This document shows positions 1-64,000 of a DNA stretch of 64,000 nucleotides, piece after piece. Under the pieces are notes generated by a model, which was not told the origin of the DNA, did no database searches, and worked only from the letters and a program-made list of their open reading frames with translations. A program made the translations under genes and the position numbers. Source of the DNA: Oscillospiraceae bacterium (GTDB lineage Bacteria; Bacillota; Clostridia; Oscillospirales; Acutalibacteraceae); assembly GCA_015066385.1 (NCBI GenBank), contig SVOJ01000001.1, forward strand, positions 1-64,000, in the 5' to 3' direction. Every line of letters starts with the position of its first letter. Within the stretch, counting starts at the first letter, position 1.

Positions 1-56
1 ACGACCACGCACAAATTTAAACAAAATAATACAAATAAATATCCAAAAACATCGCC

Positions 57-136
57 GCCAATCAGGGGACGGAACCCAGATTGACTGTTTTGGATATATC
101 ATAGAGTCAATCAGGGTACTCGTCCCCATGATTGGC
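57..136. repeat. REP-like 80-nt imperfect palindrome
   Basis: The two halves of this stretch are near-complementary: an outer arm GCCAATCA plus GGGGACG pairs with CGTCCCC plus TGATTGGC, and an inner arm ATTGACT pairs with AGTCAAT, around a loop of about 16 nt. The GGGGACG core resembles palindromic REP elements of Firmicutes that are linked to Y1/RAYT transposases (family resemblance from memory). No transposase lies next to it here. Confidence 0.6.
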
Positions 137-214
137 TACTCCCCGACAAACCGTAATTTGACGCTAAAACATATCTTCTGCTCATTCAAATTATTTTGAT
201 AGCAATTTCCGTTT

Positions 215-230
215 TTTTGTGCTATAATGT
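215..230 (+). promoter_or_regulatory. Extended -10 promoter for the PHP-domain gene
   Basis: TATAAT at 223-228 is preceded by TG at 220-221, giving the extended -10 form TGCTATAAT. No well-spaced -35 box is visible (a TTGATA at 196-201 is 21 bp away). An AGGGG ribosome binding site follows before the ATG at 282. Confidence 0.6.
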
Positions 231-281
231 TTTCGGGAAATAAATTTCTGTTGCAAAACACAGAACAAAAGGGGAATTGCT

Positions 282-1280
282 ATGAAAAACAACGCTTACA
301 AGTGGTATGCAGGTGTGCCGCATTGTCATACCGTGGCTTCCGACGGTAAACTGACACTTGAACAGGTGATCGCAAAAGCCAAAAAGAATAAACTTGATTT
401 TCTGATGATCACCGACCACAATGAAAACTGCAAAGAAGATTTGCCTGTGGTGGAGGGATTAACCCTCATTTACGGTGCGGAGCTGACAAAACACGGCGGT
501 CATTGCAATATGTGGGGTGTCAAGGATGTTATTGACCTTGAAGACTATAAAACCTGCGAAACCTATGAAGACTTCCTGCGTGTTAAAAATAAGGCAAAGG
601 AACGCGGTGCGGTCATCTGCATCAATCATCCGCATTGCAAACAATGCCCTTGGCGGTGGGAACTGAATGCCGCCGATGCGGATGTGCTCGAAGTCTGGAA
701 TGCACCGACCCATTATGACAACCTCGAATGCACCGAATGGTGGCATGAACAACTGCGTGCAGGGCATAAGCTCCCTGTTGTCGGCGGCAGTGATTATCAT
801 CAGGATTATGTCATTACAAATATGATCGCCTGGCCTGTTACCTATGTGTATGCCAAATCCAATTCCGCCGAAGATATTCTTGAAGCCATCGTCAAGGGCC
901 GTACTACCATCAGCTTTGCACCGGGTACTACTTTCATTGATATTATCAGCGGTGATGCAATACTTGGCGATACCGTAAAAATTGATGATGACACATCCGT
1001 TACCATAAATGTCAAAAAAATCCGCAAAAACCATACTCTGCTCGTTTTCGATGCCGACGGTGTGTGCTTTACGCACAAGGCAGACAAAACAGGGGACTAC
1101 TCCGTTACTCTGCCTGTCAAAAAAGATGGCTTCATCTGTGCACATACGGTCTTTGAACCCGGATTTATTTATCACAAATTACACGATTATGCACTCGCAT
1201 CCCGTATTCCCGAACAAAAGGGCATGAAGTTACCGCCCTTGATTTTCGCACAAAGCGGAGCAATTTATTTTGAGAAGTAA
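282..1280 (+). CDS. PHP-domain metallohydrolase (CehA/McbA type)
   Basis: This 332-residue protein has the N-terminal metal-binding pattern of PHP (polymerase and histidinol phosphatase) hydrolases: H14 and H16 in PHCHTVASD, D45-H46 in TDHNE, E67 and H74, then an NHPH motif and a late GSDYH motif. PHP enzymes of this size without a polymerase part usually hydrolyse phosphoesters or related bonds with two or three metal ions. There is no signal peptide, so it should act in the cytoplasm. The ATG has an AGGGG ribosome binding site 9-10 nt upstream. The substrate cannot be told from sequence. The C-terminal 90 residues form a beta-rich tail as in CehA-like proteins. It is probably co-transcribed with the small gene 13 bp downstream. 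Confidence 0.85.
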   Translation: MKNNAYKWYAGVPHCHTVASDGKLTLEQVIAKAKKNKLDFLMITDHNENCKEDLPVVEGLTLIYGAELTKHGGHCNMWGVKDVIDLEDYKTCETYEDFLRVKNKAKERGAVICINHPHCKQCPWRWELNAADADVLEVWNAPTHYDNLECTEWWHEQLRAGHKLPVVGGSDYHQDYVITNMIAWPVTYVYAKSNSAEDILEAIVKGRTTISFAPGTTFIDIISGDAILGDTVKIDDDTSVTINVKKIRKNHTLLVFDADGVCFTHKADKTGDYSVTLPVKKDGFICAHTVFEPGFIYHKLHDYALASRIPEQKGMKLPPLIFAQSGAIYFEK

Positions 1281-1293
1281 GGAGATAAATTGA

Positions 1294-1587
1294 ATGAAAA
1301 ATGTGATTTTGAGTGCAGACGGTGAACTTGGCGTGTATTCTGTGCCTGATGTTGTTGCTGAAAAATTGTCGGAATATTGCATTGCATTTTGTAATGATTG
1401 GTTAAGAAACAGTCCTGATGCTGAAAAATATCGACATGGTAGTTATGTTTGTTACAACGAAGCGGACTTCATTGAATATCTGAATACATGGGTGTTCCCG
1501 GATGAACAATCGGAATTTATAAAGAATCTAGGCTACTGCACCAAAATACCTGCTCCTTATTCGCAATATCCCTCGTTTAATTTTTAA
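1294..1587 (+). CDS. Small unknown protein with a CYNEADFI motif
   Basis: I do not recognise this 97-residue protein. It starts at ATG 1294 with GGAG nine bases upstream, only 13 bp after the PHP gene, and ends just before a strong terminator. It is mixed alpha/beta in appearance with no signal peptide or membrane segment. Residues 51-60 read YVCYNEADFI, followed by a FPDE segment. A nearly identical motif (YVECYNEADFI) occurs in another small unknown protein at 55680-56036, so the two may share a family. The FPDE part recalls small conserved proteins of gut Firmicutes; no function is known to me. Confidence 0.65.
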   Translation: MKNVILSADGELGVYSVPDVVAEKLSEYCIAFCNDWLRNSPDAEKYRHGSYVCYNEADFIEYLNTWVFPDEQSEFIKNLGYCTKIPAPYSQYPSFNF

Positions 1588-1602
1588 AAAGGAAATATAC
1601 AA

Positions 1603-1645
1603 AGTGCCGCATCAGGAGCGTTCCTGATGCGGCACTGAAATTTTA
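1603..1645. terminator. Bidirectional intrinsic terminator
   Basis: Perfect 15-bp stems at 1603-1617 and 1622-1636 enclose a 4-nt loop and are followed by a T-rich tract on the plus strand. Reading the other way, T-rich sequence also follows. It lies between convergent genes and can serve both. Confidence 0.85.
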
Positions 1646-1647
1646 TT

Positions 1648-3462
1648 TTACTTTTTACCGAGTACGGGCATTGCAGTCATGCGAAGTCTGCTGCAGCCGT
1701 AGGGTTGCAGTTCGATTTTCGTAACTTCCGAAATTGGTGTGGTTGACTTCGGTATTTTTCTGCAAACTGTTTTGTAGGGGAATTTCAGTCCCCAGTCAAT
1801 CTGTTGCATTTTTGCTTTAATGGTCACGGGTGGTTCCTCTTGCGAGAACGGATATTGGCCGATTTCGTTGTATTTTACTTCAAACTCCGTGCCTGCAAAA
1901 GCGTAGTTGAAATCTGTTTGCGGAATAAACTGATAATCGCAATAGGGGAACTTGCGTTTCACACCGAAGCGGGTGTATTCGTGCATTTTCTTTTCGTATT
2001 TGATCGGCACACTGAACAGCAATGAACCCATCTGCAAAGCAGACAGACCGTTCGCTGCGGCTTTGAAAAACGGCTTTACGGTAAATTCGATGTCAATTTC
2101 CGTTTTGCCTTGTTTGACGGAGAATGCAAGGTCCTTTGCTTCCGCTTCTTCGCCGTTGACTTTTAAGTTTTCGGCAAAGGACGGAATGCGGATGACAAAG
2201 TCAAACTCTTTGTCCGATTCAATCGAATAGTGCATTTTGTTTTTGAACGGATATTCGGTTGCGAGTTTGATTGTGATACCGTTGTCTGTCAGTACGGACG
2301 GGAGCATCACGGAATTTATAATCGTGTTGTCCTTGTGCATGAATGCGGAAACGGCAAATTTCGGCCAGCCCTGATTGAAGTTTGCCGTGCAGCAGCCAAA
2401 GTTCGGTTCCAGACCGAACAGGTGTGCCTCTGGACCGTTTGTGCTGAACGGCGCGGGGATTATTGTTCTCTGGCAGGCAATCTGATTCACCATCTGCACA
2501 TACTGATGTGTCCACATATCTTCGCTCAGCGTGGCAGGCAGTGCATTGAATGCAAGCACTTCAAGCCGTTCTGCCCATTTGCGGTCGCCTGTGACGGCAA
2601 ACAGATGTTCATAGGAAAACATCTGCTCCACAACGGCGCAAAGTTCGGTACCTCTTGATGTATCAAGCCCCGAAAGCACTTCGTCCCCCGTAAAGCCTTC
2701 AAAGACAGTGCCGTTGTAGCGGTCGAGAACGGTGCGCAGTTTTTCTGCATTGTCGGTGTAATTGTCACCCAATAATTCGTGCGAAACGGCTTCACTTTTG
2801 AGCATCATGGCAATGTTCACGATGTGGGTGTGGAATGTCCATGCATGAGTCGGTATTTTCCAGAATTTCACAGCATTGTTGTAATCATATCCCTGTTTCC
2901 TGAGGATTTTTGCAAGATCCGTAATCCATTCTTCTTTGTATCTTGCATACAGGAAATTGAGCGAAATGAAAGATTCAAACCATCTGTATTTAGCCCATCC
3001 GAACAGTCTGATTTCACCGCTTTTGAGCAGGGCATAATAGTTTTGCATGGCTCTGTAAATGACTGCGGGAATTCTCTCATCACCCGAGCAATCGTAATAC
3101 ACGGTCAGTGTTTTGCAGATGAGTTGCAGAGCCCACGTATCGTATGTGGACCTTCTTGCATTTTTGCACGGACAAATCCAACCATCGCTTTGCTGTTGTG
3201 ACACAATGGCATCAATGTATTTTTTGACTGTTGTGATCATTTCGTCATTTTTCAACAGGTAAGCAAGCGGCACAAAACCGTCAAGCCAGTAGGGAACACG
3301 TTCCCAGCCTTCACGGTCGCCGCCTACCCATTTGCTGTCGCGGATATCGGGCCAGATTTTGTGCAAATTACCGCTTAACCCTTGTGCCTGAATTTCAAGC
3401 TGACGGCGAAGCCAGCCCTCGGGTTTTATTTCTTTTGTTGTATAAAATTGCCATTTGTTCAT
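1648..3462 (-). CDS. GH127-type glycoside hydrolase (DUF1680 family)
   Basis: This 604-residue protein matches the beta-L-arabinofuranosidase family GH127/DUF1680 in length and in motifs. The signature GCC followed by AN..QGWPKF places a Cys pair at residues 357-358, equivalent to the zinc-bound catalytic Cys of characterised members. Upstream, a GTELCAVVEQMFSYE segment supplies the Glu and Cys expected at the metal site. An (alpha/alpha)6 barrel is typical. There is no signal peptide, so it should act on imported arabinose-containing oligosaccharides. The start at 3462 was chosen because GAGG lies 7 nt upstream and the family conservation begins there; an upstream in-frame ATG at 3543 has no such support. 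The gene follows the aldo/keto reductase on the same strand with a gap of 108 bp. Exact linkage specificity is not predictable. Confidence 0.85.
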   Translation of the reverse strand: MNKWQFYTTKEIKPEGWLRRQLEIQAQGLSGNLHKIWPDIRDSKWVGGDREGWERVPYWLDGFVPLAYLLKNDEMITTVKKYIDAIVSQQQSDGWICPCKNARRSTYDTWALQLICKTLTVYYDCSGDERIPAVIYRAMQNYYALLKSGEIRLFGWAKYRWFESFISLNFLYARYKEEWITDLAKILRKQGYDYNNAVKFWKIPTHAWTFHTHIVNIAMMLKSEAVSHELLGDNYTDNAEKLRTVLDRYNGTVFEGFTGDEVLSGLDTSRGTELCAVVEQMFSYEHLFAVTGDRKWAERLEVLAFNALPATLSEDMWTHQYVQMVNQIACQRTIIPAPFSTNGPEAHLFGLEPNFGCCTANFNQGWPKFAVSAFMHKDNTIINSVMLPSVLTDNGITIKLATEYPFKNKMHYSIESDKEFDFVIRIPSFAENLKVNGEEAEAKDLAFSVKQGKTEIDIEFTVKPFFKAAANGLSALQMGSLLFSVPIKYEKKMHEYTRFGVKRKFPYCDYQFIPQTDFNYAFAGTEFEVKYNEIGQYPFSQEEPPVTIKAKMQQIDWGLKFPYKTVCRKIPKSTTPISEVTKIELQPYGCSRLRMTAMPVLGKK

Positions 3463-3570
3463 GGTGTTACCTCGATCCGATATTTTTTGTTTTCTTCTGT
3501 ATCGATGTTTTTTTATCAGGAAAAACAGCGGAATCGGTACCAATGTGCTCCGACAGCTGTTCTTAACTAT

Positions 3571-4746
3571 TTATTTTTTTCTGAATGTCGAAACAAGGTT
3601 GCTGACCGCTTTGTAAGCAGGGCCTTCCATCGCTTCTTCTGCTTCTTTCAGTTGTTTTCTGATTTCAATACCCTGCGGACAATGTTGTTCACATTTTCCG
3701 CAACCGATACACTTCGATGCAGGTGCATTTTCTTTGCTTGTTGTGCATTTGACATATTCTTTGAATCCTGCAAAACTGTTGTCGGTGAAGCGACGATTAT
3801 ATGCCGAAAAAGTGCCGCTGATGTTGATATTCTGCGGACAGGGCATACAGTAGCCGCAACCCGTACAGCCGACTTTCATTTTTGCATTGATAGCCTTGAC
3901 AACGTTTCTGAGCATGGCTTCATCATTGGCAGTCAGTTCACCGATTTCGGTTTCGTTTGCAGTTTTGATGTTATCTTCTACCATGGCATCGGAATTCATA
4001 CCCGAAAGCACAACCGTAACCTCAGGCTGGTTCCAAAGCCAGCGGAATGCCCACTGTGCGGGTGTGTGTTGAACCTGATGCTCATTGAAAATGCGTTTGG
4101 CATCAGCGGGAAGGTTGTTTACGAGTTTACCCCCGCGAAGCGGTTCCATGATCATAACGGGAATTCCTTTTGCATTTGCGTGTTGCAATCCCTTTCGTCC
4201 CGCCTGCGTATGTTCGTCCATGTAATTATACTGGATAAGGCACATATCCCAGTCATAAGCATCCACGATTTTGCAGAACATTTCGGAATTGCCGTGGAAA
4301 GAAAAACCAAACTGACGAATTATCCCGCTTGCTCTTTTTTCTTCGATCCACTTTTCAATTCCAATGCTTTTCAGTCGTTCCCAAAGTTTGATATCGCCCA
4401 TCATGTGAAAAAGGAAAAAATCAACATAATCCGTGCGCAGTCTTTTCAATTGTTCGCTGAAAAGTTTATCAAGAATTTCTGTGCTGCGCATCAGTTGCGG
4501 CGGAAGTTTGGTGGCAATATGCACTTTGTCGCGTATGTTGTTCTTTTCAAAAATTTCGCCGATTGCCGCTTCACTGCCGGGATAGATAAAAGCGGTGTCA
4601 AAATAGTTCACACCGTTGTGAAACGCCTGCATGATCTGCTTTTCTGTTGCTTCCATCTGAATTTTGCCCAGTTTCTTTTTGAATCGCATACATCCGAATC
4701 CTAAAACAGACAGTTTATTGCCGTATTTATCCTCGCGGTATTTCAT
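3571..4746 (-). CDS. Aldo/keto reductase with C-terminal 4Fe-4S domain
   Basis: The N-terminal 280 residues form an aldo/keto reductase barrel, with the catalytic Asp and Tyr in FDTAFIYPGSE, Lys in IATKLP and His in FLFHMM. The C-terminal 100 residues add two ferredoxin-like clusters, CTGCGYCMPCPQ and CIGCGKCEQHCPQG. This fusion is common in Clostridia and Bacteroides and is annotated as a predicted oxidoreductase of the AKR family. It likely reduces a sugar or aldehyde with NAD(P)H, with the clusters giving a ferredoxin link. It is first in a leftward pair with the GH127-type gene, suggesting a role in handling a released sugar; that link is inference from position. The 391-residue length is normal for the fused form. 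Confidence 0.9.
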   Translation of the reverse strand: MKYREDKYGNKLSVLGFGCMRFKKKLGKIQMEATEKQIMQAFHNGVNYFDTAFIYPGSEAAIGEIFEKNNIRDKVHIATKLPPQLMRSTEILDKLFSEQLKRLRTDYVDFFLFHMMGDIKLWERLKSIGIEKWIEEKRASGIIRQFGFSFHGNSEMFCKIVDAYDWDMCLIQYNYMDEHTQAGRKGLQHANAKGIPVMIMEPLRGGKLVNNLPADAKRIFNEHQVQHTPAQWAFRWLWNQPEVTVVLSGMNSDAMVEDNIKTANETEIGELTANDEAMLRNVVKAINAKMKVGCTGCGYCMPCPQNINISGTFSAYNRRFTDNSFAGFKEYVKCTTSKENAPASKCIGCGKCEQHCPQGIEIRKQLKEAEEAMEGPAYKAVSNLVSTFRKK

Positions 4747-4911
4747 AAAGCCCTCCGAAATGATAGTTGTTTAACCAATTCATATCTGTAAATATGATTA
4801 TAACATAATTACACTGCATATTTCAACCAAGATACCTTTTTAATGTAATTTTGATGTTGCAATTTTTTGTACAAAAAGGGAAATAATAAACACATACAGA
4901 AAACTTGTGTC

Positions 4912-4940
4912 TTGACAAAGACGAACCATTATAATATTAT
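4912..4940 (+). promoter_or_regulatory. Promoter of the rnf operon
   Basis: TTGACA at 4912-4917 and TATTAT at 4935-4940 are separated by 17 bp. This is a near-consensus housekeeping promoter about 70 nt before the rnfC start. The 255-bp gap between the divergent genes (4747-5001) is otherwise A+T-rich with no ORF. Confidence 0.75.
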
Positions 4941-5007
4941 TATTCTGAATAATTATGAAGTTATATGCTCATATTTTGCAAAATAACAGTAAGAAAGGTT
5001 TATGTTT

Positions 5008-6324
5008 ATGGGTTCTTATCTTCTCGGAATACACACACCGCACAGAAAAGGAACAAAAGACATTCCTGTTGCCCGTATTGACAATGTGCAGACCGTAACC
5101 ATTCCGATGTCCATGCATATCGGCAAGCCTGCACAACCTGTTGTCAAAGCAGGGGACATGGTGAAAGTCGGCACAAAGATCGGCGAAGCTGACGGTAAAA
5201 TTTCATCAAATATTTATGCAAGCGTATCGGGTAAGGTTGTCCGTCTGATTGATTTTCTTCTGTCAACCGGTGAAACCACCACCGCAGTTGTTATTGAATC
5301 CGACGGCGAAATGACGGCAGAGGAAGTGTCTGCACCTGTTGTCAACAATCAACAGGATTTCATCGCTGCCGTAAAACAGAGCGGTGTTGTCGGCCTTGGC
5401 GGGGCAGGCTTTCCGACCCATGCCAAACTGGATGTGCCTGCCGAAAAAATTGATTATTTGCTTATCAACGGTGCGGAATGTGAGCCGTACATCACAAGCG
5501 ACTCCGTAACCATGCTTACCCGTTCGGATGATATGCTGTATGCTCTGAAGGCAATGAATCGTTATCTTGGTGTAAAACAGTTTATTATCGGACTTGAGAA
5601 AAACAATAAAAAAGTGATTGCGGCTATGAAGGAACTGGCGGCATCCGTTTCCGATTTTTCGGTCAAGGTGCATGTGCTTCCCGACAAGTATCCGCAGGGC
5701 GGTGAAAAGGTTCTTGTATATCACACAACGGGCCGAAAAATCCCCGCAGGCAAATTGCCGATTGATGTCGGTTGCGTTGTTCTGAACAGCACTTCGGTCG
5801 CGGCAATCGGATCATTCCTGCGTACAGGGATGCCCTTGGTCAAAAAATGCATCACCGTGGAAGGCGGCGCCGTAAAGCATCCGCAGAATGTGATTGCACC
5901 TGTCGGTACGCCGTTGAAGGAATTGTTTGATGTTTGCGGCGGTTTCAAGGAAGAACCCGTCAAAATCATCTACGGCGGCCCCATGATGGGTATTACCGTT
6001 CCGAATGCGGATGTGCCCGTTATCAAAAATACAAATGCGGTTCTTGCCATGACGAAAAAAGAAGCAAAAACGCCCAAAGCCACCGCCTGTATCCGTTGCG
6101 GTGCCTGTGTCAACACCTGTCCTTTCGGTCTTGCGCCTGTCAATATTGCAGAGGCTTATGCAAAAGAAGATGCGGATATGTTGAATGATCTTTCCGTTCA
6201 ATCCTGCATGGAATGCGGTTGTTGCAGTTTTGTGTGTCCTGCAAATCGTCCCCTTGTGCAAATCAATAAATTGTCCAAAAAACTTATGAAAGATCATTCG
6301 GCAAAGGAGGGTAACAAGTCATGA
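5008..6324 (+). CDS. rnfC: Rnf electron transport complex subunit C
   Basis: RnfC is the peripheral membrane subunit that takes electrons from or passes them to NADH in the ion-pumping ferredoxin:NAD oxidoreductase. The GLGGAGFPTHAKL stretch is the nucleotide/FMN-binding glycine-rich motif. Two 4Fe-4S clusters are visible near residues 360 and 400 (CIRCGACVNTCPFG and CMECGCCSFVCPANRP). The length of 439 residues is the short clostridial form without the long enterobacterial C-terminal repeats. The ATG at 5008 is preferred over the one at 5002 because AAGAAAGG (4991-4998) sits 9 nt from the former and only 3 nt from the latter. It is the first gene of rnfCDGEAB, overlapping rnfD by 4 nt. Confidence 0.95.
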   Translation: MGSYLLGIHTPHRKGTKDIPVARIDNVQTVTIPMSMHIGKPAQPVVKAGDMVKVGTKIGEADGKISSNIYASVSGKVVRLIDFLLSTGETTTAVVIESDGEMTAEEVSAPVVNNQQDFIAAVKQSGVVGLGGAGFPTHAKLDVPAEKIDYLLINGAECEPYITSDSVTMLTRSDDMLYALKAMNRYLGVKQFIIGLEKNNKKVIAAMKELAASVSDFSVKVHVLPDKYPQGGEKVLVYHTTGRKIPAGKLPIDVGCVVLNSTSVAAIGSFLRTGMPLVKKCITVEGGAVKHPQNVIAPVGTPLKELFDVCGGFKEEPVKIIYGGPMMGITVPNADVPVIKNTNAVLAMTKKEAKTPKATACIRCGACVNTCPFGLAPVNIAEAYAKEDADMLNDLSVQSCMECGCCSFVCPANRPLVQINKLSKKLMKDHSAKEGNKS

Positions 6325-7241
6325 GTGCGTTGTCTACTGTTACGGTCTCTCCGCATATCCACGGCGGTAAATCCACCGGCGGTATTATGAGAGATGTTTT
6401 GATTTCCTTGCTTCCCGCCACCATTGCAGGTACGGTTATTTTCGGCTGGCGTGCATTGGCAGTGGTTGCCGTTTGCGTTGTTTGCTGTGTCGGCTTTGAA
6501 GCCCTGTTTAATCTTGCAATCAAAAAAGAACAGACCATCGGCGATCTGTCGGCAGCGGTTACGGGTTTGTTGCTGGCACTGAATCTTCCCGTGGATGTTC
6601 CGCTGTGGCAGTGTGCGGTCGGTTCTTTGTTTGCCATCATCCTTGTCAAATGTTTTTTCGGCGGAATCGGTTCTAACCTTGTAAACCCCGCTATCACGGC
6701 GCGTGTATTCATGTTGGTTGCATTCAGTTCTTTGGCTGTGCCGTCGTTCCCCGCGGATGCGGTTTCTTCTGCAACGCCGCTTTCGGCTGAAACCATGCCG
6801 TCCTTGCTCGATTTGTTCCTCGGCAACCGCGGCGGTGCAATCGGTGAAACCTGCATTCTTGCCTTGCTTCTGGGCGGAATTTATCTTCTTGTCCGCCGTG
6901 TTATCACCTGGCATATTCCCGTGTTGTTTATTGCTACCGTCTTTGTGTTTTCTTTCTTTATGGAAGGCTTTGATGCGGTTGCGGCATTGTCGCTCATTAT
7001 GTCCGGTGGTCTGTTTATCGGTGCATTTTTTATGGCGACCGATTATACCACATCTCCCTATACCCCCTGGGGAAAGGTTATTTTTGCAGTCGGTGCGGGG
7101 CTTCTTACTTGCCTGATCAGATATTTCGGAACATACCCCGAAGGTGTTTCATTTGCAATCCTGTTTATGAACATTCTGAATCCTTATATCTGCAAGTGGA
7201 CAAAGCGTAAAGTATTTGCAGCAGGAGGAGAAAAGAAATGA
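6321..7241 (+). CDS. rnfD: Rnf complex subunit D
   Basis: RnfD is an integral membrane subunit with several hydrophobic helices, part of the ion-translocating path. The covalent FMN attachment motif is present as AVSSATPL, with the acceptor threonine at residue 152, as in NqrB/RnfD proteins. The length of 306 residues is normal. The start overlaps the rnfC stop (ATGA), and GGAGG lies 10 nt upstream, so translation is likely coupled. FMN loading would need an ApbE transferase, one of which is encoded downstream at 12699. Confidence 0.95.
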   Translation: MSALSTVTVSPHIHGGKSTGGIMRDVLISLLPATIAGTVIFGWRALAVVAVCVVCCVGFEALFNLAIKKEQTIGDLSAAVTGLLLALNLPVDVPLWQCAVGSLFAIILVKCFFGGIGSNLVNPAITARVFMLVAFSSLAVPSFPADAVSSATPLSAETMPSLLDLFLGNRGGAIGETCILALLLGGIYLLVRRVITWHIPVLFIATVFVFSFFMEGFDAVAALSLIMSGGLFIGAFFMATDYTTSPYTPWGKVIFAVGAGLLTCLIRYFGTYPEGVSFAILFMNILNPYICKWTKRKVFAAGGEKK

Positions 7242-8422
7242 AAACAAAAATCAAGAATCTTGCTGTGTTTGTCTGCATCTGTTCGGTAATCACTTTACTG
7301 CTTGCTGCTACAAACTTTATTACGGCTCCCATCATTGCTGAAAATCAGAATGCTGCCGCCAATCAGGCGCTCATGGAAGTCATGCCTGAGGCGAAAGGCT
7401 TTGAAGTGACTGATATCAGCACATTTACTTTGCCCGCCACCGTAAGCGAAGTAAACAAGGAAACATCGGGCCTCGGTTATGTTATCAAACTCATAACAGC
7501 AGGTTACGGCTCGGATATGGTCATTATGTGCGGTGTTACATCCGACGGTGTTGTCACGGGTGCTGTCTGCCTTTCTTCCAATGAAACCCTCGGCAAAGAA
7601 AAGACCTACGGTGAAAATTTCAAAGACAAAGATGCCGCAGGGGTTGAAGCGGTTGATATTATTACGGGTGCTACCAAAACAACCGAAGCCTATAAAAATG
7701 CAATCAAGGATGCACTGAATACGGTTGTCATTCTCGGCGGCGGTTCGGTGGATATCCGCACGGAAGAAGAAATTCTTGCCGATAATCTTTCTGCCGCATT
7801 CCCCGACGGTGAAGGCAGTTTTGAAAAGATGTTCATGGTTGAAGTCATTGAAGGCATTGATTCCGTTTACACTGCAACAAACGGAAAGGGCTTTGTCTTT
7901 GTGGTCGGTGAACAGTTTGTCGGTGTTGATACCGACGGTACGGTCGTGACCGAAGGAGTCGAAGATGCAACACTGTTTACAAATGCACTTGCTGTTCTCA
8001 AAGCAAGCATTACGGAAGATATTGACCTGACTGCATATCCCGATCTTGCAAAATATGTGATTTCGGCAAAGAAGACCGCTTCGGGTAACTTCATTCTTGA
8101 AACCAAGGGTGCAGGTTACGGCATCAAGGGCGGCAATGAATATCATCCCGCCTCGGGTGAATATATCATTGTCCGTGTTGCTGTTACTGCAGACCTGCAA
8201 ATTATTGATTGTATTACCGTTTCCGAAGCTGAGACCGATGGGCTCGGAGATGCTTGTGCAAACGAAAGTTTCTACGGTCAGTTTGCAGGAAAATCAGAAG
8301 AAAATTATAAAGAAATTGATGCCATCAGCGGTGCTACCATGACCACTGACGGTTATCTGCAGGCGATTGAACGCGCCTTTACTGCGATAAAAACATTGAA
8401 CGGAGGTGCCGCAAATGAATAA
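7238..8422 (+). CDS. rnfG: Rnf subunit G with two FMN-binding domains
   Basis: RnfG anchors by one N-terminal helix (residues 8-30) and exposes an FMN-binding domain outside the membrane. Typical RnfG is about 180-220 residues with one flavinylation motif; this protein has 394. The first domain carries DIITGATKTT with the acceptor Thr at residue 146. A second, diverged domain carries DAISGATMTT with Thr at 367. Both match the ApbE target pattern D-x-x-[ST]-G-A-T-x-T. The second copy starts after a short linker near residue 180 and includes the ETDGLGDA segment typical of FMN_bind domains. The protein could therefore hold two covalent FMN groups. It overlaps rnfD by 4 nt and rnfE by 8 nt within the operon. 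Confidence 0.93.
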   Translation: MKTKIKNLAVFVCICSVITLLLAATNFITAPIIAENQNAAANQALMEVMPEAKGFEVTDISTFTLPATVSEVNKETSGLGYVIKLITAGYGSDMVIMCGVTSDGVVTGAVCLSSNETLGKEKTYGENFKDKDAAGVEAVDIITGATKTTEAYKNAIKDALNTVVILGGGSVDIRTEEEILADNLSAAFPDGEGSFEKMFMVEVIEGIDSVYTATNGKGFVFVVGEQFVGVDTDGTVVTEGVEDATLFTNALAVLKASITEDIDLTAYPDLAKYVISAKKTASGNFILETKGAGYGIKGGNEYHPASGEYIIVRVAVTADLQIIDCITVSEAETDGLGDACANESFYGQFAGKSEENYKEIDAISGATMTTDGYLQAIERAFTAIKTLNGGAANE

Positions 8423-9104
8423 AAACTCTTCGGCTTCGGTTTTGCTGAACGGTATATTGAAAGAAAACCCTGTTCTGGTGCTTATTCTCGGCACCTGTCC
8501 CACATTGGCAACCACAACCACTGTAGACGGTGCGTTCGGTATGGGTATTGCGGCTATGGCGGTTCTTATCTGCTCAAATGTGTTTATCTCAATCCTTCGT
8601 AAGAAGATTCCCGAATCCATGCGAATCCCTTGCTACATTGTTATCATCGCAGGTTTTGTTACCATCGTTAAAATGCTTGTGCAGGCATTTTTGCCCGATC
8701 TGTATGTCACCCTCGGTGTGTATCTTGACCTGATTACCGTTAACTGTATCATTCTCGGCAGAGCTGAAATGTTTGCAAACAAGAACCCTGTTGTTGCATC
8801 CGCACTCGACGGCATCGGTATGGGCCTCGGTTTCACACTCGCGCTTACTCTCATGGCCACCATCCGCGAAGTGTTCGGCGCCGCATCCTTTGCAGGTATT
8901 GCAATTCCTTTCCTTGAAAACTACAAAATCGAATTCTTTACCAAAGCCCCCGGCGGATTGGTTGTGTACGGTTTGCTGATTGCTCTTATTTATACAGTCA
9001 CACACGGAAAAGCACCTGTCAAAAGATCCTTCTCCTGTGAAGGCTGTCCGAATGCCGGCACTTGCACCAGTGCAATGTGTGAAAAGAAAGGAGCTGAAAG
9101 CTGA
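8415..9104 (+). CDS. rnfE: Rnf complex subunit E with cysteine-rich tail
   Basis: RnfE is an integral membrane subunit related to RnfA. The N-terminal NPVLVLILGTCPTLA and a mid-protein NCIILGRAEMFA segment are typical and contain the conserved membrane cysteines. About six hydrophobic helices fill residues 20-205. The last 23 residues form a cytoplasmic tail CEGCPNAGTC then MC, four cysteines in C-x2-C-x5-C-x4-C spacing, not part of the enterobacterial protein. The ATG at 8415 is chosen because GGAGG (8402-8406) lies 8 nt upstream; a GTG at 8406 would overlap that site. Stop and rnfA start overlap as TGATG. Confidence 0.94.
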   Translation: MNKNSSASVLLNGILKENPVLVLILGTCPTLATTTTVDGAFGMGIAAMAVLICSNVFISILRKKIPESMRIPCYIVIIAGFVTIVKMLVQAFLPDLYVTLGVYLDLITVNCIILGRAEMFANKNPVVASALDGIGMGLGFTLALTLMATIREVFGAASFAGIAIPFLENYKIEFFTKAPGGLVVYGLLIALIYTVTHGKAPVKRSFSCEGCPNAGTCTSAMCEKKGAES

Positions 9105-9703
9105 TGGAAGCCGCTAAAATTCTGATTGTTATTCTTCTTTCTGCCGTTTTTGTTGATAACTATGTTCTCAGCAGATTTCTGGGTATTTGTCCGTTCCTCG
9201 GCGTATCCAAAAAAATTGATCAGGCAGTCGGTATGGGGGTTGCGGTTACCATTGTTATGCTTCTGGCAACAGCTGTAACCTATCCCATTCAGCATTTTGT
9301 GTTCGATACATTGAATCTCGGCTATCTGCAGAACATTGCGTTTATTCTTGTCATTGCAACGCTTGTGCAGATTCTCGAACTGTTGCTCAAGAAGTTTTCT
9401 CCCTCTTTGTACAAAGGTCTCGGCGTGTATCTGCCGCTGATCACCACCAACTGTGCCGTATTGGGTGTCACAATCAACAACATCATTGACGGTTACAATT
9501 TTGCAGAATCTATGGTCAGTTCTCTCGGTTGCGGTCTGGGATTCCTGCTTGCAATGGTTCTTTTCTCGGGGCTTCGTTCCAGAATCGATGATTCCAACGT
9601 GCCTACACCGTTCCGCGGGCTTGCCGTGACCCTCATTGCCGCTTCGTTTATCTCTCTTGCATTTATGGGATTCAGCGGCATTGTAGAAAATATTTTTGCT
9701 TGA
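9104..9703 (+). CDS. rnfA: Rnf complex subunit A
   Basis: RnfA is the integral membrane partner of RnfE; the pair coordinates an iron-sulfur centre within the membrane. The sequence has the conserved FLGICPFLGV near residue 25 and LITTNCAVLGV near residue 110, each with its conserved Cys, and six hydrophobic helices over 199 residues, the usual length. AAAGGAG lies upstream of the ATG inside the rnfE end. The gene sits between rnfE and rnfB in the usual clostridial order. Confidence 0.96.
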   Translation: MEAAKILIVILLSAVFVDNYVLSRFLGICPFLGVSKKIDQAVGMGVAVTIVMLLATAVTYPIQHFVFDTLNLGYLQNIAFILVIATLVQILELLLKKFSPSLYKGLGVYLPLITTNCAVLGVTINNIIDGYNFAESMVSSLGCGLGFLLAMVLFSGLRSRIDDSNVPTPFRGLAVTLIAASFISLAFMGFSGIVENIFA

Positions 9704-9718
9704 TAAGAGGTGCTGACG

Positions 9719-10552
9719 ATGGAAATATTGATTGCATTTCTTGTGATGTTGGCTGTTGCCGTTGTTGCAGGTGTTTTGCTGACCGTTTTTTCTCATTTCT
9801 TCGCAGTGGCGGAAGATCCGCTTAAAGCGGAAGTCCGTGCATGTTTACCCGGCATCAACTGCGGTGCTTGCGGCTATAAAGGCTGTGATGACTATGCCGC
9901 GGCTCTTGCTGAGGGCGGTGTTAAACCCAATCTCTGCATTCCCGGTGCACAGGCTGTTGCCGATCAGATCGGTGCAATTCTCAATATCGAGAGTGAACCG
10001 TTCAAAGATGTTGTGGCTTTTGTGGCTTGCAACGGGCATTGTGAAGCCACCTTCAATACGGCAGAATACAAAGGCATAAAAACCTGTTCTGCCGCCTCTA
10101 TGGTGTACGGCGGAACCAATTCCTGCAGATACGGCTGTCTCGGATACGGCGACTGCGCCAATGTTTGTCCCTCAGATGCGATTTGTCTTGCAGACGGCAT
10201 TGCGCGTGTTGATACATCCCGCTGTGTCGGTTGCGGACTTTGTGCAAACACTTGTCCCAAGAAGATTATTCACATGATGCCGCAGGCAACGACAACGGTG
10301 GTTATGTGCAGTAATAAGCAAAAAGGTGCCGATGCCAAGAAAGCATGTAAAAATGCTTGTATCGCTTGCAAAAAGTGTGAAAAAACATGCCCCCACGGTG
10401 CCATCAAGGTCATTGACAACCTTGCGGTGATTGATTACGAAAAATGCACCCATTGCGAAGCATGTGTAAAAGAATGCCCTACAGGTTGCCTGAAAAGCGT
10501 ATTTTTTCCCGATATCCCCGATGACGTCAACAGCGAAGAACTAATCAAGTGA
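9719..10552 (+). CDS. rnfB: Rnf complex subunit B (ferredoxin entry)
   Basis: RnfB receives electrons from reduced ferredoxin. Residues 1-28 form a membrane anchor. A 4Fe-4S domain follows with C48, C51 and C56 in NCGACGYKGCDDYA and a fourth Cys in PNLC. The C-terminal half has ferredoxin repeats (CLGYGDCANVCPSD, CVGCGLCANTCPKK, CIACKKCEKTCPHG, CTHCEACVKECPTG), the cluster-rich arrangement seen in clostridial RnfB. The ATG at 9719 is preferred over GTG 9710 because AAGAGG (9705-9710) sits 8 nt upstream. It is the last structural subunit of the operon. Confidence 0.96.
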   Translation: MEILIAFLVMLAVAVVAGVLLTVFSHFFAVAEDPLKAEVRACLPGINCGACGYKGCDDYAAALAEGGVKPNLCIPGAQAVADQIGAILNIESEPFKDVVAFVACNGHCEATFNTAEYKGIKTCSAASMVYGGTNSCRYGCLGYGDCANVCPSDAICLADGIARVDTSRCVGCGLCANTCPKKIIHMMPQATTTVVMCSNKQKGADAKKACKNACIACKKCEKTCPHGAIKVIDNLAVIDYEKCTHCEACVKECPTGCLKSVFFPDIPDDVNSEELIK

Positions 10553-10553
10553 T

Positions 10554-10946
10554 ATGAAAAAAGAAATCACGAAAAAGCATCGCAATGATATCATTCTGAT
10601 TGTTTGTGTTCTGTTTGTTGCGACTGTCGGAATTGTGTATCTCAATTTTTTCCGCAGTACGGGAGATACGGTTACGGTTACGGTTGACGGCACGGAATAT
10701 GGTGTTTATCCTCTTGCACAGGACAGAACAGAGGATATTTATTCCGGGGAAGACAATCTCAACCACAACCGCCTTGTCATCAGTGACGGAAAGGCATATA
10801 TGGGTTGTGCCAGCTGTCCTGACGGAATCTGTGTTGCACACAAACCCGTTTATCGTGACGGGGAAAGCATTATATGTCTTCCGAATCGTGTTGTTGTCAC
10901 GGTTGCCGTTGACGGAGAAGCAGATACCCCTGATATTATAATGTAG
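10554..10946 (+). CDS. NusG domain II-containing membrane-anchored protein
   Basis: This 130-residue protein has one N-terminal membrane helix (residues 12-29) followed by a small beta-rich extracytoplasmic domain of the NusG_II type. The conserved MGCASCPDGICVAHKP segment contains three cysteines. Such genes commonly sit directly after rnf operons in Clostridia next to a Gx transporter gene, as here. The function is unproven; a role in assembly or redox handling of the complex is inference from context. It starts one base after the rnfB stop codon. Confidence 0.85.
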   Translation: MKKEITKKHRNDIILIVCVLFVATVGIVYLNFFRSTGDTVTVTVDGTEYGVYPLAQDRTEDIYSGEDNLNHNRLVISDGKAYMGCASCPDGICVAHKPVYRDGESIICLPNRVVVTVAVDGEADTPDIIM

Positions 10947-10956
10947 GAGCTTTGCT

Positions 10957-11460
10957 GTGAAAAACAAATCAAGAACGGTTGCATTCGCCGGTATCTGTAT
11001 TGCACTGGCGCTGATACTTGCTTATGTGGAAGTGCTGATCCCGCCCTTGTTCAATTCTCTGCCGGGGATCAAAATGGGCCTGCCGAATATCATTATTGTG
11101 TTTCTTTTATACAGACGCGGTCCCGTATTTGCAGGCATTGTTTCGCTGTTGAGAATTTTGCTGGTCAGTATGCTGTTCGGCAATGTAATGGCACTGATGT
11201 ATAGTCTGTCGGGCGGTGTCCTCAGTCTCGCGGTTATGATACTTCTGCGGAAGTTGAACTTTTTGTCTCCCGTAGGAGTCAGTGTGGCAGGCGGGGTAAC
11301 ACATAATATCGGGCAGATTCTGATGGCTGTTTTGCTTCTGGATACGGTTCAACTCGGCTACTATCTTGTTGTACTTACTGTTGCGGGAACCATTGCAGGA
11401 ATCGTGATCGGTCTGTGCGGATCCTTCCTTGTAAAAAGAATCCCGCAAAAGCTTATTTAA
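10957..11460 (+). CDS. Gx transporter family membrane protein
   Basis: The protein has 167 residues, five to six hydrophobic helices, and the PGIKMGLPNIIIVF segment typical of the Gx transporter/heptaprenyl diphosphate synthase component I-like family (ECF S-component-like fold). The start is GTG at 10957 with AGGAG about 7 nt upstream, slightly overlapping the promoter-less end of the NusG_II gene region. It is a usual companion of rnf genes and of ApbE in Firmicutes. The transported compound is unknown; a flavin precursor or quinone-related compound is possible but not shown. Confidence 0.85.
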   Translation: MKNKSRTVAFAGICIALALILAYVEVLIPPLFNSLPGIKMGLPNIIIVFLLYRRGPVFAGIVSLLRILLVSMLFGNVMALMYSLSGGVLSLAVMILLRKLNFLSPVGVSVAGGVTHNIGQILMAVLLLDTVQLGYYLVVLTVAGTIAGIVIGLCGSFLVKRIPQKLI

Positions 11461-11474
11461 TTGCATATTTATGG

Positions 11475-11503
11475 TTGACAAATTCGGCTATTTGTTGTAA
11501 TAT
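11475..11503 (+). promoter_or_regulatory. Promoter of the twin-domain lipoprotein gene
   Basis: TTGACA at 11475-11480 and TAATAT at 11498-11503 are 17 bp apart. AAGGAG lies before the ATG at 11561. The lipoprotein thus has its own strong promoter besides any read-through from the rnf operon. Confidence 0.8.
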
Positions 11504-11560
11504 GTCCGAGATAAAAAATATAAATATAATAAAATAAAAAATAAAAAGGAGCTATTTCTT

Positions 11561-12628
11561 ATGAAAAAAACTCTCGTCATCGCATTATGTCTTGTTATGG
11601 CTATCTGTGCTTTGTTCGCAGGTTGCACCAACACCACTGATCCCGCTGTCACCGACGGCAACGCAACCGAAGGCAATGCAACCGAAGGCAATGCAACCGA
11701 AGGCAATGTTGTTGACAACGTTGTTGAATCCACTCTTAAGTTCGGGTCTGCTGTCTATGTTTCCAATCTTGCTGTAACCGATGCCACCGAAGACAAAGAC
11801 GGTTCCGGTAAAATCGATGTTACTGTTGCTGCTGTTACTGTTGATGCAGACGGTAAAATCGTTGCCTGTGCACTCGACACTGCAAGCAATACCGTCAACT
11901 TCACTTTTGACGGCAAAGCTGTTGCAAACGAAGAATTCAAGACCAAGTACGAACTGGGTGCAGATTACAACATGGTCGCTTACGGCGGTGCTGAAAAAGA
12001 ATGGTTTGAACAGGCTGATGCTTTTGAATCTGTTGTTGCCGGCAAGACTCTTGACGAAGTCAAGGCTCTCGTTGCTGAAGAAAACAAAGGGAACGATGAA
12101 GTTGTTGCTGCCGGTTGCACCATTATGATCAACGAATTTGTTGCCGCTGTCGAAAAGGCTTACAATGCTGCTGTTGTAACCGATATCACTGCTGCTGATA
12201 CTCTCAAAGTAACTGCCGCAACCGAACAGACCTGCACCGATGCGACCGAAGAAAAAGACGGTTCCAACAAGGTTTCCACCACTGTTTTTGCAGCCGCTGT
12301 TGATGCAGAAGGCAAAGTTGTTGCCGCTGCAAGTGACTGTGTTGAAGTTTCCTTCACATTCGACATGAACGGTGTTGCTACTTTTGACACCACCAAGGAA
12401 GTTCTTTCCAAGAAGGAACAGGGCTTTGATTACGGCATGGTCGCTTACGGCGGAGCTGAAAAGGAATGGTTTGAACAGGCTGCTGCTTTCGATGCTGCCT
12501 GTATCGGCAGAACTGCAGATGAAATCGCAGGCTTTGTTGCAGAAGACGGTAAGGGTGTTGCTGACATTCAGTCTGCAGGTTGCACCATTGATGTAAGCGG
12601 TTTCGTGAAGGCTGCTTCCAAGATCTGA
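11561..12628 (+). CDS. Lipoprotein with two FMN_bind-like repeats
   Basis: A lipoprotein signal ends at LFAGC (Cys22). A 15-bp tandem repeat then encodes a GNATE linker. Two homologous domains of about 145 residues follow (roughly 58-197 and 205-355), each with a DGSGK or DGSNK start, a DA(D/E)GK(I/V)VA strand, an identical YGGAEKEWFEQA helix, and an AGCTI segment before the C-terminal helix. I recall this as a Firmicutes lipoprotein family of unknown function. The layout recalls FMN_bind domains, but the flavinylation motif [ST]GAT is replaced by AGCT. It lies between the Rnf genes and ApbE, so a role in electron transfer at the cell surface is plausible but unproven. A strong intrinsic terminator follows. 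Confidence 0.8.
   Translation: MKKTLVIALCLVMAICALFAGCTNTTDPAVTDGNATEGNATEGNATEGNVVDNVVESTLKFGSAVYVSNLAVTDATEDKDGSGKIDVTVAAVTVDADGKIVACALDTASNTVNFTFDGKAVANEEFKTKYELGADYNMVAYGGAEKEWFEQADAFESVVAGKTLDEVKALVAEENKGNDEVVAAGCTIMINEFVAAVEKAYNAAVVTDITAADTLKVTAATEQTCTDATEEKDGSNKVSTTVFAAAVDAEGKVVAAASDCVEVSFTFDMNGVATFDTTKEVLSKKEQGFDYGMVAYGGAEKEWFEQAAAFDAACIGRTADEIAGFVAEDGKGVADIQSAGCTIDVSGFVKAASKI
11657..11710 (+). repeat. 15-bp tandem repeat coding a GNATE linker
   Basis: Three full copies and one partial copy of GGCAAYGCAACCGAA run in frame just after the lipoprotein Cys. Copy number could vary by slippage and would change only linker length. Confidence 0.85.
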
Positions 12629-12650
12629 GTTATCACTACAAAGTCTTAAT

Positions 12651-12685
12651 AAAAAGAGAGAGAAAAATTCTCTCTCTTTTTGTTT
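12651..12685 (+). terminator. Intrinsic terminator after the lipoprotein gene
   Basis: Perfect 14-bp arms at 12651-12664 and 12668-12681 around an AAA loop, with a T tract. The arms are AG/CT-rich. It separates the lipoprotein gene from apbE, which begins within 20 nt. Confidence 0.85.
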
Positions 12686-12698
12686 TCGGATGATTATA

Positions 12699-13739
12699 AT
12701 GAAACGTTTTTTTATTATTTCTATTGTTCTCTGCCTTTTCGCAACCGGTTTGTGTTCTTGCGCAACGCAACCGCAGAAAATGAAATTTGCGGCACATTCC
12801 ATGGATTATTTCGATACCGCTACAACCATAACAGGGTATGAATACAAGCAAGAAGAGTTTGATGCGGTATCCGAGGAGATTCTGTCTGCGCTCGGCGAAT
12901 ATTATCGCCTGTATTCCATCTATCACAGATTTGACGGCATGGTAAACCTGTGTACGATCAACGAACTGGTTGACGGGAAACATCGCACGGTAACGGTGGA
13001 CAGACGCATTATCGATATGCTGCTTTATGCAAAAGAAATGTACAACGCTACAAACGGTATCATGAATATTGCAATGGGCAGTGTTTTGTCTTTATGGCAT
13101 GATTACCGCACCATCGGCAAGGACAATCCGTCGCAGGCATCGCTGCCTCCCATGGAAAAACTCAAAGAAGCCGCTTTGCATTGCGACATTGAAAAAATGG
13201 TCATAGATGAGGTCAATCATACCGTTACATTGACAGACCCGTTAATGACGCTCGATGTCGGTGCAATCGCTAAAGGATATGCAGTCGAATGTGTTGCACG
13301 CAGTCTTGAAGAAAAAGGTGTTTCGGGCTATGTACTGAATGTGGGCGGCAATGTGCGTACCATCGGTTGCAAAGCGGACGGTACACCGTGGGCGGTGGGA
13401 ATTGAAAATCCCGACGGCGGTGAATATCTGGCATATCTGCATCTGCAAGGGGAGGCTGTTGTTACAAGCGGCTCGTATCAACGGTTTTATTATGTGGACG
13501 GCAAGCCATATCATCATATCATTCACCCCGACACGCTGATGCCTGCCGACTTTTATTTGTCTGTGTCGGTCGTTTGTAAGGATTCGGGACTTGCCGATGC
13601 TCTTTCAACGGCTCTTTTCTGTATGTCATTGGAAGAAGGGAAGGCGCTTGTGGAGTCTTTTCCCGATGCCGCGGCAATGTGGGTGGCGAAGGACGGAAAT
13701 CAAACCTTTTCATCGGGTTGGAATCAATATGCAGAGTAA
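12699..13739 (+). CDS. apbE: ApbE-type FAD:protein FMN transferase, lipoprotein
   Basis: ApbE moves FMN from FAD onto Thr or Ser of target proteins such as RnfG and RnfD outside the membrane. The protein shows a lipobox LCSC (Cys21), the family motifs LDVGAIAKGYAVE, NVGGNVRTIG, TSGSYQRFY with HHIIHP, and DSGLADALSTALF with the metal-binding Asp. The length of about 346 residues is typical. ATG 12699 is chosen because a normal lipoprotein signal begins there; ATG 12690 is an alternative and neither has a strong ribosome binding site. Its targets are very likely the two RnfG domains and RnfD in the same neighbourhood. It directly follows a terminator, so expression may depend on partial read-through or an unseen promoter. 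Confidence 0.93.
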   Translation: MKRFFIISIVLCLFATGLCSCATQPQKMKFAAHSMDYFDTATTITGYEYKQEEFDAVSEEILSALGEYYRLYSIYHRFDGMVNLCTINELVDGKHRTVTVDRRIIDMLLYAKEMYNATNGIMNIAMGSVLSLWHDYRTIGKDNPSQASLPPMEKLKEAALHCDIEKMVIDEVNHTVTLTDPLMTLDVGAIAKGYAVECVARSLEEKGVSGYVLNVGGNVRTIGCKADGTPWAVGIENPDGGEYLAYLHLQGEAVVTSGSYQRFYYVDGKPYHHIIHPDTLMPADFYLSVSVVCKDSGLADALSTALFCMSLEEGKALVESFPDAAAMWVAKDGNQTFSSGWNQYAE

Positions 13740-13754
13740 GGACGGTGCAAAAAA

Positions 13755-14138
13755 ATGTTTGAAACTTTTGTAAACAATTTTAAGGACTTTTTAGTTCCCT
13801 TTGCTGAAATCACTTCGGGCTTGCTGGAACTGATTGGGATCATAATTATTTTTGTCGGTTCGTTCCGTGCATTGGTCCGATTGCTGAAATGCATAAAAAA
13901 CAAGCAACCCCTGCACATTGTTGTGGATCTCGGACGCGCTTTGTCGTTGGCGCTGGAATTCAAAATGGGCGCAGAGATTATTAAAACAGTCATCATACAC
14001 AACCTGGAAGAACTTGCAATTTTAGGGGTTGTTATCATTATCCGTGCCCTGTTGGCGGTTCTCATTCATTGGGAAATCCGCATTGAAGAAAAGAACCGCA
14101 TTGAAGAAAGTGCAAGCGGTGCGTGTGAAGATAAATAA
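13755..14138 (+). CDS. DUF1622 family membrane protein
   Basis: This 127-residue protein has three hydrophobic segments (about 15-40, 55-70 and 80-105) and the LELIGIIIIFVGSFRAL and DLGRALSLALEFKMGAEI segments typical of DUF1622. Family members are small inner membrane proteins of unknown function. It starts 15 bp after the apbE stop and ends before a strong terminator, so it is probably the last gene of the energy-metabolism block. Confidence 0.85.
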   Translation: MFETFVNNFKDFLVPFAEITSGLLELIGIIIIFVGSFRALVRLLKCIKNKQPLHIVVDLGRALSLALEFKMGAEIIKTVIIHNLEELAILGVVIIIRALLAVLIHWEIRIEEKNRIEESASGACEDK

Positions 14139-14166
14139 AATCAATTAGAGAATAAACTGCTGATAA

Positions 14167-14218
14167 GGGGCTGTAGCAAGAACATCTTGTTTTGATGTTT
14201 TGCTACAGCCCCGTTTCG
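14167..14218. terminator. Intrinsic terminator between convergent genes
   Basis: GGGGCTGTAGCAA (from 14167) pairs with TTGCTACAGCCCC (ending near 14213), with a loop of about 20 nt and a following GTTT. It ends the DUF1622 transcript and could also serve the leftward phosphatase gene. Confidence 0.75.
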
Positions 14219-14275
14219 TATTTATCAGTAATGAATGCTTTTTTTTGCAATATTCGGATTGCGGAAAATTATCGT

Positions 14276-15712
14276 TTAAAAATGTCCGCCGCGGATGGCA
14301 ACGGCAATCTCATCTATTTTCAGATAGATCAGACCGAACAGTTCAATGATCTTATAAAACAGAGTACGCACGGTAAGTCTGATCTTACCGTCTTCAAAGC
14401 CCTTGGTCTTTTTGATCGTAATGCTGTCAAGAAGTTCGCTGTTGTCGCCGCGCAAGGTTCTGATTGCCATGGTGTCTTCGGTAAATTCAATCGTGGAATA
14501 GGTGGTGACATCGGCATCTTCAAAAGCGTATGCCGTGTGCGGCCATTTGCTCATGTCTTCCATGGATCCCTGGTCACAGCAGGCGTTTGTGTTCAGGTAA
14601 ATGATACCTTTGGGGTCGGTGTAGGTTTTGCCGCTTTCGGCTTTGCCGACAATCAGTCCGTCGCTGATGAAGTGGGAACGGCCCTGCATGTGGGTATGTC
14701 CCGTGAACACGATGTCAAGGTCATACATTTCAAAGATCGGCTGAAAAACCGCATTCAGCAAAATGCCGGTTTCAGGCTCAAGAGCGGCAATGCCGGGGGC
14801 ATAAAGTCCCTGATGCATAACGCCGATTCTCCATTTTGCATCGGGGTTTGCTTCAACTGCCTCTTTTGCCATGGCTCTGTGGTCTGCCGCAGAACCCGAA
14901 CAGGCGTCAAACATAAGGTAAAGCACATCACCGTAACGGAACCAGAAATCTCTGTCAAGGCCTGTGAAATACTCGCCGAAAAATTCGTTGGGCATATGTG
15001 TGTAATAGTCATACATCATGCCCTTTTTGTCGTGGTTGCCGATTGCAAGTGCCATGGGAAGACTTCTTGTGTATTCGGGCATAAGCAGAGTTTGCCACTC
15101 ATCAGCGGCATTGCCCGTGGATGTGTTATCGCCGGGAGACAGAAGGAAACTGATATCGGGATTTTCGGTGAGTGCTTCATCAAGTACACTTTGCCAGACA
15201 TAGCCGATTCTGGACTGTTCTTCGGGGTTGTCATAGGACTGACCGCCGATCTGAATATCACCGATGAGCATCATTTTGAAGCTGTCGAAGCCTTTGGATT
15301 CGTATTTGTAAGGTTCACTCCAGCTGTCGTCGCCAAGCCATTGATAATAGTAAACCGTATTTTCTTCAATACCGGTCATCGTTACACGACAAACGAGCTG
15401 TTCGTCGTTTTCGGCAGGGGTTGTTTCGCCTGTGAACTCAACAAAATCCGTCATCGAAGCGTTTTTGGCAAGTCTTACCTTCGGCTGTGCGGTTTCTTTG
15501 GCTGCGTGCCAGCAGATATTGAGCTGTGTCTCATCCGCACCGACACAGAGTGTCGGAAGTGTATTTTCATCGCGCAGGTCTGCATAAACCGCGTTCCATT
15601 CTTCCTGTGTCAGCGATTTGTCGTCAAATGCCGCAAAGGATGTAACAAAAAAGGATTGCAGCAAAAATAAAACGGAAAGAACAACGGCAAGGGCTTTTGA
15701 ACAGCGTTTCAT
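14276..15712 (-). CDS. Secreted purple-acid-phosphatase-like metallophosphoesterase
   Basis: A signal peptide of about 27 residues is followed by a fibronectin-like N-terminal domain as in purple acid phosphatases and then a calcineurin-like phosphoesterase core. Metal-site motifs are GDIQIGG, SPGDNT, IGNHDKK, VMHQGLY and TGHTHMQG, in the expected order. The first motif has Gln in place of the usual His (D-x-Q), as also seen in related bacterial proteins. It would cleave phosphate esters outside the cell. The start at 15712 was set by GGAGG upstream and by the signal peptide; longer upstream reading is antisense to the divergent nucleotidyltransferase gene. The C-terminus holds a hydrophobic amphipathic stretch (LFYKIIELFGLIYLKI) that could contact the membrane. 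Confidence 0.88.
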   Translation of the reverse strand: MKRCSKALAVVLSVLFLLQSFFVTSFAAFDDKSLTQEEWNAVYADLRDENTLPTLCVGADETQLNICWHAAKETAQPKVRLAKNASMTDFVEFTGETTPAENDEQLVCRVTMTGIEENTVYYYQWLGDDSWSEPYKYESKGFDSFKMMLIGDIQIGGQSYDNPEEQSRIGYVWQSVLDEALTENPDISFLLSPGDNTSTGNAADEWQTLLMPEYTRSLPMALAIGNHDKKGMMYDYYTHMPNEFFGEYFTGLDRDFWFRYGDVLYLMFDACSGSAADHRAMAKEAVEANPDAKWRIGVMHQGLYAPGIAALEPETGILLNAVFQPIFEMYDLDIVFTGHTHMQGRSHFISDGLIVGKAESGKTYTDPKGIIYLNTNACCDQGSMEDMSKWPHTAYAFEDADVTTYSTIEFTEDTMAIRTLRGDNSELLDSITIKKTKGFEDGKIRLTVRTLFYKIIELFGLIYLKIDEIAVAIRGGHF

Positions 15713-15797
15713 AGGGATTCCTCCAAATTTCTTGTTTGTAAATATTTTACTCTCTGAAAAAGCTTTTGTCAACAAAAAAAACAGAAGCGAACCATCT

Positions 15798-15825
15798 TGC
15801 ATAATGCAATTTTTTTTGATATAAT
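15798..15825 (+). promoter_or_regulatory. Promoter of the sugar nucleotidyltransferase gene
   Basis: TTGCAT (15798-15803) and TATAAT (15820-15825) are 16 bp apart. The -35 box is part of a 13-bp palindrome TTGCATAATGCAA that could be an operator. GGAG precedes the ATG at 15860. Confidence 0.7.
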
Positions 15826-15859
15826 TATAATAAATTAACTGAATAAAGGAGTTAATCTT

Positions 15860-16768
15860 ATGAATAATATCACTTTGGTTATTATGGCGGCAGGTATGGG
15901 TAGCCGTTACGGCGGTCTCAAGCAGATGGATCCCATCGGTGCCAACGGGGAAGTTATTCTCGACTATTCCGTGTACGATGCCATTGAAGCAGGCTTCGAC
16001 AAGGTTATTTTTGTTATCAAGCATGAAATAGAAGAAGACTTCAAAGCACTTATGCAGGGCAAGTATGAAAACAAAATCAAGGTTGAATATGCTTTTCAAG
16101 ACATAGACAACATTCCCGATGGCTACAGTGTGCCCGAAGGCAGAGTCAAGCCCTGGGGAACAGGCCATGCCGTGCTTTCCTGTGATGGCATGATCGATGG
16201 TCCCTTTGCTGTTATCAATGCCGATGACTACTACGGCAAAGAAACGTTCAGACTCGTTGCCGATGAACTGAAAAACAATAAGAGCGACAATGCATTTTGC
16301 ATGGTCGGCTTTAAGGTCGAAAACACCCTGACCGAAAACGGCCATGTTGCAAGAGGCGTTTGTCAGACCGATGAAAACGGGTATCTGACCGACATCGTGG
16401 AACGCACCAAAATTGCACGCAAAGACGGCAAAATCATGTTTACCGAAGATGACGGACAGAGCTGGACAGAACTTGCCGAGGGCAGCACCGTTTCCATGAA
16501 CTGCTGGGGATTCAGCGGTATGATGATGACGGAACTGAAAAACCGATTCAGGACTTTCTTCGAAAAGAATGCAGACAATCTGCTCAAGTGTGAATATTTC
16601 CTGCCCTTTGTGGTGGATGAGTTGCTCAAAGAAGGCAAGGTCACAGTCAAGGTGATGGACACCACCGAAAAATGGTACGGTGTAACATACAAAGAAGACA
16701 AAGCCGTTGTTATGGATGCACTCCGACAGAAAGTCATCGACGGTATTTATCCCGAAAAACTGTGGTAA
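15860..16768 (+). CDS. Sugar-phosphate nucleotidyltransferase
   Basis: The N-terminus MAAGMGSRYGGLKQMDPIG is the nucleotide-binding signature of the NTP_transferase family, and INADDYYG supplies the metal-binding Asp. The 302-residue protein resembles uncharacterised nucleotidyltransferases of Firmicutes rather than full GlmU or RmlA. It likely makes an NDP-sugar from a sugar 1-phosphate and NTP in the cytoplasm. It stands alone with its own promoter and terminator, so the sugar is not indicated by neighbours. Confidence 0.88.
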   Translation: MNNITLVIMAAGMGSRYGGLKQMDPIGANGEVILDYSVYDAIEAGFDKVIFVIKHEIEEDFKALMQGKYENKIKVEYAFQDIDNIPDGYSVPEGRVKPWGTGHAVLSCDGMIDGPFAVINADDYYGKETFRLVADELKNNKSDNAFCMVGFKVENTLTENGHVARGVCQTDENGYLTDIVERTKIARKDGKIMFTEDDGQSWTELAEGSTVSMNCWGFSGMMMTELKNRFRTFFEKNADNLLKCEYFLPFVVDELLKEGKVTVKVMDTTEKWYGVTYKEDKAVVMDALRQKVIDGIYPEKLW

Positions 16769-16778
16769 AAAGAATAAA

Positions 16779-16813
16779 CAAAGAGGTGTCGCCGCGTGTG
16801 ACACCTCTTTTAA
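16779..16813. terminator. Intrinsic terminator between convergent genes
   Basis: AAAGAGGTGTC pairs with GACACCTCTTT around a 9-nt loop and is followed by T residues on the plus strand; on the minus strand it follows the DUF436 gene with A-rich sequence on the other arm. It ends the nucleotidyltransferase transcript. Confidence 0.85.
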
Positions 16814-16816
16814 CAT

Positions 16817-17362
16817 TTATTGCATATTTTCATCATACACGGCTCTTGTACCGCCGATGAATTTGGGTCTTGTGCGTGCGGCAAGCACCATGGCTTCGCC
16901 GATTCTGTTGTTTTCCAGCCGCAGGGGAACGGCAACCTTTTTCAGGTGCATTCCGATCAGCGTAAATCCGATATCAAGCCCCGCATCTGCCTTGATTTCT
17001 TCAATTGCAACGGGGTTGTCAAAGTTTGCATAAGCCTTGGTGGCAAGCGAACCGCCTGCTTTGGGTTGCGGAATCACGCTGACTGGCTCTGCAAAGGGAA
17101 CTGCGTTGCGTTCTGTTATGATTGCACGGTTCAGGTGTTCACAGCACTGCACGGCAAGAAACAGATTTTTGCTTTTTGCAAAATCGTGCAGGGCTTTGAA
17201 GATTTCCCCCGCCGTATCGGGGTTGGAGTTTGTGCCGATGCGTGATCCGACTACCTCACTGGTGGAACAACCGACCACCACAATGTTCCCGGCCTGTAAC
17301 TTTGCTTTTTCGCAAAGCTCCGCAATGGCGGCTTTTGTTTGTTCATAAATTGATTGATTCAT
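16817..17362 (-). CDS. DUF436/TIGR01440 family protein (YwlG-like)
   Basis: This 181-residue protein matches the YwlG family (DUF436) end to end: VVVGCSTSEVVGSRIGTNSN near the start, AVQCCEHLNRAIITERNA in the middle and a Gly-rich GGSLATKAY. Members are conserved in Firmicutes and of unknown function, often near ribose isomerase or serine hydroxymethyltransferase genes. The start at 17362 is preferred over ATG 17380 because AGAGGA lies 7 nt upstream. It is cytoplasmic with no membrane segment. Confidence 0.88.
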   Translation of the reverse strand: MNQSIYEQTKAAIAELCEKAKLQAGNIVVVGCSTSEVVGSRIGTNSNPDTAGEIFKALHDFAKSKNLFLAVQCCEHLNRAIITERNAVPFAEPVSVIPQPKAGGSLATKAYANFDNPVAIEEIKADAGLDIGFTLIGMHLKKVAVPLRLENNRIGEAMVLAARTRPKFIGGTRAVYDENMQ

Positions 17363-17423
17363 AAGTGTATCCTCTATCATAAAAATCAGTTTTGGTTATT
17401 ATACAACATACCCCGTTGAAAAT

Positions 17424-17457
17424 GCAACTCCTCCGGCAAAAACCGAAGGAGTTTTTT
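17424..17457. terminator. Hairpin between DUF436 and Xre genes
   Basis: AACTCCTCCGG pairs with CCGAAGGAGTT with a short A-rich loop. A strong T run follows only on the plus strand, so termination of the leftward Xre transcript is uncertain. Confidence 0.5.
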
Positions 17458-17459
17458 GT

Positions 17460-18083
17460 TCAATCGTCCGTTTTTTCTTTTTTGATCACTTTTTTCTGCC
17501 ATGTCCTTTTGCCGCACTGCGGGCAGCGCAAATATCTTGTTCTGCCCATATGCATGGTAAGGTTGACTGCTTTGAATGTCGGTACATAACGGTGGCCGCA
17601 GGCTTTGCATTCGTAATAACCTGCGATCTGTTCGATTTTCAAAGCAAAACCGAAGCCTACAAGGCAGGGGATAAAGCCTGCAAAAGTGAGTGCTGTTTTT
17701 TGCCATTCTTCCATCGGCAACAAGGATGCGATGATGATCGGCACAAACAAAATAATGAGTGATAAAATGCCGACCACCCATTCAATGCGAAGTAAATTGC
17801 GATCGCTTTGCTCCTTTTGACGGATGATTTCAAGCATGTTTTTTTCTGCTTCTTTGTTGTAGTTGTTCATTGTAATGACCTCCCCTGATAATAAATCGTT
17901 TACACTGATTTCAAGAATTGCACACAGCCCGAGCATGATGGATGAATCGGGCATGGATTTTCCCGTTTCCCATTTGGACACGGCTCTGTCTGTGATGTTC
18001 AGTTTTTCCGCCAATTGCATTTGTGTCAGATTTTTCTTTTTTCTGCAATCGGCTATGAATTTTCCGATCTTTGCCTGATCCAT
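17460..18083 (-). CDS. Xre-family regulator with membrane segments and zinc ribbon
   Basis: Residues 5-65 form an Xre-type helix-turn-helix (LTQMQLAEKLNITDRAVSKW). Two hydrophobic helices follow (about 104-122 and 131-148). The C-terminus has a zinc-ribbon-like CKACG...CPQCG pair. Such three-part membrane-bound regulators occur in Firmicutes and may sense a membrane or metal signal. No obvious partner gene is adjacent; the leftward neighbour is the DUF436 gene across a hairpin. A ribosome binding site GGAGG lies just upstream of the start. Confidence 0.85.
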   Translation of the reverse strand: MDQAKIGKFIADCRKKKNLTQMQLAEKLNITDRAVSKWETGKSMPDSSIMLGLCAILEISVNDLLSGEVITMNNYNKEAEKNMLEIIRQKEQSDRNLLRIEWVVGILSLIILFVPIIIASLLPMEEWQKTALTFAGFIPCLVGFGFALKIEQIAGYYECKACGHRYVPTFKAVNLTMHMGRTRYLRCPQCGKRTWQKKVIKKEKTDD

Positions 18084-18136
18084 GTGTTGCCTCCTTTCGA
18101 TTTCAGTATAACGATGTTCTGTACAAAAATAAACAC

Positions 18137-18171
18137 ACCAACGGTTGAAAGGGGAGATATCAACCGTTGGT
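18137..18171 (-). terminator. Intrinsic terminator of the beta-helix protein gene
   Basis: Perfect 12-bp arms at 18137-18148 and 18160-18171 with an 11-nt loop. On the minus strand a T-rich stretch (TTTATTTTTG) follows. Confidence 0.8.
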
Positions 18172-18184
18172 AGAGTTGTTAATT

Positions 18185-20113
18185 TTATTCTTCCGTAATT
18201 TCCACGTTGAACATTGCCTTGTTCTGCGAAACGAACAGCTTTCCGCCGAGCAGGCAGTCGAAATCTTTCACAATGATCTCCTGCGGAGGAACGACCGGGT
18301 ATTTTGCATTGTAAGAATCGTCCTTATGATTTGCATTGACTTTGTTGAACAGATAATTGAAGCCGGGTCTGTAAATATACAAGCCGTCAATTTCAATTTT
18401 CTGCGGCAGATAGCAGGTATAACCGAAATCATGGTTTTCCGTGTTGTTTGCATTGATAATATGGAGTGACACACCCGTGGGATAGAACTTGCAGTTGCGG
18501 ATAATCAGATCGCCGTTCCATGTGGAACCGTAGTCTTCACGCAGGTCAACGAAATCCTGTGCCATAACGGTGGTGTTTTCAATCAGTGCCGTGCCGCTGC
18601 CGATGAGCTTGATGCCGTGATGGCCGAGAACGGAATTTTTCACCGTTGCATTCAGCACACCCTGATGCGCATCGAAACGCGAGAATGCACAGCCGTCATA
18701 CACAAGATTCTTGCAATAGTTCGTGCCTGCAATGCCCCAATAATCGCCGTCGGTGATGTCGTTGGTCTGGTTGCAATTGATGAACTTTGCATTCACAGCC
18801 GTGGCGGCACCGATATCGTAAGTGCCCATTTGTACGCTTGTTCCTGCAGAGCCGATTGTTGCATACTTCTTGTGGCCTGTAAATGTGCAGTTTTTGACCG
18901 TTACGTCAGCACAACACGAAAGGCTGACAAAAGCCGAATACGGAGCACCCGTTTTGCCTTCATTTTCAATATCGTGATACAGTCCGTCGATCACGGTATT
19001 GGAGCGTCTGACCTGAATACCTCTTGTGTAATAGGTGTATTCGGATGGTGCTGCGTTTGCAAGGGTGGTAAAACGACCGCCCTTGATGGTCAGTGTTTCG
19101 GTATCAACGGGATAAACGGTAGCACCTGTAATGGCATTAAAATCCCAGATAAGGGGAGTATCGGCAGAAATATTACCGTTTGCATCAACGAGGATAACGT
19201 CGGACTGACTGCTGCCTGAATTCTGGTTTGCCCCCTTGCGGATGTATCTTTTTACATTGGAATCAGTCAGCACCACAAGGCTTTCACCCTCAAGGCTTGT
19301 GCCGATGTTGGTGGCATCCATTGCAAGGGAATCAGCGGTCTGCCCCGTGACGGAATAAGAACTTTTGGACGCAGCAACATTGAAAATCCAGGAATTTCTG
19401 TTTTCAACTGCTGTATCATCAATAATAAATCGGGCTGTTGACCAGTCGGTGTCGGTCTTGATGGTTGCGGTCTTGCTTTTGCCGCTGAGGTAGTAGGTTG
19501 CGGTTTCGTTTGCAAAAACGCGCAGCCCGTTTTCGTTTGCATATTCGTGGGTTGCAACGATGGCGGCAAAGTCATCCGTTTTGCCGTCACCCACGGCACC
19601 GAACTGTTCGTAAGTGACGAAATCTGTGAACGTTTTGGTGTATTCATAACCGTCTGTAAAGTCAAAACTACCGTCAGCATTCAAAAGAACTTCGTCTGCA
19701 AAAGCGGCGATACCTCTTGCAATGCCGATATTTGCACTGCCCGTGATATACACCTTGCCGTTTTCGACTTTCAGACTGAACGTATCCGTATCAAGCAGTT
19801 CTTCATTGATGATAAATGCCTTATCGGTTGCTTTCTTGCAGACAGTCATCTTTTGGCCGCAAGCCTTGTAAATTTCATTGCCCAAGGTCTGCACGGCATT
19901 GTCAAAAAGTGTACCGTCAGCCTTTACAATGCGATATTCGTCAACGGACACACCGTTTATCGTGATATCGGCAAGCGGCCGCACAATATACGGGCTTTCG
20001 TAGTTGCCCTTGGCAAGCTGGATTTTCAGCTCTGCTGCATCATAAGTCTGTGTGAACGGAGCAAACAGCACGGAAAGGGCAGACAGGATGATGGCAATAA
20101 TTTTTTCAAACAT
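18185..20113 (-). CDS. Secreted right-handed beta-helix protein (pectate lyase-like)
   Basis: The 642-residue protein has a signal peptide (residues 1-20) and a small N-terminal alpha/beta domain (to about 160). A beta-helix begins with YEQFGAVGDGKTDDFAAI, the start signature of the pectate lyase 3/GH28-like superfamily. Later segments are rich in repeating N, G and V strands (VTVKNCTFTGH, LIIRNCKF) typical of parallel beta-helix coils. It probably binds or cleaves a polysaccharide outside the cell. No GH28 catalytic triad can be named with confidence, so lyase, hydrolase or binding roles remain open. It has a TTGCAA/TACAAT promoter (20165-20193, minus strand) and its own terminator. Confidence 0.8.
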   Translation of the reverse strand: MFEKIIAIILSALSVLFAPFTQTYDAAELKIQLAKGNYESPYIVRPLADITINGVSVDEYRIVKADGTLFDNAVQTLGNEIYKACGQKMTVCKKATDKAFIINEELLDTDTFSLKVENGKVYITGSANIGIARGIAAFADEVLLNADGSFDFTDGYEYTKTFTDFVTYEQFGAVGDGKTDDFAAIVATHEYANENGLRVFANETATYYLSGKSKTATIKTDTDWSTARFIIDDTAVENRNSWIFNVAASKSSYSVTGQTADSLAMDATNIGTSLEGESLVVLTDSNVKRYIRKGANQNSGSSQSDVILVDANGNISADTPLIWDFNAITGATVYPVDTETLTIKGGRFTTLANAAPSEYTYYTRGIQVRRSNTVIDGLYHDIENEGKTGAPYSAFVSLSCCADVTVKNCTFTGHKKYATIGSAGTSVQMGTYDIGAATAVNAKFINCNQTNDITDGDYWGIAGTNYCKNLVYDGCAFSRFDAHQGVLNATVKNSVLGHHGIKLIGSGTALIENTTVMAQDFVDLREDYGSTWNGDLIIRNCKFYPTGVSLHIINANNTENHDFGYTCYLPQKIEIDGLYIYRPGFNYLFNKVNANHKDDSYNAKYPVVPPQEIIVKDFDCLLGGKLFVSQNKAMFNVEITEE

Positions 20114-20164
20114 TTTATGATCCCCCTTAAACCTTTTTACACCTCAAAGATCTGTCATTTTTCT

Positions 20165-20193
20165 ATTGTAACATTAAAATCAGGCTTTTGCAA
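20165..20193 (-). promoter_or_regulatory. Promoter of the beta-helix protein gene
   Basis: On the minus strand TTGCAA (20193-20188) and TACAAT (20170-20165) are 17 bp apart, ending about 50 nt before the start codon. Confidence 0.65.
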
Positions 20194-20216
20194 GCACAAG
20201 TATCAAAAAGATCGGA

Positions 20217-21299
20217 TCAGAGCAAAACCGAATAAATCTCCTCGCCGCCGTTTATGAATACTTCCAGAATGTATTCGTCACGGATGATTTTAAGATCTTT
20301 GAGTTCGCCTTTGTAACGTACACTGTCGCGCCCCTCGCGTTCAATGATAAACCCGTCCGCAACACGCAGCACCGCAGGATCGCTGTCTTTCATAAGATGT
20401 TGCACTTCTTCTGTCGGGAAACCGTATATTTTTCCGTCGATCAGTTTGATTTCACGCGGAACTGACATGCATCCGAGGTCCTTTTCTTTGTAACCTGCAT
20501 ACGCCCAACCGGGAATCCACGAAATCAGAATGATTCTGCCGTTCGGGTCAAGAAAAACCTGCCCTGCATACTGGTCGGGTCCTTTGTCTACCTCGCCTGT
20601 GTATTCCGCGGTGAATCTGCCGTCTTCAAAAGTGCCGTACATCACCGAAAAACGGTGTGAGTCCTGCTTGCAGACGGAGGCGGTGAGCAGATATTTGTCA
20701 CCCGCTTGCATAAACGACGGACATTCCGCAAATTTTGCGTTTTCCCATTCGCACAAAATACCTTTGTATTCCCACCTCAACAGGTCTTCACTTTCATATA
20801 AAAGCAGGTTTGCGGTTTGCTTTTCATGATTTCCCGAAGCCATAACGCAGTAATATTTTCCCTGCGCATAACACACGGCAGGGTCACGGAAATCAGGACA
20901 GCCGTCAGCAGGAAAGTGAGCAATCACGGGATTGTTTTCGTATTTTTCAAAGCGGATGCCGTCTTCCGAATACGCTACACTGACCGACTGCACTCCATCA
21001 TGAATGGATGCATAAAAAAGGAAAAGAATATCGTCTTTTACGATCGCCGTACCCGACCAGCAGCCGTCCTTGTCGTAGGGCTTGTCGGGATACAATGCCA
21101 CGGGCAATTCCTCAAAGGTGAGAAAATCCTTTGTCCGTGCGTGCCCCCAATGCATGTTTTCCTGCCACGGTTTTTCAAAGTTGGGGGAATGCTGATAAAA
21201 AATATGGTAATACCCCTTGAAAAAACAAAGTCCGTTCGGGTCATTGACCCAACCTTTTTTCGTGGTAAAATGATACTTCAAAGCCGCCGTATAATCCAT
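20217..21299 (-). CDS. GH32 family beta-fructosidase
   Basis: The protein has the GH32 five-bladed propeller motifs: WVNDPNG with nucleophile Asp20, FRDP at 137-140 (transition-state Asp139) and ECPSF with acid/base Glu192. It would release fructose from sucrose, sucrose 6-phosphate or short fructans. No signal peptide is present, which suggests an intracellular role. At 360 residues it is shorter than usual GH32 enzymes (about 450-500) because the C-terminal beta-sandwich is reduced to a short remnant. The ATG at 21299 begins 16 residues before the WVNDPNG motif, as in the family; an upstream in-frame start would lie across the promoter. No PTS or kinase gene is adjacent. Confidence 0.88.
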   Translation of the reverse strand: MDYTAALKYHFTTKKGWVNDPNGLCFFKGYYHIFYQHSPNFEKPWQENMHWGHARTKDFLTFEELPVALYPDKPYDKDGCWSGTAIVKDDILFLFYASIHDGVQSVSVAYSEDGIRFEKYENNPVIAHFPADGCPDFRDPAVCYAQGKYYCVMASGNHEKQTANLLLYESEDLLRWEYKGILCEWENAKFAECPSFMQAGDKYLLTASVCKQDSHRFSVMYGTFEDGRFTAEYTGEVDKGPDQYAGQVFLDPNGRIILISWIPGWAYAGYKEKDLGCMSVPREIKLIDGKIYGFPTEEVQHLMKDSDPAVLRVADGFIIEREGRDSVRYKGELKDLKIIRDEYILEVFINGGEEIYSVLL

Positions 21300-21333
21300 A
21301 TCCGTCCCTGCCTTTCGGTTGTGTGTTATTTTT

Positions 21334-21362
21334 ATTATACCTTGTAACACGGCATAAGGCAA
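21334..21362 (-). promoter_or_regulatory. Promoter of the GH32 gene
   Basis: On the minus strand TTGCCT (21362-21357) and TATAAT (21339-21334) are 17 bp apart, about 35 nt before the start codon. Confidence 0.7.
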
Positions 21363-21413
21363 CACTGTTTGTTTTTTTCTGCTGAAAAAAGTGTAACGCA
21401 ATGCTTCTTTTGC

Positions 21414-21442
21414 TTGCAAGAAAATTCGTTTTGCGATATAAT
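21414..21442 (+). promoter_or_regulatory. Promoter of the GNAT fusion gene
   Basis: TTGCAA (21414-21419) and TATAAT (21437-21442) are 17 bp apart, followed by GAGGA and the ATG at 21476. Confidence 0.7.
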
Positions 21443-21475
21443 CTGTTTGTAATATGATTTACCGAGGAATTGACT

Positions 21476-22408
21476 ATGCAAAAAAATTTCACAACCCAAC
21501 GGCTCATTCTGCGTGCATGGTGCGAGGACGATGCCGCTTCTCTTTATCAATGTGCAAGCGACCCCGATGTCGGTCCTGCTGCCGGCTGGCCGGTGCATAC
21601 GAGCGTTGAAAACAGCAGACAGATCATAAAGGATGTTCTGTCTGCCCCCGAAACCTATGCCGTGTGTCTGAAAGAGGATAACAAACCGATCGGAAGCATC
21701 GGCCTTAAAACAGGGGACAATACCGACATGACCGACCGAACCGACGAGTGCGAACTCGGTTATTGGATCGGTAAGCCCTTCTGGGGACAAGGTCTCATTC
21801 CCGAAGCCGCCAAGGAGCTGCTGCGGCATGCATTCGAAGACCTCGGTATGCGGGCCGTCTGGTGTGGTTATTATGACGGCAACACCAAATCCCGCCGTGT
21901 GCAGGAAAAGTTCGGTTTTCAGTATCACCACACCACAGAAGGCCTCGAAGTCACCCTTCTGAACGAAATCCGTACAGGCCACACCATGCTTATGACAAAA
22001 AAGCAATGGTTAATGAATATATTAAAAGATCGTTTCAGTAAAGATTCTTTCATATCAGTTGCAACAGTCGATAGCAAAGGTACTCCGTGGGTGAGAACTG
22101 TTGATGCGATTTACATAGACGGTGCATTTTATACCATAACGCACAATTCAACCAACAAAATGAAACATATCAGTAAAAATCCCGTTGTTGCAATCTGCGG
22201 TGAATGGTTTTCGGGACACGGCAAAGCAAAAAGTTTAGGTTATATCCGTAATGAAGAAAACAAGGATTTAGCTGATAAATTAAGAAAAGCTTTTGCATCA
22301 TGGTATGATAACGGTCATACTAACGAAAATGATGAAAATACCATAATATTAAAAATCACTGTTACAGACGGTATCATTTATAAAGACGGAACAAGATTTG
22401 AGTTTTAA
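21476..22408 (+). CDS. GNAT acetyltransferase fused to PNPOx-like flavin domain
   Basis: Residues 1-178 form a RimJ/RimL-type GNAT acetyltransferase (TQRLILRAW start, ELGYWIGKPFWGQGLIPEA acetyl-CoA loop, NTKSRRVQEKFGF). Residues 180-310 resemble the pyridoxamine 5'-phosphate oxidase-like family of small flavin-binding proteins (SFISVATVDSKGTPWVRTV, NPVVAICGEW). The junction lies at MTKKQWLMNIL near 21995-22015, where a GNAT protein would normally end and a second protein could start at an internal ATG. The second half is more A+T-rich than the first. It may be a true two-domain enzyme or a recent in-frame joining. ATG 21476 was chosen over TTG 21470 because GAGGA lies 7 nt upstream. Confidence 0.82.
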   Translation: MQKNFTTQRLILRAWCEDDAASLYQCASDPDVGPAAGWPVHTSVENSRQIIKDVLSAPETYAVCLKEDNKPIGSIGLKTGDNTDMTDRTDECELGYWIGKPFWGQGLIPEAAKELLRHAFEDLGMRAVWCGYYDGNTKSRRVQEKFGFQYHHTTEGLEVTLLNEIRTGHTMLMTKKQWLMNILKDRFSKDSFISVATVDSKGTPWVRTVDAIYIDGAFYTITHNSTNKMKHISKNPVVAICGEWFSGHGKAKSLGYIRNEENKDLADKLRKAFASWYDNGHTNENDENTIILKITVTDGIIYKDGTRFEF

Positions 22409-22421
22409 CGGAGCGTTGCGT

Positions 22422-22457
22422 ATGAATTTCCATGAGGAAAACGAAAGGAGCAACTAA
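22422..22457 (+). other. Possible 11-codon leader peptide before sigG
   Basis: ATG, ten further codons and a stop (MNFHEENERSN) follow GGAG with an 8-nt gap, and sit between the GNAT fusion gene and the hairpin preceding sigG. Too short to be sure; it could be chance. Confidence 0.25.
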
Positions 22458-22504
22458 ACTGCCTGCACCCATTCTTTTCCATGTTTGCCATTGCAAAATA
22501 AACC

Positions 22505-22546
22505 AATACTCCCTTTTGAAGATGTGTGAAAGGGAGTATTTTTTTT
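22505..22546 (+). terminator. Terminator-like hairpin overlapping the sigG start
   Basis: AATACTCCCTTT (22505-22516) pairs perfectly with AAAGGGAGTATT (22529-22540) and is followed by a T run reaching the sigG start codon. It has the form of an intrinsic terminator. The right arm contains the AAGGGAG that serves as the only good ribosome binding site for TTG 22545. Confidence 0.75.
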
Positions 22547-23309
22547 GCAGTTCGGAAAGGTGGATATCTGCGGCATCAACACGGCGACATTGCCCGTGCT
22601 GAAAGAAGCCGACAATATGCAATTGTTGCAGAAAAGCAAAACAGGGGACAAGCAAGCCCGCAATAAAATCGTGGAGGGCAACCTGCGGTTGGTGTTGAGC
22701 GTGGTGCAACGCTTTTCAAACCGCGGCGAAAATCCGGATGACCTGTTTCAGGTCGGCTGTATCGGACTCATGAAAGCGGTGGATAATTTTGATTTAACGC
22801 AGAATGTGCGTTTCTCAACCTATGCCGTGCCGATGATCATTGGTGAAATACGGCGATATTTGCGCGACAACAATGCCGTGCGGGTCAGTCGATCCGTTCG
22901 CGACACCGCGTACCGTGCAATGCAGGTGCGCGAGCGGTTGCAGAATGAAAACAATAAAGAGCCGACAGTGGAAGAAATAGCAAAAGAACTTGAATTACCC
23001 AAAGAGTCGGTTGCGCTGGCACTCGAAGCGATTGTGGAGCCAATCTCGCTGTATGAGCCGATCTATTCTGACGGCGGGGATCCCGTGTATGTTGTGGATC
23101 AGGTCGGCGGCGGCGATGAAGAGAAGGATTGGATTGATGAAATAGTGCTGCGGGATGAAATTGCCGACCTTTCAGAACGTGAAAAACGCATTTTGTATCT
23201 GCGGTTTATGCTCGGAAAAACGCAGACAGAAGTTGCCAATGAAATAGGTGTTTCGCAGGCGCAGGTGTCACGGCTTGAAAAAGGTGTAATGGAAAAAATT
23301 TTAAGATGA
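22545..23309 (+). CDS. sigG: Sporulation sigma factor SigG
   Basis: The 254-residue protein is a sigma-70 factor with the SigG N-terminal signature KVDICGINTATLPVL, region 2 (NLRLVLSVVQRFSNRGENPDDLFQVGCIGL, YAVPMIIGEIRRYLRDN), region 3 and a region 4 helix-turn-helix (TQTEVANEIGVSQAQVSRLE). SigG drives late forespore genes in endospore formers. The start is taken as TTG 22545, eight nt after AAGGGAG; GTG 22560 is the other choice. That ribosome binding site lies in the right arm of a terminator-like hairpin, so expression may be controlled by folding. The gene is not next to spoIIGA and sigE here, unlike Bacillus. Motif in quotes spans are shortened for identification. Confidence 0.92.
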   Translation: MQFGKVDICGINTATLPVLKEADNMQLLQKSKTGDKQARNKIVEGNLRLVLSVVQRFSNRGENPDDLFQVGCIGLMKAVDNFDLTQNVRFSTYAVPMIIGEIRRYLRDNNAVRVSRSVRDTAYRAMQVRERLQNENNKEPTVEEIAKELELPKESVALALEAIVEPISLYEPIYSDGGDPVYVVDQVGGGDEEKDWIDEIVLRDEIADLSEREKRILYLRFMLGKTQTEVANEIGVSQAQVSRLEKGVMEKILR

Positions 23310-23379
23310 CGGGATGCGTGGCTTGTTGTCTGAATGCTTTTTGTTCATTGTTGCCATTTTTTCTTTTTGTTTTTTTGAC

Positions 23380-23408
23380 TTGACACTGCACAGATTGTAT
23401 GTTATTAT
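23380..23408 (+). promoter_or_regulatory. Promoter of the giant surface-protein genes
   Basis: TTGACA (23380-23385) and TATTAT (23403-23408) are 17 bp apart. AAGGAGG precedes the ATG at 23439. It probably drives both giant genes. Confidence 0.8.
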
Positions 23409-23438
23409 GATAAAAAATACTCTTTAAGGAGGAATATT

Positions 23439-26400
23439 ATGAAAAAGGCAAGGTTTATGCAGATTTTGCTTGTTGCGTTCATGCTTGTTGCATTGTTGGT
23501 TCCGGTTTCGGCTACTGAAGTCGAAGATGACGATTATGTAACACTTGAAGACGGTTGTTATCTGCTTGGCAATGTCAATAATGATGACAGAGTTTCTTCT
23601 GAAGATGCGAGATTGGCGTTGCGTTTCTCGGTTGATCTGGAAGCTCTTGACGAAGGCGAGCAGAAGAGAGCCGATATCACCGGTGACGGGGCTGTCAAAG
23701 CAGAAGATGCCAGAAGAATTCTCAGACTTGCTGTTGCGTTGGATAAACTCCCTGATCATCAGGTTGTATCCGGTGAGGCTGTTGCTCCCGATTGCACTGC
23801 TTCCGGGTTGACTGCTGGGGAATACTGTGATGTTTGCGGCAAAGTGTTTGAAGAACAGACAGTAATTCCTGCGCTCGGACATTCGTATGAAACAACCAAA
23901 ACTTCCCGTAAACTGACGGCAAGCGGTGTTGAAATTCAGACTTGCTCCGTTTGCGGTGATGTGGAGGAAAAAACGACCGATGCGGCGTATCTTACAATCG
24001 TTGCCGATGCATTCAATGCATGGGTTGCCGAAAATGGTGAAAATGCCGGTTCGGCTGTGTACAATGAAGCCGAAACCGATTTTACCGTATCTTTGAACAC
24101 AAATGTAATTGATGAAGAATTTGACATTCTGAAACTTGCATACGGTGTCAAGGAAGTTTCTGTAAAGGTTGCTGAATTCTTTGTTGAAAAATGTGATCGC
24201 ATTGATTATATCAAAGCGAATGGCATAACCGTATTTGAAAACGGCAAGATTGTCAACAGCGGTGTTAAAGCAGTCGGCCTTGCAAATGTAAACGGCTTTA
24301 TTGAAAAAATGGCAACATTGACTGCTGCAAACAACGGCATTGTTGAACTTGAAGTCAGTGCGGATATCGGTCGCGGCAATGAAACATTCTCCTTTGCAAT
24401 TGTTGCGGAAGGTGATCATATTGATATGATTTCGAAACTTGCTGCAAGAATTGCAGACAATATCAGCATGAGCAACAATGGTGATGACACGACCATCACC
24501 GTCAAAGTCCCCGAATATATCGTGGCTGAGATCGAAAAAATCCTGCAGAGTAAAAACCTTCACCTTAACGATGTTCTGTACGGTGACAAAACAGTCAAGA
24601 AACTTCTTGGCGATCTCGGTGCTGTGGATTGGACACAACATATTTCTGCCGAAAATCTGGAACTGCTGAATAAGGTACTTGCAAAGATCGACGGCAACGC
24701 CGTAGCCATCAACAAGATTCTCAATAGAGTTGAAGTTTTGAAAATCAATGGTGCGGATGTGCTGAAGGATACAGAATTCGAAGGTCTCGGCACGTATTCG
24801 ACATTTATTAAAAGAATCAATTACGACTACATCTCAAAAGACTTCGGCGCATTGAAGATCAAAGACTTTGTGCAGGAAAACGGTACACTTTTGTTTAACA
24901 TTGAAGTTGCTGTCAACACTGATAGCGAAAGACTTCCCACCGAAGGTACTATCTATGAAAAGATCAATCTTGTAGTTATTCTCGGTGCGTGTAAAGAACA
25001 CACGGAAGTAATTGACGCCGGTGTTGAGCCGACCTGTACCAAGTCCGGTCTGACGGAAGGTAAACATTGTGCTGTCTGTGGCAAAATTCTTGTTGCGCAG
25101 AAATTTATTCCCGCACTGGATCATGCTTATGATACCGCAGTAACAGATCCCACCTGCACGGAGGATGGTTTTACTACCTATACCTGCACTGTGTGTGGAC
25201 ATACATACAAAGACAACAAAGTTGTGGCTTTAGGCCACAACTTTGTTGCATCTGATATTTTACGGGACTCGACTTGCACAACAACAGGCGTACAATTGTT
25301 TGTCTGTTCGCATGATGACAGTCACACTTATGAAGCATCCATTCCGATGAAAGAACATAACTGGTTGGATCGCGACTGTACAAAACCCTCTACATGTGCT
25401 GACTGTGGTTCATATTCCGGTACGGCAATCGGTCACAATTTCAGTGAACTTATTGAAACAATCGAAAAAACCTGTGATACTGACGGCTATTCGGTCTATG
25501 GATGTATCCGCTGTGATGAAACCGAAAAGAGAGATTTTGTCACTGCATCGCATGATCTTGTTTTTGTGAAAGCAGAGGTACCAACCTGTACCGAAATCGG
25601 TTGGGACGCATATGAATATTGCAAGGCTTGCGATTACACAACATACGAAGAAATTAAAGAACTTGGTCATACAATTGCAACCACAGTCATTACCAATCAA
25701 GCCACTTGCACAAATGATGGCTTTATAGAAACATCAAAGGATTGTATTGTCTGCGGTGTCAAACTCAGCAGTGAAACAATTGTTGTTCCCGCACTTGATC
25801 ATAACTATGAAGCGACAGAAACACTGCGCAAGTTGACAAAGCACGGTTTTGTAATCTATACCTGTTCTCGTTGCGGTGACGAATACACGCAAGCAGGGGA
25901 TGACGCATTCCTGACTTATGTGGCAGACACTGCAAACGGATGGATTGACGAAGCCTGGGAAGAAATCGGAGAAGTTGCATACGATGAAAATGCAACCGAA
26001 TTCACAGCAACCGTAAATACGGATGCAATTGAAGTCAGCATGGATGTTCTGAAACTTGCATACGGCTTCAGAACGTACCTTGTAAAAACTGCAGAATTCG
26101 CATTGGAAAAACTTGACAAGATTGCATATATCAATGTTGACGGCGTAACCGTATTTGAAAACGGAAAAGTTGTCAACAGCGGAGTCAAGGCAGTCGGACT
26201 TGAAAATGCATACGGCTTCATTGAAAAGATGGCAGCCCTGACAGCTGAAAACAATACCGTCATCGAACTCGAAATCGGAGCAGATATCGGTCGCGGTGAT
26301 GAAACCTTTACGTTTGCAATTGTTGCAATCGGTGAAAAGATTGCAACCGTGGCAGACTATGCAGCAAGAATTGCCGACAATGTCAGCATGAGCAATGACG

Positions 26401-29400
26401 GCGATGAAACCACCATCACAGTCAGAATGCCCGAAAAGGTAATGACCAAGGCAGAAGAAATCCTTCAGGGTAAAGACCTGAGCATCCATGAACTTCTGAT
26501 TGGCGATGAAACCGTTGAAAAACTTCTTTCCAATCTTGGCATGGTGGATTGGAAAAAATACATTTCCGCAGAAAATCTTAATCGAGCAGATGCTGTAATC
26601 GGAAAGATAAACAATAATAAAGTTGCTGTCAATAAGATTCTTGACAGAATTGAAACACTGAAAATCAACGGTACAGATGTTCTGAAAGATTTTGAATTTG
26701 AAGGTTTCGACGGCTATGAAAGTGTTGTAAAGACTATCAACTATGATTTCCTTACAAATGAATTCAGAAAACTTAGAATCAGCAACTTCCTTCAGGAAGA
26801 CGGAACATTGCTTCTCAGCATTGAAATTGCAATCAATGCGGACAGTGAAAAACTTCCCACTGAAGGCACAATTGTTGAAAAGATCAACTTTGTAATTGAT
26901 CTTGGTAAAGATTATACAGCTCACACAGAAGTTATTGATGCTGCTGTTGCGGAAACTTGTACCGAAACCGGTCTTACCGAAGGCAAGCATTGCTCAGCCT
27001 GCGGCGAAATTCTTGTGGCACAGGAAATTATCCCTGCCAAGGGTCACACACCGGCTGAAGCAGTTATTGAAAACAACGTAGATGCAACCTGCGATACGGA
27101 CGGTTCCTATGATTCTGTCGTATACTGTGCTGTCTGCGGTGTCAAACTCAGCAGTGAAACAATTGTTGTTCCCGCACTTGATCATAACTATGAAGCGGCA
27201 GAAACACTGCGCAAGTTGACAAAGCACGGTTTTGTAATCTATACCTGTTCTCGTTGCGGTGACGAATACACGCAAGCAGGGGATGACGCATTCCTGACTT
27301 ATGTGGCAGACACTGCAAACGGATGGATTGACGAAGCCTGGGAAGAAATCGGAGAAGTTGCATACGATGAAAATGCAACCGAATTCACAGCAACCGTAAA
27401 TACGGATGCAATTGAAGTCAGCATGGATGTTCTGAAACTTGCATACGGCTTCAGAACGTACCTTGTAAAAACTGCAGAATTCGCATTGGAAAAACTTGAC
27501 AAGATTGCATATATCAATGTTGACGGCGTAACCGTATTTGAAAACGGAAAAGTTGTCAACAGCGGAGTCAAGGCAGTCGGACTTGAAAATGCATACGGCT
27601 TCATTGAAAAGATGGCAGCCCTGACAGCTGAAAACAATACCGTCATCGAACTCGAAATCGGAGCAGATATCGGTCGCGGTGATGAAACCTTTACGTTTGC
27701 AATTGTTGCAATCGGTGAAAAGATTGCAACCGTGGCAGACTATGCAGCAAGAATTGCCGACAATGTCAGCATGAGCAATGACGGCGATGAAACCACCATC
27801 ACAGTCAGAATGCCCGAAAAGGTAATGACCAAGGCAGAAGAAATCCTTCAGGGTAAAGACCTGAGCATCCATGAACTTCTGATTGGCGATGAAACCGTTG
27901 AAAAACTTCTTTCCAATCTTGGCATGGTGGATTGGAAAAAATACATTTCCGCAGAAAATCTTAATCGAGCAGATGCTGTAATCGGAAAGATAAACAATAA
28001 TAAAGTTGCTGTCAATAAGATTCTTGACAGAATTGAAACACTGAAAATCAACGGTACAGATGTTCTGAAAGATTTTGAATTTGAAGGTTTCGACGGCTAT
28101 GAAAGTGTTGTAAAGACTATCAACTATGATTTCCTTACAAATGAATTCAGAAAACTTAGAATCAGCAACTTCCTTCAGGAAGACGGAACATTGCTTCTCA
28201 GCATTGAAATTGCAATCAATGCGGACAGTGAAAAACTTCCCACTGAAGGCACAATTGTTGAAAAGATCAACCTTGTAATTGATCTTGGCAAAGATTATAC
28301 AGCTCATACGGAAGAAACTGTAGCCGGATATGATGCTGATTGTGTCAAAAGCGGTTTAACAGACGGTAAAAAATGCTCTGTCTGCGGCAAAATCCTCGTT
28401 GCACAGGAAACTATCCCTGCTCTCGGCCATGTGCCGGGAGCAGACCTTGTTAAGGAAAACATAACAGATGCAATCTGTGCAACAGGTGGCTCTTATGATA
28501 ATGTTACTTATTGCGATGTTTGCGATGTGGAATTGTCTCGTGAAACCGTGCTTATTACCGCCCCCGGACACACCGAAGACATTGATGCGGCTGTTGCCCC
28601 GACTTGTACGGAATCCGGTCTTACCGAAGGTAAGCATTGCTCGGTCTGTGGTGAAGTCCTCGTAGCACAGGAAGTTGTTGATGCACTCGGTCACACCCCC
28701 GCCGAAGCAGTTGAAGAAAACAGAACCGAATCCACCTGTACAGTTGCAGGTTCCTATGATTCCGTTGTATACTGCTCGGTTTGCGGTGAAGAACTCAGCA
28801 GAGAAACCGTAGTTCTTGAACTTGCAGACCATACCGAAGGCGCAGTTGTAGTAGAAAACGAAGTCGCTGCAACCTGTACGGCAGACGGTTCTTACGACAA
28901 TGTTGTCTATTGTACAGCATGTAATGCAGAACTGAGCAGAGAAACCATCACGGTAGAAAAGATTGCGCACGACTATGAAGCGGTTGTAACTGCTCCGACC
29001 TGTACGGAAGACGGTTACACCACCTACACCTGTTCCGCTTGCGGTGACAGTTATGTTGCAGACGAAGTCGATACACTCGGTCATACAGAATCCGAAGCAG
29101 TTGAAGAAAACAGAGTTGAATCTACCTGTACAGTTGCAGGCTCCTATGAATCCGTTGTATACTGCTCGGTTTGTGATGAAGAACTCAGCAGAGAAACCGT
29201 AGCCCTTGAACTTGCAGACCATACAGCAGGCGAAGTTGTAGTAGAAAACGAAGTCGCCGCAACCTGCACGGCAGACGGTTCTTACGACAATGTTGTCTAT
29301 TGTACAGTATGTAATGCTGAACTGAGCAGAGAAACCATCACGGTAGAAAAGATTGCTCACACCCCCGCCGAAGCAGTTGAAGAAAACAGAGTTGAATCTA

Positions 29401-31493
29401 CCTGTACAGTTGCAGGCTCCTATGAATCCGTTGTATACTGCTCGGTTTGTGATGAAGAACTCAGCAGAGAAACCGTAGCCCTTGAACTTGCAGACCATAC
29501 AGCAGGCGAAGTTGTAGTAGAAAACGAAGTCGCCGCAACCTGCACGGCAGACGGTTCTTACGACAATGTTGTCTATTGTACAGTATGTAATGCTGAACTG
29601 AGCAGAGAAACCATCACGGTAGAAAAGATTGCTCACACCCCCGCCGAAGCAGTTGAAGAAAACAGAGTTGAATCCACCTGTACTGTTGCAGGTTCCTATG
29701 AATCCGTTGTATACTGCTCGGTCTGTGGTGCAGAACTCAACAGAGAAACCGTAGCCCTTGAACTTGCAGACCATACAGCAGGCGAAGTTGTAGTAGAAAA
29801 CGAAGTCGCCGCAACCTGCACGGCAGAAGGTTCTTACGACAATGTTGTCTATTGTACAGCATGTAATGCAGAACTGAGCAGAGATACCATCACGGTTGAC
29901 AAGATTGCGCACACCCCCGCCGAAGCAGTTGAAGAAAACAGAACCGAGTCCACCTGTACGGTAGCAGGTTCCTATGATTCCGTTGTATACTGCTCGGTTT
30001 GCGGTGAAGAACTCAGCAGAGATATCGTAGCCCTCGAACTTGCAGCCCATACCGAAGGTGCAGTTGTCGTTGAAAACGAAAAGGCCGCAACCTGCACGGC
30101 AGACGGTTCTTACGACAATGTTGTCTATTGTACAGAATGTAATGCAGAACTCAGCAGAGAAACCATCACGGTTGACAAGATTGCGCACGACTATGAAGCG
30201 GTTGTAACTGCACCGACCTGTACGGAAGACGGTTACACCACCTACACCTGTTCCGCTTGCGGTGACAGTTATGTTGCAGACGAAGTCGATGCACTCGGTC
30301 ACGATATGAAAGAAACTGCAGCAGCAGTTGCACCGAAATGTGAAGAAGCAGGCATGTCTGCCGTTCTCACTTGTGCAAACGGTTGCGGCAAGACCGAAGG
30401 CGGCGAAGCGATTCCCGAAACCGGTCACGATTATGATGATGGTGTTTATGCTGACGGTGTCATGACCTACACCTGCAAAAATGATCCTTCTCATACGTAT
30501 GTCGAAGAAGTCAAGACCCTGACCGCAGATGATTTTACTGTACGCACGGCAGAAATTTACCTTACTTTTACGGTTTATGATCCCGAAACGGAAGATGCTC
30601 TCATCACCTGCAACAAGGCAGATGCTGTTGTAACTTACCTCTACGGCGAAACTGCGGACACCGCAGTAGCCACCCCCGCTTCATTCGGCATTTACAATGT
30701 TTATGCAGAGGTTTCTGCCGAAAACGGATACGTGGAAGATATTATCGATCTGAGCACCAAACTCGTCGGCGGAAAAGTGCTGTATCTGTGCGATACCGAA
30801 ACGGTCACCACCGCATTGATTGCTCCTACCGCATCGAATGTGGCCTATCAGAAGAGCATTCTGATTGCTTTCAGTGATCTGAATGAACCATTTAAGCTTC
30901 CGGCAAAGTTTATGATCGTACAACCTCTGCCGAATATGCATGATGATAAGGATTTCAGACATTATCTGAATGAGGTTACCAAGAGCGAGAATGAAGTAAT
31001 GGCTTTTGTTGATTCGACAGGGGTGATAGGCCTGACATTCCGTTATACCAACGCAGCCGGATATGTAAATCAGTTCAAACTGACCAATGCAAACGGTGTT
31101 GAATTCGAATATTCTTATGATATTGCAAGCAATACCATGCATATCAATGTGCTTGGTGCGGGAGAAACAAAATTGTCTGAAGCTTTAAGAGGAACAGGCT
31201 TGAAAACGCAACTTCTGAATACGGAATATTTTAATGCCTGTCACATCGAAGAAAGAGATGACGATGAATTTGTTCTTTCCGAATATATCGGCGGCGATGA
31301 AGCCTATATGATTGATGAATTGCTTTTCTATATGGGTGTTTCCCTGACTGAAAACAGCACTCTTGAAGAATGTGCCGATCTAAACGCCAAGCTTGCACCT
31401 ATTATTTATACCAATGTAACCGAATGGGGTCCGGGTACAGAGTTCAAATATTCGGCGATTAAGGTTCAATTGCAGTTTGTTGTTACAGACTGA
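23439..31493 (+). CDS. Giant secreted dockerin and CxxC-repeat protein
   Basis: This 2684-residue protein has a signal peptide (to about residue 26) and a dockerin type I domain at 43-105 with two Ca-binding loops (NVNNDDRVSSEDA and DITGDGAVKAEDA). Three copies of a domain of about 330 residues follow (starting near 180, 820 and 1280); the second and third are nearly identical, the first is diverged. CxxC modules separate them. From about residue 1630 to 2350 there is an array of some 16 modules, many exactly 46 residues long, each with one upstream Cys and a YC..C pair. The last 300 residues are of unknown type. No LPXTG, SLH or transmembrane anchor is visible. It may be a surface structural protein held by dockerin or metal binding. 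It is followed after 32 bp by the giant protease gene. Confidence 0.85.
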   Translation: MKKARFMQILLVAFMLVALLVPVSATEVEDDDYVTLEDGCYLLGNVNNDDRVSSEDARLALRFSVDLEALDEGEQKRADITGDGAVKAEDARRILRLAVALDKLPDHQVVSGEAVAPDCTASGLTAGEYCDVCGKVFEEQTVIPALGHSYETTKTSRKLTASGVEIQTCSVCGDVEEKTTDAAYLTIVADAFNAWVAENGENAGSAVYNEAETDFTVSLNTNVIDEEFDILKLAYGVKEVSVKVAEFFVEKCDRIDYIKANGITVFENGKIVNSGVKAVGLANVNGFIEKMATLTAANNGIVELEVSADIGRGNETFSFAIVAEGDHIDMISKLAARIADNISMSNNGDDTTITVKVPEYIVAEIEKILQSKNLHLNDVLYGDKTVKKLLGDLGAVDWTQHISAENLELLNKVLAKIDGNAVAINKILNRVEVLKINGADVLKDTEFEGLGTYSTFIKRINYDYISKDFGALKIKDFVQENGTLLFNIEVAVNTDSERLPTEGTIYEKINLVVILGACKEHTEVIDAGVEPTCTKSGLTEGKHCAVCGKILVAQKFIPALDHAYDTAVTDPTCTEDGFTTYTCTVCGHTYKDNKVVALGHNFVASDILRDSTCTTTGVQLFVCSHDDSHTYEASIPMKEHNWLDRDCTKPSTCADCGSYSGTAIGHNFSELIETIEKTCDTDGYSVYGCIRCDETEKRDFVTASHDLVFVKAEVPTCTEIGWDAYEYCKACDYTTYEEIKELGHTIATTVITNQATCTNDGFIETSKDCIVCGVKLSSETIVVPALDHNYEATETLRKLTKHGFVIYTCSRCGDEYTQAGDDAFLTYVADTANGWIDEAWEEIGEVAYDENATEFTATVNTDAIEVSMDVLKLAYGFRTYLVKTAEFALEKLDKIAYINVDGVTVFENGKVVNSGVKAVGLENAYGFIEKMAALTAENNTVIELEIGADIGRGDETFTFAIVAIGEKIATVADYAARIADNVSMSNDGDETTITVRMPEKVMTKAEEILQGKDLSIHELLIGDETVEKLLSNLGMVDWKKYISAENLNRADAVIGKINNNKVAVNKILDRIETLKINGTDVLKDFEFEGFDGYESVVKTINYDFLTNEFRKLRISNFLQEDGTLLLSIEIAINADSEKLPTEGTIVEKINFVIDLGKDYTAHTEVIDAAVAETCTETGLTEGKHCSACGEILVAQEIIPAKGHTPAEAVIENNVDATCDTDGSYDSVVYCAVCGVKLSSETIVVPALDHNYEAAETLRKLTKHGFVIYTCSRCGDEYTQAGDDAFLTYVADTANGWIDEAWEEIGEVAYDENATEFTATVNTDAIEVSMDVLKLAYGFRTYLVKTAEFALEKLDKIAYINVDGVTVFENGKVVNSGVKAVGLENAYGFIEKMAALTAENNTVIELEIGADIGRGDETFTFAIVAIGEKIATVADYAARIADNVSMSNDGDETTITVRMPEKVMTKAEEILQGKDLSIHELLIGDETVEKLLSNLGMVDWKKYISAENLNRADAVIGKINNNKVAVNKILDRIETLKINGTDVLKDFEFEGFDGYESVVKTINYDFLTNEFRKLRISNFLQEDGTLLLSIEIAINADSEKLPTEGTIVEKINLVIDLGKDYTAHTEETVAGYDADCVKSGLTDGKKCSVCGKILVAQETIPALGHVPGADLVKENITDAICATGGSYDNVTYCDVCDVELSRETVLITAPGHTEDIDAAVAPTCTESGLTEGKHCSVCGEVLVAQEVVDALGHTPAEAVEENRTESTCTVAGSYDSVVYCSVCGEELSRETVVLELADHTEGAVVVENEVAATCTADGSYDNVVYCTACNAELSRETITVEKIAHDYEAVVTAPTCTEDGYTTYTCSACGDSYVADEVDTLGHTESEAVEENRVESTCTVAGSYESVVYCSVCDEELSRETVALELADHTAGEVVVENEVAATCTADGSYDNVVYCTVCNAELSRETITVEKIAHTPAEAVEENRVESTCTVAGSYESVVYCSVCDEELSRETVALELADHTAGEVVVENEVAATCTADGSYDNVVYCTVCNAELSRETITVEKIAHTPAEAVEENRVESTCTVAGSYESVVYCSVCGAELNRETVALELADHTAGEVVVENEVAATCTAEGSYDNVVYCTACNAELSRDTITVDKIAHTPAEAVEENRTESTCTVAGSYDSVVYCSVCGEELSRDIVALELAAHTEGAVVVENEKAATCTADGSYDNVVYCTECNAELSRETITVDKIAHDYEAVVTAPTCTEDGYTTYTCSACGDSYVADEVDALGHDMKETAAAVAPKCEEAGMSAVLTCANGCGKTEGGEAIPETGHDYDDGVYADGVMTYTCKNDPSHTYVEEVKTLTADDFTVRTAEIYLTFTVYDPETEDALITCNKADAVVTYLYGETADTAVATPASFGIYNVYAEVSAENGYVEDIIDLSTKLVGGKVLYLCDTETVTTALIAPTASNVAYQKSILIAFSDLNEPFKLPAKFMIVQPLPNMHDDKDFRHYLNEVTKSENEVMAFVDSTGVIGLTFRYTNAAGYVNQFKLTNANGVEFEYSYDIASNTMHINVLGAGETKLSEALRGTGLKTQLLNTEYFNACHIEERDDDEFVLSEYIGGDEAYMIDELLFYMGVSLTENSTLEECADLNAKLAPIIYTNVTEWGPGTEFKYSAIKVQLQFVVTD
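25214..25248. repeat. Perfect 15-bp inverted repeat inside the giant gene
   Basis: Arms at 25214-25228 and 25234-25248 are perfectly complementary around a 5-nt loop. It lies within coding sequence (residues about 592-603) and would fold as a stable mRNA hairpin. No T run follows, so it is not a terminator. Confidence 0.75.
25748..26888 (+). repeat. 1141-bp direct repeat, copy 1
   Basis: This in-frame segment is matched by 27131-28271 at an offset of 1383 bp (461 codons). By eye I find one mismatch within it (Thr versus Ala codon near 25815). It encodes the end of a CxxC module and a complete 330-residue domain. Confidence 0.85.
27131..28271 (+). repeat. 1141-bp direct repeat, copy 2
   Basis: Second copy of the segment at 25748-26888. 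The near identity in DNA, including silent positions, indicates recent duplication or gene conversion. Confidence 0.85.
28695..30190 (+). repeat. Tandem 138/276-bp repeats coding 46-residue CxxC modules
   Basis: Two alternating 46-residue module types (starting TPAEAVEENR and T(A/E)GxVVVENE) make a 276-bp unit. The unit at about 29092-29367 and the next at 29368-29643 look identical in DNA; outer units are diverged and two shorter modules interrupt the order. Confidence 0.85.
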
Positions 31494-31525
31494 GGATGAT
31501 ATAAAAAACGAAAGGAAAAAGAACA

Positions 31526-34500
31526 ATGAAAAAAATTCGAAAATCACTGTCCTTTGCGCTTTCCCTATTGATGCTTTTGTCCGTTTGTTCGGTCGGTGCT
31601 CCTGCACTGGCGGCAAGTGTCGTGTCGTATTCTCCGCCTGTTTATTCGCAGGAAGAATTGCACGCCATTTCCGAACAGTATGAGTACGGTCTTACCGAAG
31701 AAGAAATTTCCGCTATTCTTGACGGTAAAACCACGCTGTCGGATGTTGTGGAAAGCAAAGAAGAAGATGTGACCGTTATCGTGCAACTGTCTGCCAACGG
31801 TGTGTTAAACACGGTTGAAAATGCAGTTTCCGATGGTGTGTTCACTGCTTCTGCGGTAAAAGAACAGGCAAGCATTCAAAAAAAGCAAGCCACAGTGCAA
31901 AGTCGTCTTGAAAAGAATGTTTTTGACGGTGAAGACGTGGAAGTGCTGTACTCTTACACACTCATCGCAAATGCATTTGCAATCACTGCAAAAAAATCGC
32001 AGATTGATGAAATCGCGGCTGTACGCGGTGTCCAATCCGTTTACACTGCACCGCTTTATCAGGCGATTCCTACGGATGCAGACGGTGAAATTGAATATTC
32101 CGAAAAATATTTCACCGGTAGCGACAATACAACTGCATACAAGGGCACAGGAACGACCATCGCCGTTATCGATACCGGTCTTGATCTTAGCCATGAAGCC
32201 TTTTCCAACGCAGTCAGCAATCCCAAACTTGATTTTGCAGCTGTCGGTTCTGCCATCGAAAATACACATGCTTACAAAAACAGCGTTGCCGGTGGCAATG
32301 TTGTAACAACTGACGATGTTTATCACTCTGCCAAAATCCCGTTTGCATACAACTATGCAGATGCCAAGATTGATGTTTCGCATGATTATGACGATCAAGG
32401 TGACCACGGTACACATGTTGCCGGTATTGCGGCAGGTTATGCTACAGATTCCGAAGGCAAGGTATTGTTTGAAGGTGTTGCACCTGATGCACAGATTGTT
32501 GTATTGAAAGTATTCGGCGATCGCCGTGCCGGTGACTACGGCGATATCATGGCGGCAGTGGAAGATGCTGTTGCCCTTGGTGTCGATGTCATCAACCTCT
32601 CTCTCGGTTCCTGGGCCGGTTTTACATATGCAGGTGACTATCCTGATCTGGAGAGTTCTTATCAGTCGGCTGCACAGGCAGGTATTGTTGTTGCTTGTGC
32701 TGCAGGTAACGACTACTCCGCCGCACAGGGTTCTCTTTACGGCAACAATCTCAGTCTTGCTGCCAACCCCGACAACGGTATCATCGGTTCTCCCGCTTCT
32801 TATGATGACAACTTTGCGGTTGCTTCTGCAGCAAGTAACGAATACATGGGAAGATACCTTTTGGTCGGTGACAGAAAAATTGCCTACACAAACAATGCAA
32901 CCAATGCCGACAGAAATATCGAAAAATTCCTTGGCGAGACCATTGAATATGCCGTTCTTCGTGACGGCAACGGCAATGTGCTGACCGGTAAAAAGACGGA
33001 TTTTGATAACTTTGCCAAAACCTGCGGAATCAAAGGCAAAATTGCCGTTGTGCTCAGAGGTGAAACCTTTACCGAAACCGTAGCCAACGCACAGAGTGCA
33101 GGTGCAATCGGTCTGATTGTGTGCGATAATGTAGACGGTTCTCTTGTTACCATGATGGAAAACGACAGTGTTTCCATTCCCGCATTGTTTATTTCAAAAG
33201 CAGACGGTGAACATCTCTTCGATTATGAAGCAACGGACAATTCCATGTTCGTTTCCGAAGACTCTGACAGGGTTGAAAATCAGGCCAAGGGAACCATGTC
33301 CGATTTCTCCTCCTGGGGTGTTACTGCTGACCTGAAACTCAAACCCGAAATTACAGCTTACGGCGGTATGGTTTATTCTACCCGCAACGAGGGCGAATAC
33401 GGCCTCATGAGCGGTACATCCATGGCAACTCCTTACATTGCCGGTGTTTCCGCCCTGGTTGCTCAGAAATATGCAGCTGTCCATGCAGGGGATGCACAGG
33501 CCATGCTGCAGGCAAGAAAAAATTATGCCGTATCCGTTATGATGAGCACGGCTTCTCCCGTAATTGAGAATGAAACAGGTGTTCGTTATTCTCCCCGTAA
33601 ACAGGGTGCAGGTCTTGTCAATATTGATGCCGCACTGTCTTCCTATGCACACATTACCGTTGATGGCAGTGTAACTCCCAAAATTGACATCGGCGATGAC
33701 AAAGCCAAAAACGGCGTTTATGACCTTACCTTCAATGTTGTCAATGACTCCGCAAAAGAACTTGTTTTCTCCGTGGATGCCACCGTGCAGACCGAACAGG
33801 TTGAAATTCAGGATATCAGCTACCAGACACAACGCATTGACCCCGAAAAGGCGGATGCCTTCATTGAAACCGGACTGACGTTTGCCAATTCTTATGCCGA
33901 CAGAGTATACTACATTGACGAACTGAAAGATGTTAAATTTATGTCCGGTTTGCCGTACGACCTGACGGAAATGAGCACGGTCGAAGTGAATGCGGAAAAT
34001 AATCGTATTACTGTTCCTGCAGAGGGAAGCGTTACCGTTACCGTTACCGTTACACTCGGCGAAGAAGCCAGAACTTACATGGATGAAAACTTTGAAAACG
34101 GCATTTATGTGGAAGGCTTCATCCTGCTTACATCCGAAACCGAAGGTCAGCCCGACCTGACAGTTCCTTACATGGGCTTCTATGGTGACTGGACCATGGC
34201 ACCTGCATTGGACGAAGGTACATGGGAAGACATTTTCACGGGCAAAACCGTTTATCCGCAGATGGATGTTTCTACCGGTGCTGCTGTTTATCACAGTACC
34301 ATGTTCCAGAATGGTTTGTATCCGCTGGGTATAGCCACTCGCTATTCGAGTCCTTTTGACCTTTATCAGGCAGGCATTGAATATCAGCCTGATATCCGAA
34401 ATGCATTCGGTGGGGAAGATGGTATCCACTATGATGCCATTGGTGCAGAACTTGCGTTGCTTCGTAATGCAAGAGCCGTTCGCTTTACCGTAACCGATGT

Positions 34501-37500
34501 AAAAACGGGCGAAGTGTATGCAGAAGAAACAAGGGAATATGTCCGCAAGTCTTATTATTACAGCGATTCCGTCGGCATGGTCAACGGCGGTTACTTTGAG
34601 GATGATCTCTATCGTTTTGACGGTGTCGATCAGAATACGGGAAAAGACATTCCCGACGGCACAACCGTTCGTTATGATGTAGAAGTTATTCTGGACTACG
34701 GTAACGAAGAAGAACAGAACAACAAACGCAATACCTTCTCCTTTGTTGCCACCCATGATGTAACACCGCCCGAATTGAAAGATGTAAAGGTTTATATTGA
34801 TGAACAGACGGGCGACGTGATGGCAGATGTCACGGTTTCCGACAATCACTTTGTTGATGAAATTCTGTATTCCCTGACAGGTTATTCTGCTTTTGGTGCA
34901 GAAACTTATTCGTACGGTGCATCTATGATGCTCGGTACACAGCCCGGTGAAACAATTGTGGATACGCTGAATATCACCGAAATGATGGGTTGGGAAAATA
35001 TTGTCACCCCGCGTTCTCTGCGTATTCAGGTAGACGATATGTGTTCCCAAGAGTTGGTTAACCCGGATCCTTCCGATCCTTACGGTAAACAGTATTACTA
35101 TATCTCGTTCTATGACAATGTAAAACTTATGTTCCCCTCGGGTGTAATGTCCGTTGGTGATACAAAGTTCGTAGATCTTAACAAAACCTACGGCTACGGT
35201 CTGATGAAGACGGAACCCTATCTGAACCACGAAAGTGGTGACAATATCAAGTTTGATGTGTATGAAGAATATTACTTCTCCAGTTCCGATCCGGATGTCG
35301 CTTCCATCAACACCGGCGGTCTGATTACCGCAAAGAGCCCCGGTTACACCACACTGACCGTTACAACCGAATTCGGTAAAGTTGTATCTTCATGCCGCAT
35401 CCGTGTTATCGAAAATGTTCTGCAGGCACAGATTGATGCAACACCCGTCGGCGGCACATTGGTGATTGAAGACGGCGATCTGATTGAAGCCGTTACCATT
35501 GATAAGGATATGACGTTGGATCTCAACGGAACAACCCTGACCGGCGCAGACGGTACACCCGCAATCAAAGTAACAGGCGGACAGGTTACCATTACCAACG
35601 GTAGCATCAAAGCCGACTATTCCATGGATGAAATGGCATCTCCCGTTCTTGTGGATATCCTTTATGACAATACCCCCGCTGTCAAAGTTACCGGCGGTAC
35701 TGTAACACTGGATCGTGTCAATATCACAGGTGCAACCGCTTCTTATGACGGCAAGACCTTTGTTGCCGGTTCCGCGGTCAAACTGACCTACGGTGCAGAG
35801 CTTTATATCCGCAACTCCAATCTCTACGGTCTGTATGCTGTCAATAATACCGACAGCGAAGAACCGCAGGGCGGCGACATCACCATCGCTTCCGGTCATC
35901 TCGAAGGACTTCTCGGTTCGGTTGCAGTCATGGATAATGTCTACGGTGAAGACGGTTCCGCCTTTGTGGATGCGACCAACCTGCTTGCCGGCGATACGGC
36001 TGATTACTTCGGCACCGTTGAAGGTACACCTTTCTCGCAGACATTGATGGCAGGTTATGTTGTTACGGCCCGTGAGATTGCCGAAAATGCCATTCCCGCT
36101 GAAGGTGTAACCGTTACCTATGACGCGGCAAGTGATTGTGCGGTTGTTACACTCAATGCCAATGCCAATGCCAATGTTCCCTTGGTAAGTCAATATCTGC
36201 AACTGCCCGTTTCCGGCTTCGATGCAAGTGCAAACAAGTCGATGGTTGTCACTTATAAGTGGGAAAAACTCAACAATAACGTTTATCCGAATATCGGTTA
36301 CTCAACTCCGTTCGTTGCGCTTGATCCAAGCCATTTGAATAACGAAGGTTTTATTCTGTCATACGCGCAGGCCGGAGCTGAACTCAAAGAGTACAATCTG
36401 GATCTGGGGCAGTATACCAAGTGGAGCGGAGCTACTGATAATATTTATTTCTGGCCGGCTGTAAATACACCGAATGATTATGGTATTGGTTGCAAGGCAA
36501 TTTCGAAAACGGAAACAATTGCGTTTAGGCAACTTGTTTTCTTTGCAAACAAAGCACAGGTGCTTAATTTTACCGTCGCAAACAACATTGCCTCCACAAA
36601 TAACCTTCTGGTGGCAAATGCACAGACCTACAACACAAAACAGTCGCTTGACGGCAATACTTTGTTTGTTAACGTAACCCCCGACAATGTTTCGGACGGC
36701 ACATACAAGTGGGTTCCCACCGAACTGTCCCTGTACACCAGAACCCCGAACGGAGACGGCACCAATACCGATACGCTTGTTGCAACAAAGGCGGTTGCTT
36801 ATGATGAAAACGGTGAAATCAACACCGAATTCACCGTCAGTGATCCGAATGCGATCTATGTCGTAAAATGCGATTTCGATCTGGTACTTACCGCCGACAG
36901 TTCCGATGATTTCTTCGCCGCACAGGAAAAAGATATTCTCTCCTTTGTCGAAACATTCTCTTCTATGTTCACAGATGCATTCCTGCTCGATGAACTTGAA
37001 ACTGCTCTGGAAGAATATGCCATGTATCTGATCTATTATCTGCGTGAAGGATGTGTTGAACGTGATGCACGGCATTATGACTGCCCGCTTTCTTCGGCAA
37101 ATGTGCCTACATATTATCCCGATTATCCAAACATGATCGGCAGAAATGTCAACGGCAAGTTTGCGACATGGACTGCAATGTGGGATTCCTCAACGCTTCC
37201 GCAGGTAATCGGTAACGCCACAGCCAACTATCTGATTTCCGTTGCCACTTTGTTGGGTGATGAAAAAATGCAGATGTTGATGGCAGATCTTGAATCCACA
37301 CTTCCGGAAAATGTATGGAATTCGCTCGATGTGAACTACCGCGTCGGTAACTACGGTTGTGAAGGTTCTCTGCCCACACTGCGTACACTGCTGAATGATA
37401 TTGATGCGCAATCCGCTACACAGGAAGATCGCGAAAAACTGGCAGCAATGCTGTCGCAGATTGCTGAGTCCATTGTTGATTTGTATGAAAACGCAATCAC

Positions 37501-40500
37501 TTTTTCTTATTCAATGAGCGGCAATGACGGAAGCATCAAGGATTATAGCGATCCTTCTGCATCTACCACCTTGTATCAGATTTTTGAAATTATCAACATT
37601 GTTGACGAGAGCCTTTTTGCTTTGTACAATGACAGACATGATGATTTCGGTGCAGCTGTTTCCGCAATTGCTGACTGCTACAGAAAAGTGGAAGAAACTG
37701 CCGCAGCTTTGAAGTATGCGAGTTTGAAGAGCGGCCTGCTGTCTGCGTTGACCAATTACGAAGACGAAGAAAACACAAGTGCTCTGCTTTCTCTTTACTT
37801 CGATGAAAATGCAATTGAGAACAGCGAAAAGGAAACCGGCATCAGTGATGTATTTGAAATGAATGCAAACTATGACGGCTACATCACTTACGTTCTCAAC
37901 GGCGGTAAGAATTCAAAAGAAAACAAAAACGGTTATACAACGGCTCTGCCTGTTGTGTTTGCCGAACCCACCAGAGCAGGTTATACCTTCGGCGGTTGGT
38001 ATACTTCTGCCGATTTCGCGGAAAATACACGCATCACCGGTACAGATGCAACTACGAACGGAGATCTTACCCTGTATGCAAAATGGATTGTCAATAAGTA
38101 TACGATCACTTACATGGTAAACGACGAAGTGTTTGACATCGCAACATTTGACTTTGATGCCATGACTTCTGCGACCGAAAAGACAGTCAATGTGCCCGGT
38201 TTTGTGTTCAACTATTGGTATGAAGACTATCCGCATAATGAATATCAGTTCGGCAATATGCCTGCTTCTGATGTTGTGCTGTATGCAAATCTTGACTACG
38301 TTGAACTGAATGACATTGATTTTGTTGACGGTGTCTACTCATGGCAGTTTGATGACGGTGCTCCTGTTCGTCTTGTGATTGACAGATCCTGCACCATTGA
38401 CTTCAATGGCAAAGTGATTACCAATATGGACGATATGGCAGCTTTGTTGATTACAGACCGCGCTGTGGTTACCATCAAAAACGCAGTAATTGCTCCGCAG
38501 GCATACAGCGATATTTCTGCAGAAAACTGTTCTGTCCGAGTAACCGACAATGCCGAAGTTACTTTTGAAAATTGTTACATTCTCGGTGCAAAAGATGCAC
38601 AGAATTCCTATTATGTCGGCAATGCTGTTGATGTGGATTACGGTAATGTCACCCTGAAAAACAGCGTTCTTGCCGGTATGTATGCCGTTAAAAACGACAA
38701 GGGCGATGAAGTTTATTATGATTGCCAGGTCGATGTTGAAAACAGCATTCTGCTCGGTGTCGCCGCACCCGTTTCGCAGATGGAAGCAATGAACGTAATC
38801 GGTGAACAGATCAACGCTTCTCAGATTCTTGCCGAAGCAGATGATTATGCCGAAACACGTTTTGTAGCTGCATTCAATGTGCCCGAATTTACATGGGAAT
38901 ATGAAAGTGCATACGCACAGGGCTCTTCCGATGAACGCAATGACATCCTGCGTGTAAATGCCCCGACCGTAACATACACCTTGCCTGATGGTTCCGTTGT
39001 TGCATTTACTGCATCCGATGTAACCGCAGACGGTGTGGTGGCAGATGTTGCAAACGGTTCTGCCGCTGTTGAAATCCCCGCAGATTATGAAACTTATAAT
39101 CATTCCGTTCAGGTTGCTTACGAATGTAACGTAAACCTTGCTGATACGGCAGCAAATGACCTGCAGAATAATGACGATATGGTTCTGTCTGCAATGAAGA
39201 ACGAAATCAATGCCTTTGACAGTCTTGTTGCAAGATATGAAGACCTTCTGGCAACTTGGGCTAACCGTCAGTCGGCCATTAAAGATAAGTTCTATCAGTT
39301 CGACAACAGTGCCCTGTTGAAAGTATATCTTGCCAATATCCGCAAGCGCCTTGAAAACATCGGCGGTGCACAATACACAGGCAATCAGGATGCAGGCGAA
39401 GGTCTGGCTCCGAGATTGCGCGACAAGATTGAAGCTTATAAGGTACTGACTGATGATGCCGAAAAGTTTGCATGGCTGATGCAGAATAAGGCTGAAGTCA
39501 TTTACCTCACAGTTGAGATGGATGACGATTTCAACAGTGTTTATGTTGATTGCGTATTGCTTAACGGTCTTTCCACTGTTTATTACGGTGATGACTATAC
39601 GCAGAAATTGGGCTATGTTGAAGAAGTCTGCAATCGTTCCAATTCCTTGCGCTACACTGCAGAATCCCTGCCCGCTGTTGCTGAAAATGAATACATGGCA
39701 GCAAAAGACAGAGACGCCTTTATTGCAAACATGTTTGCCGCAACTCCGTCATTTGTTGATGATGCTGTTGTGAACACTGTAATTGACAATGCTGTTCAAC
39801 TCAAAGATTCCTTTGCTACCTACACGGTTGTTTATGAACTTTACGATGAGTATCTTGATGAAACAACTTCCGAAATCTTTGTGATTATGGCAGGGGAAGA
39901 TGTGCCGGTCTTTACGCCCGAGGCGGTTGAAGGCAGAACCTTTACCGGTTGGACGCAGGCTCCCGTTCAATTCCCGATCACCAAGATCTCTTACAGTGGT
40001 TCTCTGCTGAAAGATTCTTACACCATCACCTTCAAGGCAGAAGGCAGTGAAGACATTGTCAAGACCGCAAAATACGGTGATGATTTCACAGACATTCCCG
40101 CCGTTCCCGAACGTGCACATTATGATCAGGTTGCACCGTACTGGGATGTAACTTCCTTTGAAGGCATCAGCGGTGACATGGTTGTCAATGCGGTTTATAC
40201 ACCCAATGTTTACAAAGTTATCTTCAAAGCAGAAGGCAGTGAAGATGTTGAAAAGACCGTAACCTATGGTGAAGATCTTACCGATATCCCCGCCGTTCCC
40301 GAACGCGCACATTATGAACAGGTTGCACCGTACTGGGATGTTGATTCGTTTGAAGGTATCAGCGGCGACATGATTGTCAATGCCGTTTATACACCCGATG
40401 TTTACGAAATTGTCTTCAAAGCAGAAGGCAGCACGGATATCGTGAAGACCGTAACCTACGGTGAAAACTTTACCGATATTCCCGCCGTTCCCGAACGTGC

Positions 40501-41938
40501 ACATTATGATCAGGTTGCACCGCACTGGGATGTTGATTCGTTTGACAACATCGGCAGCGATATCATCGTCAATGCGGTTTATACACCCAATGTTTACAAG
40601 GTTGTGTTTAAAGCAGAAGACAGTGAAGACATTGTAAAGAATGTTACTTACGGCGATGATCTGACCGACATTCCTGCTGTTCCCGAACGTACACATTATA
40701 ATCAGGTTGCACCGTACTGGGATGTAACTTCCTTTGAAGGCATCAGCAGTGATATCACCGTCAATGCGGTTTACACCGCCAATGTTTACAATGTAACGTG
40801 GGTCGTAGAAGGTGTTGAAACAAGCGAAGAATATACTTACAACACCACACCCGTCTACACCGGCGAACTCGCAAAGGCATGTGATGAAGATGTTTACTAT
40901 GTCTTTGATTCATGGACTCCCGCAGTTGCTCCCGCAACCAAGGATATTGTTTACACAGCTGTATTCAAGTCTGTACCGAAAGAAACATCCGATGTGGCTG
41001 TTCCCGCAGATCTGACTGCAACCTATGGCAGCACCCTTGCAAGTATCAATCTGCCTATGGGCTTTGTATGGAAAGATGCAACTCTTGCTGTCGGCAATGT
41101 AGGTGTCAATGAATTCACCGCAATTTACACTCCTGTTGATACCGAACACTATCTTGTTGAAGAAGTAACGGTTCAGATTACCGTTACAAAGGCAACACCG
41201 GTTGTTACCGCTCCGAGCGTAGACGGTGTCACGGGACACAAACTCAGCGAATTTGCACTGCCTGCAGGCTTTGCATGGGTAGACGGCAATACAGTTCTCG
41301 GTGCCGCCGGTACTGCAACTTACACGGCTGTTTATACTCCGGAAGATACACAGAACTACAATACCGTTACGGTCAATGTAACCGTTCATGTTGTTATTCC
41401 CGCTCAGTATTGTGCTGTATACGGACATGACTATTCCGGCATCAGAGTGGTTGCTCCGACCTGTACGGAAGACGGATACACGGTGCATACCTGCGCAATG
41501 TGCGGCAATGAATATTCCGACACGGTTGTTGAAAAACTCGGCCACAGCTATGAGGACACCGTGGTTGCTCCGACCTGCACCGAAAAGGGTTATACCAAGC
41601 ACACCTGCAGTGTCTGCGGCGATACTTATAACGACACATTCGTAGCAGAAAACGGCCACAGTTATACTGATGCTGTCCGTAGCGAACCCACCTGCACGGA
41701 TAAGGGTGTCAGGGTATACACCTGCAAGAACTGCTCGCACTCTTACACGGAATCCATTCCTGCTCTCGGACACACGGATGCAGATGGTGACGGACATTGT
41801 GACCGTTGCAGCTATCAGATCTGTGACCATATGTGCCACAAGAGCGGCATTGCCGGTATCTTCTGGAAACTGATTCGTTTCTTCAATAAACTGTTTAAAC
41901 GAAATCAGTTCTGCGAATGCGGATATCAGCACTGGTAA
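31526..41938 (+). CDS. Giant secreted subtilisin-family (S8) protease
   Basis: This 3470-residue protein begins with a signal peptide (to about residue 30) and a propeptide. The S8 domain has Asp216 (AVIDTGLD), His294 (GDHGTHVAG), Asn395 (AAGND) and Ser632 (SGTSMATPYIAG), with a PA domain inserted at about 455-570, as in lactocepin and C5a peptidase. Then follow Fn3-like (710-890), a BIG2 Ig-like domain (1195-1295), a beta-helix (1298-1512), a Listeria-Bacteroides repeat (2115-2188), a second beta-helix (2255-2421), four 64-residue repeats (2832-3087), Ig-like repeats, and CxxC modules (3290-3425) of the same kind as in the preceding giant protein. The last 37 residues are Cys/His-rich with an amphipathic helix. 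No LPXTG or SLH domain is seen. It probably processes proteins at the cell surface. Confidence 0.9.
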   Translation: MKKIRKSLSFALSLLMLLSVCSVGAPALAASVVSYSPPVYSQEELHAISEQYEYGLTEEEISAILDGKTTLSDVVESKEEDVTVIVQLSANGVLNTVENAVSDGVFTASAVKEQASIQKKQATVQSRLEKNVFDGEDVEVLYSYTLIANAFAITAKKSQIDEIAAVRGVQSVYTAPLYQAIPTDADGEIEYSEKYFTGSDNTTAYKGTGTTIAVIDTGLDLSHEAFSNAVSNPKLDFAAVGSAIENTHAYKNSVAGGNVVTTDDVYHSAKIPFAYNYADAKIDVSHDYDDQGDHGTHVAGIAAGYATDSEGKVLFEGVAPDAQIVVLKVFGDRRAGDYGDIMAAVEDAVALGVDVINLSLGSWAGFTYAGDYPDLESSYQSAAQAGIVVACAAGNDYSAAQGSLYGNNLSLAANPDNGIIGSPASYDDNFAVASAASNEYMGRYLLVGDRKIAYTNNATNADRNIEKFLGETIEYAVLRDGNGNVLTGKKTDFDNFAKTCGIKGKIAVVLRGETFTETVANAQSAGAIGLIVCDNVDGSLVTMMENDSVSIPALFISKADGEHLFDYEATDNSMFVSEDSDRVENQAKGTMSDFSSWGVTADLKLKPEITAYGGMVYSTRNEGEYGLMSGTSMATPYIAGVSALVAQKYAAVHAGDAQAMLQARKNYAVSVMMSTASPVIENETGVRYSPRKQGAGLVNIDAALSSYAHITVDGSVTPKIDIGDDKAKNGVYDLTFNVVNDSAKELVFSVDATVQTEQVEIQDISYQTQRIDPEKADAFIETGLTFANSYADRVYYIDELKDVKFMSGLPYDLTEMSTVEVNAENNRITVPAEGSVTVTVTVTLGEEARTYMDENFENGIYVEGFILLTSETEGQPDLTVPYMGFYGDWTMAPALDEGTWEDIFTGKTVYPQMDVSTGAAVYHSTMFQNGLYPLGIATRYSSPFDLYQAGIEYQPDIRNAFGGEDGIHYDAIGAELALLRNARAVRFTVTDVKTGEVYAEETREYVRKSYYYSDSVGMVNGGYFEDDLYRFDGVDQNTGKDIPDGTTVRYDVEVILDYGNEEEQNNKRNTFSFVATHDVTPPELKDVKVYIDEQTGDVMADVTVSDNHFVDEILYSLTGYSAFGAETYSYGASMMLGTQPGETIVDTLNITEMMGWENIVTPRSLRIQVDDMCSQELVNPDPSDPYGKQYYYISFYDNVKLMFPSGVMSVGDTKFVDLNKTYGYGLMKTEPYLNHESGDNIKFDVYEEYYFSSSDPDVASINTGGLITAKSPGYTTLTVTTEFGKVVSSCRIRVIENVLQAQIDATPVGGTLVIEDGDLIEAVTIDKDMTLDLNGTTLTGADGTPAIKVTGGQVTITNGSIKADYSMDEMASPVLVDILYDNTPAVKVTGGTVTLDRVNITGATASYDGKTFVAGSAVKLTYGAELYIRNSNLYGLYAVNNTDSEEPQGGDITIASGHLEGLLGSVAVMDNVYGEDGSAFVDATNLLAGDTADYFGTVEGTPFSQTLMAGYVVTAREIAENAIPAEGVTVTYDAASDCAVVTLNANANANVPLVSQYLQLPVSGFDASANKSMVVTYKWEKLNNNVYPNIGYSTPFVALDPSHLNNEGFILSYAQAGAELKEYNLDLGQYTKWSGATDNIYFWPAVNTPNDYGIGCKAISKTETIAFRQLVFFANKAQVLNFTVANNIASTNNLLVANAQTYNTKQSLDGNTLFVNVTPDNVSDGTYKWVPTELSLYTRTPNGDGTNTDTLVATKAVAYDENGEINTEFTVSDPNAIYVVKCDFDLVLTADSSDDFFAAQEKDILSFVETFSSMFTDAFLLDELETALEEYAMYLIYYLREGCVERDARHYDCPLSSANVPTYYPDYPNMIGRNVNGKFATWTAMWDSSTLPQVIGNATANYLISVATLLGDEKMQMLMADLESTLPENVWNSLDVNYRVGNYGCEGSLPTLRTLLNDIDAQSATQEDREKLAAMLSQIAESIVDLYENAITFSYSMSGNDGSIKDYSDPSASTTLYQIFEIINIVDESLFALYNDRHDDFGAAVSAIADCYRKVEETAAALKYASLKSGLLSALTNYEDEENTSALLSLYFDENAIENSEKETGISDVFEMNANYDGYITYVLNGGKNSKENKNGYTTALPVVFAEPTRAGYTFGGWYTSADFAENTRITGTDATTNGDLTLYAKWIVNKYTITYMVNDEVFDIATFDFDAMTSATEKTVNVPGFVFNYWYEDYPHNEYQFGNMPASDVVLYANLDYVELNDIDFVDGVYSWQFDDGAPVRLVIDRSCTIDFNGKVITNMDDMAALLITDRAVVTIKNAVIAPQAYSDISAENCSVRVTDNAEVTFENCYILGAKDAQNSYYVGNAVDVDYGNVTLKNSVLAGMYAVKNDKGDEVYYDCQVDVENSILLGVAAPVSQMEAMNVIGEQINASQILAEADDYAETRFVAAFNVPEFTWEYESAYAQGSSDERNDILRVNAPTVTYTLPDGSVVAFTASDVTADGVVADVANGSAAVEIPADYETYNHSVQVAYECNVNLADTAANDLQNNDDMVLSAMKNEINAFDSLVARYEDLLATWANRQSAIKDKFYQFDNSALLKVYLANIRKRLENIGGAQYTGNQDAGEGLAPRLRDKIEAYKVLTDDAEKFAWLMQNKAEVIYLTVEMDDDFNSVYVDCVLLNGLSTVYYGDDYTQKLGYVEEVCNRSNSLRYTAESLPAVAENEYMAAKDRDAFIANMFAATPSFVDDAVVNTVIDNAVQLKDSFATYTVVYELYDEYLDETTSEIFVIMAGEDVPVFTPEAVEGRTFTGWTQAPVQFPITKISYSGSLLKDSYTITFKAEGSEDIVKTAKYGDDFTDIPAVPERAHYDQVAPYWDVTSFEGISGDMVVNAVYTPNVYKVIFKAEGSEDVEKTVTYGEDLTDIPAVPERAHYEQVAPYWDVDSFEGISGDMIVNAVYTPDVYEIVFKAEGSTDIVKTVTYGENFTDIPAVPERAHYDQVAPHWDVDSFDNIGSDIIVNAVYTPNVYKVVFKAEDSEDIVKNVTYGDDLTDIPAVPERTHYNQVAPYWDVTSFEGISSDITVNAVYTANVYNVTWVVEGVETSEEYTYNTTPVYTGELAKACDEDVYYVFDSWTPAVAPATKDIVYTAVFKSVPKETSDVAVPADLTATYGSTLASINLPMGFVWKDATLAVGNVGVNEFTAIYTPVDTEHYLVEEVTVQITVTKATPVVTAPSVDGVTGHKLSEFALPAGFAWVDGNTVLGAAGTATYTAVYTPEDTQNYNTVTVNVTVHVVIPAQYCAVYGHDYSGIRVVAPTCTEDGYTVHTCAMCGNEYSDTVVEKLGHSYEDTVVAPTCTEKGYTKHTCSVCGDTYNDTFVAENGHSYTDAVRSEPTCTDKGVRVYTCKNCSHSYTESIPALGHTDADGDGHCDRCSYQICDHMCHKSGIAGIFWKLIRFFNKLFKRNQFCECGYQHW
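40019..40786 (+). repeat. Four tandem 192-bp repeats in the S8 protease gene
   Basis: Four in-frame copies of a 64-residue beta-rich repeat, each with TDIPAVPER and WDV(T/D)SF, start at 40019, 40211, 40403 and 40595. They resemble a diverged form of the InlB B-like/Listeria-Bacteroides repeat. Copies are similar but not identical. Confidence 0.85.
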
Positions 41939-42010
41939 AAGCAAAACGGATATAAACTGATCCGATTGCGCTGATTTTGATATGCGCAAAAGGAAGGAAT
42001 ATCTGAAAAA

Positions 42011-42050
42011 ACAGCCCCTGTTGCGGCAAGTTTGTCGCAACAGGGGGTTT
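42011..42050 (+). terminator. Intrinsic terminator after the S8 protease gene
   Basis: CCCCTGTTGCG pairs with CGCAACAGGGG around a 10-nt loop and is followed by GTTTTTG. Confidence 0.85.
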
Positions 42051-42096
42051 TTGTAAATAAAATCGGTGTTGGTTCTTAAATAATAAAAAAAAGGTA

Positions 42097-42125
42097 TTGT
42101 ATTTTATTTTTGAATCGTATATAAT
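42097..42125 (+). promoter_or_regulatory. Promoter of the ireB gene cluster
   Basis: TTGTAT (42097-42102) and TATAAT (42120-42125) are 17 bp apart. A GGAGGTG ribosome binding site precedes ATG 42172. Confidence 0.75.
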
Positions 42126-42171
42126 ATCTTAATAATAAGCATAAATATCTGTATACGGAGGTGCTTTCAGA

Positions 42172-42444
42172 ATGAACAATCAAAAAGATCCGACCAGAAA
42201 AATCGACATTGCCGATAAGAATGAAGCCGATGTTCGTGCAATTATGAGCACGGTTTATTCTGCATTGGAAGAAAAAGGCTACAATCCTGTCAGTCAGATC
42301 GTCGGTTACATTCTGTCCGAAGATCCCACTTACATCACCACGAACAAAAATGCACGCAGTCTTGTCCGCCGTATTAACCGATATGAACTGCTGAGCATGA
42401 TGCTCAATGACTTTATGAAAAATTCTGATTCTTACGGAGAATAA
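42172..42444 (+). CDS. ireB: IreB family regulatory phosphoprotein
   Basis: The 90-residue protein matches the UPF0297/DUF965 family end to end: DVRAIMSTVYSALEEKGYNPVSQIVGYILSEDP and the RSLVRRINRYELL segment (given here only to mark the family core). In Enterococcus faecalis IreB is a substrate of the Ser/Thr kinase IreK and affects cephalosporin tolerance. N-terminal Thr8 sits in the usual phosphorylated region. In many Firmicutes it precedes ruvX; here a small unknown gene and an aminotransferase follow instead. Confidence 0.93.
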   Translation: MNNQKDPTRKIDIADKNEADVRAIMSTVYSALEEKGYNPVSQIVGYILSEDPTYITTNKNARSLVRRINRYELLSMMLNDFMKNSDSYGE

Positions 42445-42449
42445 AAGAA

Positions 42450-42743
42450 ATGGCAAAAACAGAAAAATTGTTCACTTATAAGGGTAAGCCCTTGGTTCGT
42501 TGCGGTAAAACACTGTATTACGGCAACAGTTACGATCCTTTTGTTATCATGATGCAGGTTGCAACCACCAAAACCGTCGGAGATATGGAAATTGCCGATA
42601 AGGTTTTTGTGCAGTTGCTCAATACCGACCCCAATGTCCGTCCGCGTGATGCTATTGTCAAAAAGAGCGAGAAAAAAGGTCTTTATGCCGCTATGGATAT
42701 TGCATCCATCTGGCTTGAAAGAGCACTCGCATCCAACGGTTAA
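42450..42743 (+). CDS. Small conserved protein of unknown function
   Basis: I do not recognise a named family for this 97-residue basic protein. It starts five bases after the ireB stop codon and is surely co-transcribed. It has no signal peptide or membrane segment. The N-terminal half begins with a beta-hairpin-like FTYKGKPLVRCGKTLYYG, and the C-terminal half is helical (KKSEKKGLYAAMDIASIWL). Position next to ireB suggests a housekeeping role, but nothing in the sequence defines it. Confidence 0.75.
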   Translation: MAKTEKLFTYKGKPLVRCGKTLYYGNSYDPFVIMMQVATTKTVGDMEIADKVFVQLLNTDPNVRPRDAIVKKSEKKGLYAAMDIASIWLERALASNG

Positions 42744-42775
42744 ATCTTTTTTAACATCAAAAGGAGAAGGAAGTT

Positions 42776-43990
42776 ATGGATCTTATTTTTAAATCCGATA
42801 AACTGCAGAACGTACATTCCGATATCCGTGGTCCCGTTTTTATGGAGGCCAACAGAATGCGCGCAGAAGGTATTGATGTGCTTCGTCTGAATACCGGTAA
42901 CCCCGCAACATTCGGCTTCGGCATGCCCGACAGCGTGCGTAATGCCCTGCTGAACAATGCCGACAAGGCAGTTGCTTACTGTGACCTCAAAGGTATGCCC
43001 GATGCCCGTGAAGCCATTTGTGCTTATCACAAAGCAAAAGGCATTGAAGGCATCACCCCCGATGATGTATTCATCGGCAACGGTGTCAGTGAACTGGTTA
43101 CCATGGTGCTGACTGCATTGCTGAACTACAATGACGAAATTCTTGTTCCCGCACCCGATTATTCGCTGTGGACAAACTCTGTTTACATTGCAGGTGCAAA
43201 ACCCGTTCACTATATTTGTGACGAACAGAGTGAATGGTATCCCGATCTGGATGATATCCGCAAGAAGATCACACCCAAAACCCGTGCTATCGTACTTATC
43301 AACCCCAATAACCCCACGGGTACGCTGTATCCAAAGGAACTGCTTGAAAAGATCGTCGAAATCGCGAGAGAACATAATCTTGTTATTTTCAGTGATGAAA
43401 TTTATGACCGCCTTGTTATGGACGATCTGGAACATGTTTCCACCGCAACCCTTTGTCCCGACCTTCTTTGCATCACCATGAACGGTCTTTCCAAATCGCA
43501 CATTGTCTGCGGTTTCCGTTGCGGCTGGATGCTCATTTCCGGTGCAAAGGACAAGGCACAGGATTTCATTGCAGGTGTTCGTGCCCTGTGTGCCATGAGA
43601 TTGTGTGCAAATGCACTCATGCAGTTGGTCATTCCCGCTGCCCTCAATGACCCCGAAAGCACAAGAGCCATGCTCGTGCCCGGCGGCAGATTGTATGAAC
43701 AGCGTGAAGCATGCTGTCGTGAACTTGCAAAGATCCCCGGTGTCAGCTTCGTCAAGAACAAAGCGGCTTTCTACATCTTCCCGAAACTCGACAGCCGTTT
43801 CAATATCACCGATGATCAGCAGTTTGCAATGGATTATCTGCATTCCAAGCATGTTATGATCATCCCCGGCAGAGGCTTCAACTGGCCCACGCCCGATCAC
43901 TTCCGCATTGTTATGTTGCCCGAACCCGAACAAATGGCAAAAGCCATGCGCGACCTCGGCGACTTCCTTGCAGATTACAGACAGAACTGA
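42776..43990 (+). CDS. PLP-dependent aminotransferase (AlaA-like)
   Basis: The 404-residue protein is a class I aminotransferase closest to the alanine aminotransferase AlaA subgroup: GNPATFGF near the start, the NPNNPTG turn, SDEIYDRLV, and the PLP lysine at residue 240 in GLSKSHIVCGFRCGW. It would exchange amino groups between alanine and 2-oxoglutarate or a similar pair in the cytoplasm. GGAGAAGG precedes the ATG. It is the third gene after ireB and ends at a strong terminator. Confidence 0.9.
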   Translation: MDLIFKSDKLQNVHSDIRGPVFMEANRMRAEGIDVLRLNTGNPATFGFGMPDSVRNALLNNADKAVAYCDLKGMPDAREAICAYHKAKGIEGITPDDVFIGNGVSELVTMVLTALLNYNDEILVPAPDYSLWTNSVYIAGAKPVHYICDEQSEWYPDLDDIRKKITPKTRAIVLINPNNPTGTLYPKELLEKIVEIAREHNLVIFSDEIYDRLVMDDLEHVSTATLCPDLLCITMNGLSKSHIVCGFRCGWMLISGAKDKAQDFIAGVRALCAMRLCANALMQLVIPAALNDPESTRAMLVPGGRLYEQREACCRELAKIPGVSFVKNKAAFYIFPKLDSRFNITDDQQFAMDYLHSKHVMIIPGRGFNWPTPDHFRIVMLPEPEQMAKAMRDLGDFLADYRQN

Positions 43991-43998
43991 TTATATGA

Positions 43999-44030
43999 AA
44001 CCATCCTGTTTTTGCAGGGTGGTTTTTTTG
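43999..44030 (+). terminator. Intrinsic terminator after the aminotransferase gene
   Basis: AACCATCCTG pairs with CAGGGTGGTT (one G-U) around a 6-nt loop, followed by TTTTTTG. Confidence 0.85.
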
Positions 44031-44039
44031 TGGCAATGA

Positions 44040-44080
44040 AAACTCCCTTTTCACTTCCGAGGGTAGTGAAAAGGGAGTTG
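44040..44080 (-). terminator. Intrinsic terminator of the PadR operon
   Basis: AACTCCCTTTTCAC and GTGAAAAGGGAGTT form perfect 14-bp arms with an 11-nt loop; on the minus strand TTTTCATT follows. Confidence 0.8.
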
Positions 44081-44097
44081 CAGATGATTTTATTGTT

Positions 44098-44697
44098 TTA
44101 AGAAACATTTCCGTTTGTATCACAAGTCAGCGTAATTGTTTTTTCAATTGTTTGCAATTTCACACCGAGTGATTTTTGCACAACGGAAAATGTGACCGAA
44201 GCCGTATTTCCGTTTTTTGTGCAGGAATATTTATCCAGCTTCCAGTTTTTGTCATACGCTTTAAAGAAAAACGATGCATCAATGCAATTGACCGAGGATG
44301 AGGAATACTGGAATTCACCTGTTAACTCACCACTCCATAATAATTCCGAATCGGCAGAATAGTAATAAATATATTTTGTTTTTGTAACACTCTTTTGATT
44401 GCTCAGCTGTGCAATCAGCCGCCTGAATGCTTCTATAATTTTTTTAAACATTTCAAGCAGCGCATTCATACCGGAAATCTCGGGATTTACCGAACCTTCA
44501 GGTTTGATGCCGTCGCCCGGAGGAAACGAATCGTCAATGTTGGGCGGTTCTGCAGAAGAAAGAGGTTCTTCGGTGATAATAAAGAACGAGCCGTCTTCAT
44601 TGGTTTCCATTTGCACATCGGATGCCGCCGCAAAGCAAGGAAGAATCTGCAGACAAATCAGAACACAGCAAAGAAAAGAAATAAAGATTCGTTTCAT
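44098..44697 (-). CDS. Secreted protein of unknown function
   Basis: A 199-residue protein with a signal peptide (residues 1-24, ending CFAAA), an acidic and Pro-rich stretch (45-75), an amphipathic helix (ALLEMFKKIIEAFRRLIAQL, 79-98), and a beta-rich domain with three Cys from about 104 to the end. I do not recognise the domain. It is the last gene of a three-gene operon with PadR and HAAS genes, overlapping the HAAS gene by 4 nt. PadR/HAAS systems often govern membrane or envelope proteins, so this may be the regulated output; that is inference. Confidence 0.75.
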   Translation of the reverse strand: MKRIFISFLCCVLICLQILPCFAAASDVQMETNEDGSFFIITEEPLSSAEPPNIDDSFPPGDGIKPEGSVNPEISGMNALLEMFKKIIEAFRRLIAQLSNQKSVTKTKYIYYYSADSELLWSGELTGEFQYSSSSVNCIDASFFFKAYDKNWKLDKYSCTKNGNTASVTFSVVQKSLGVKLQTIEKTITLTCDTNGNVS

Positions 44698-45095
44698 ATA
44701 CCCATGCCTCCCGTCAGCAGAAGTCCTGCCTGCAAAATGCCTTCTTCATAATAGCCGTGTGCTTCCGTATGCACATCAATGAAACTTGCAACAACAAAAA
44801 TGATATACACCAAAACCACTGCCAACAGAGAAAACAGAACAATCTTTTTTATGTTCATTTTCTTTTTTATGTCGACAATGTCGGCATTTTTCAAAAAACT
44901 TTCCGCAATTTCTTCGGGCGTGCCGAATGCAGACAGAATACTGTCGAAATCCGCATCGGGCTCGTGTTGCACAAATTCATCAATATCATTTTTTAAATCT
45001 TCCAGAAATGCTTTTTTGTTTTTGCGGTCGCAGAGCAATAAGTCTTCCACATTGCTGAAATACGTATTCAACTCTTTTTTTAATGCCTCAGTCAT
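44694..45095 (-). CDS. HAAS-domain membrane protein (DUF1700-like)
   Basis: The N-terminal 75 residues form the HAAS-type helical domain (LKNDIDEFVQ..., FGTPEEIAESFL) that usually partners with PadR regulators. A single hydrophobic helix follows (about residues 84-106). The family includes DUF1700/DUF1129-like proteins in PadR operons. The gene overlaps the padR gene and the following gene, indicating coupled translation. ATG 45095 is preferred over ATG 45101 by its 9-nt distance from AAGGCGG, but both are possible. It likely transmits or receives an envelope signal through the PadR repressor. Confidence 0.8.
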   Translation of the reverse strand: MTEALKKELNTYFSNVEDLLLCDRKNKKAFLEDLKNDIDEFVQHEPDADFDSILSAFGTPEEIAESFLKNADIVDIKKKMNIKKIVLFSLLAVVLVYIIFVVASFIDVHTEAHGYYEEGILQAGLLLTGGMGI

Positions 45096-45426
45096 TTTCA
45101 TTCACCGCCTTCAGAATCAGATTCACACCCATCGACACTTTTTGGTATTCTTCCAACAACTTGCCGTAGTATTCTCTGCCTTTGTCCTCAAGGTGATAAT
45201 ACTTGCGAAGCCGCTTGTTGACCACCTCATCGCGGTCGGAAATCAACCCGTTTTCTACAAATCTGTACAAAACAGGATAAAGCGTGCCCAAGGGCAGCTC
45301 AAAATTCTTTTCACTTTTTTCGCTGATGGTCTTTACGAGTTCATACCCGTACATATCTTTTTGCGTCAGTACGCTCAATACGATCAATTCCACCGTACCG
45401 CGCTTGAAATTATCTGTATTCTGCAT
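45088..45426 (-). CDS. PadR family transcriptional regulator
   Basis: The 112-residue protein shows the PadR winged helix: RGTVELIVLSVLTQKDMYGYEL, ELPLGTLYPVLYRFVENGLI and a RKYYHLEDKGREYY wing (segments named only to locate the domain). PadR proteins of this short subfamily repress their own operon and respond to membrane or ligand signals. Its end overlaps the HAAS gene. The promoter at 45456-45484 (minus strand) is consensus-like and is divergent from the promoter of the next rightward gene, so the regulator could control both. Confidence 0.9.
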   Translation of the reverse strand: MQNTDNFKRGTVELIVLSVLTQKDMYGYELVKTISEKSEKNFELPLGTLYPVLYRFVENGLISDRDEVVNKRLRKYYHLEDKGREYYGKLLEEYQKVSMGVNLILKAVNEND

Positions 45427-45455
45427 GCACTTTTTCCTCTTTTTTTATCGTTTTC

Positions 45456-45484
45456 ACTATAGCAGAAAACCAACATTTTGTCAA
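45456..45484 (-). promoter_or_regulatory. Promoter of the padR operon
   Basis: On the minus strand TTGACA (45484-45479) and TATAGT (45461-45456) are 17 bp apart. Confidence 0.8.
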
Positions 45485-45513
45485 GATGTATATTATGTCA
45501 CGCAAAATAACTA

Positions 45514-45542
45514 TTGACACAAGACAACTCTTATGTTATGAT
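45514..45542 (+). promoter_or_regulatory. Promoter of the secreted-protein trio
   Basis: TTGACA (45514-45519) and TATGAT (45537-45542) are 17 bp apart; AAGGAGGTG precedes ATG 45564. It is back-to-back with the padR promoter, 30 bp away. Confidence 0.8.
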
Positions 45543-45563
45543 GAAAGCAAGGAGGTGTTCGTA

Positions 45564-45992
45564 ATGAACAATTTTATTGAAAAAATCAAAAAAATCTTTG
45601 CCGCTTTGCTGTCCGTTTTTGCCATGCTGTTTTCGTTCGGCACAGAAAACATTGCTATGGATATTCAGGTGTCGTATGTACCAGAACAGACCATTTGTGT
45701 TGAATGGGAAAATCAGACAGGCGCAGTCATTTATTCTCCTCGTTATTCGGTAGAAAAGCAAACAGCCGCAGGGTGGGAAAAGGTCGCTTTTTCCGAGCAT
45801 TTCGGCTTCAATGAAATGGCGACCACGCATTATCCCTTGCAGGGTGGAACCTTCACCATAAAGAGTGAGGAAGTATTCGGCAAGACTCTTTCGGCAGGCA
45901 CATACCGTTTTAATTTTGAATACGGCACCGCAGACGGCGAAAAGGTTGCCGTGCAGGAATTTGTAATTTACACAGCACCGGATGCCGGATAA
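45564..45992 (+). CDS. Secreted immunoglobulin-like domain protein
   Basis: The 142-residue protein has an N-terminal hydrophobic segment after a basic start (KIKKIFAALLSVFAMLFSFG), then one beta-sandwich domain of the bacterial Ig-like type often found alone in Firmicutes (VEWENQTG, TAAGWEKV, LSAGTYRFNF). It is likely secreted or membrane-tethered. The start at 45564 was set by AAGGAGGTG 8 nt upstream. It heads a trio with two dockerin-type proteins and may be an accessory envelope protein; the exact role is unknown. Confidence 0.75.
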   Translation: MNNFIEKIKKIFAALLSVFAMLFSFGTENIAMDIQVSYVPEQTICVEWENQTGAVIYSPRYSVEKQTAAGWEKVAFSEHFGFNEMATTHYPLQGGTFTIKSEEVFGKTLSAGTYRFNFEYGTADGEKVAVQEFVIYTAPDAG

Positions 45993-46005
45993 CGGGAGAT
46001 TTATT

Positions 46006-46599
46006 ATGAAAAAGTATCTTTCACTTTTTATGATGATGCTTCTTGTTGTAATGAGTATAATCCCTGTAAATGCCATCGGTGAAGAGCAGGAACAGGCATT
46101 GGCACCCGTTATTCTGTATCAAAAAGGTGATCTCAATGCAGACGGTCTGATCACGGCAGAGGATGCCAGACTGTGCTTGCGTGCGGTTGTCGGACTTGAA
46201 GAACTGAATGATCTGCAAAGAGCAGCCGCCGACCTGTCGGGCAGCGGTGTCATAGACAGCAGTTGTGCAAGAAGTATTCTGCGTGCGAGTGTCGGCATGG
46301 AACAATTCAATTCGGATCGCATTCAGACATCGCGTGATGTCGTCATTATAAAACCTTTTCTGACCGCAGGCAGCGGTATGTATCAATGGGAATGCACCGT
46401 TGCTCCTGATAGTGAAGTTGCAACTGTGGAACGAACTTCGTATATCACTGCAGAGCCTGTTAAACCGGGTGATTCCGTGGCACAGCATTTTTATATCCAT
46501 CTCAAATTCCAAGGAACCTTTGTTTTTGTGTTTAAACTGCATTGCGCATGGACGGGTGAAGTCCTGCGGCAGTATACACTTACCATTGAGAAAACTTAA
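46006..46599 (+). CDS. Dockerin-type protein with chagasin-like C-terminus
   Basis: A signal peptide (1-24) is followed by a dockerin-like domain at about 42-105: the first loop GDLNADGLITAEDA is complete, the second (DLSGSGVIDSSCA) lacks the last Asp. The C-terminal 85 residues (YQWECTVAPDS..., ending in beta strands with a CAWTGE turn) resemble the chagasin/I42 cysteine-protease inhibitor fold in strand order, but the key NPTTG-like loop is not clear, so this is a weak call. The start at 46006 follows GGGAG and begins the signal peptide. It sits between the Ig-like gene and the cohesin-like gene in one operon. Confidence 0.72.
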   Translation: MKKYLSLFMMMLLVVMSIIPVNAIGEEQEQALAPVILYQKGDLNADGLITAEDARLCLRAVVGLEELNDLQRAAADLSGSGVIDSSCARSILRASVGMEQFNSDRIQTSRDVVIIKPFLTAGSGMYQWECTVAPDSEVATVERTSYITAEPVKPGDSVAQHFYIHLKFQGTFVFVFKLHCAWTGEVLRQYTLTIEKT

Positions 46600-46642
46600 C
46601 GGAAGATATTATCGTACATGATTCAGAAAGGAGCTTATCGCT

Positions 46643-47743
46643 ATGAGAAAAATGATTTCCGTTCTTATGTGTTTTGCTTTGCTACTTTCATGCTGTACTT
46701 TTGCCGTAGCGGATGATTCGCCGCAGCTTGCTGTGGTTGCATATCGGGATAATACAGCATGGATCGGTTCAGATGTGCATGAGGATTATGTTTGCTTCGA
46801 TATATTGGCAAGCAATTGTGAGCAGCTTGAAAGCTTTGAATTGTTGATTACTTACAATCCTGCTGTGTTGGAGTATTCCGCACACTATCCGTTTTTATTG
46901 GATGAGATAGTCAGAAATTCAATCGATTGCACTGTCACAGAACCCGGCAAATTGTGTGTCATCGGCACAAATGATGGTTATGGTGCAGACTTTGATCCGT
47001 TCTGCTGCAAGGTCATCGGCGAGGGGGATACGGAAGTTGCCGTTGCACTTGTGTCTTTCAGAGGTGCAGACGGTGAAATTGAAAATGTTGTGCTTGAAAC
47101 AAGCATTGAAAACTTTACCGCAGGGGATGAAAGTGCTGTTTTGCAGCTCATAAACGACCATGCAACGGCTGATGGTACGCAGTATTCCCGCTTTAATCTT
47201 GCGGTTGAAAATTGCGGCGCACTCGAAAGCTTCGAGCTGCTTGTTCATTACAACCCGGATGTTCTGGACTATTCGTCCATTTATCCGTTTCTGAAAATAG
47301 CGGAAAAGCTGAATTCGATCGACTGCACACTTATTCAGCCCGGTCTGATGCGTATTATCGGCACGAATGATTCTGATTTTCTGCAGGATTACAAATACCT
47401 GCATATGGGTTTTGAACCGTTCTGCTTCAAGGTGATCGGTTCGGGAAATACGGACATTTCCGTTGAATTGGTGTCTTTCAGAACTGCAGACGGTGAGGTT
47501 GAAGATGTTGTGTTAGACGCAAGCATCGATAACTTTACCGCAACGGTCGCTTTTGTGGAATATGACCTTACCGGGGACAGCCTTGTTACTGCCGAGGATG
47601 CAAGACTGGCTTTGCGCTTTGCAGTCGGGTTGGATACCGCAACGGATGCACAGTGCCGTGCCGCCGCAGTCAGCACAACAAATGAATTCACCGCCGACAT
47701 TGCCCGCACCATTCTTCGCTGTTCTGTCGGCTTAGAGCCGTAA
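46643..47743 (+). CDS. Twin cohesin-like domains with C-terminal dockerin
   Basis: After a signal peptide (1-23), two homologous domains of about 140 residues (30-160 and 170-305) share the pattern LESFELL(I/V)xYNP.VL(E/D)YS, SIDCT, IGTND, F(C/S)xKVIG and VSFR.ADGE(I/V)E. This fits the cohesin/SbsA-type beta-sandwich layout. The C-terminus (310-366) is a dockerin-like domain whose first loop (DLTGDSLVTAEDA) is good and the second is degenerate. A protein with receptors and a docking module on one chain has scaffoldin character. Cohesin assignment is by pattern only and should be tested by profile search. AAAGGAG precedes the ATG. Confidence 0.72.
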   Translation: MRKMISVLMCFALLLSCCTFAVADDSPQLAVVAYRDNTAWIGSDVHEDYVCFDILASNCEQLESFELLITYNPAVLEYSAHYPFLLDEIVRNSIDCTVTEPGKLCVIGTNDGYGADFDPFCCKVIGEGDTEVAVALVSFRGADGEIENVVLETSIENFTAGDESAVLQLINDHATADGTQYSRFNLAVENCGALESFELLVHYNPDVLDYSSIYPFLKIAEKLNSIDCTLIQPGLMRIIGTNDSDFLQDYKYLHMGFEPFCFKVIGSGNTDISVELVSFRTADGEVEDVVLDASIDNFTATVAFVEYDLTGDSLVTAEDARLALRFAVGLDTATDAQCRAAAVSTTNEFTADIARTILRCSVGLEP

Positions 47744-47765
47744 GCGAACAGGCATATATCTATGA

Positions 47766-47808
47766 AAAAACCGCATCGGGATTTTTTGCTTCCCGGTGCG
47801 GTGACTTT
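47766..47808. terminator. Bidirectional intrinsic terminator
   Basis: ACCGCATCGGG pairs with CCCGGTGCGGT around an 11-nt loop, with T-rich tracts on both sides, between convergent genes. Confidence 0.85.
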
Positions 47809-47817
47809 TTATGTGGT

Positions 47818-49173
47818 TTATTTCAAAAGCAATGTGCAGTTGTTGTCCGAAACGCCGTAGTTGCCGGCGGTGTGTTTGATGATGTCATACAGATTTGCGG
47901 GCTCTCCCCATGTGGTCGTGACCGTCACCTTGTCAAGAACCGGACGGAAGCGATTGAGGAGCCCGATCACGGCATCACCCTTGGGTGTGCCTGCCACAAA
48001 GGGCTGATCTCCCTCAAAAATACTGCGAACAAGCTCAATGGCAATTTCCGCAAACGGTACATCCTTTATGCTGTCATCTACCTTGATGCAAAGTATCTTT
48101 GCCACCTTGCCGACCGACCAGCCGTTGACCGCCTTGCCGAAAAATGTAATCACCTTGGCAAGTGTATCGTTGTCGCCAAGCCGCAGCTTGCGCATCACGC
48201 GCTTCGGGTCATCGACCATGCTCGTCAGCAGCACACGGATCATGCGCTCAAATTGCGCCTGCATATATTCTTTGCCCGTTTTGTTGCCCTTGTCCCATTC
48301 GAATTCGGGAATAGGAATGCTTTCAATTTCAACCGTTCGCTCGTCTTTGATTGTCACAAGGCGCATGAATGCGGGGCAACCGATGAGCGAGCCCGTGCAG
48401 ACATCCCATATTTTATTGCCGTTTTCGGTGATATGCACATTCACGCTTTGGTTGTGCATGTGTCCCGTGAAAATGAGGTGTACATCGTTGTCGGCAAGAA
48501 TTGTTGCCAAAGCCTTGCCGTTTTTCTGCGTGGCATCACCGATGAGTGAAAACAGCGGCTGACCGGGCAGCAGGGGATAATGCTCCATGGCAATCATCAT
48601 CTTGCCGTCTTCTTTTGCTTTTTTCGCCTGTTCTTCCACCCATTCAAGGAAATCCTCATCATAAGCTTTGCCCTTGCCGTCCTTTGTGTCATTGCAAAGC
48701 ACAAGCAGACGCACATCCTTTGAAAGTTCGGCAACATAGGAAAGATGTTCTTTGTTGAATGCAATCGCATCCTTGTAGCCGTAGTCTTTGTAGTAGTCAT
48801 ACAGGTCTTCAAAATCAACGCCTTCGGGTTCAATTCTTCCCGTTTCGTTGAATGCAAAGGGATGTTCGTTGAAGTCATGTCCCGCTGTTACCACATAAAT
48901 GTCCTTGCCGCTTTTTTTGAGTTTCTTTAAAAGTTTGCAGAAACTCTCATGGCTTTCCTTTTCGCCGTTGAACGAAAGGTCGCCTGCAATCAGAACGATG
49001 TCGGCGCGGGTGTCTTTTGCAAGGTATTCAAATGCCGATTCATTGATTGCGGCGGTTTCCGCAAAGCATTTCTGCTCATTGTCCATGAAGTTTTCATATT
49101 CTTCGCCCCAACAGCCGAGCGAATGTTCAAAGTAATGCGTATCGGTGATCACAAAAAACTTAAGTTCTTTCAA
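47818..49173 (-). CDS. Metallophosphoesterase (calcineurin-like), TTG start
   Basis: The 451-residue protein has metallophosphoesterase motifs DTHYFEH, AGDLSFNGE, TAGHDFNEH (a variant of GNHD with Ala-Gly in place of Gly-Asn), AMEHYPLL and FTGHMHNQ in order. It has no signal peptide. The C-terminal 180 residues are helical and unlike the phosphatase at 14276. The start is TTG at 49173 with GGGGGG seven nt upstream; no ATG fits the family N-terminus. It may hydrolyse a phosphodiester or phosphomonoester in the cytoplasm. A TTGACA/TAAAAT promoter on the minus strand lies at 49207-49235. Confidence 0.85.
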   Translation of the reverse strand: MKELKFFVITDTHYFEHSLGCWGEEYENFMDNEQKCFAETAAINESAFEYLAKDTRADIVLIAGDLSFNGEKESHESFCKLLKKLKKSGKDIYVVTAGHDFNEHPFAFNETGRIEPEGVDFEDLYDYYKDYGYKDAIAFNKEHLSYVAELSKDVRLLVLCNDTKDGKGKAYDEDFLEWVEEQAKKAKEDGKMMIAMEHYPLLPGQPLFSLIGDATQKNGKALATILADNDVHLIFTGHMHNQSVNVHITENGNKIWDVCTGSLIGCPAFMRLVTIKDERTVEIESIPIPEFEWDKGNKTGKEYMQAQFERMIRVLLTSMVDDPKRVMRKLRLGDNDTLAKVITFFGKAVNGWSVGKVAKILCIKVDDSIKDVPFAEIAIELVRSIFEGDQPFVAGTPKGDAVIGLLNRFRPVLDKVTVTTTWGEPANLYDIIKHTAGNYGVSDNNCTLLLK

Positions 49174-49189
49174 ACAAATGCCCCCCTTT

Positions 49190-49235
49190 TTGACATATTC
49201 TATGTTATTTTATCATGTTATAAAAAATATGTCAA
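49190..49235. promoter_or_regulatory. Inverted TTGACATATT pair between divergent genes
   Basis: TTGACATATT at 49190-49199 and its exact inverse at 49226-49235 face each other. The minus-strand copy forms a TTGACA-17-TAAAAT promoter for the phosphoesterase gene. The plus copy could be a -35 box for the fucosidase operon, though its -10 box is weak. The symmetry would also suit a dimeric regulator. Confidence 0.6.
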
Positions 49236-49327
49236 TATCAACAGCAAATTTTAAAAATCATCTTGTAATTCTGTGCAAAATGTGTTATTTATTAAGTAAA
49301 GATTTTTTAATAATGGGAGGATATACT

Positions 49328-50620
49328 GTGAAATACGAAAGCAATTGGAAATCTCTTGATTCAAGACCTGTTCCGCAATGGTTTCAGGATGCCAAATTCG
49401 GCATTTTCATTCACTGGGGGCTTTATTCCGTGCCGGGATACGCCAAAAAAGGTGACTATGCCGAATGGTACGGCTGGAATATGAACGATAAGGACTCCGA
49501 AACATGGAAATTCCATGAACGCAATTACGGAGTCAATTTTCAGTATGCAGATTTTGTGAAAGATTTTAAAGCCGATCTGTTTGATGCCGAAGAATGGGTC
49601 AGCCTGTTTAAAAAAGCAGGTGCAAAGTATATCAATCTGGTTTCAAAACACCATGATGGTTATTGTATGTATCCCACAGAATATGCGTGGAACTGGAATT
49701 CTTTTGATTTGCTCCCGCACCGTGATTTCTGCGCAGAGCTCAAAGCAGCTTGTGATAAAACGGACGTGCGCTTCGGCGTATATCATTCCGTTTACGAATG
49801 GTTCAATCCGCTGTGCATAAAAGATCCTGAACAGTATGCATTGCAACACCTGCATCCCATGCTCAAAGAACTGATTGAAAAATATCAGCCTGCCACCCTG
49901 TTTACTGACGGCGAATGGCTGTATCCTTCCGGTGTGTGGCATTCCGAAGAATTTTTGCAGTGGCTGTATAATGAATCGAGTGTCAAAGATTTCATTGTTC
50001 CCAATGACCGTTGGGGGATGGAAACAAGAGGTGTCCACGGCGGCAACTTTACTACAGAATATGGTTTTGTCGGCAATGCCGATGAAGAAAAGAGTGCGGA
50101 AGAAATTCAGGAAATTCGTTATTTTGAAGAATGCAGAGGCATCGGCAGAAGTTTCGGTGTCAACCGCATTGAAACCACAGAAGACTATATGTCTGCCGCT
50201 GAACTCATTGAACTGCTTGTTGACCTTGTTGCCGCAGGCGGTAACTTCCTTTTGAATGTAGGCCCCAATGCAGACGGCACCATTCCCGTTATCATGCAGG
50301 AACGCCTTGAACAGATGGGCGACTGGCTGGCCGTCAACGGTGAAGGTATTTATGCTTCCCGCAAACTCAAAAAGAGCAAGCTCGAAAAAGTCTGGTACAC
50401 GCAGAAGGACGGCAAAATTTATGTCTTCTTTGCAGGCTTCCCGTTTGGTGAAAAGACCGTTGACCTTGACTTTGACCCTGCATACAAAGCACATCTTCTC
50501 GGCTGTGATGCAAAAGTTGATATTGCCGCCGCAGAAGACGGCATGAAGTTCATTTTCCCCGCAATCAATCCCGACGATATGAAATCTGATTATATTTACA
50601 CCGTTTGTCTTGAAAAATAA
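49328..50620 (+). CDS. GH29 alpha-L-fucosidase
   Basis: The 430-residue protein matches GH29: FGIFIHWGLYSVP near the start, KYINLVSKHHDGY, and the nucleophile Asp194 in LFTDGEW. It would remove terminal L-fucose from host or plant glycans. No signal peptide is visible, so it acts inside the cell on imported oligosaccharides. The C-terminal beta-sandwich is short. The start is GTG 49328 with GGGAGG seven nt upstream; that GGGAGG follows an in-frame ATG (49313) which is therefore not used. It is the first of three genes with an uncharacterised glycosidase-like protein and a dehydrogenase. Confidence 0.9.
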   Translation: MKYESNWKSLDSRPVPQWFQDAKFGIFIHWGLYSVPGYAKKGDYAEWYGWNMNDKDSETWKFHERNYGVNFQYADFVKDFKADLFDAEEWVSLFKKAGAKYINLVSKHHDGYCMYPTEYAWNWNSFDLLPHRDFCAELKAACDKTDVRFGVYHSVYEWFNPLCIKDPEQYALQHLHPMLKELIEKYQPATLFTDGEWLYPSGVWHSEEFLQWLYNESSVKDFIVPNDRWGMETRGVHGGNFTTEYGFVGNADEEKSAEEIQEIRYFEECRGIGRSFGVNRIETTEDYMSAAELIELLVDLVAAGGNFLLNVGPNADGTIPVIMQERLEQMGDWLAVNGEGIYASRKLKKSKLEKVWYTQKDGKIYVFFAGFPFGEKTVDLDFDPAYKAHLLGCDAKVDIAAAEDGMKFIFPAINPDDMKSDYIYTVCLEK

Positions 50621-50631
50621 GAGGTGATGAT

Positions 50632-52830
50632 ATGGCATTTATCAGACCGCGAGAAGAAGAACGCACGGGCTATCAGAACGGCTTGCCGCTGGAACCGCAC
50701 ATTGATTTTCAGAATGACTTCTGCATGTGCTACCGCCTGAACGAATCTACCGCCGATCGGGTAAAGCAGTATGTCGACAACGGCTATGTTGCACACCTGA
50801 TGACAGGTATTTCATGGGGTTCGTATGTCGATTACCTGACGGGCGAATATGACGGCAGGGAACACATGGATGAATGGCAAAAAGACCGTTTCGGCAATGA
50901 AATCGTCCATGGGCACATGACCCCTTACATGGTTCCGACCATTTCTTTTGCGGATTATCTGAGCGAAAAACTGAAAATTGCCGTCGATGCGGGTGTGGTT
51001 GCCATTCACGTTGAAGAACCCGAGTTCTGGGACAGAGGCGGTTATTCCGAAGCGTTCAAGCGGGAATACGAGTTGTATTACCGCGAACCGTGGCAGGCAC
51101 AGCATACAAGTGTGGATGCACATTACCGCTGTGCACAGCTCAAAGCCTATCTCTACCGCCGCGCCATTGATCGTGTCAGTGCATACATCAAAGAATATGC
51201 CAAGGTGAAATACAACCGCGATGTCCGTTTTTATGTCCCGACCCACAGTCTTCTCAACTACACACAGTGGAAGATTATGAGCCCCGAAGGAATGCTCGCC
51301 GATATTCCCGGTGTGGACGGCTTCATAGCCCAGGTCTGGACAGGCACGGCAAGAGAAAAAAATATTTACAAAGGCATTCTCAAAGAACGCACCTTTGAAA
51401 CGGCTTACCTTGAATACGGTGTCATGCAGGAGCTTGTCCGCGGTACGGGCAAAAGAATGTGGTTTTTGCACGATCCCATTGAAGACAACCCCATTTTTGA
51501 CTGGAACGATTATCAGTATAATTATTATAAAACCGTTACCGCATCGCTCCTGCATCCGCATATCAATCATTTTGAAATCTGTCCGTGGCCTGACCGCATC
51601 ATGCACGGCAAATACCCCAAAGATGCACCCGATGCCGCCACCATTCCGCCCGAATACAAAACACGGCTCAACGGAATGTTCCAGACCCTCGGCGATATTG
51701 AATGTGCTGACAATGCCGATTCACTTCGTGTCGGTGTGCTCATGAGTGATACGGCACTGTATCAACGTACATTCACGGATGATCTGTACGGCTGTGTGCC
51801 CGAAGAAGAAGTCGGCACGGTGCTTCGCACAAACGAAGACCTGACCAATTCCATCATCCTCAAAATTGCAAACGGAACGGCAGAAAAAACGGAAGAATTG
51901 CAGCTTGCAGAATCCAATGCGTTTCCGCTGTTTTACGGACTCTCTTTGCCGCTTCTCAACAACGGTCTTGCAGTGCGGCCCGTGCTTCTTGACAATGTCC
52001 GTCGTTATCCCGATACACTTGATGAATATAATCTTCTGGTCTTAAGTTATGAATTCATGAAACCGCTGTCACCCGATGTCAACAATGCCCTTTGTGCCTG
52101 GGTGCAGAACGGTGGGGTGCTTGTGTATGTCGGTGACGGAAGCGACCCGTTCCATAACATTCGTTCGTGGTGGACAGGGAAGTACGACACCCCCGCACAG
52201 CACTTGTTTGAACTGTTCGGTCTGCAGAAAAATCCCGCCGATGGAACCTACAGCTGCGGCAAAGGCCATGTTATCATCCGCAATCTCAATCCCATGCATC
52301 TTTGCATCTGTGAAGACCTTGTAAAGCAGTATAAGCAGACTGTCCATGCCGCCGCAGAGCTGCTCGGTGCACCGTGGGACGAAGACAATAAACTCATTGT
52401 CCGCCGTGGTAATCACATTGTTGCCGCTTCTTTGCTTGAAAGCGACACGGCAGGGGATGTTGAGCTTGACGGTCTGTTTGCAGATCTGTATACCCCCGAT
52501 TTTGCCGTCTGTGAAAAGGTGGTTATCAAACCCGATGAAAGCCGTTTGCTGTTCGATTTTGCAACAATTGAAGATGAAAACCTGCGTATTATCGGCACTT
52601 GTGTGCGAGTTCTTTCTATGGAAGAAAAGGATGATGCAATCCATCTGAGCGTTCGCGGGGCTGAAGGATTCAAAGCATATATGCGTCTGCGTGTTCCCGA
52701 AGAATATGCAAAAGCAACCGTCCTGCTCGACGGAGCAAAAATCCAATCCGTTTATTGCGAAAAATCACGTACATTGCTGTTGATATTCGACAGCCACGCG
52801 GGTGAAAGAAATATTGTAATCAAAAAGTGA
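50632..52830 (+). CDS. Uncharacterised putative glycoside hydrolase (732 aa)
   Basis: I do not recognise a named family. The N-terminal 380 residues look like a TIM barrel (AIHVEEPEFWDRGGY with candidate acid Glu residues, FYVPTHSLLNYTQW, HINHFEICPWPDR). Residues about 465-560 read as a GATase-like domain (YNLLVLSYEFMKPLSP, VQNGGVLVYVGDGSD), as in the trimerisation domain of GH42 beta-galactosidases, and the C-terminus is beta-rich. This three-part layout supports a GH42-like clan assignment without the usual GH42 motifs. It is located between a fucosidase and a Gfo/Idh/MocA dehydrogenase (gaps of 11 bp each), so it probably acts on a fucose- or related deoxy-sugar-containing oligosaccharide. 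No signal peptide is present. Confidence 0.75.
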   Translation: MAFIRPREEERTGYQNGLPLEPHIDFQNDFCMCYRLNESTADRVKQYVDNGYVAHLMTGISWGSYVDYLTGEYDGREHMDEWQKDRFGNEIVHGHMTPYMVPTISFADYLSEKLKIAVDAGVVAIHVEEPEFWDRGGYSEAFKREYELYYREPWQAQHTSVDAHYRCAQLKAYLYRRAIDRVSAYIKEYAKVKYNRDVRFYVPTHSLLNYTQWKIMSPEGMLADIPGVDGFIAQVWTGTAREKNIYKGILKERTFETAYLEYGVMQELVRGTGKRMWFLHDPIEDNPIFDWNDYQYNYYKTVTASLLHPHINHFEICPWPDRIMHGKYPKDAPDAATIPPEYKTRLNGMFQTLGDIECADNADSLRVGVLMSDTALYQRTFTDDLYGCVPEEEVGTVLRTNEDLTNSIILKIANGTAEKTEELQLAESNAFPLFYGLSLPLLNNGLAVRPVLLDNVRRYPDTLDEYNLLVLSYEFMKPLSPDVNNALCAWVQNGGVLVYVGDGSDPFHNIRSWWTGKYDTPAQHLFELFGLQKNPADGTYSCGKGHVIIRNLNPMHLCICEDLVKQYKQTVHAAAELLGAPWDEDNKLIVRRGNHIVAASLLESDTAGDVELDGLFADLYTPDFAVCEKVVIKPDESRLLFDFATIEDENLRIIGTCVRVLSMEEKDDAIHLSVRGAEGFKAYMRLRVPEEYAKATVLLDGAKIQSVYCEKSRTLLLIFDSHAGERNIVIKK

Positions 52831-52841
52831 GGTAAAATAAA

Positions 52842-53909
52842 ATGAGTAAAAAAATCAAAGTTGCCGTCATCGGTTGCGGCTCCATTGCCAACAGCGCCCA
52901 CATTCCCGCTTATATGAGTGATGAAAATGCCGAAATTAAGTATTTTTGCGACATCATCCCCGAAAAAGCCGATGCCTGCGTTGAAAATTACGAATGCGGT
53001 ACGGCCGTGTATGATTATCACGAAATTCTTGATGACCCCGACCTCGATGCTGTTTCCGTCTGCACCCACAACGATATGCACTCCGTCATTTCCATCGACT
53101 TCATGAAGCACGGCAAGGATGTTCTTTGCGAAAAGCCTGCCGCCCGCATTCTCAGCGAAGCCAAGGAAATGGAAAAAGTGTCCTACGAAACGGGCAGAAT
53201 TCTTGCCATCGGTGTCTGCAACCGCTACAATGATGCTGTCAACAAGATCAAAGAACATATTGAAAACGGCGACCTCGGCGAAGTCTATCACGTGTTCGCT
53301 TCTTTCCGTGCACACCGTTCCATTCCGGGCCTGGGCGGTGACTTCACCACCAAGGCTTCTTCCGGCGGCGGTGCTCTGATCGACTGGGGTGTGCATTATC
53401 TTGACCTGATTCTGTATTGCTGCGGTGACCCGAAGCCCCTGACCGCAAGCGGTGTTGCTTTCTGCAAGCTCGGCAAGAATATCAAGGATTATGTCTTTGA
53501 ATCCATGTGGGCAAAAGATACCTACAATCCCGAAGGCACTTATGATGTTGATGACTCCGTAACGGGTCTTATCCGTACCGAAGGCCCCGTTGTCAGCTTT
53601 GAAGGTGCATGGGCACAGAATGTCGGTGAGCATGAAACCTATATCGACTTCCTCGGTGACAAAGCGGGTATCCGTCTGCAGTATTGCGGCGGCTATAAAC
53701 TGTATTATGTCGAAGACGGCAAGCTTTGCAACTGCGAACCCGTCAGTGAACGTAACCCCATGCACGCAGACGAAGTGCATGACTTTGTAAAGGCTGTTGT
53801 TGAACAGAGAAGAACCCGCAATGATATTTCCAAAGCCATTCTCACGTCTTACATCATGCAGGGTATCTATGACAGTTCCGAAAGCGGCAGGGAAGTTGTT
53901 TTTGAATAA
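52842..53909 (+). CDS. Gfo/Idh/MocA family sugar dehydrogenase
   Basis: The 355-residue protein has the Rossmann motif VAVIGCGSIANSAHI at the start, the CEKPAA lysine-bearing motif near residue 94, and the catalytic-region segment GGALIDWGVHYLDL. It uses NAD(P) to oxidise or reduce a sugar or cyclitol. Third gene of the fucosidase operon, it likely acts on the released sugar or on an atypical glycosidase step by oxidation. It ends at an intrinsic terminator. Confidence 0.9.
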   Translation: MSKKIKVAVIGCGSIANSAHIPAYMSDENAEIKYFCDIIPEKADACVENYECGTAVYDYHEILDDPDLDAVSVCTHNDMHSVISIDFMKHGKDVLCEKPAARILSEAKEMEKVSYETGRILAIGVCNRYNDAVNKIKEHIENGDLGEVYHVFASFRAHRSIPGLGGDFTTKASSGGGALIDWGVHYLDLILYCCGDPKPLTASGVAFCKLGKNIKDYVFESMWAKDTYNPEGTYDVDDSVTGLIRTEGPVVSFEGAWAQNVGEHETYIDFLGDKAGIRLQYCGGYKLYYVEDGKLCNCEPVSERNPMHADEVHDFVKAVVEQRRTRNDISKAILTSYIMQGIYDSSESGREVVFE

Positions 53910-53921
53910 TTTCATATAAAA

Positions 53922-53967
53922 AATGTGCTACCGCCTTACTTTTTGTAGGGCGGTATTCGCATTTTTC
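53922..53967 (+). terminator. Intrinsic terminator of the fucosidase operon
   Basis: TACCGCC and GGCGGTA form the core stem, extended by AATG/CATT pairs, and TTTTT follows at 53962-53966. Confidence 0.75.
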
Positions 53968-53969
53968 TC

Positions 53970-53998
53970 TTGACATTGTCGCCCAGTCGCATTATAAT
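53970..53998 (+). promoter_or_regulatory. Consensus promoter of tRNA-Leu
   Basis: TTGACA (53970-53975) and TATAAT (53993-53998) are 17 bp apart, both perfect consensus, 28 nt before the tRNA. Confidence 0.9.
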
Positions 53999-54026
53999 AA
54001 ATTGGAATTCGCCAATGAATTCACCT

Positions 54027-54113
54027 GCCGGTGTGGCGGAATTGGCAGACGCAAGGGACTTAAAATCCCTCGGTGGCAACACTGTACCGGTTCGAGCCCG
54101 GTCACCGGCACCA
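54027..54113 (+). tRNA. tRNA-Leu (anticodon TAA)
   Basis: The acceptor stem GCCGGTG (54027-54033) pairs with CACCGGC (54103-54109), followed by discriminator A and an encoded CCA. The anticodon loop CTTAAAA (54059-54065) gives anticodon TAA at 54061-54063 on a 5-bp stem. A long variable arm (class II) and the GGTTCGAGCCC T-arm are present. Confidence 0.97.
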
Positions 54114-54114
54114 T

Positions 54115-54155
54115 AACTCCACTCTTATTTTGATACAATGAGAGTGGAGTTGTTT
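54115..54155 (+). terminator. Intrinsic terminator after tRNA-Leu
   Basis: Perfect 11-bp arms at 54115-54125 and 54141-54151 with a 15-nt loop, followed by GTTTTA. Confidence 0.8.
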
Positions 54156-54205
54156 TATGCCCAAATGCCCATATATCAAGGGGTTTCACGGCACTTAACA
54201 AAATC

Positions 54206-54244
54206 AGCACCTTTGCAAAGTGATTTTGCAGAGGTGCTTTTTTG
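54206..54244 (+). terminator. Second hairpin downstream of tRNA-Leu
   Basis: AGCACCT (54206-54212) pairs with AGGTGCT (54232-54238), with an inner TTGCAAA/TTTTGCA pairing, and a TTTTTTG run follows. No gene precedes it, so it may be the remnant of a lost gene or a second terminator. Confidence 0.6.
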
Positions 54245-54282
54245 TTATTTGCTTTGCCTTGCTATGAGGATTAAAAAAGTAA

Positions 54283-54366
54283 TCGTGTACCCAATCCCAC
54301 CTTTCGTGTACCCAACCTGACCTTTCGTGTACCCAACCTAAATAATCGTGTACCCAACCTTTTGGT
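54283..54366. repeat. Four direct repeats spaced exactly 21 bp
   Basis: TCGTGTACCCAA starts at 54283, 54304, 54325 and 54346, exactly two helical turns apart. The following 9 bp of each unit are less conserved. The stretch lies in the 295-bp non-coding gap between tRNA-Leu and the next gene. Confidence 0.9.
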
Positions 54367-54408
54367 ATTTCATATCAGATATGATTTTGATGAAACTATT
54401 GTTTTTTA

Positions 54409-55011
54409 TTACAGTAGTGGTATGCTTTTATCATCTGGTACACCGAAGTATTTTTTCACTTCTCTTGTATACTTCATAGTTTGGATTTGGTTTGAAACAT
54501 ACCCAGGTTCGGTTAAAGTCAAAATCTTATTAGCAGTGATGTAACCATAGAAATGTGCCAACTTCGGACATACGGTTTCAAGGTATGTATGAAACTCCGT
54601 GATTGAAGCAAAACACTCCATTTCTGCTATACCATATTCCTTGATTATTTCGGCCACTACTTTTTCTGCATCTTTTCTTGCGGGTAGATTGAGCATTACA
54701 CCTTCTTGAACATAATGCTCTAAACCTTGATTAAGAATAATTATGTTTGAAGGGTGCCTAAATTCGCTTATATTTGCCTTTAAACCCTGTGCAGTAGCAA
54801 ACCTTATATCGGATGCTATTTGCTGTTTCAAAGCCGTTATTAAGGCGTTAACTGCTTCAGAACCGATGCTGGCAAGCATATCATCGACAGCGGATTCGGC
54901 ACGGGTCTTTACTTCTTTAAAATCTTCACACCAAGCATCAATGTAATCAAACATCTTTTCAACGATTACAGAATCATTCAATAAATTATTAACCATTTCT
55001 TTTATATCCAT
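54409..55011 (-). CDS. Island protein of unknown function
   Basis: I do not recognise this 200-residue protein. It is predominantly helical, acidic to neutral, with no signal peptide or membrane segment. GGAG lies upstream of the ATG. It reads toward the 21-bp repeat array and away from the Xre regulator. The A+T-rich composition matches the island rather than the region left of the tRNA. The C-terminal region contains KYTREVKKYFGVPDD. A role with the repeats or in defence is possible but has no direct support. Confidence 0.65.
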   Translation of the reverse strand: MDIKEMVNNLLNDSVIVEKMFDYIDAWCEDFKEVKTRAESAVDDMLASIGSEAVNALITALKQQIASDIRFATAQGLKANISEFRHPSNIIILNQGLEHYVQEGVMLNLPARKDAEKVVAEIIKEYGIAEMECFASITEFHTYLETVCPKLAHFYGYITANKILTLTEPGYVSNQIQTMKYTREVKKYFGVPDDKSIPLL

Positions 55012-55219
55012 TTTTTCAACTCCAAATATTATTATTGCTATGCCTATCCAAGTTACATGGCTAATAAAACGGAGGATTTATGCATTCCATATATTCACCG
55101 CCTCATAATGCTATCAGCATTTAAACTATGCTGTAGGCATTATAATAAACCACGATGAGTAAAAAATCTGTCGATTTCGGTAAGGTAAAAAAATAAAGAG
55201 CTGATTGCAAATCAACCCT

Positions 55220-55540
55220 TTATAAAGTAGCTATAAAAGCATCAAGAATGGCTGCAGCCGCTTTTCTTTGTTTTGGAGTAAGCTCCGACAGTTTTTCGGT
55301 CAGTTCATCAAAAACATAATCCTTACCTGAAGGCAACTCATCACGGAGAATGTAGTCTGCAGAAATATCAAGAGACTCTACAATTCTTATAAATACTTTT
55401 AGGCTCGGCATCTTTAACCCACGCTCAATTTCACCAAGATAAATAGGCCCGATACCTGATTTTTCAGCAAGCACTTCTTGCGTGTATCCTTTTCCGATTC
55501 TTGCTTCTTTTATCTTTTTACCAAGTTCAACTTTATCCAT
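55220..55540 (-). CDS. Xre-family transcriptional regulator
   Basis: The 106-residue protein has an N-terminal helix-turn-helix (LGKKIKEARIGKGYTQEVLA, GIGPIYLGEIERG) and a short helical C-terminus, as in phage-like and island repressors. It is divergent from the small protein gene at 55680, and the intergenic region holds a long palindrome at 55550-55598, a likely operator. It may repress itself and the rightward gene. The A+T-rich composition agrees with island origin. Confidence 0.88.
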   Translation of the reverse strand: MDKVELGKKIKEARIGKGYTQEVLAEKSGIGPIYLGEIERGLKMPSLKVFIRIVESLDISADYILRDELPSGKDYVFDELTEKLSELTPKQRKAAAAILDAFIATL

Positions 55541-55549
55541 AATTGCACC

Positions 55550-55598
55550 TCCAAAGCAAATAGCATTATTTCCATACTATAAGTATATTTGCTTTGGA
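55550..55598. promoter_or_regulatory. Nested palindromic operator by the Xre gene
   Basis: Perfect 13-bp arms TCCAAAGCAAATA (55550-55562) and their inverse (55586-55598) enclose an inner palindrome ATACT-ATA-AGTAT (55574-55586). The site ends 10 nt before the Xre start codon on the minus side and 82 nt before the plus gene. Confidence 0.75.
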
Positions 55599-55679
55599 AG
55601 TTTAATGAACAAGCCGACAGCATTGATTATAGTTTATTAAAGAAGTTAATATAAAAATTAATAAGTTTAGGAGGGTGCT

Positions 55680-56036
55680 ATGGTAAGCTACCTTGATGGC
55701 TATGATGCAGTCTTTCTGCCCGGTAAAATACATGGTGCAGAGCATCAGATTTATATTATTTATTACAACCCCGATGCTGATAACGGAAATGGGTGTTTTG
55801 AAATTGAAGTTCTTGACGCCGAAAGGATAGTTGAACTATACGAATATGTAGATGGGGATGCAGAAAATTTTTTCACCTTGCTACCAGATTGGTTTCAAGG
55901 TAAATGGTACTATTGTGATAGGAAGTGTATTGATTTTAAGAATTATGTCGAGTGTTATAATGAAGCCGATTTTATTATTGGTAGAGACGGAGGAATGGGG
56001 GCAGAGTTGAATCTTATAGTAAGTAGTTTTTGTTAA
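55680..56036 (+). CDS. Small acidic protein with a CYNEADFI motif
   Basis: I do not recognise this 118-residue acidic protein. GGAGGG lies 4-5 nt upstream of the ATG. It has an aromatic, Asp-rich sequence (YIIYYNPDADNGNG, LLPDWFQGKWYYCD) with no membrane segment, and the motif YVECYNEADFI near residue 90, shared with the small protein at 1294-1587. Such small acidic proteins in islands are often immunity, anti-restriction or toxin partner proteins, but there is no direct sign of this. It ends 11 bp before the first silent hsdS junction. Confidence 0.65.
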   Translation: MVSYLDGYDAVFLPGKIHGAEHQIYIIYYNPDADNGNGCFEIEVLDAERIVELYEYVDGDAENFFTLLPDWFQGKWYYCDRKCIDFKNYVECYNEADFIIGRDGGMGAELNLIVSSFC

Positions 56037-56047
56037 GTCAACCTCCT

Positions 56048-56064
56048 ATAATTTGCCTTATGAG
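56048..56064 (+). repeat. Inverted repeat, junction 1 (silent side)
   Basis: This 17-bp sequence is identical to the inverse of 60287-60303 in the active hsdS, and further similarity continues to the right for about 60 bp. The core includes CCTTATGAG. Confidence 0.8.
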
Positions 56065-57441
56065 CAGGTCGGCAAAAATGCGCCTGTGTGCATTGCTGAT
56101 GAGGTGCCATTTGAGATACCTGACACATGGGAATGGGTTAGATTTTGCAATGTAGTAAATTATTCTATGGGCAAAACGCCTCCACGGAAAGAGTCAGAAT
56201 ATTGGAACAACCCCATACATAATTGGGTTTCAATAGCCGATATGGTTTCCGATGGACATATTTCCGAAACTAAAGAAGGCGTTAGTGCATATGCTGCCGA
56301 TGTTAGTTTTAAAGGGAGAAAAAGTCCAGCAGGAACTCTTTTAATGAGTTTCAAACTTACAGTAGGTAAAGTCTCTATATTGGATATCGATGCATTTCAC
56401 AATGAAGCAATAATATCGATTTATCCTTTTGTTGACGATAACAAAATTATGACTTCATATTTATTTGCTGTAATGCCGTTATTGTCACAGTTGGGAGAAA
56501 CAAAAACGGCTATTAAAGGTAACACATTAAATTCTGACAGTTTGGATAGCTTATGGATTCCTTTGCCTCCCCTGAATGAACAAGATAGGATTTGTTCAAA
56601 ACTAAAAGAGCTTCTTCCAGTTTTGAGTAATTATTCTGAATTAGAGCAGGAAATCAAAATATTAAACTTGTCATTCCCGGAAAAACTAAAGAAATCAATT
56701 CTCCAAGAAGCGGTTCAAGGCAAACTTGTACCCCAAGATGAAAATGATGAGCCTGCTTCAGTATTGCTTGAGAGAATCAGAGCAGAAAAACAAGCACTAA
56801 TCAAGGCAGGCAAAATAAAAAAAGATAAGAATGAATCCGTCATTTTCAGAAGGGATAATTCTCATTATGAAAAGCGTGGTTCTGAAGTGGTTTGCATTGA
56901 TGATGAAATACCATTTGAGATACCTAATTCTTGGGAATGGGTTAGATTGAAAAGCATTTGCACAAAGCTTGTGGACGGAGACCACAATCCTCCTAAAGGT
57001 GAAACTTTTGAAACTCAATATATTATGGCTTCGTCTACTAACATAAACAACAATAGGTTAGTTGAATTAAATAAGGTTAGATATTTATCAAAAGAAGTTT
57101 TTGAACAAGAAAACTTACGTACCAATGCTACTACTGGCGATTTGTTTTTTACCTCTGTTGGGTCGTTAGGAAGAAGTTGTGTTTACGAAGGTGGATATAA
57201 CGTTTGTTTCCAACGTAGTGTTTCTGTTATAACAACACTAATTTATAATTATTATTTAAAACTTGTATTTGACTCCGCATATTTTCAAAACAAAGCAATT
57301 AAGGAAGCAACAGGAACGGCGCAAAAAGGATTTTATCTAAATCAACTTGCAGAAATGTTAATCCCCGTTCCTCCGATGAGTGAGCAACAACGGATTGTTG
57401 ATTTTGCAAACAAAGTATTGTCAACTATCGAAGCTTTGTAA
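56053..57441 (+). CDS. Silent hsdS cassette, two target-recognition domains
   Basis: This is an N-terminally truncated type I specificity subunit. The reading frame enters at NLPYEQVGKN, which in the active HsdS lies near residue 62, and continues through a first recognition domain, the central conserved helix region (KKSILQEAVQGKLVPQ), and a second recognition domain, ending at residue ~462 with a stop 3 nt before junction 57444. The first 60 residues, ribosome binding site and promoter are missing. It can therefore act only after recombination into the active gene. The TTG at 56053 is merely the first possible start. Confidence 0.85.
   Translation: MPYEQVGKNAPVCIADEVPFEIPDTWEWVRFCNVVNYSMGKTPPRKESEYWNNPIHNWVSIADMVSDGHISETKEGVSAYAADVSFKGRKSPAGTLLMSFKLTVGKVSILDIDAFHNEAIISIYPFVDDNKIMTSYLFAVMPLLSQLGETKTAIKGNTLNSDSLDSLWIPLPPLNEQDRICSKLKELLPVLSNYSELEQEIKILNLSFPEKLKKSILQEAVQGKLVPQDENDEPASVLLERIRAEKQALIKAGKIKKDKNESVIFRRDNSHYEKRGSEVVCIDDEIPFEIPNSWEWVRLKSICTKLVDGDHNPPKGETFETQYIMASSTNINNNRLVELNKVRYLSKEVFEQENLRTNATTGDLFFTSVGSLGRSCVYEGGYNVCFQRSVSVITTLIYNYYLKLVFDSAYFQNKAIKEATGTAQKGFYLNQLAEMLIPVPPMSEQQRIVDFANKVLSTIEAL
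56833..56870 (+). repeat. Inverted repeat, junction 2 (within silent cassette)
   Basis: 38 bp identical to the inverse of 59478-59515 in the active hsdS, ending at TCATTATGA, the same core as the 54-bp repeat. Confidence 0.85.
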
Positions 57442-57443
57442 AG

Positions 57444-57497
57444 TTCTCATTATGAGAAGTTGAACGGAATTGAACGTTGTATCGACGATGAAATACC
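57444..57497 (+). repeat. 54-bp perfect inverted repeat, silent side
   Basis: Identical to the inverse of 59436-59489. It begins with the near-palindrome TTCTCATTATGAGAA and continues into the conserved start of the second recognition domain. Confidence 0.92.
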
Positions 57498-58029
57498 GTT
57501 TGAGATTCCTGAAAATTGGTGTTGGTGCAGGCTCGGAACGATCACTTCGGTTTTAGGTGGTAAACGTATTCCTGCAGGCAGAAAGCTTATCAAAGATAAC
57601 ACGGGACACATATATATTCGTGTCTCTGATATGAAGGACGGTTGGGTCTCAACAGAAGATTTACAATATGTGCCGACAGACATTTATCCAAGCATCTCAA
57701 AATACATCATAAAAAAAGAAGATGTATTTATAACTGTAGCTGGTACTATCGGCAGAATAGGTAAAATCCCAAGAGAGCTTGATGGTGCTAATTTAACAGA
57801 GAATGCCGATAGGCTTGTTTTTACAATAATAAATCAAGATTGGCTTATTAAAGAATTACAATCTCCCTTAATTCAGGCTCAAATCGCCGAAGCTACAACT
57901 AAGGTTGGTCAGCCTAAATTAGCAATTGCAAGAATTGAAAAATTACTAATTGCATTACCGCCCCTCAAAGAACAACACCGTATCGTTGCTGCATATAATT
58001 CTTTGCTGCCGTACATCGAGCAATTATAA
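57460..58029 (+). CDS. Silent hsdS cassette, single recognition domain
   Basis: This 189-residue half HsdS begins at the 54-bp repeat (frame SHYEKLNGIERC) and carries one target-recognition domain with a different sequence from the two others, ending KEQHRIVAAYNSLLP and a stop. No promoter or ribosome binding site precedes it. By inversion at 57444-57497/59436-59489 it would replace the second half of the active HsdS. It is followed by the recombinase gene. Confidence 0.85.
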   Translation: MNGIERCIDDEIPFEIPENWCWCRLGTITSVLGGKRIPAGRKLIKDNTGHIYIRVSDMKDGWVSTEDLQYVPTDIYPSISKYIIKKEDVFITVAGTIGRIGKIPRELDGANLTENADRLVFTIINQDWLIKELQSPLIQAQIAEATTKVGQPKLAIARIEKLLIALPPLKEQHRIVAAYNSLLPYIEQL

Positions 58030-58047
58030 CTTTCAATCTGTATAATT

Positions 58048-58072
58048 ATAGCGAAAGGAGGTCTTTCGCTAT
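58048..58072 (+). promoter_or_regulatory. Hairpin over the recombinase start site
   Basis: Perfect 10-bp arms ATAGCGAAAG (58048-58057) and its inverse (58063-58072) put the ribosome binding site GAGG in the 5-nt loop and the first two bases of the start codon in the stem. Confidence 0.75.
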
Positions 58073-58880
58073 GATAGATAAAAACAAATTTGAAAGACAC
58101 TTGAGAGGTACAAACCTTTCAGAAAACACGATTTCATCGTATATGTTTGCAATAAAACAATTCAGCGAACAGTACGATGAAGTCACAAAGAAAAACCTAC
58201 GGGAGTACAAGGTGTGGCTTATTGAAAGCTACAAGCCGAAAACGGTGAACTTAAGGCTCAGAGCAATCAACTGCTACTTGGAAAGTGTGGGTAAAGAAAA
58301 ATGGAAAATGCCCTTTGTAAGAGTACAACAAAAGGCTTTTCTTGAAAATGTCATCAGTGAGGCTGACTATGAATATTTCAAAAACAGCCTTAAAAAAGAT
58401 GATGAAATGTTTTGGTATTTTGTTATTCGCTTTTTGGCAGCGACAGGCGCAAGAGTCAGTGAGCTTATACAAATCAAGGTTGAACATATCAAGCTCGGTC
58501 ACTTGGATTTGTACTCAAAAGGCGGCAAGTTAAGGCGAATATACATACCGCAATCTTTAAAAGAAGAAGCCCTTTCATGGTTAGCTGAAAAGCATCAGGA
58601 AAGTGGCTTCATTTTTTTGAACAAGTATGGTGACAGAATTACCACCCGTGGTATATCCGGGCAACTCAAAAAATTAGCTGTGAGATATGGTATTGACCCT
58701 GCTGTCGTTTATCCTCATTCATTTCGCCACAGGTTTGCAAAAAGCTTTCTTGACCGCTGTAACGATATTGCTTTTCTTGCTGACCTTATGGGACATGAAA
58801 GCATTGAAACAACACGAATATACCTTCGCAAAACAGCAACCGAGCAAAGAGAAATCGTTGATAAAATAGTCGATTGGTAA
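58071..58880 (+). CDS. Tyrosine recombinase (hsdS-inverting type)
   Basis: The 269-residue protein has an N-terminal SAM-like core-binding domain and a catalytic domain with Arg128, Lys153, His216, Arg219, His242 and Tyr251 (motifs TGARVSEL, HSFRHRF, LMGHESIETTRIYL). This is the full tyrosine-recombinase active site. The short length and the position between silent and active hsdS copies match recombinases that invert hsdS segments in phase-variable type I systems. It lies inside the segment flanked by the inverted repeats, so it would be turned by its own action. Translation may be limited by the hairpin at 58048-58072. A phage or conjugative role is unlikely because no such genes are near. 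Confidence 0.92.
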   Translation: MIDKNKFERHLRGTNLSENTISSYMFAIKQFSEQYDEVTKKNLREYKVWLIESYKPKTVNLRLRAINCYLESVGKEKWKMPFVRVQQKAFLENVISEADYEYFKNSLKKDDEMFWYFVIRFLAATGARVSELIQIKVEHIKLGHLDLYSKGGKLRRIYIPQSLKEEALSWLAEKHQESGFIFLNKYGDRITTRGISGQLKKLAVRYGIDPAVVYPHSFRHRFAKSFLDRCNDIAFLADLMGHESIETTRIYLRKTATEQREIVDKIVDW

Positions 58881-58886
58881 TATTAA

Positions 58887-58917
58887 AGGCATACACCTCT
58901 CAATGAAGTGTATGCCT
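58887..58917. terminator. Bidirectional terminator between recombinase and hsdS
   Basis: Perfect 10-bp arms AGGCATACAC and GTGTATGCCT with an 11-nt loop between convergent genes. T-rich flanks are modest (AATATTAATA side and GAAATTAT side). Confidence 0.65.
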
Positions 58918-58921
58918 GAAA

Positions 58922-60490
58922 TTATAGCTTTGTATAAAGAATATCAATCATTTGCGTGATTCGCTCTTGTTCCGCTTTTGGTGGTATAGGCAACAACATT
59001 CTTGATAATGTTTGACCATTGCAATTTGGCTGAGCTGTGGCAATAGTGCCTGAACGCAATTGAGACCAATACAACTCACTTTCCATAAAGTACTTTAAGT
59101 ATTTTGGAACAAGTTCATTACTATAACGGGTTCTGATTAAGTATCCAGCATATATAGCATCTTCAAGAATTTCTGTTACTAAATATGATTTACCAACCGT
59201 GCCGCCTGTTCTGGCAAACAATATATCATTAGGTTTTAAAAGGTAAGTTTCTATATCCTCTTCGGCAATATCGCAGAACGGAACAGAATCCCATTTAACA
59301 GTATTATTATGTATGTCACTGATGCGTACCATCTTGATTTTTCCATCACTTTTTGCGGGTGCATTATAGCCATACTGTATGCTTTGCGATATGTTGCCCC
59401 ATCGTTCCCATTGCCAACTTTCAGGAATTTCGAATGGTATTTCATCGTCGATACAACGTTCAATTCCGTTCAACTTCTCATAATGAGAATTATCCCTTCT
59501 GAAAATGACGGATTCGTTCTTATCTCGCTTAATTTTACCTGCCTTAATCAGTGCTTGTTTTTCAGCTCTTATACGCTCAAGTAACACTGAAGCGGGTTCG
59601 TCATTTTCATCTTGAGGAACAAGTTTTCCTTGAACCGCTTCTTGAAGTATTGATTTTTTGAGAATATCACTAAACGACGCATTAAGGATGGATAATGTAT
59701 TTTCTTTGGTTGTGTATTCTTCGGTAAGTGGTTCAAATACTGATAATTTATCAAAAATACGTTTTTGTTCTTCTAAAGGAGGAACGGGAATTAACATTCT
59801 CGGTATATCGATTAAATTAATTTTATAAGTATGAGTACCACCGCCGACTTTGTTGTCGTGAATCCATTTATCGCCTAACGGGGAGTTTATTGCAAATACT
59901 AAATAGTCAGTTATTGAAATATCTACTGGTCTCAACAACCCTAAACTTACGAAAATGCTAAATTCAAAATCAAGAGTGCATTTAATAGCTTTTCCTAATG
60001 TGCCTATTCGGCAAAACAATATATCGTCTTTTTGTGGTTTGATTCGTTCAATCAATTTTTGATGTTCCTCTTGTGTTATGTATTTGATTTTTGTGAAATC
60101 AAACTTCCCACTCGAAATATTTTGAACTGAAAGAAATGGAACACCATCTGGTACATAATGCGGTGTTTTATGCGTGCCATCACTTATAACGCTTAACAAA
60201 CTGCCTAATCGCACCCACTCCCAGCTATCAGGGATATCAAAAGGCACCTCATCAGCAATGCATACAGGCTCGTTTTTGCCGACTTTCTCATAAGGCAAAT
60301 TATCGGCACCACGGAATATTACAGAAGGATTCTTTTCTTTCTTGATTTTACCGGCTTTTATCAAGGCTTCCTTTTCTGCTCTTATGCGTTCCAAAAGAAC
60401 AGAAGCAGGTTCATCATTCGGGTCCTGCGGAACAAGTTTGCCCTGAACAGCCATTTGTAATATAGAATTTTTAAGCTGTTGTCCGGTCAT
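58922..60490 (-). CDS. hsdS: Type I restriction-modification specificity subunit HsdS
   Basis: HsdS gives the sequence specificity of the type I complex. This 522-residue protein has an N-terminal conserved segment (LKNSILQMAVQGKLVPQ, residues 5-21), a first recognition domain (about 75-260), a central repeat of the conserved segment (about 270-335, KKSILQEAVQGKLVPQ) and a second recognition domain (about 345-515). Junction sequences identical to silent cassettes lie at residue 62 (60287-60303) and residue 334 (59436-59515). It starts two bases after the hsdM stop. It is the expressed copy, and its two halves are probably exchangeable by inversion. Confidence 0.95.
   Translation of the reverse strand: MTGQQLKNSILQMAVQGKLVPQDPNDEPASVLLERIRAEKEALIKAGKIKKEKNPSVIFRGADNLPYEKVGKNEPVCIADEVPFDIPDSWEWVRLGSLLSVISDGTHKTPHYVPDGVPFLSVQNISSGKFDFTKIKYITQEEHQKLIERIKPQKDDILFCRIGTLGKAIKCTLDFEFSIFVSLGLLRPVDISITDYLVFAINSPLGDKWIHDNKVGGGTHTYKINLIDIPRMLIPVPPLEEQKRIFDKLSVFEPLTEEYTTKENTLSILNASFSDILKKSILQEAVQGKLVPQDENDEPASVLLERIRAEKQALIKAGKIKRDKNESVIFRRDNSHYEKLNGIERCIDDEIPFEIPESWQWERWGNISQSIQYGYNAPAKSDGKIKMVRISDIHNNTVKWDSVPFCDIAEEDIETYLLKPNDILFARTGGTVGKSYLVTEILEDAIYAGYLIRTRYSNELVPKYLKYFMESELYWSQLRSGTIATAQPNCNGQTLSRMLLPIPPKAEQERITQMIDILYTKL
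59436..59489 (-). repeat. 54-bp perfect inverted repeat, active hsdS side
   Basis: Inverse copy of 57444-57497. The left neighbour 59478-59515 is the inverse of 56833-56870, so one junction in the active gene can pair with two different silent cassettes. Confidence 0.92.
60287..60303 (-). repeat. Inverted repeat, junction 1 (active hsdS side)
   Basis: Inverse copy of 56048-56064, located at codon 62-67 of the active hsdS. Confidence 0.8.
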
Positions 60491-60492
60491 TA

Positions 60493-61971
60493 TTATTCCT
60501 CCGTAATATCGATTCCTAAAATATCAGTAATCTGTGCAAGAATGCGGTCAATATCAGCATTAAGACTTGCTCTTTTTGCCTGATACTGTTGAATGAGCTC
60601 TTTTGGAGGAAGTATTTCTTCTTCCTCATGAGGATAACCACAAAGGTCAATGTTATAATTCTTTTCAGCAATCTCTTCAACAGTGTATTTCTTTGCTTTG
60701 TCAAAACCATCAACTGCGATTTCTTCACGATTTTCCCACCAATCCATAGCAGGAGCAAAATGCTTGAGTTCCATCGGCTTTGTCTTTGAGAAGTTTTTAT
60801 AACCTTCAGGCATATCAAGGCGGTAGAACCAAGTTTCTGTTGTGGGGCCTGTTCTGTCAAAGAAAAGAATATTTGTAGTAATTGATGTATAAGGTGCAAA
60901 AACGCTGTGAGGCATACGGATAACAGTATGAAGATTAAACTCTGAAAGAAGCTTTTTCTTGATAGCTACTTTTGCATTATCTGTACCGAAAAGGAAACCG
61001 TCAGGAAGAATAACAGCTGCACGACCATTCTTTTTGAGTCTGTACATAATAACTGACATAAAAAGGTCAGCAGTTTCACTGCTTGCAAGATCTGACGGGA
61101 AGTGATTTTTCACTTCGTTCTTTTCGTTGCCACCATAAGGAGGGTTCATAAGAATAACTTCAAACTGGTCTTCTTCTGTGTAGTCAAGCACATCACGAAG
61201 CAAGGAGTTGTCGTGATAAATCTTCGGAACATCAATACCGTGAAGAAGCATATTTGTAATGCAAAGCATATACGGGAACTGCTTCTTTTCGATGCCGTAA
61301 ATTGAATTATCGTATTTTTCCTGGTCTTCGGTTGTTTCAATATGAGCTGAAAGTTCTTTGAGCCAGCTTGTAAGGAAACCACCTGTACCGCAAGCGAAGT
61401 CAGCGACATTTTCACCGATTTGGGGTTTAATCATTTTAGCCATAAAATCAGTTACAGCACGAGGAGTATAGAACTCACCTGAAGAACCGGCACTCTGAAG
61501 CTCTTTAAGTATAGTTTCATAAATATCACCGAAGGCGTGGCTTTCCTCATAATCATCAAGCTCAAGCTCATCAATAACATTGATAACCTGACGAAGAAGA
61601 ACACCGTCCTTCATATAGTTGTTTGCATCTTCAAAAGTTGTCTTAACGATAGATTTTTTTATGGGTGTATCTTTGCTGACAGATAAGCCCTTGAGTGTGG
61701 GAAACAGAGTGTTGTTGACAAAATTAAGAAGATTATCACCTGTCATTGCATTACCAGAGCGGTCATCGACAGCCCAATTACTCCAACGACATTCTTCGGG
61801 GATAATTGATACATAATCTTCGTCGTCAAATTCCCAGTCTTTTTCTTTGGCGTCATAAACCTTTAAAAAAAGCATCCATGCCATCTGTTCGATACGCTGT
61901 GCATCACCGTTGATACCGGCATCGTTACGCATTATATCTCTTATTCTTTTTACAAAATTTGATAAGCTCAT
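60493..61971 (-). CDS. hsdM: Type I restriction-modification methyltransferase HsdM
   Basis: The 492-residue protein has an N-terminal helical domain (HsdM_N), the SAM-binding motif FACGTGGF and the adenine methyltransferase motif NPPYGG at 276-281. It modifies adenine within the site chosen by HsdS and forms the M2S trimer. The length is typical. The C-terminus has a helical segment that contacts HsdS. The gene follows hsdR by 4 nt and precedes hsdS by 2 nt, so all are one operon. Confidence 0.96.
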   Translation of the reverse strand: MSLSNFVKRIRDIMRNDAGINGDAQRIEQMAWMLFLKVYDAKEKDWEFDDEDYVSIIPEECRWSNWAVDDRSGNAMTGDNLLNFVNNTLFPTLKGLSVSKDTPIKKSIVKTTFEDANNYMKDGVLLRQVINVIDELELDDYEESHAFGDIYETILKELQSAGSSGEFYTPRAVTDFMAKMIKPQIGENVADFACGTGGFLTSWLKELSAHIETTEDQEKYDNSIYGIEKKQFPYMLCITNMLLHGIDVPKIYHDNSLLRDVLDYTEEDQFEVILMNPPYGGNEKNEVKNHFPSDLASSETADLFMSVIMYRLKKNGRAAVILPDGFLFGTDNAKVAIKKKLLSEFNLHTVIRMPHSVFAPYTSITTNILFFDRTGPTTETWFYRLDMPEGYKNFSKTKPMELKHFAPAMDWWENREEIAVDGFDKAKKYTVEEIAEKNYNIDLCGYPHEEEEILPPKELIQQYQAKRASLNADIDRILAQITDILGIDITEE

Positions 61972-61975
61972 TATT

Positions 61976-64000
61976 TTAACCTACCTTATATAATTCTTCT
62001 TCAAGTTCTTTTATCGCTTTTAAATATCCGTCTTTGCCACCGAAATATGATGCGATTTTTGAAGGTTTACCATATTTTTTAAAGTCTTCAAGTTTAAGAA
62101 CCTCTGTTTTTTCTATTTCGTAAATGCCTGTATTCATATATCTGTCAAGTAAGGTTTCGAGGACTTCTCTTGCTACACCACTGTATTTGCTTAAGAAATC
62201 ACGCTTCTTAACATTGTTAGCACGCTCACGGCGTGTAAGAGGCTTTTTATCATAAGCGACATGGCAGATAAAGTCGAAATCATCAACAGCTTCCATTCCT
62301 TGTTCTTCTTTCATCTGCTGCAAATCAATCCCTTGTTCTGCAAGCAGGTTCTTAATAGCCTCTTTCTTTTCCTCAGCGGTCCACTGACGGATGAAATTAT
62401 CAAGAGAAGCATATTTACCAAGAATATTAGATTTAGTATAGTCAACTATGCTTTCCTGACGAAGAAGCTTTCCATTTGCATCGTAAACAGAAACTGTTTT
62501 ACCTAAAATTTGAACATTGCAGCCTCTTTCATCTACTATATATTTTTCAGTGGGAACAACCGGAGGAGTAAGACCTCCACCGCTGCCTGAACCTCCGCCA
62601 CCAGGCTTGTGGTCAGGGTCATATCCGTCAACCGTCTCAATGGGGCCGTCCCAATCAGGGTCGGCAAAAAGACGTGTTACATTACGGAAATCCATAACAA
62701 CAAAATGATTTTTACCTTCTTTTTCACGAAGACGAGTTCCACGACCTATAATCTGCTTGAATTCAGTCATAGAACTAATCATTTCATCAAGAACAATAAG
62801 TTTAGTCATCTTACAATCCGCGCCTGTGGAAAGCAACTTTGATGTTGTTGCAATAACAGGATATGGCGCTGAAACAGATATAAAATAATCAAGTTTGCTT
62901 TTTCCATATGCGTCAGAACCCGTGATACGAACAACATAATCAGGATTCTCTTTGCACATATCGGCATTAAGATTATTAAGGGCAATTCGCATTCTTTCAG
63001 CGTGGTCCTCTGTTGCACAGAAAACAATGGTTTTCTGCATTCTGTCGGTACTCTTAAGATATTCAGTAATTTCTCTTGCGACCTCATAGGTACGGTCTTC
63101 GAGAATGATGTTGTAGTCAAAATCACTGTTGGTATAAATTTTATCTTCTATTTCATAGCCGTTTTTATCAAGCTGCCCCTTATAAGGTCTCCATCCCTCA
63201 CCGATGTTTGTTTTGATATTTATAACTTTAAACGGTGCAAGGAAACCGTCTTCAATGCCTTCACGAAGGCTGTAGGTGTATATCGGTTCACCAAAGTAAT
63301 CAATGTTCGAAATATACTTTGTTTCCTTTGGTGTTGCTGTCATACCAATCTGCGTAGCTGATGAGAAATATTCAAGAATTTTACGCCAGTTGCTGTCTTT
63401 TTTTGCCGAGCCTCTGTGACACTCATCTACTATAATGAGGTCAAAGAAATCTTTATTGAAGAGCTTAGCAAAACGCTCAACAGCATCTTCGCCGCCAGTT
63501 TCATCATCCTCATCATTGCTATTTCCGGCAAGCTGCTGATAAAGAGAAAAATACACTTCGTGAGAAGTTATTGTAACAGGGTCATCTTTTGCAAAATTGA
63601 TTTTATGTATAGTTTTTTCAAGTGGTGAAAAGTCCTGCTGAATAGATTGGTCAACAAGAATGTTTCTGTCCGCAAGGTATAATACCTTTTTCTTGAGATT
63701 GCTCTTCAACAGACGATATACAATCTGGAAAGCGGTATATGTTTTGCCCGTGCCTGTAGCCATAACAAGCAAAAGACGGTCTTGACCCTTTGCGATTGCC
63801 TCAACAGTACGGTTAATTGCATTGCGCTGATAATAACGAGGGTCATAGGTATTCTGACTTGAATAGTAAGGCTGTGCAATTACCTTCTTTTCATTATCAG
63901 TTATGCCTTGTGCTTCCCAACGGGCTGTTAATTCATCAGCTGTGGGAAACTCATCCATAGAGAGTTCTCGCTCTACTCCTGTTAAAAAGTCGTATTCTTG
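61976..64000 (-). CDS. hsdR: Type I restriction endonuclease subunit HsdR (partial)
   Basis: The reading frame is open to the right window edge, and the sequence before the first internal ATG (63958) continues the family pattern (EFLTG-type DFLTGVERELS), so the N-terminal nuclease domain lies outside the window. Visible are the Walker A motif MATGTGKT, the DECHRG motif, TATP, the helicase C-terminal domain with GRGTRLRE, a Gly-rich linker (GGGGSGSGGG) and the EcoEI-type C-terminal domain. It moves and cuts unmodified DNA. It is the first gene of the hsdRMS operon; the promoter is beyond the window. Confidence 0.95.
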   Translation of the reverse strand, partial: QEYDFLTGVERELSMDEFPTADELTARWEAQGITDNEKKVIAQPYYSSQNTYDPRYYQRNAINRTVEAIAKGQDRLLLVMATGTGKTYTAFQIVYRLLKSNLKKKVLYLADRNILVDQSIQQDFSPLEKTIHKINFAKDDPVTITSHEVYFSLYQQLAGNSNDEDDETGGEDAVERFAKLFNKDFFDLIIVDECHRGSAKKDSNWRKILEYFSSATQIGMTATPKETKYISNIDYFGEPIYTYSLREGIEDGFLAPFKVINIKTNIGEGWRPYKGQLDKNGYEIEDKIYTNSDFDYNIILEDRTYEVAREITEYLKSTDRMQKTIVFCATEDHAERMRIALNNLNADMCKENPDYVVRITGSDAYGKSKLDYFISVSAPYPVIATTSKLLSTGADCKMTKLIVLDEMISSMTEFKQIIGRGTRLREKEGKNHFVVMDFRNVTRLFADPDWDGPIETVDGYDPDHKPGGGGSGSGGGLTPPVVPTEKYIVDERGCNVQILGKTVSVYDANGKLLRQESIVDYTKSNILGKYASLDNFIRQWTAEEKKEAIKNLLAEQGIDLQQMKEEQGMEAVDDFDFICHVAYDKKPLTRRERANNVKKRDFLSKYSGVAREVLETLLDRYMNTGIYEIEKTEVLKLEDFKKYGKPSKIASYFGGKDGYLKAIKELEEELYKVG

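Follow-up and report, generated by a model that had tools for sequence, protein, structure and literature searches.

A type I restriction-modification locus in which a built-in recombinase probably reshuffles the DNA-reading subunit into six versions

Introduction

A clone that carries a phase-variable type I restriction-modification locus can vary how it methylates and restricts DNA among several modes, a capacity relevant to defence against phages, to gene uptake and possibly to the regulation of genes. Huang and colleagues reportedly described, in 2020, further type I systems that vary in phase and have inverted repeats in hsdS. In the pneumococcal SpnD39III/cod locus, according to the portions of PMC4190663 and PMC4948785 covered here, an active hsdS, a recombinase and a half and a full silent cassette provide 2 x 3 recognition domains and hence six forms. 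An earlier note on a 64,000-nucleotide stretch of an Oscillospiraceae genome (the window) described a similar arrangement and proposed that up to six HsdS forms could be made there by inversion. The question raised by this locus is how such a switch would work: which sequence the recombinase would act on, and what would hold each domain to its proper half of the protein. The reading that our analysis favours for this part of the window is a type I locus that is invertible and phase-variable and contains its own tyrosine recombinase, and we regard it as highly probable.

Architecture of the locus

In the window, hsdR, hsdM and hsdS lie next to one another on the minus strand, and the expressed HsdS has two target recognition domains, as in a type I system. 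The restriction subunit is of the EcoAI/FtnUII type (61976..64000; NCBIfam NF046051, E 1.1e-276, profile positions 118-768 of 768), its reading frame being open at the 5' end with the N-terminus beyond the end of the window. Downstream lie hsdM, for the N6-adenine methyltransferase subunit (60493..61971; Pfam N6_Mtase 3.2e-70, HsdM_N 7e-14), and, starting with an ATG two bases past its end, the active hsdS (58922..60490), whose 522-residue product has two Methylase_S stretches, with domain A1 encoded at about 59708-60232 and A2 at about 58931-59353 of the same strand. Facing it on the plus strand are a full silent cassette (56053..57441; Methylase_S 2.1e-25, two stretches), which carries a first-half domain, S1, and a second-half domain, S2, and has no counterpart of the active gene's N-terminal part, and a half silent cassette (57460..58029; Methylase_S 4.6e-11) with one second-half domain, S3. 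The Pfam family Methylase_S is thus found five times in the window (twice in the active gene, twice in the full cassette and once in the half cassette), in agreement with the three extra recognition domains described earlier, and each cassette has its own stop codon, the reading frames ending at 57441 and 58029. The earlier note had also called the cassettes promoterless, and a consensus scan gives mild support to this, finding nothing promoter-like on the plus strand in the 300 bp that precede either ORF start; over positions 55600-60600 such sites are rarer than in shuffled sequence (12 versus a mean of 17.0, s.d. 4.3).

A gene for a PsrA/CreX-like tyrosine recombinase (invertase) of 269 residues occupies 58071..58880 on the plus strand (Phage_integrase 1.2e-26). 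Directly 3' of the active hsdS, and within the invertible segment, is a terminator-like hairpin (58887..58917, minus strand; a 13-pair stem with a T tail), which is a consensus match only, the region holding three such matches against 3.3 in shuffles. A DNA search with the whole stretch met no second copy or other arrangement of it elsewhere in its own 3.17 Mb genome.

Inverted repeats and a common short site

The silent cassettes are linked to like positions of the active hsdS by three perfect inverted repeats, which proved to be exact reverse complements with 0 mismatches: 54 bp (57444-57497, plus strand, with 59436-59489), 38 bp (56833-56870, plus strand, with 59478-59515) and 17 bp (56048-56064 with 60287-60303). 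They are far beyond chance because they are embedded in longer inverted repeats that are imperfect, 76-189 nt in length and 82-95% identical. Chance repeats are ruled out by these long similar arms, and when loci are shuffled, site-like sequences (at most one mismatch) arise at a rate of only 0.09 per 8 kb.

All three repeat pairs are built on one in-frame site of 18 bp, GATAA-N6-TTATGAG, and share a core that resembles the published pneumococcal core. The outer site, P1, has the spacer TTTGCC; its active copy (GATAA-TTTGCC-TTATGAG; 60287..60304, minus strand) encodes D-N-L-P-Y-E in frame, and its silent copy (TATAA-TTTGCC-TTATGAG; 56047..56064, plus strand) differs at a single base of the left arm. 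The inner site, P2, has the spacer TTCTCA and is present as an active copy (GATAA-TTCTCA-TTATGAG; 59477..59494, minus strand; D-N-S-H-Y-E in frame), as a copy in the full silent cassette (GATAA-TTCTCA-TTATGAA; 56854..56871, plus strand) and as a half-site at the half cassette (57444..57456, plus strand), where the spacer and right arm, without GATAA, open the 54-bp repeat. Perfect matches to the site in the 3.17 Mb genome are confined to 60287..60304 and 59477..59494.

One might suppose that the repeats are a by-product of duplicated hsdS sequences and that inversion proceeds by general homology or a RecA-independent route for which the recombinase is dispensable. The 17-bp outer repeat, being the outer site minus its first base, is too short for general homology and speaks against this view, which we judge unlikely. 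It does draw some strength from the position of the repeats within longer stretches of 70-95% similarity, and from the pneumococcus, where, according to the sections of PMC6620402 covered here, the 85-bp and 333-bp repeats go on inverting when CreX is absent and shuffling persists in recA mutants, so that part of the switching may not need the recombinase. The same sections report, however, that inversion at the 15-bp pneumococcal repeat is wholly CreX-dependent.

When inversion is carried out in silico, eight arrangements arise that encode exactly six HsdS proteins of 521-528 residues, matching the number proposed earlier, and every product is open because each site is 18 bp long, in frame and in the linker before a domain. 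The recombinase gene lies inside every invertible segment. Two inner sites with the same spacer stand in direct orientation, 585 bp apart, and would permit excision of domain S2, raising the alternative that excision and reintegration are the main outcome, as in the pneumococcal tvr locus (SpnIV), which is described in the material covered as phase-variable through that route. All other same-spacer pairs of the window are facing, however, and this alternative appears most improbable.

The recombinase

By sequence, the recombinase is an intact, PsrA-like tyrosine recombinase. It is 58.6% identical, over 98% of the query, to a Streptococcus dysgalactiae protein annotated 'tyrosine-type DNA invertase PsrA', and the kinship with PsrA refers to this one annotated protein and not to the pneumococcal one; no PsrA model was among the NCBIfam hits listed. 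Residues R128, K153, H216, R219, H242 and Y251, which we take to be catalytic from what is known of the tyrosine recombinase family, are invariant in 48 of 48 aligned sequences, a set, used for a tree as well, that leaves aside nine relatives with matches shorter than about 780 bases and two with in-frame stops. The earlier claim of an intact active site inside the invertible segment thus holds.

These intact residues, together with the six open products, also weigh against the possibility that the locus is a relic that formerly switched and is now fixed in the strain with its silent cassettes decaying. Switching would in that case be a thing of the past, and the left-arm mismatch of the silent outer site and the missing left arm of the half cassette could be taken as signs of decay. 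The same departures are seen in outer sites and half-sites of other loci, however, an exact GATAA arm being absent in 16 of 52 such inner sites in the scanned loci, and they look like normal features for that reason. We think a relic quite improbable.

The site in related loci

Fifty-one loci with relatives of the recombinase were fetched, which with the window made 52. An HsdM is present in 29 of them, namely the window's own and 28 relatives with identities of 32-91%. In these 29 the recombinase, counted by its best hit where a locus has two, shares its strand with hsdM in 12 cases and is opposite to it in 17, which fits inversion and argues against excision as the main outcome. Sites located by protein motif number 88, in 36 of the 52 loci, and their codons are nearly uniform: GAT in 88/88 (expected 66.9), TAT in 88/88 (expected 66.1) and GAG in 79/88 (expected 24.3). 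This choice of codons, fixed against host codon usage, counts against a by-product of duplication, and together with a same-arm site pair outside genes in locus L065 it rules out a constraint on the linker protein alone.

Spacers follow a pattern of their own. Over 58 loci, a count that leaves out L098 and L101, facing sites occur in 33, and in 33 of 33 the facing sites have a common spacer, which again weighs against excision. Wherever a locus has at least two sites per side, the outer spacers equal one another, the inner spacers equal one another and outer differs from inner (18/18). None of 20,000 permutations matches the observed pairing for either the outer or the inner pair, although this is not a true probability, since the loci are related, two of them coming from one isolate, and spacers may simply be passed on as part of the longer repeats. 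Other results run against our reading. A facing pair with at most one mismatch is absent in the other 25 of the 58, which include cut contigs and loci that lack hsd genes; L057, which is uncut and has hsd genes and a recombinase, has sites on one side only. Two distinct addresses are absent from L066, where all three sites near the recombinase have a single spacer, and L082, where four sites carry the same spacer and the fifth a different one, likewise departs from the two-address pattern. Sites are more divergent or non-facing in a Segatella plasmid, a phage-collection record and the S. dysgalactiae record, and Mycoplasmopsis arginini, whose recombinase is 58% identical, has no site within one mismatch.

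Relatives of the locus in several phyla share one recognisable site; against our reading, several relatives of the recombinase lie in loci without hsd genes or sites. Fourteen hsd-less or cut recombinase loci were scanned for site pairs. L065 has a convincing pair outside genes beside a related recombinase, such a pair arising in 0 of 100 shuffles, and this association is not what a mere by-product of hsdS duplication would produce. Weak pairs in L060, L067 and L087 were discounted, with 5-6 mismatches over the pair, and the scan found none in L059, L101, L064, L068, L075, L079, L050, L074, L084 or L088. A phage or plasmid origin was considered and set aside: relatives occur in one viral-contig locus and some plasmid records, and nothing observed ties the window's locus to a mobile element.

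Domain exchange between genomes

Two pairs of related genomes differ in the side on which a whole domain block lies, the change falling exactly at the sites. The block between two sites on the hsdM side of L053, presumably the active side, is identical at 813 of 813 positions to the far-side, silent block of L054, the flanks of the swapped block being 95-96% identical; in L072 and L073 the silent block in one genome matches the other's hsdM-side block at 97% identity over 791 bp. Both kinds of junction are present in an Amedibacillus dolichus assembly. Conversely, a congener without a recombinase hit (G012; HsdM 79% identical) has one hsdS and no cassettes, site or inverted repeat of at least 18 bp, and G082 likewise has no site or such repeat near its hsdS. 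The joint lack of recombinase, site and cassettes in the congener is a further argument against a dispensable recombinase.

Proposed mechanism

The sequences themselves show the anatomy, the repeats, the reading frames, the conservation of the site and the exchange of domain blocks between genomes; that the recombinase is active, that the strain switches and that its methylation changes is our inference. The DNA-reading subunit is probably reshuffled into six versions as follows. The PsrA-like recombinase would bind the GATAA and TTATGAG arms and exchange strands within the 6-bp spacer. The TTTGCC site, where the first recognition domain begins, would recombine only with its own facing copy; the TTCTCA site, where the second begins, could pair with either of its two. 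An inversion would replace the sequence past the site in the expressed hsdS with one or both domains of a silent cassette and turn the recombinase gene over. The spacer would in this way act as an address, confining first-half domains to first-half slots and second-half domains to second-half slots, so that 2 x 3 domains would yield six different HsdS proteins, presumably with as many bipartite specificities of methylation and restriction.

A broader proposal, to which we give even credence, is that PsrA-like recombinases in several phyla use one site, GATAA-N6-TTATGAG, placed in frame in the hsdS linker, whose N6, and not repeat length, decides which slots exchange, varying between genomes and matched within a locus. 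Under this proposal the recombinase-site pair would be reused elsewhere, for example in a Lachnospiraceae genome, where it would invert a promoter that precedes csrA and flagellin. The published difference in the 5 bp that adjoin the pneumococcal core, which are GAAAC in the 85-bp repeat and CTCTT in the remaining two, would then be the first-half address rather than a defective site. An address role for the spacer would explain how domains are shuffled without dead combinations, and would put the published disagreement about which pneumococcal repeats the recombinase uses in a new light.

Relation to known systems

The locus belongs to the pneumococcal cod/SpnIII (PsrA/CreX) kind, having a recombinase within the invertible segment, a half and a full silent cassette and six HsdS forms, and the earlier phase-variable reading is supported by this architecture. 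As described in portions of PMC4190663 and PMC4948785, S. pneumoniae cod/SpnD39III/SpnIII with PsrA (also CreX or IvrR) likewise has an hsdR-hsdM-hsdS operon, a recombinase in the locus and three repeat pairs. Sections of PMC6620402 give the pneumococcal repeats a common core, ATTATGGGAA, preceded by CTCTT in the 15-bp and 333-bp repeats and by GAAAC in the 85-bp repeat, a pattern that fits a right arm combined with spacers of two classes. The repeats here measure 17, 38 and 54 bp, with arms GATAA and TTATGAG, against 15, 85 and 298/333 bp in the pneumococcus. Our protein comparison was made with the S. dysgalactiae record (recombinase as above; HsdM 62% identical over 291 residues).

Duplicated hsdS genes facing each other also feature in a REBASE survey (PMC7394358), which in the sections covered lists commensals including Ruminococcus and Bacteroides fragilis, with recombinase genes in several systems. 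Those sections describe a selection of repeats of at least 20 bp, which would therefore miss the 17-bp outer repeat, and they define no common site; a compact, searchable site should make it possible to find switches that surveys of repeat length miss. In Streptococcus suis, SsuCC20p shuffles type I domains between short repeats in a recombinase-dependent manner, but its repeats, TAAATCATCATTTA/TAAATGATGATTTA, form two identical sets unlike the site described here, and its recombinase is named xerD (PMC10790761, in the parts covered). We met no printed account of the site or of the spacer-address idea in the open-licence literature, and do not claim that they are unpublished.

The common short site with class-specific spacers, the PsrA-like nature of the recombinase and the exchange of domain blocks at sites in related genomes go beyond the earlier note. 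Its suggestion that this set of domains is likely new is true only in a trivial sense: the best domain matches in the compared loci are 59% identical for A1 and 74% for S1, and domain sets differ between most of those loci.

A predicted switching locus

The locus is real and intact, and the kind of system to which it belongs is already known, since the pneumococcal cod/SpnIII locus is built of the same components and follows the same 2 x 3 scheme (excerpts of PMC4190663 and PMC4948785) and a REBASE survey describes such loci as widespread, including in Ruminococcus (PMC7394358, in excerpt). Its genes fill the final 8 kb of the window. On the minus strand lie hsdR (61976 to past the window end; EcoAI-type HsdR by Pfam/NCBIfam), hsdM (60493-61971; N6_Mtase by Pfam/NCBIfam) and the active hsdS (58922-60490; Methylase_S), and on the plus strand the tyrosine recombinase (58071-58880; Phage_integrase), a half silent hsdS cassette (57460-58029; Methylase_S) and a full silent cassette (56053-57441; Methylase_S). 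A profile search of the window gave five Methylase_S domains in total.

The three inverted repeats that the earlier note called perfect are all exact when checked directly against the sequence. A script performing each inversion permitted between like sites produced eight arrangements, four for each orientation of the recombinase, and six distinct HsdS proteins, each an open frame of 521-528 aa. Two first-half and three second-half domains therefore give six HsdS forms, the number the earlier note had proposed. Two of the inner sites are in direct orientation to each other, so excision with loss of the second-half domain of the full silent cassette is also conceivable from the sequence. Thus far, switching in this strain is a prediction.

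A site constrained as DNA

The pattern GATAA-N6-TTATGAG recurs in the inner repeats and in the 17-bp outer one, with spacer TTTGCC in the outer pair and TTCTCA in the inner pair; in the half cassette TTCTCA precedes the right arm and the left arm is missing. The 3.17 Mb genome contains just two perfect matches, both of them sites of the active hsdS. HsdS domains occur at one more place in this genome, on contig C50, where neither a site (one mismatch allowed) nor an inverted repeat of at least 18 bp is present in the 9 kb fetched.

A single scan across species-representative genomes found recombinase relatives at 51 loci (58-91% identity in the best segment; some are partial), making 52 with the window. 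Read in frame, the 18 bases of the window's sites encode D-N-L-P-Y-E or D-N-S-H-Y-E within the linker preceding each recognition domain. A search by protein motif alone, D[NKRTS]xxYE upstream of domain starts, found 88 sites in 36 of the 52 loci. At these sites the codons are GAT in 88/88, TAT in 88/88 and GAG in 79/88, where each locus's own codon use predicts 66.9, 66.1 and 24.3. Codon frequencies so far above expectation indicate that the constraint acts on DNA and not on protein alone.

An independent case of this constraint lies outside hsd genes, in Lachnospiraceae bacterium B68 (locus L065, 4152-7792). There, a recombinase 74% identical to that of the window adjoins csrA (Pfam CsrA, 1.9e-14) and a flagellin gene. 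A 21-bp inverted repeat (6658-6678/6812-6832) holds the site GATAA-TCAGAA-TTATCAG, its arms nearly those of the window's site, and brackets 133 bp in the interval separating csrA from the recombinase, where it overlaps neither gene. The arrangement points to an invertible promoter serving motility genes.

The spacer as a proposed address

Spacer pairing was followed in 58 loci, comprising the 51, the window and six loci from plasmid, phage-collection or viral-contig records. In 33 of the 58, sites face each other within 4 kb at up to one mismatch, and in all 33 a spacer is common to both sides of the recombinase. Wherever there are at least two sites a side (18 loci), outer matches outer, inner matches inner and the two differ (18/18), over six outer and three inner spacer forms. 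In 20,000 re-pairings of right-hand spacers among loci, none reached the observed matches, either for the outer or for the inner pair, a count that yields no probability because the loci are related and two represent one isolate. Outside the 18, two loci do not show two addresses: L066, with a single spacer at all three sites near its recombinase, and L082, with four sites of spacer TCGTCA, two per orientation, and a fifth of another spacer. In L057 the sites are confined to one side. Tyrosine recombinases require identical spacers for completing exchange, and we therefore infer that the spacer is an address. What merits testing in this locus is the site together with its class-specific spacer.

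The pneumococcal repeats share a 10-bp core, ATTATGGGAA, which corresponds to the right arm of the window's site, and the bases before it fall at N6, reading CTCTT in two of the repeats (15 and 333 bp) and GAAAC in the other (85 bp) (PMC6620402, in excerpt). According to the same excerpt, loss of the recombinase CreX (PsrA) stops the 15-bp reaction and lowers the 333-bp reaction, and the 85-bp reaction remains. In vitro, PsrA inverts at all three repeat pairs, and on the 15-bp repeat it needs both the repeat and adjacent upstream sequence (PMC7096588, in excerpt). A Streptococcus dysgalactiae record annotated psrA has sites GCTAA-GAAACC-TTATGAG and GATAA-CTCTCC-TTATAAG.

Exchange between genomes

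Loci L053 and L054 have flanks 95-96% identical in the same orientation. The presumably active block of L053, which runs from outer to inner site on the side of hsdM, equals the far-side, silent block of L054 at 813/813 bases, and the two hsdM-side blocks align at conserved ends only. Two Actinobacillus loci (L072/L073) repeat this side-changed pattern at 97% over 791 bp. In a single isolate, Amedibacillus dolichus DSM 3991 (L070, L071), two scaffold ends have in common a 4299-bp stretch at 99.98%, one end with hsdM-hsdR on both sides of it (one copy truncated and gap-broken), the other with the distal flank on both sides. An assembler could have produced such ends from a culture of mixed orientation, or they may be a true inverted duplication.

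Distribution of the module

By record title, where MAG labels may be wrong, the relatives belong to Lachnospiraceae, Erysipelotrichaceae, other Clostridia, Gastranaerophilales/Melainabacteria, Pasteurellaceae, Treponema, Bacteroidales families, an alphaproteobacterium, Fusobacterium and the archaeon Methanimicrococcus. In a tree of 48 recombinases, that of the window groups with Bacillota sequences (support 96/91), and eight rows separate at 100/99: Bacteroidota, a Treponema, and plasmid and phage-collection records that include Streptococcus, Enterococcus and Ruminococcus albus. HsdM lies nearby in 29 of the 52 loci (the window's own and 28 relatives at 32-91% identity). The recombinase is on the hsdM strand in 12 and on the opposite strand in 17, a mixture that has the look expected of a gene inside an inverting segment.

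Among 147 relatives' genomes, own counted, a close HsdM occurs in three besides our own, none of which is among recombinase matches at E 1e-20 or better. Two of the three were fetched: G012, of the same genus (HsdM 79%), and G082, of the same family (77%). Each has one hsdS gene, which contains neither the D-N-x-x-Y-E motif nor a site at up to one mismatch, and no inverted repeat of at least 18 bp lies near it. The switching version thus looks like recombinase, sites and cassettes added to an ordinary enzyme, sporadically among these relatives. The alphaproteobacterial MAG locus (L082:5017-10352) adjoins a type I system with just 32% identity in HsdM: the module of recombinase and sites accompanies different enzymes.

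Other observations

At L068:4908-11509 a recombinase relative lies between two paralogous choline-binding-repeat protein genes, where a search for a facing site pair found none. Three further relatives, 81-82% identical (L059, L060, L101), sit among genes resembling those of ordinary metabolism, and neither hsd relatives nor convincing sites were found in the vicinity. In the window, a 118-aa ORF (55680-56036; no Pfam/NCBIfam match) stops 10 bases short of the outer silent site. A repeat containing TCGTGTACCCAACCT (54283-54360; three copies, 21-bp spacing) adjoins an ORF at 54409-55011 that has no Pfam or NCBIfam matches. A gene for a helix-turn-helix regulator (55220-55540) has directly upstream of it an imperfect inverted repeat of 28 nt (55542-55606), possibly its operator.
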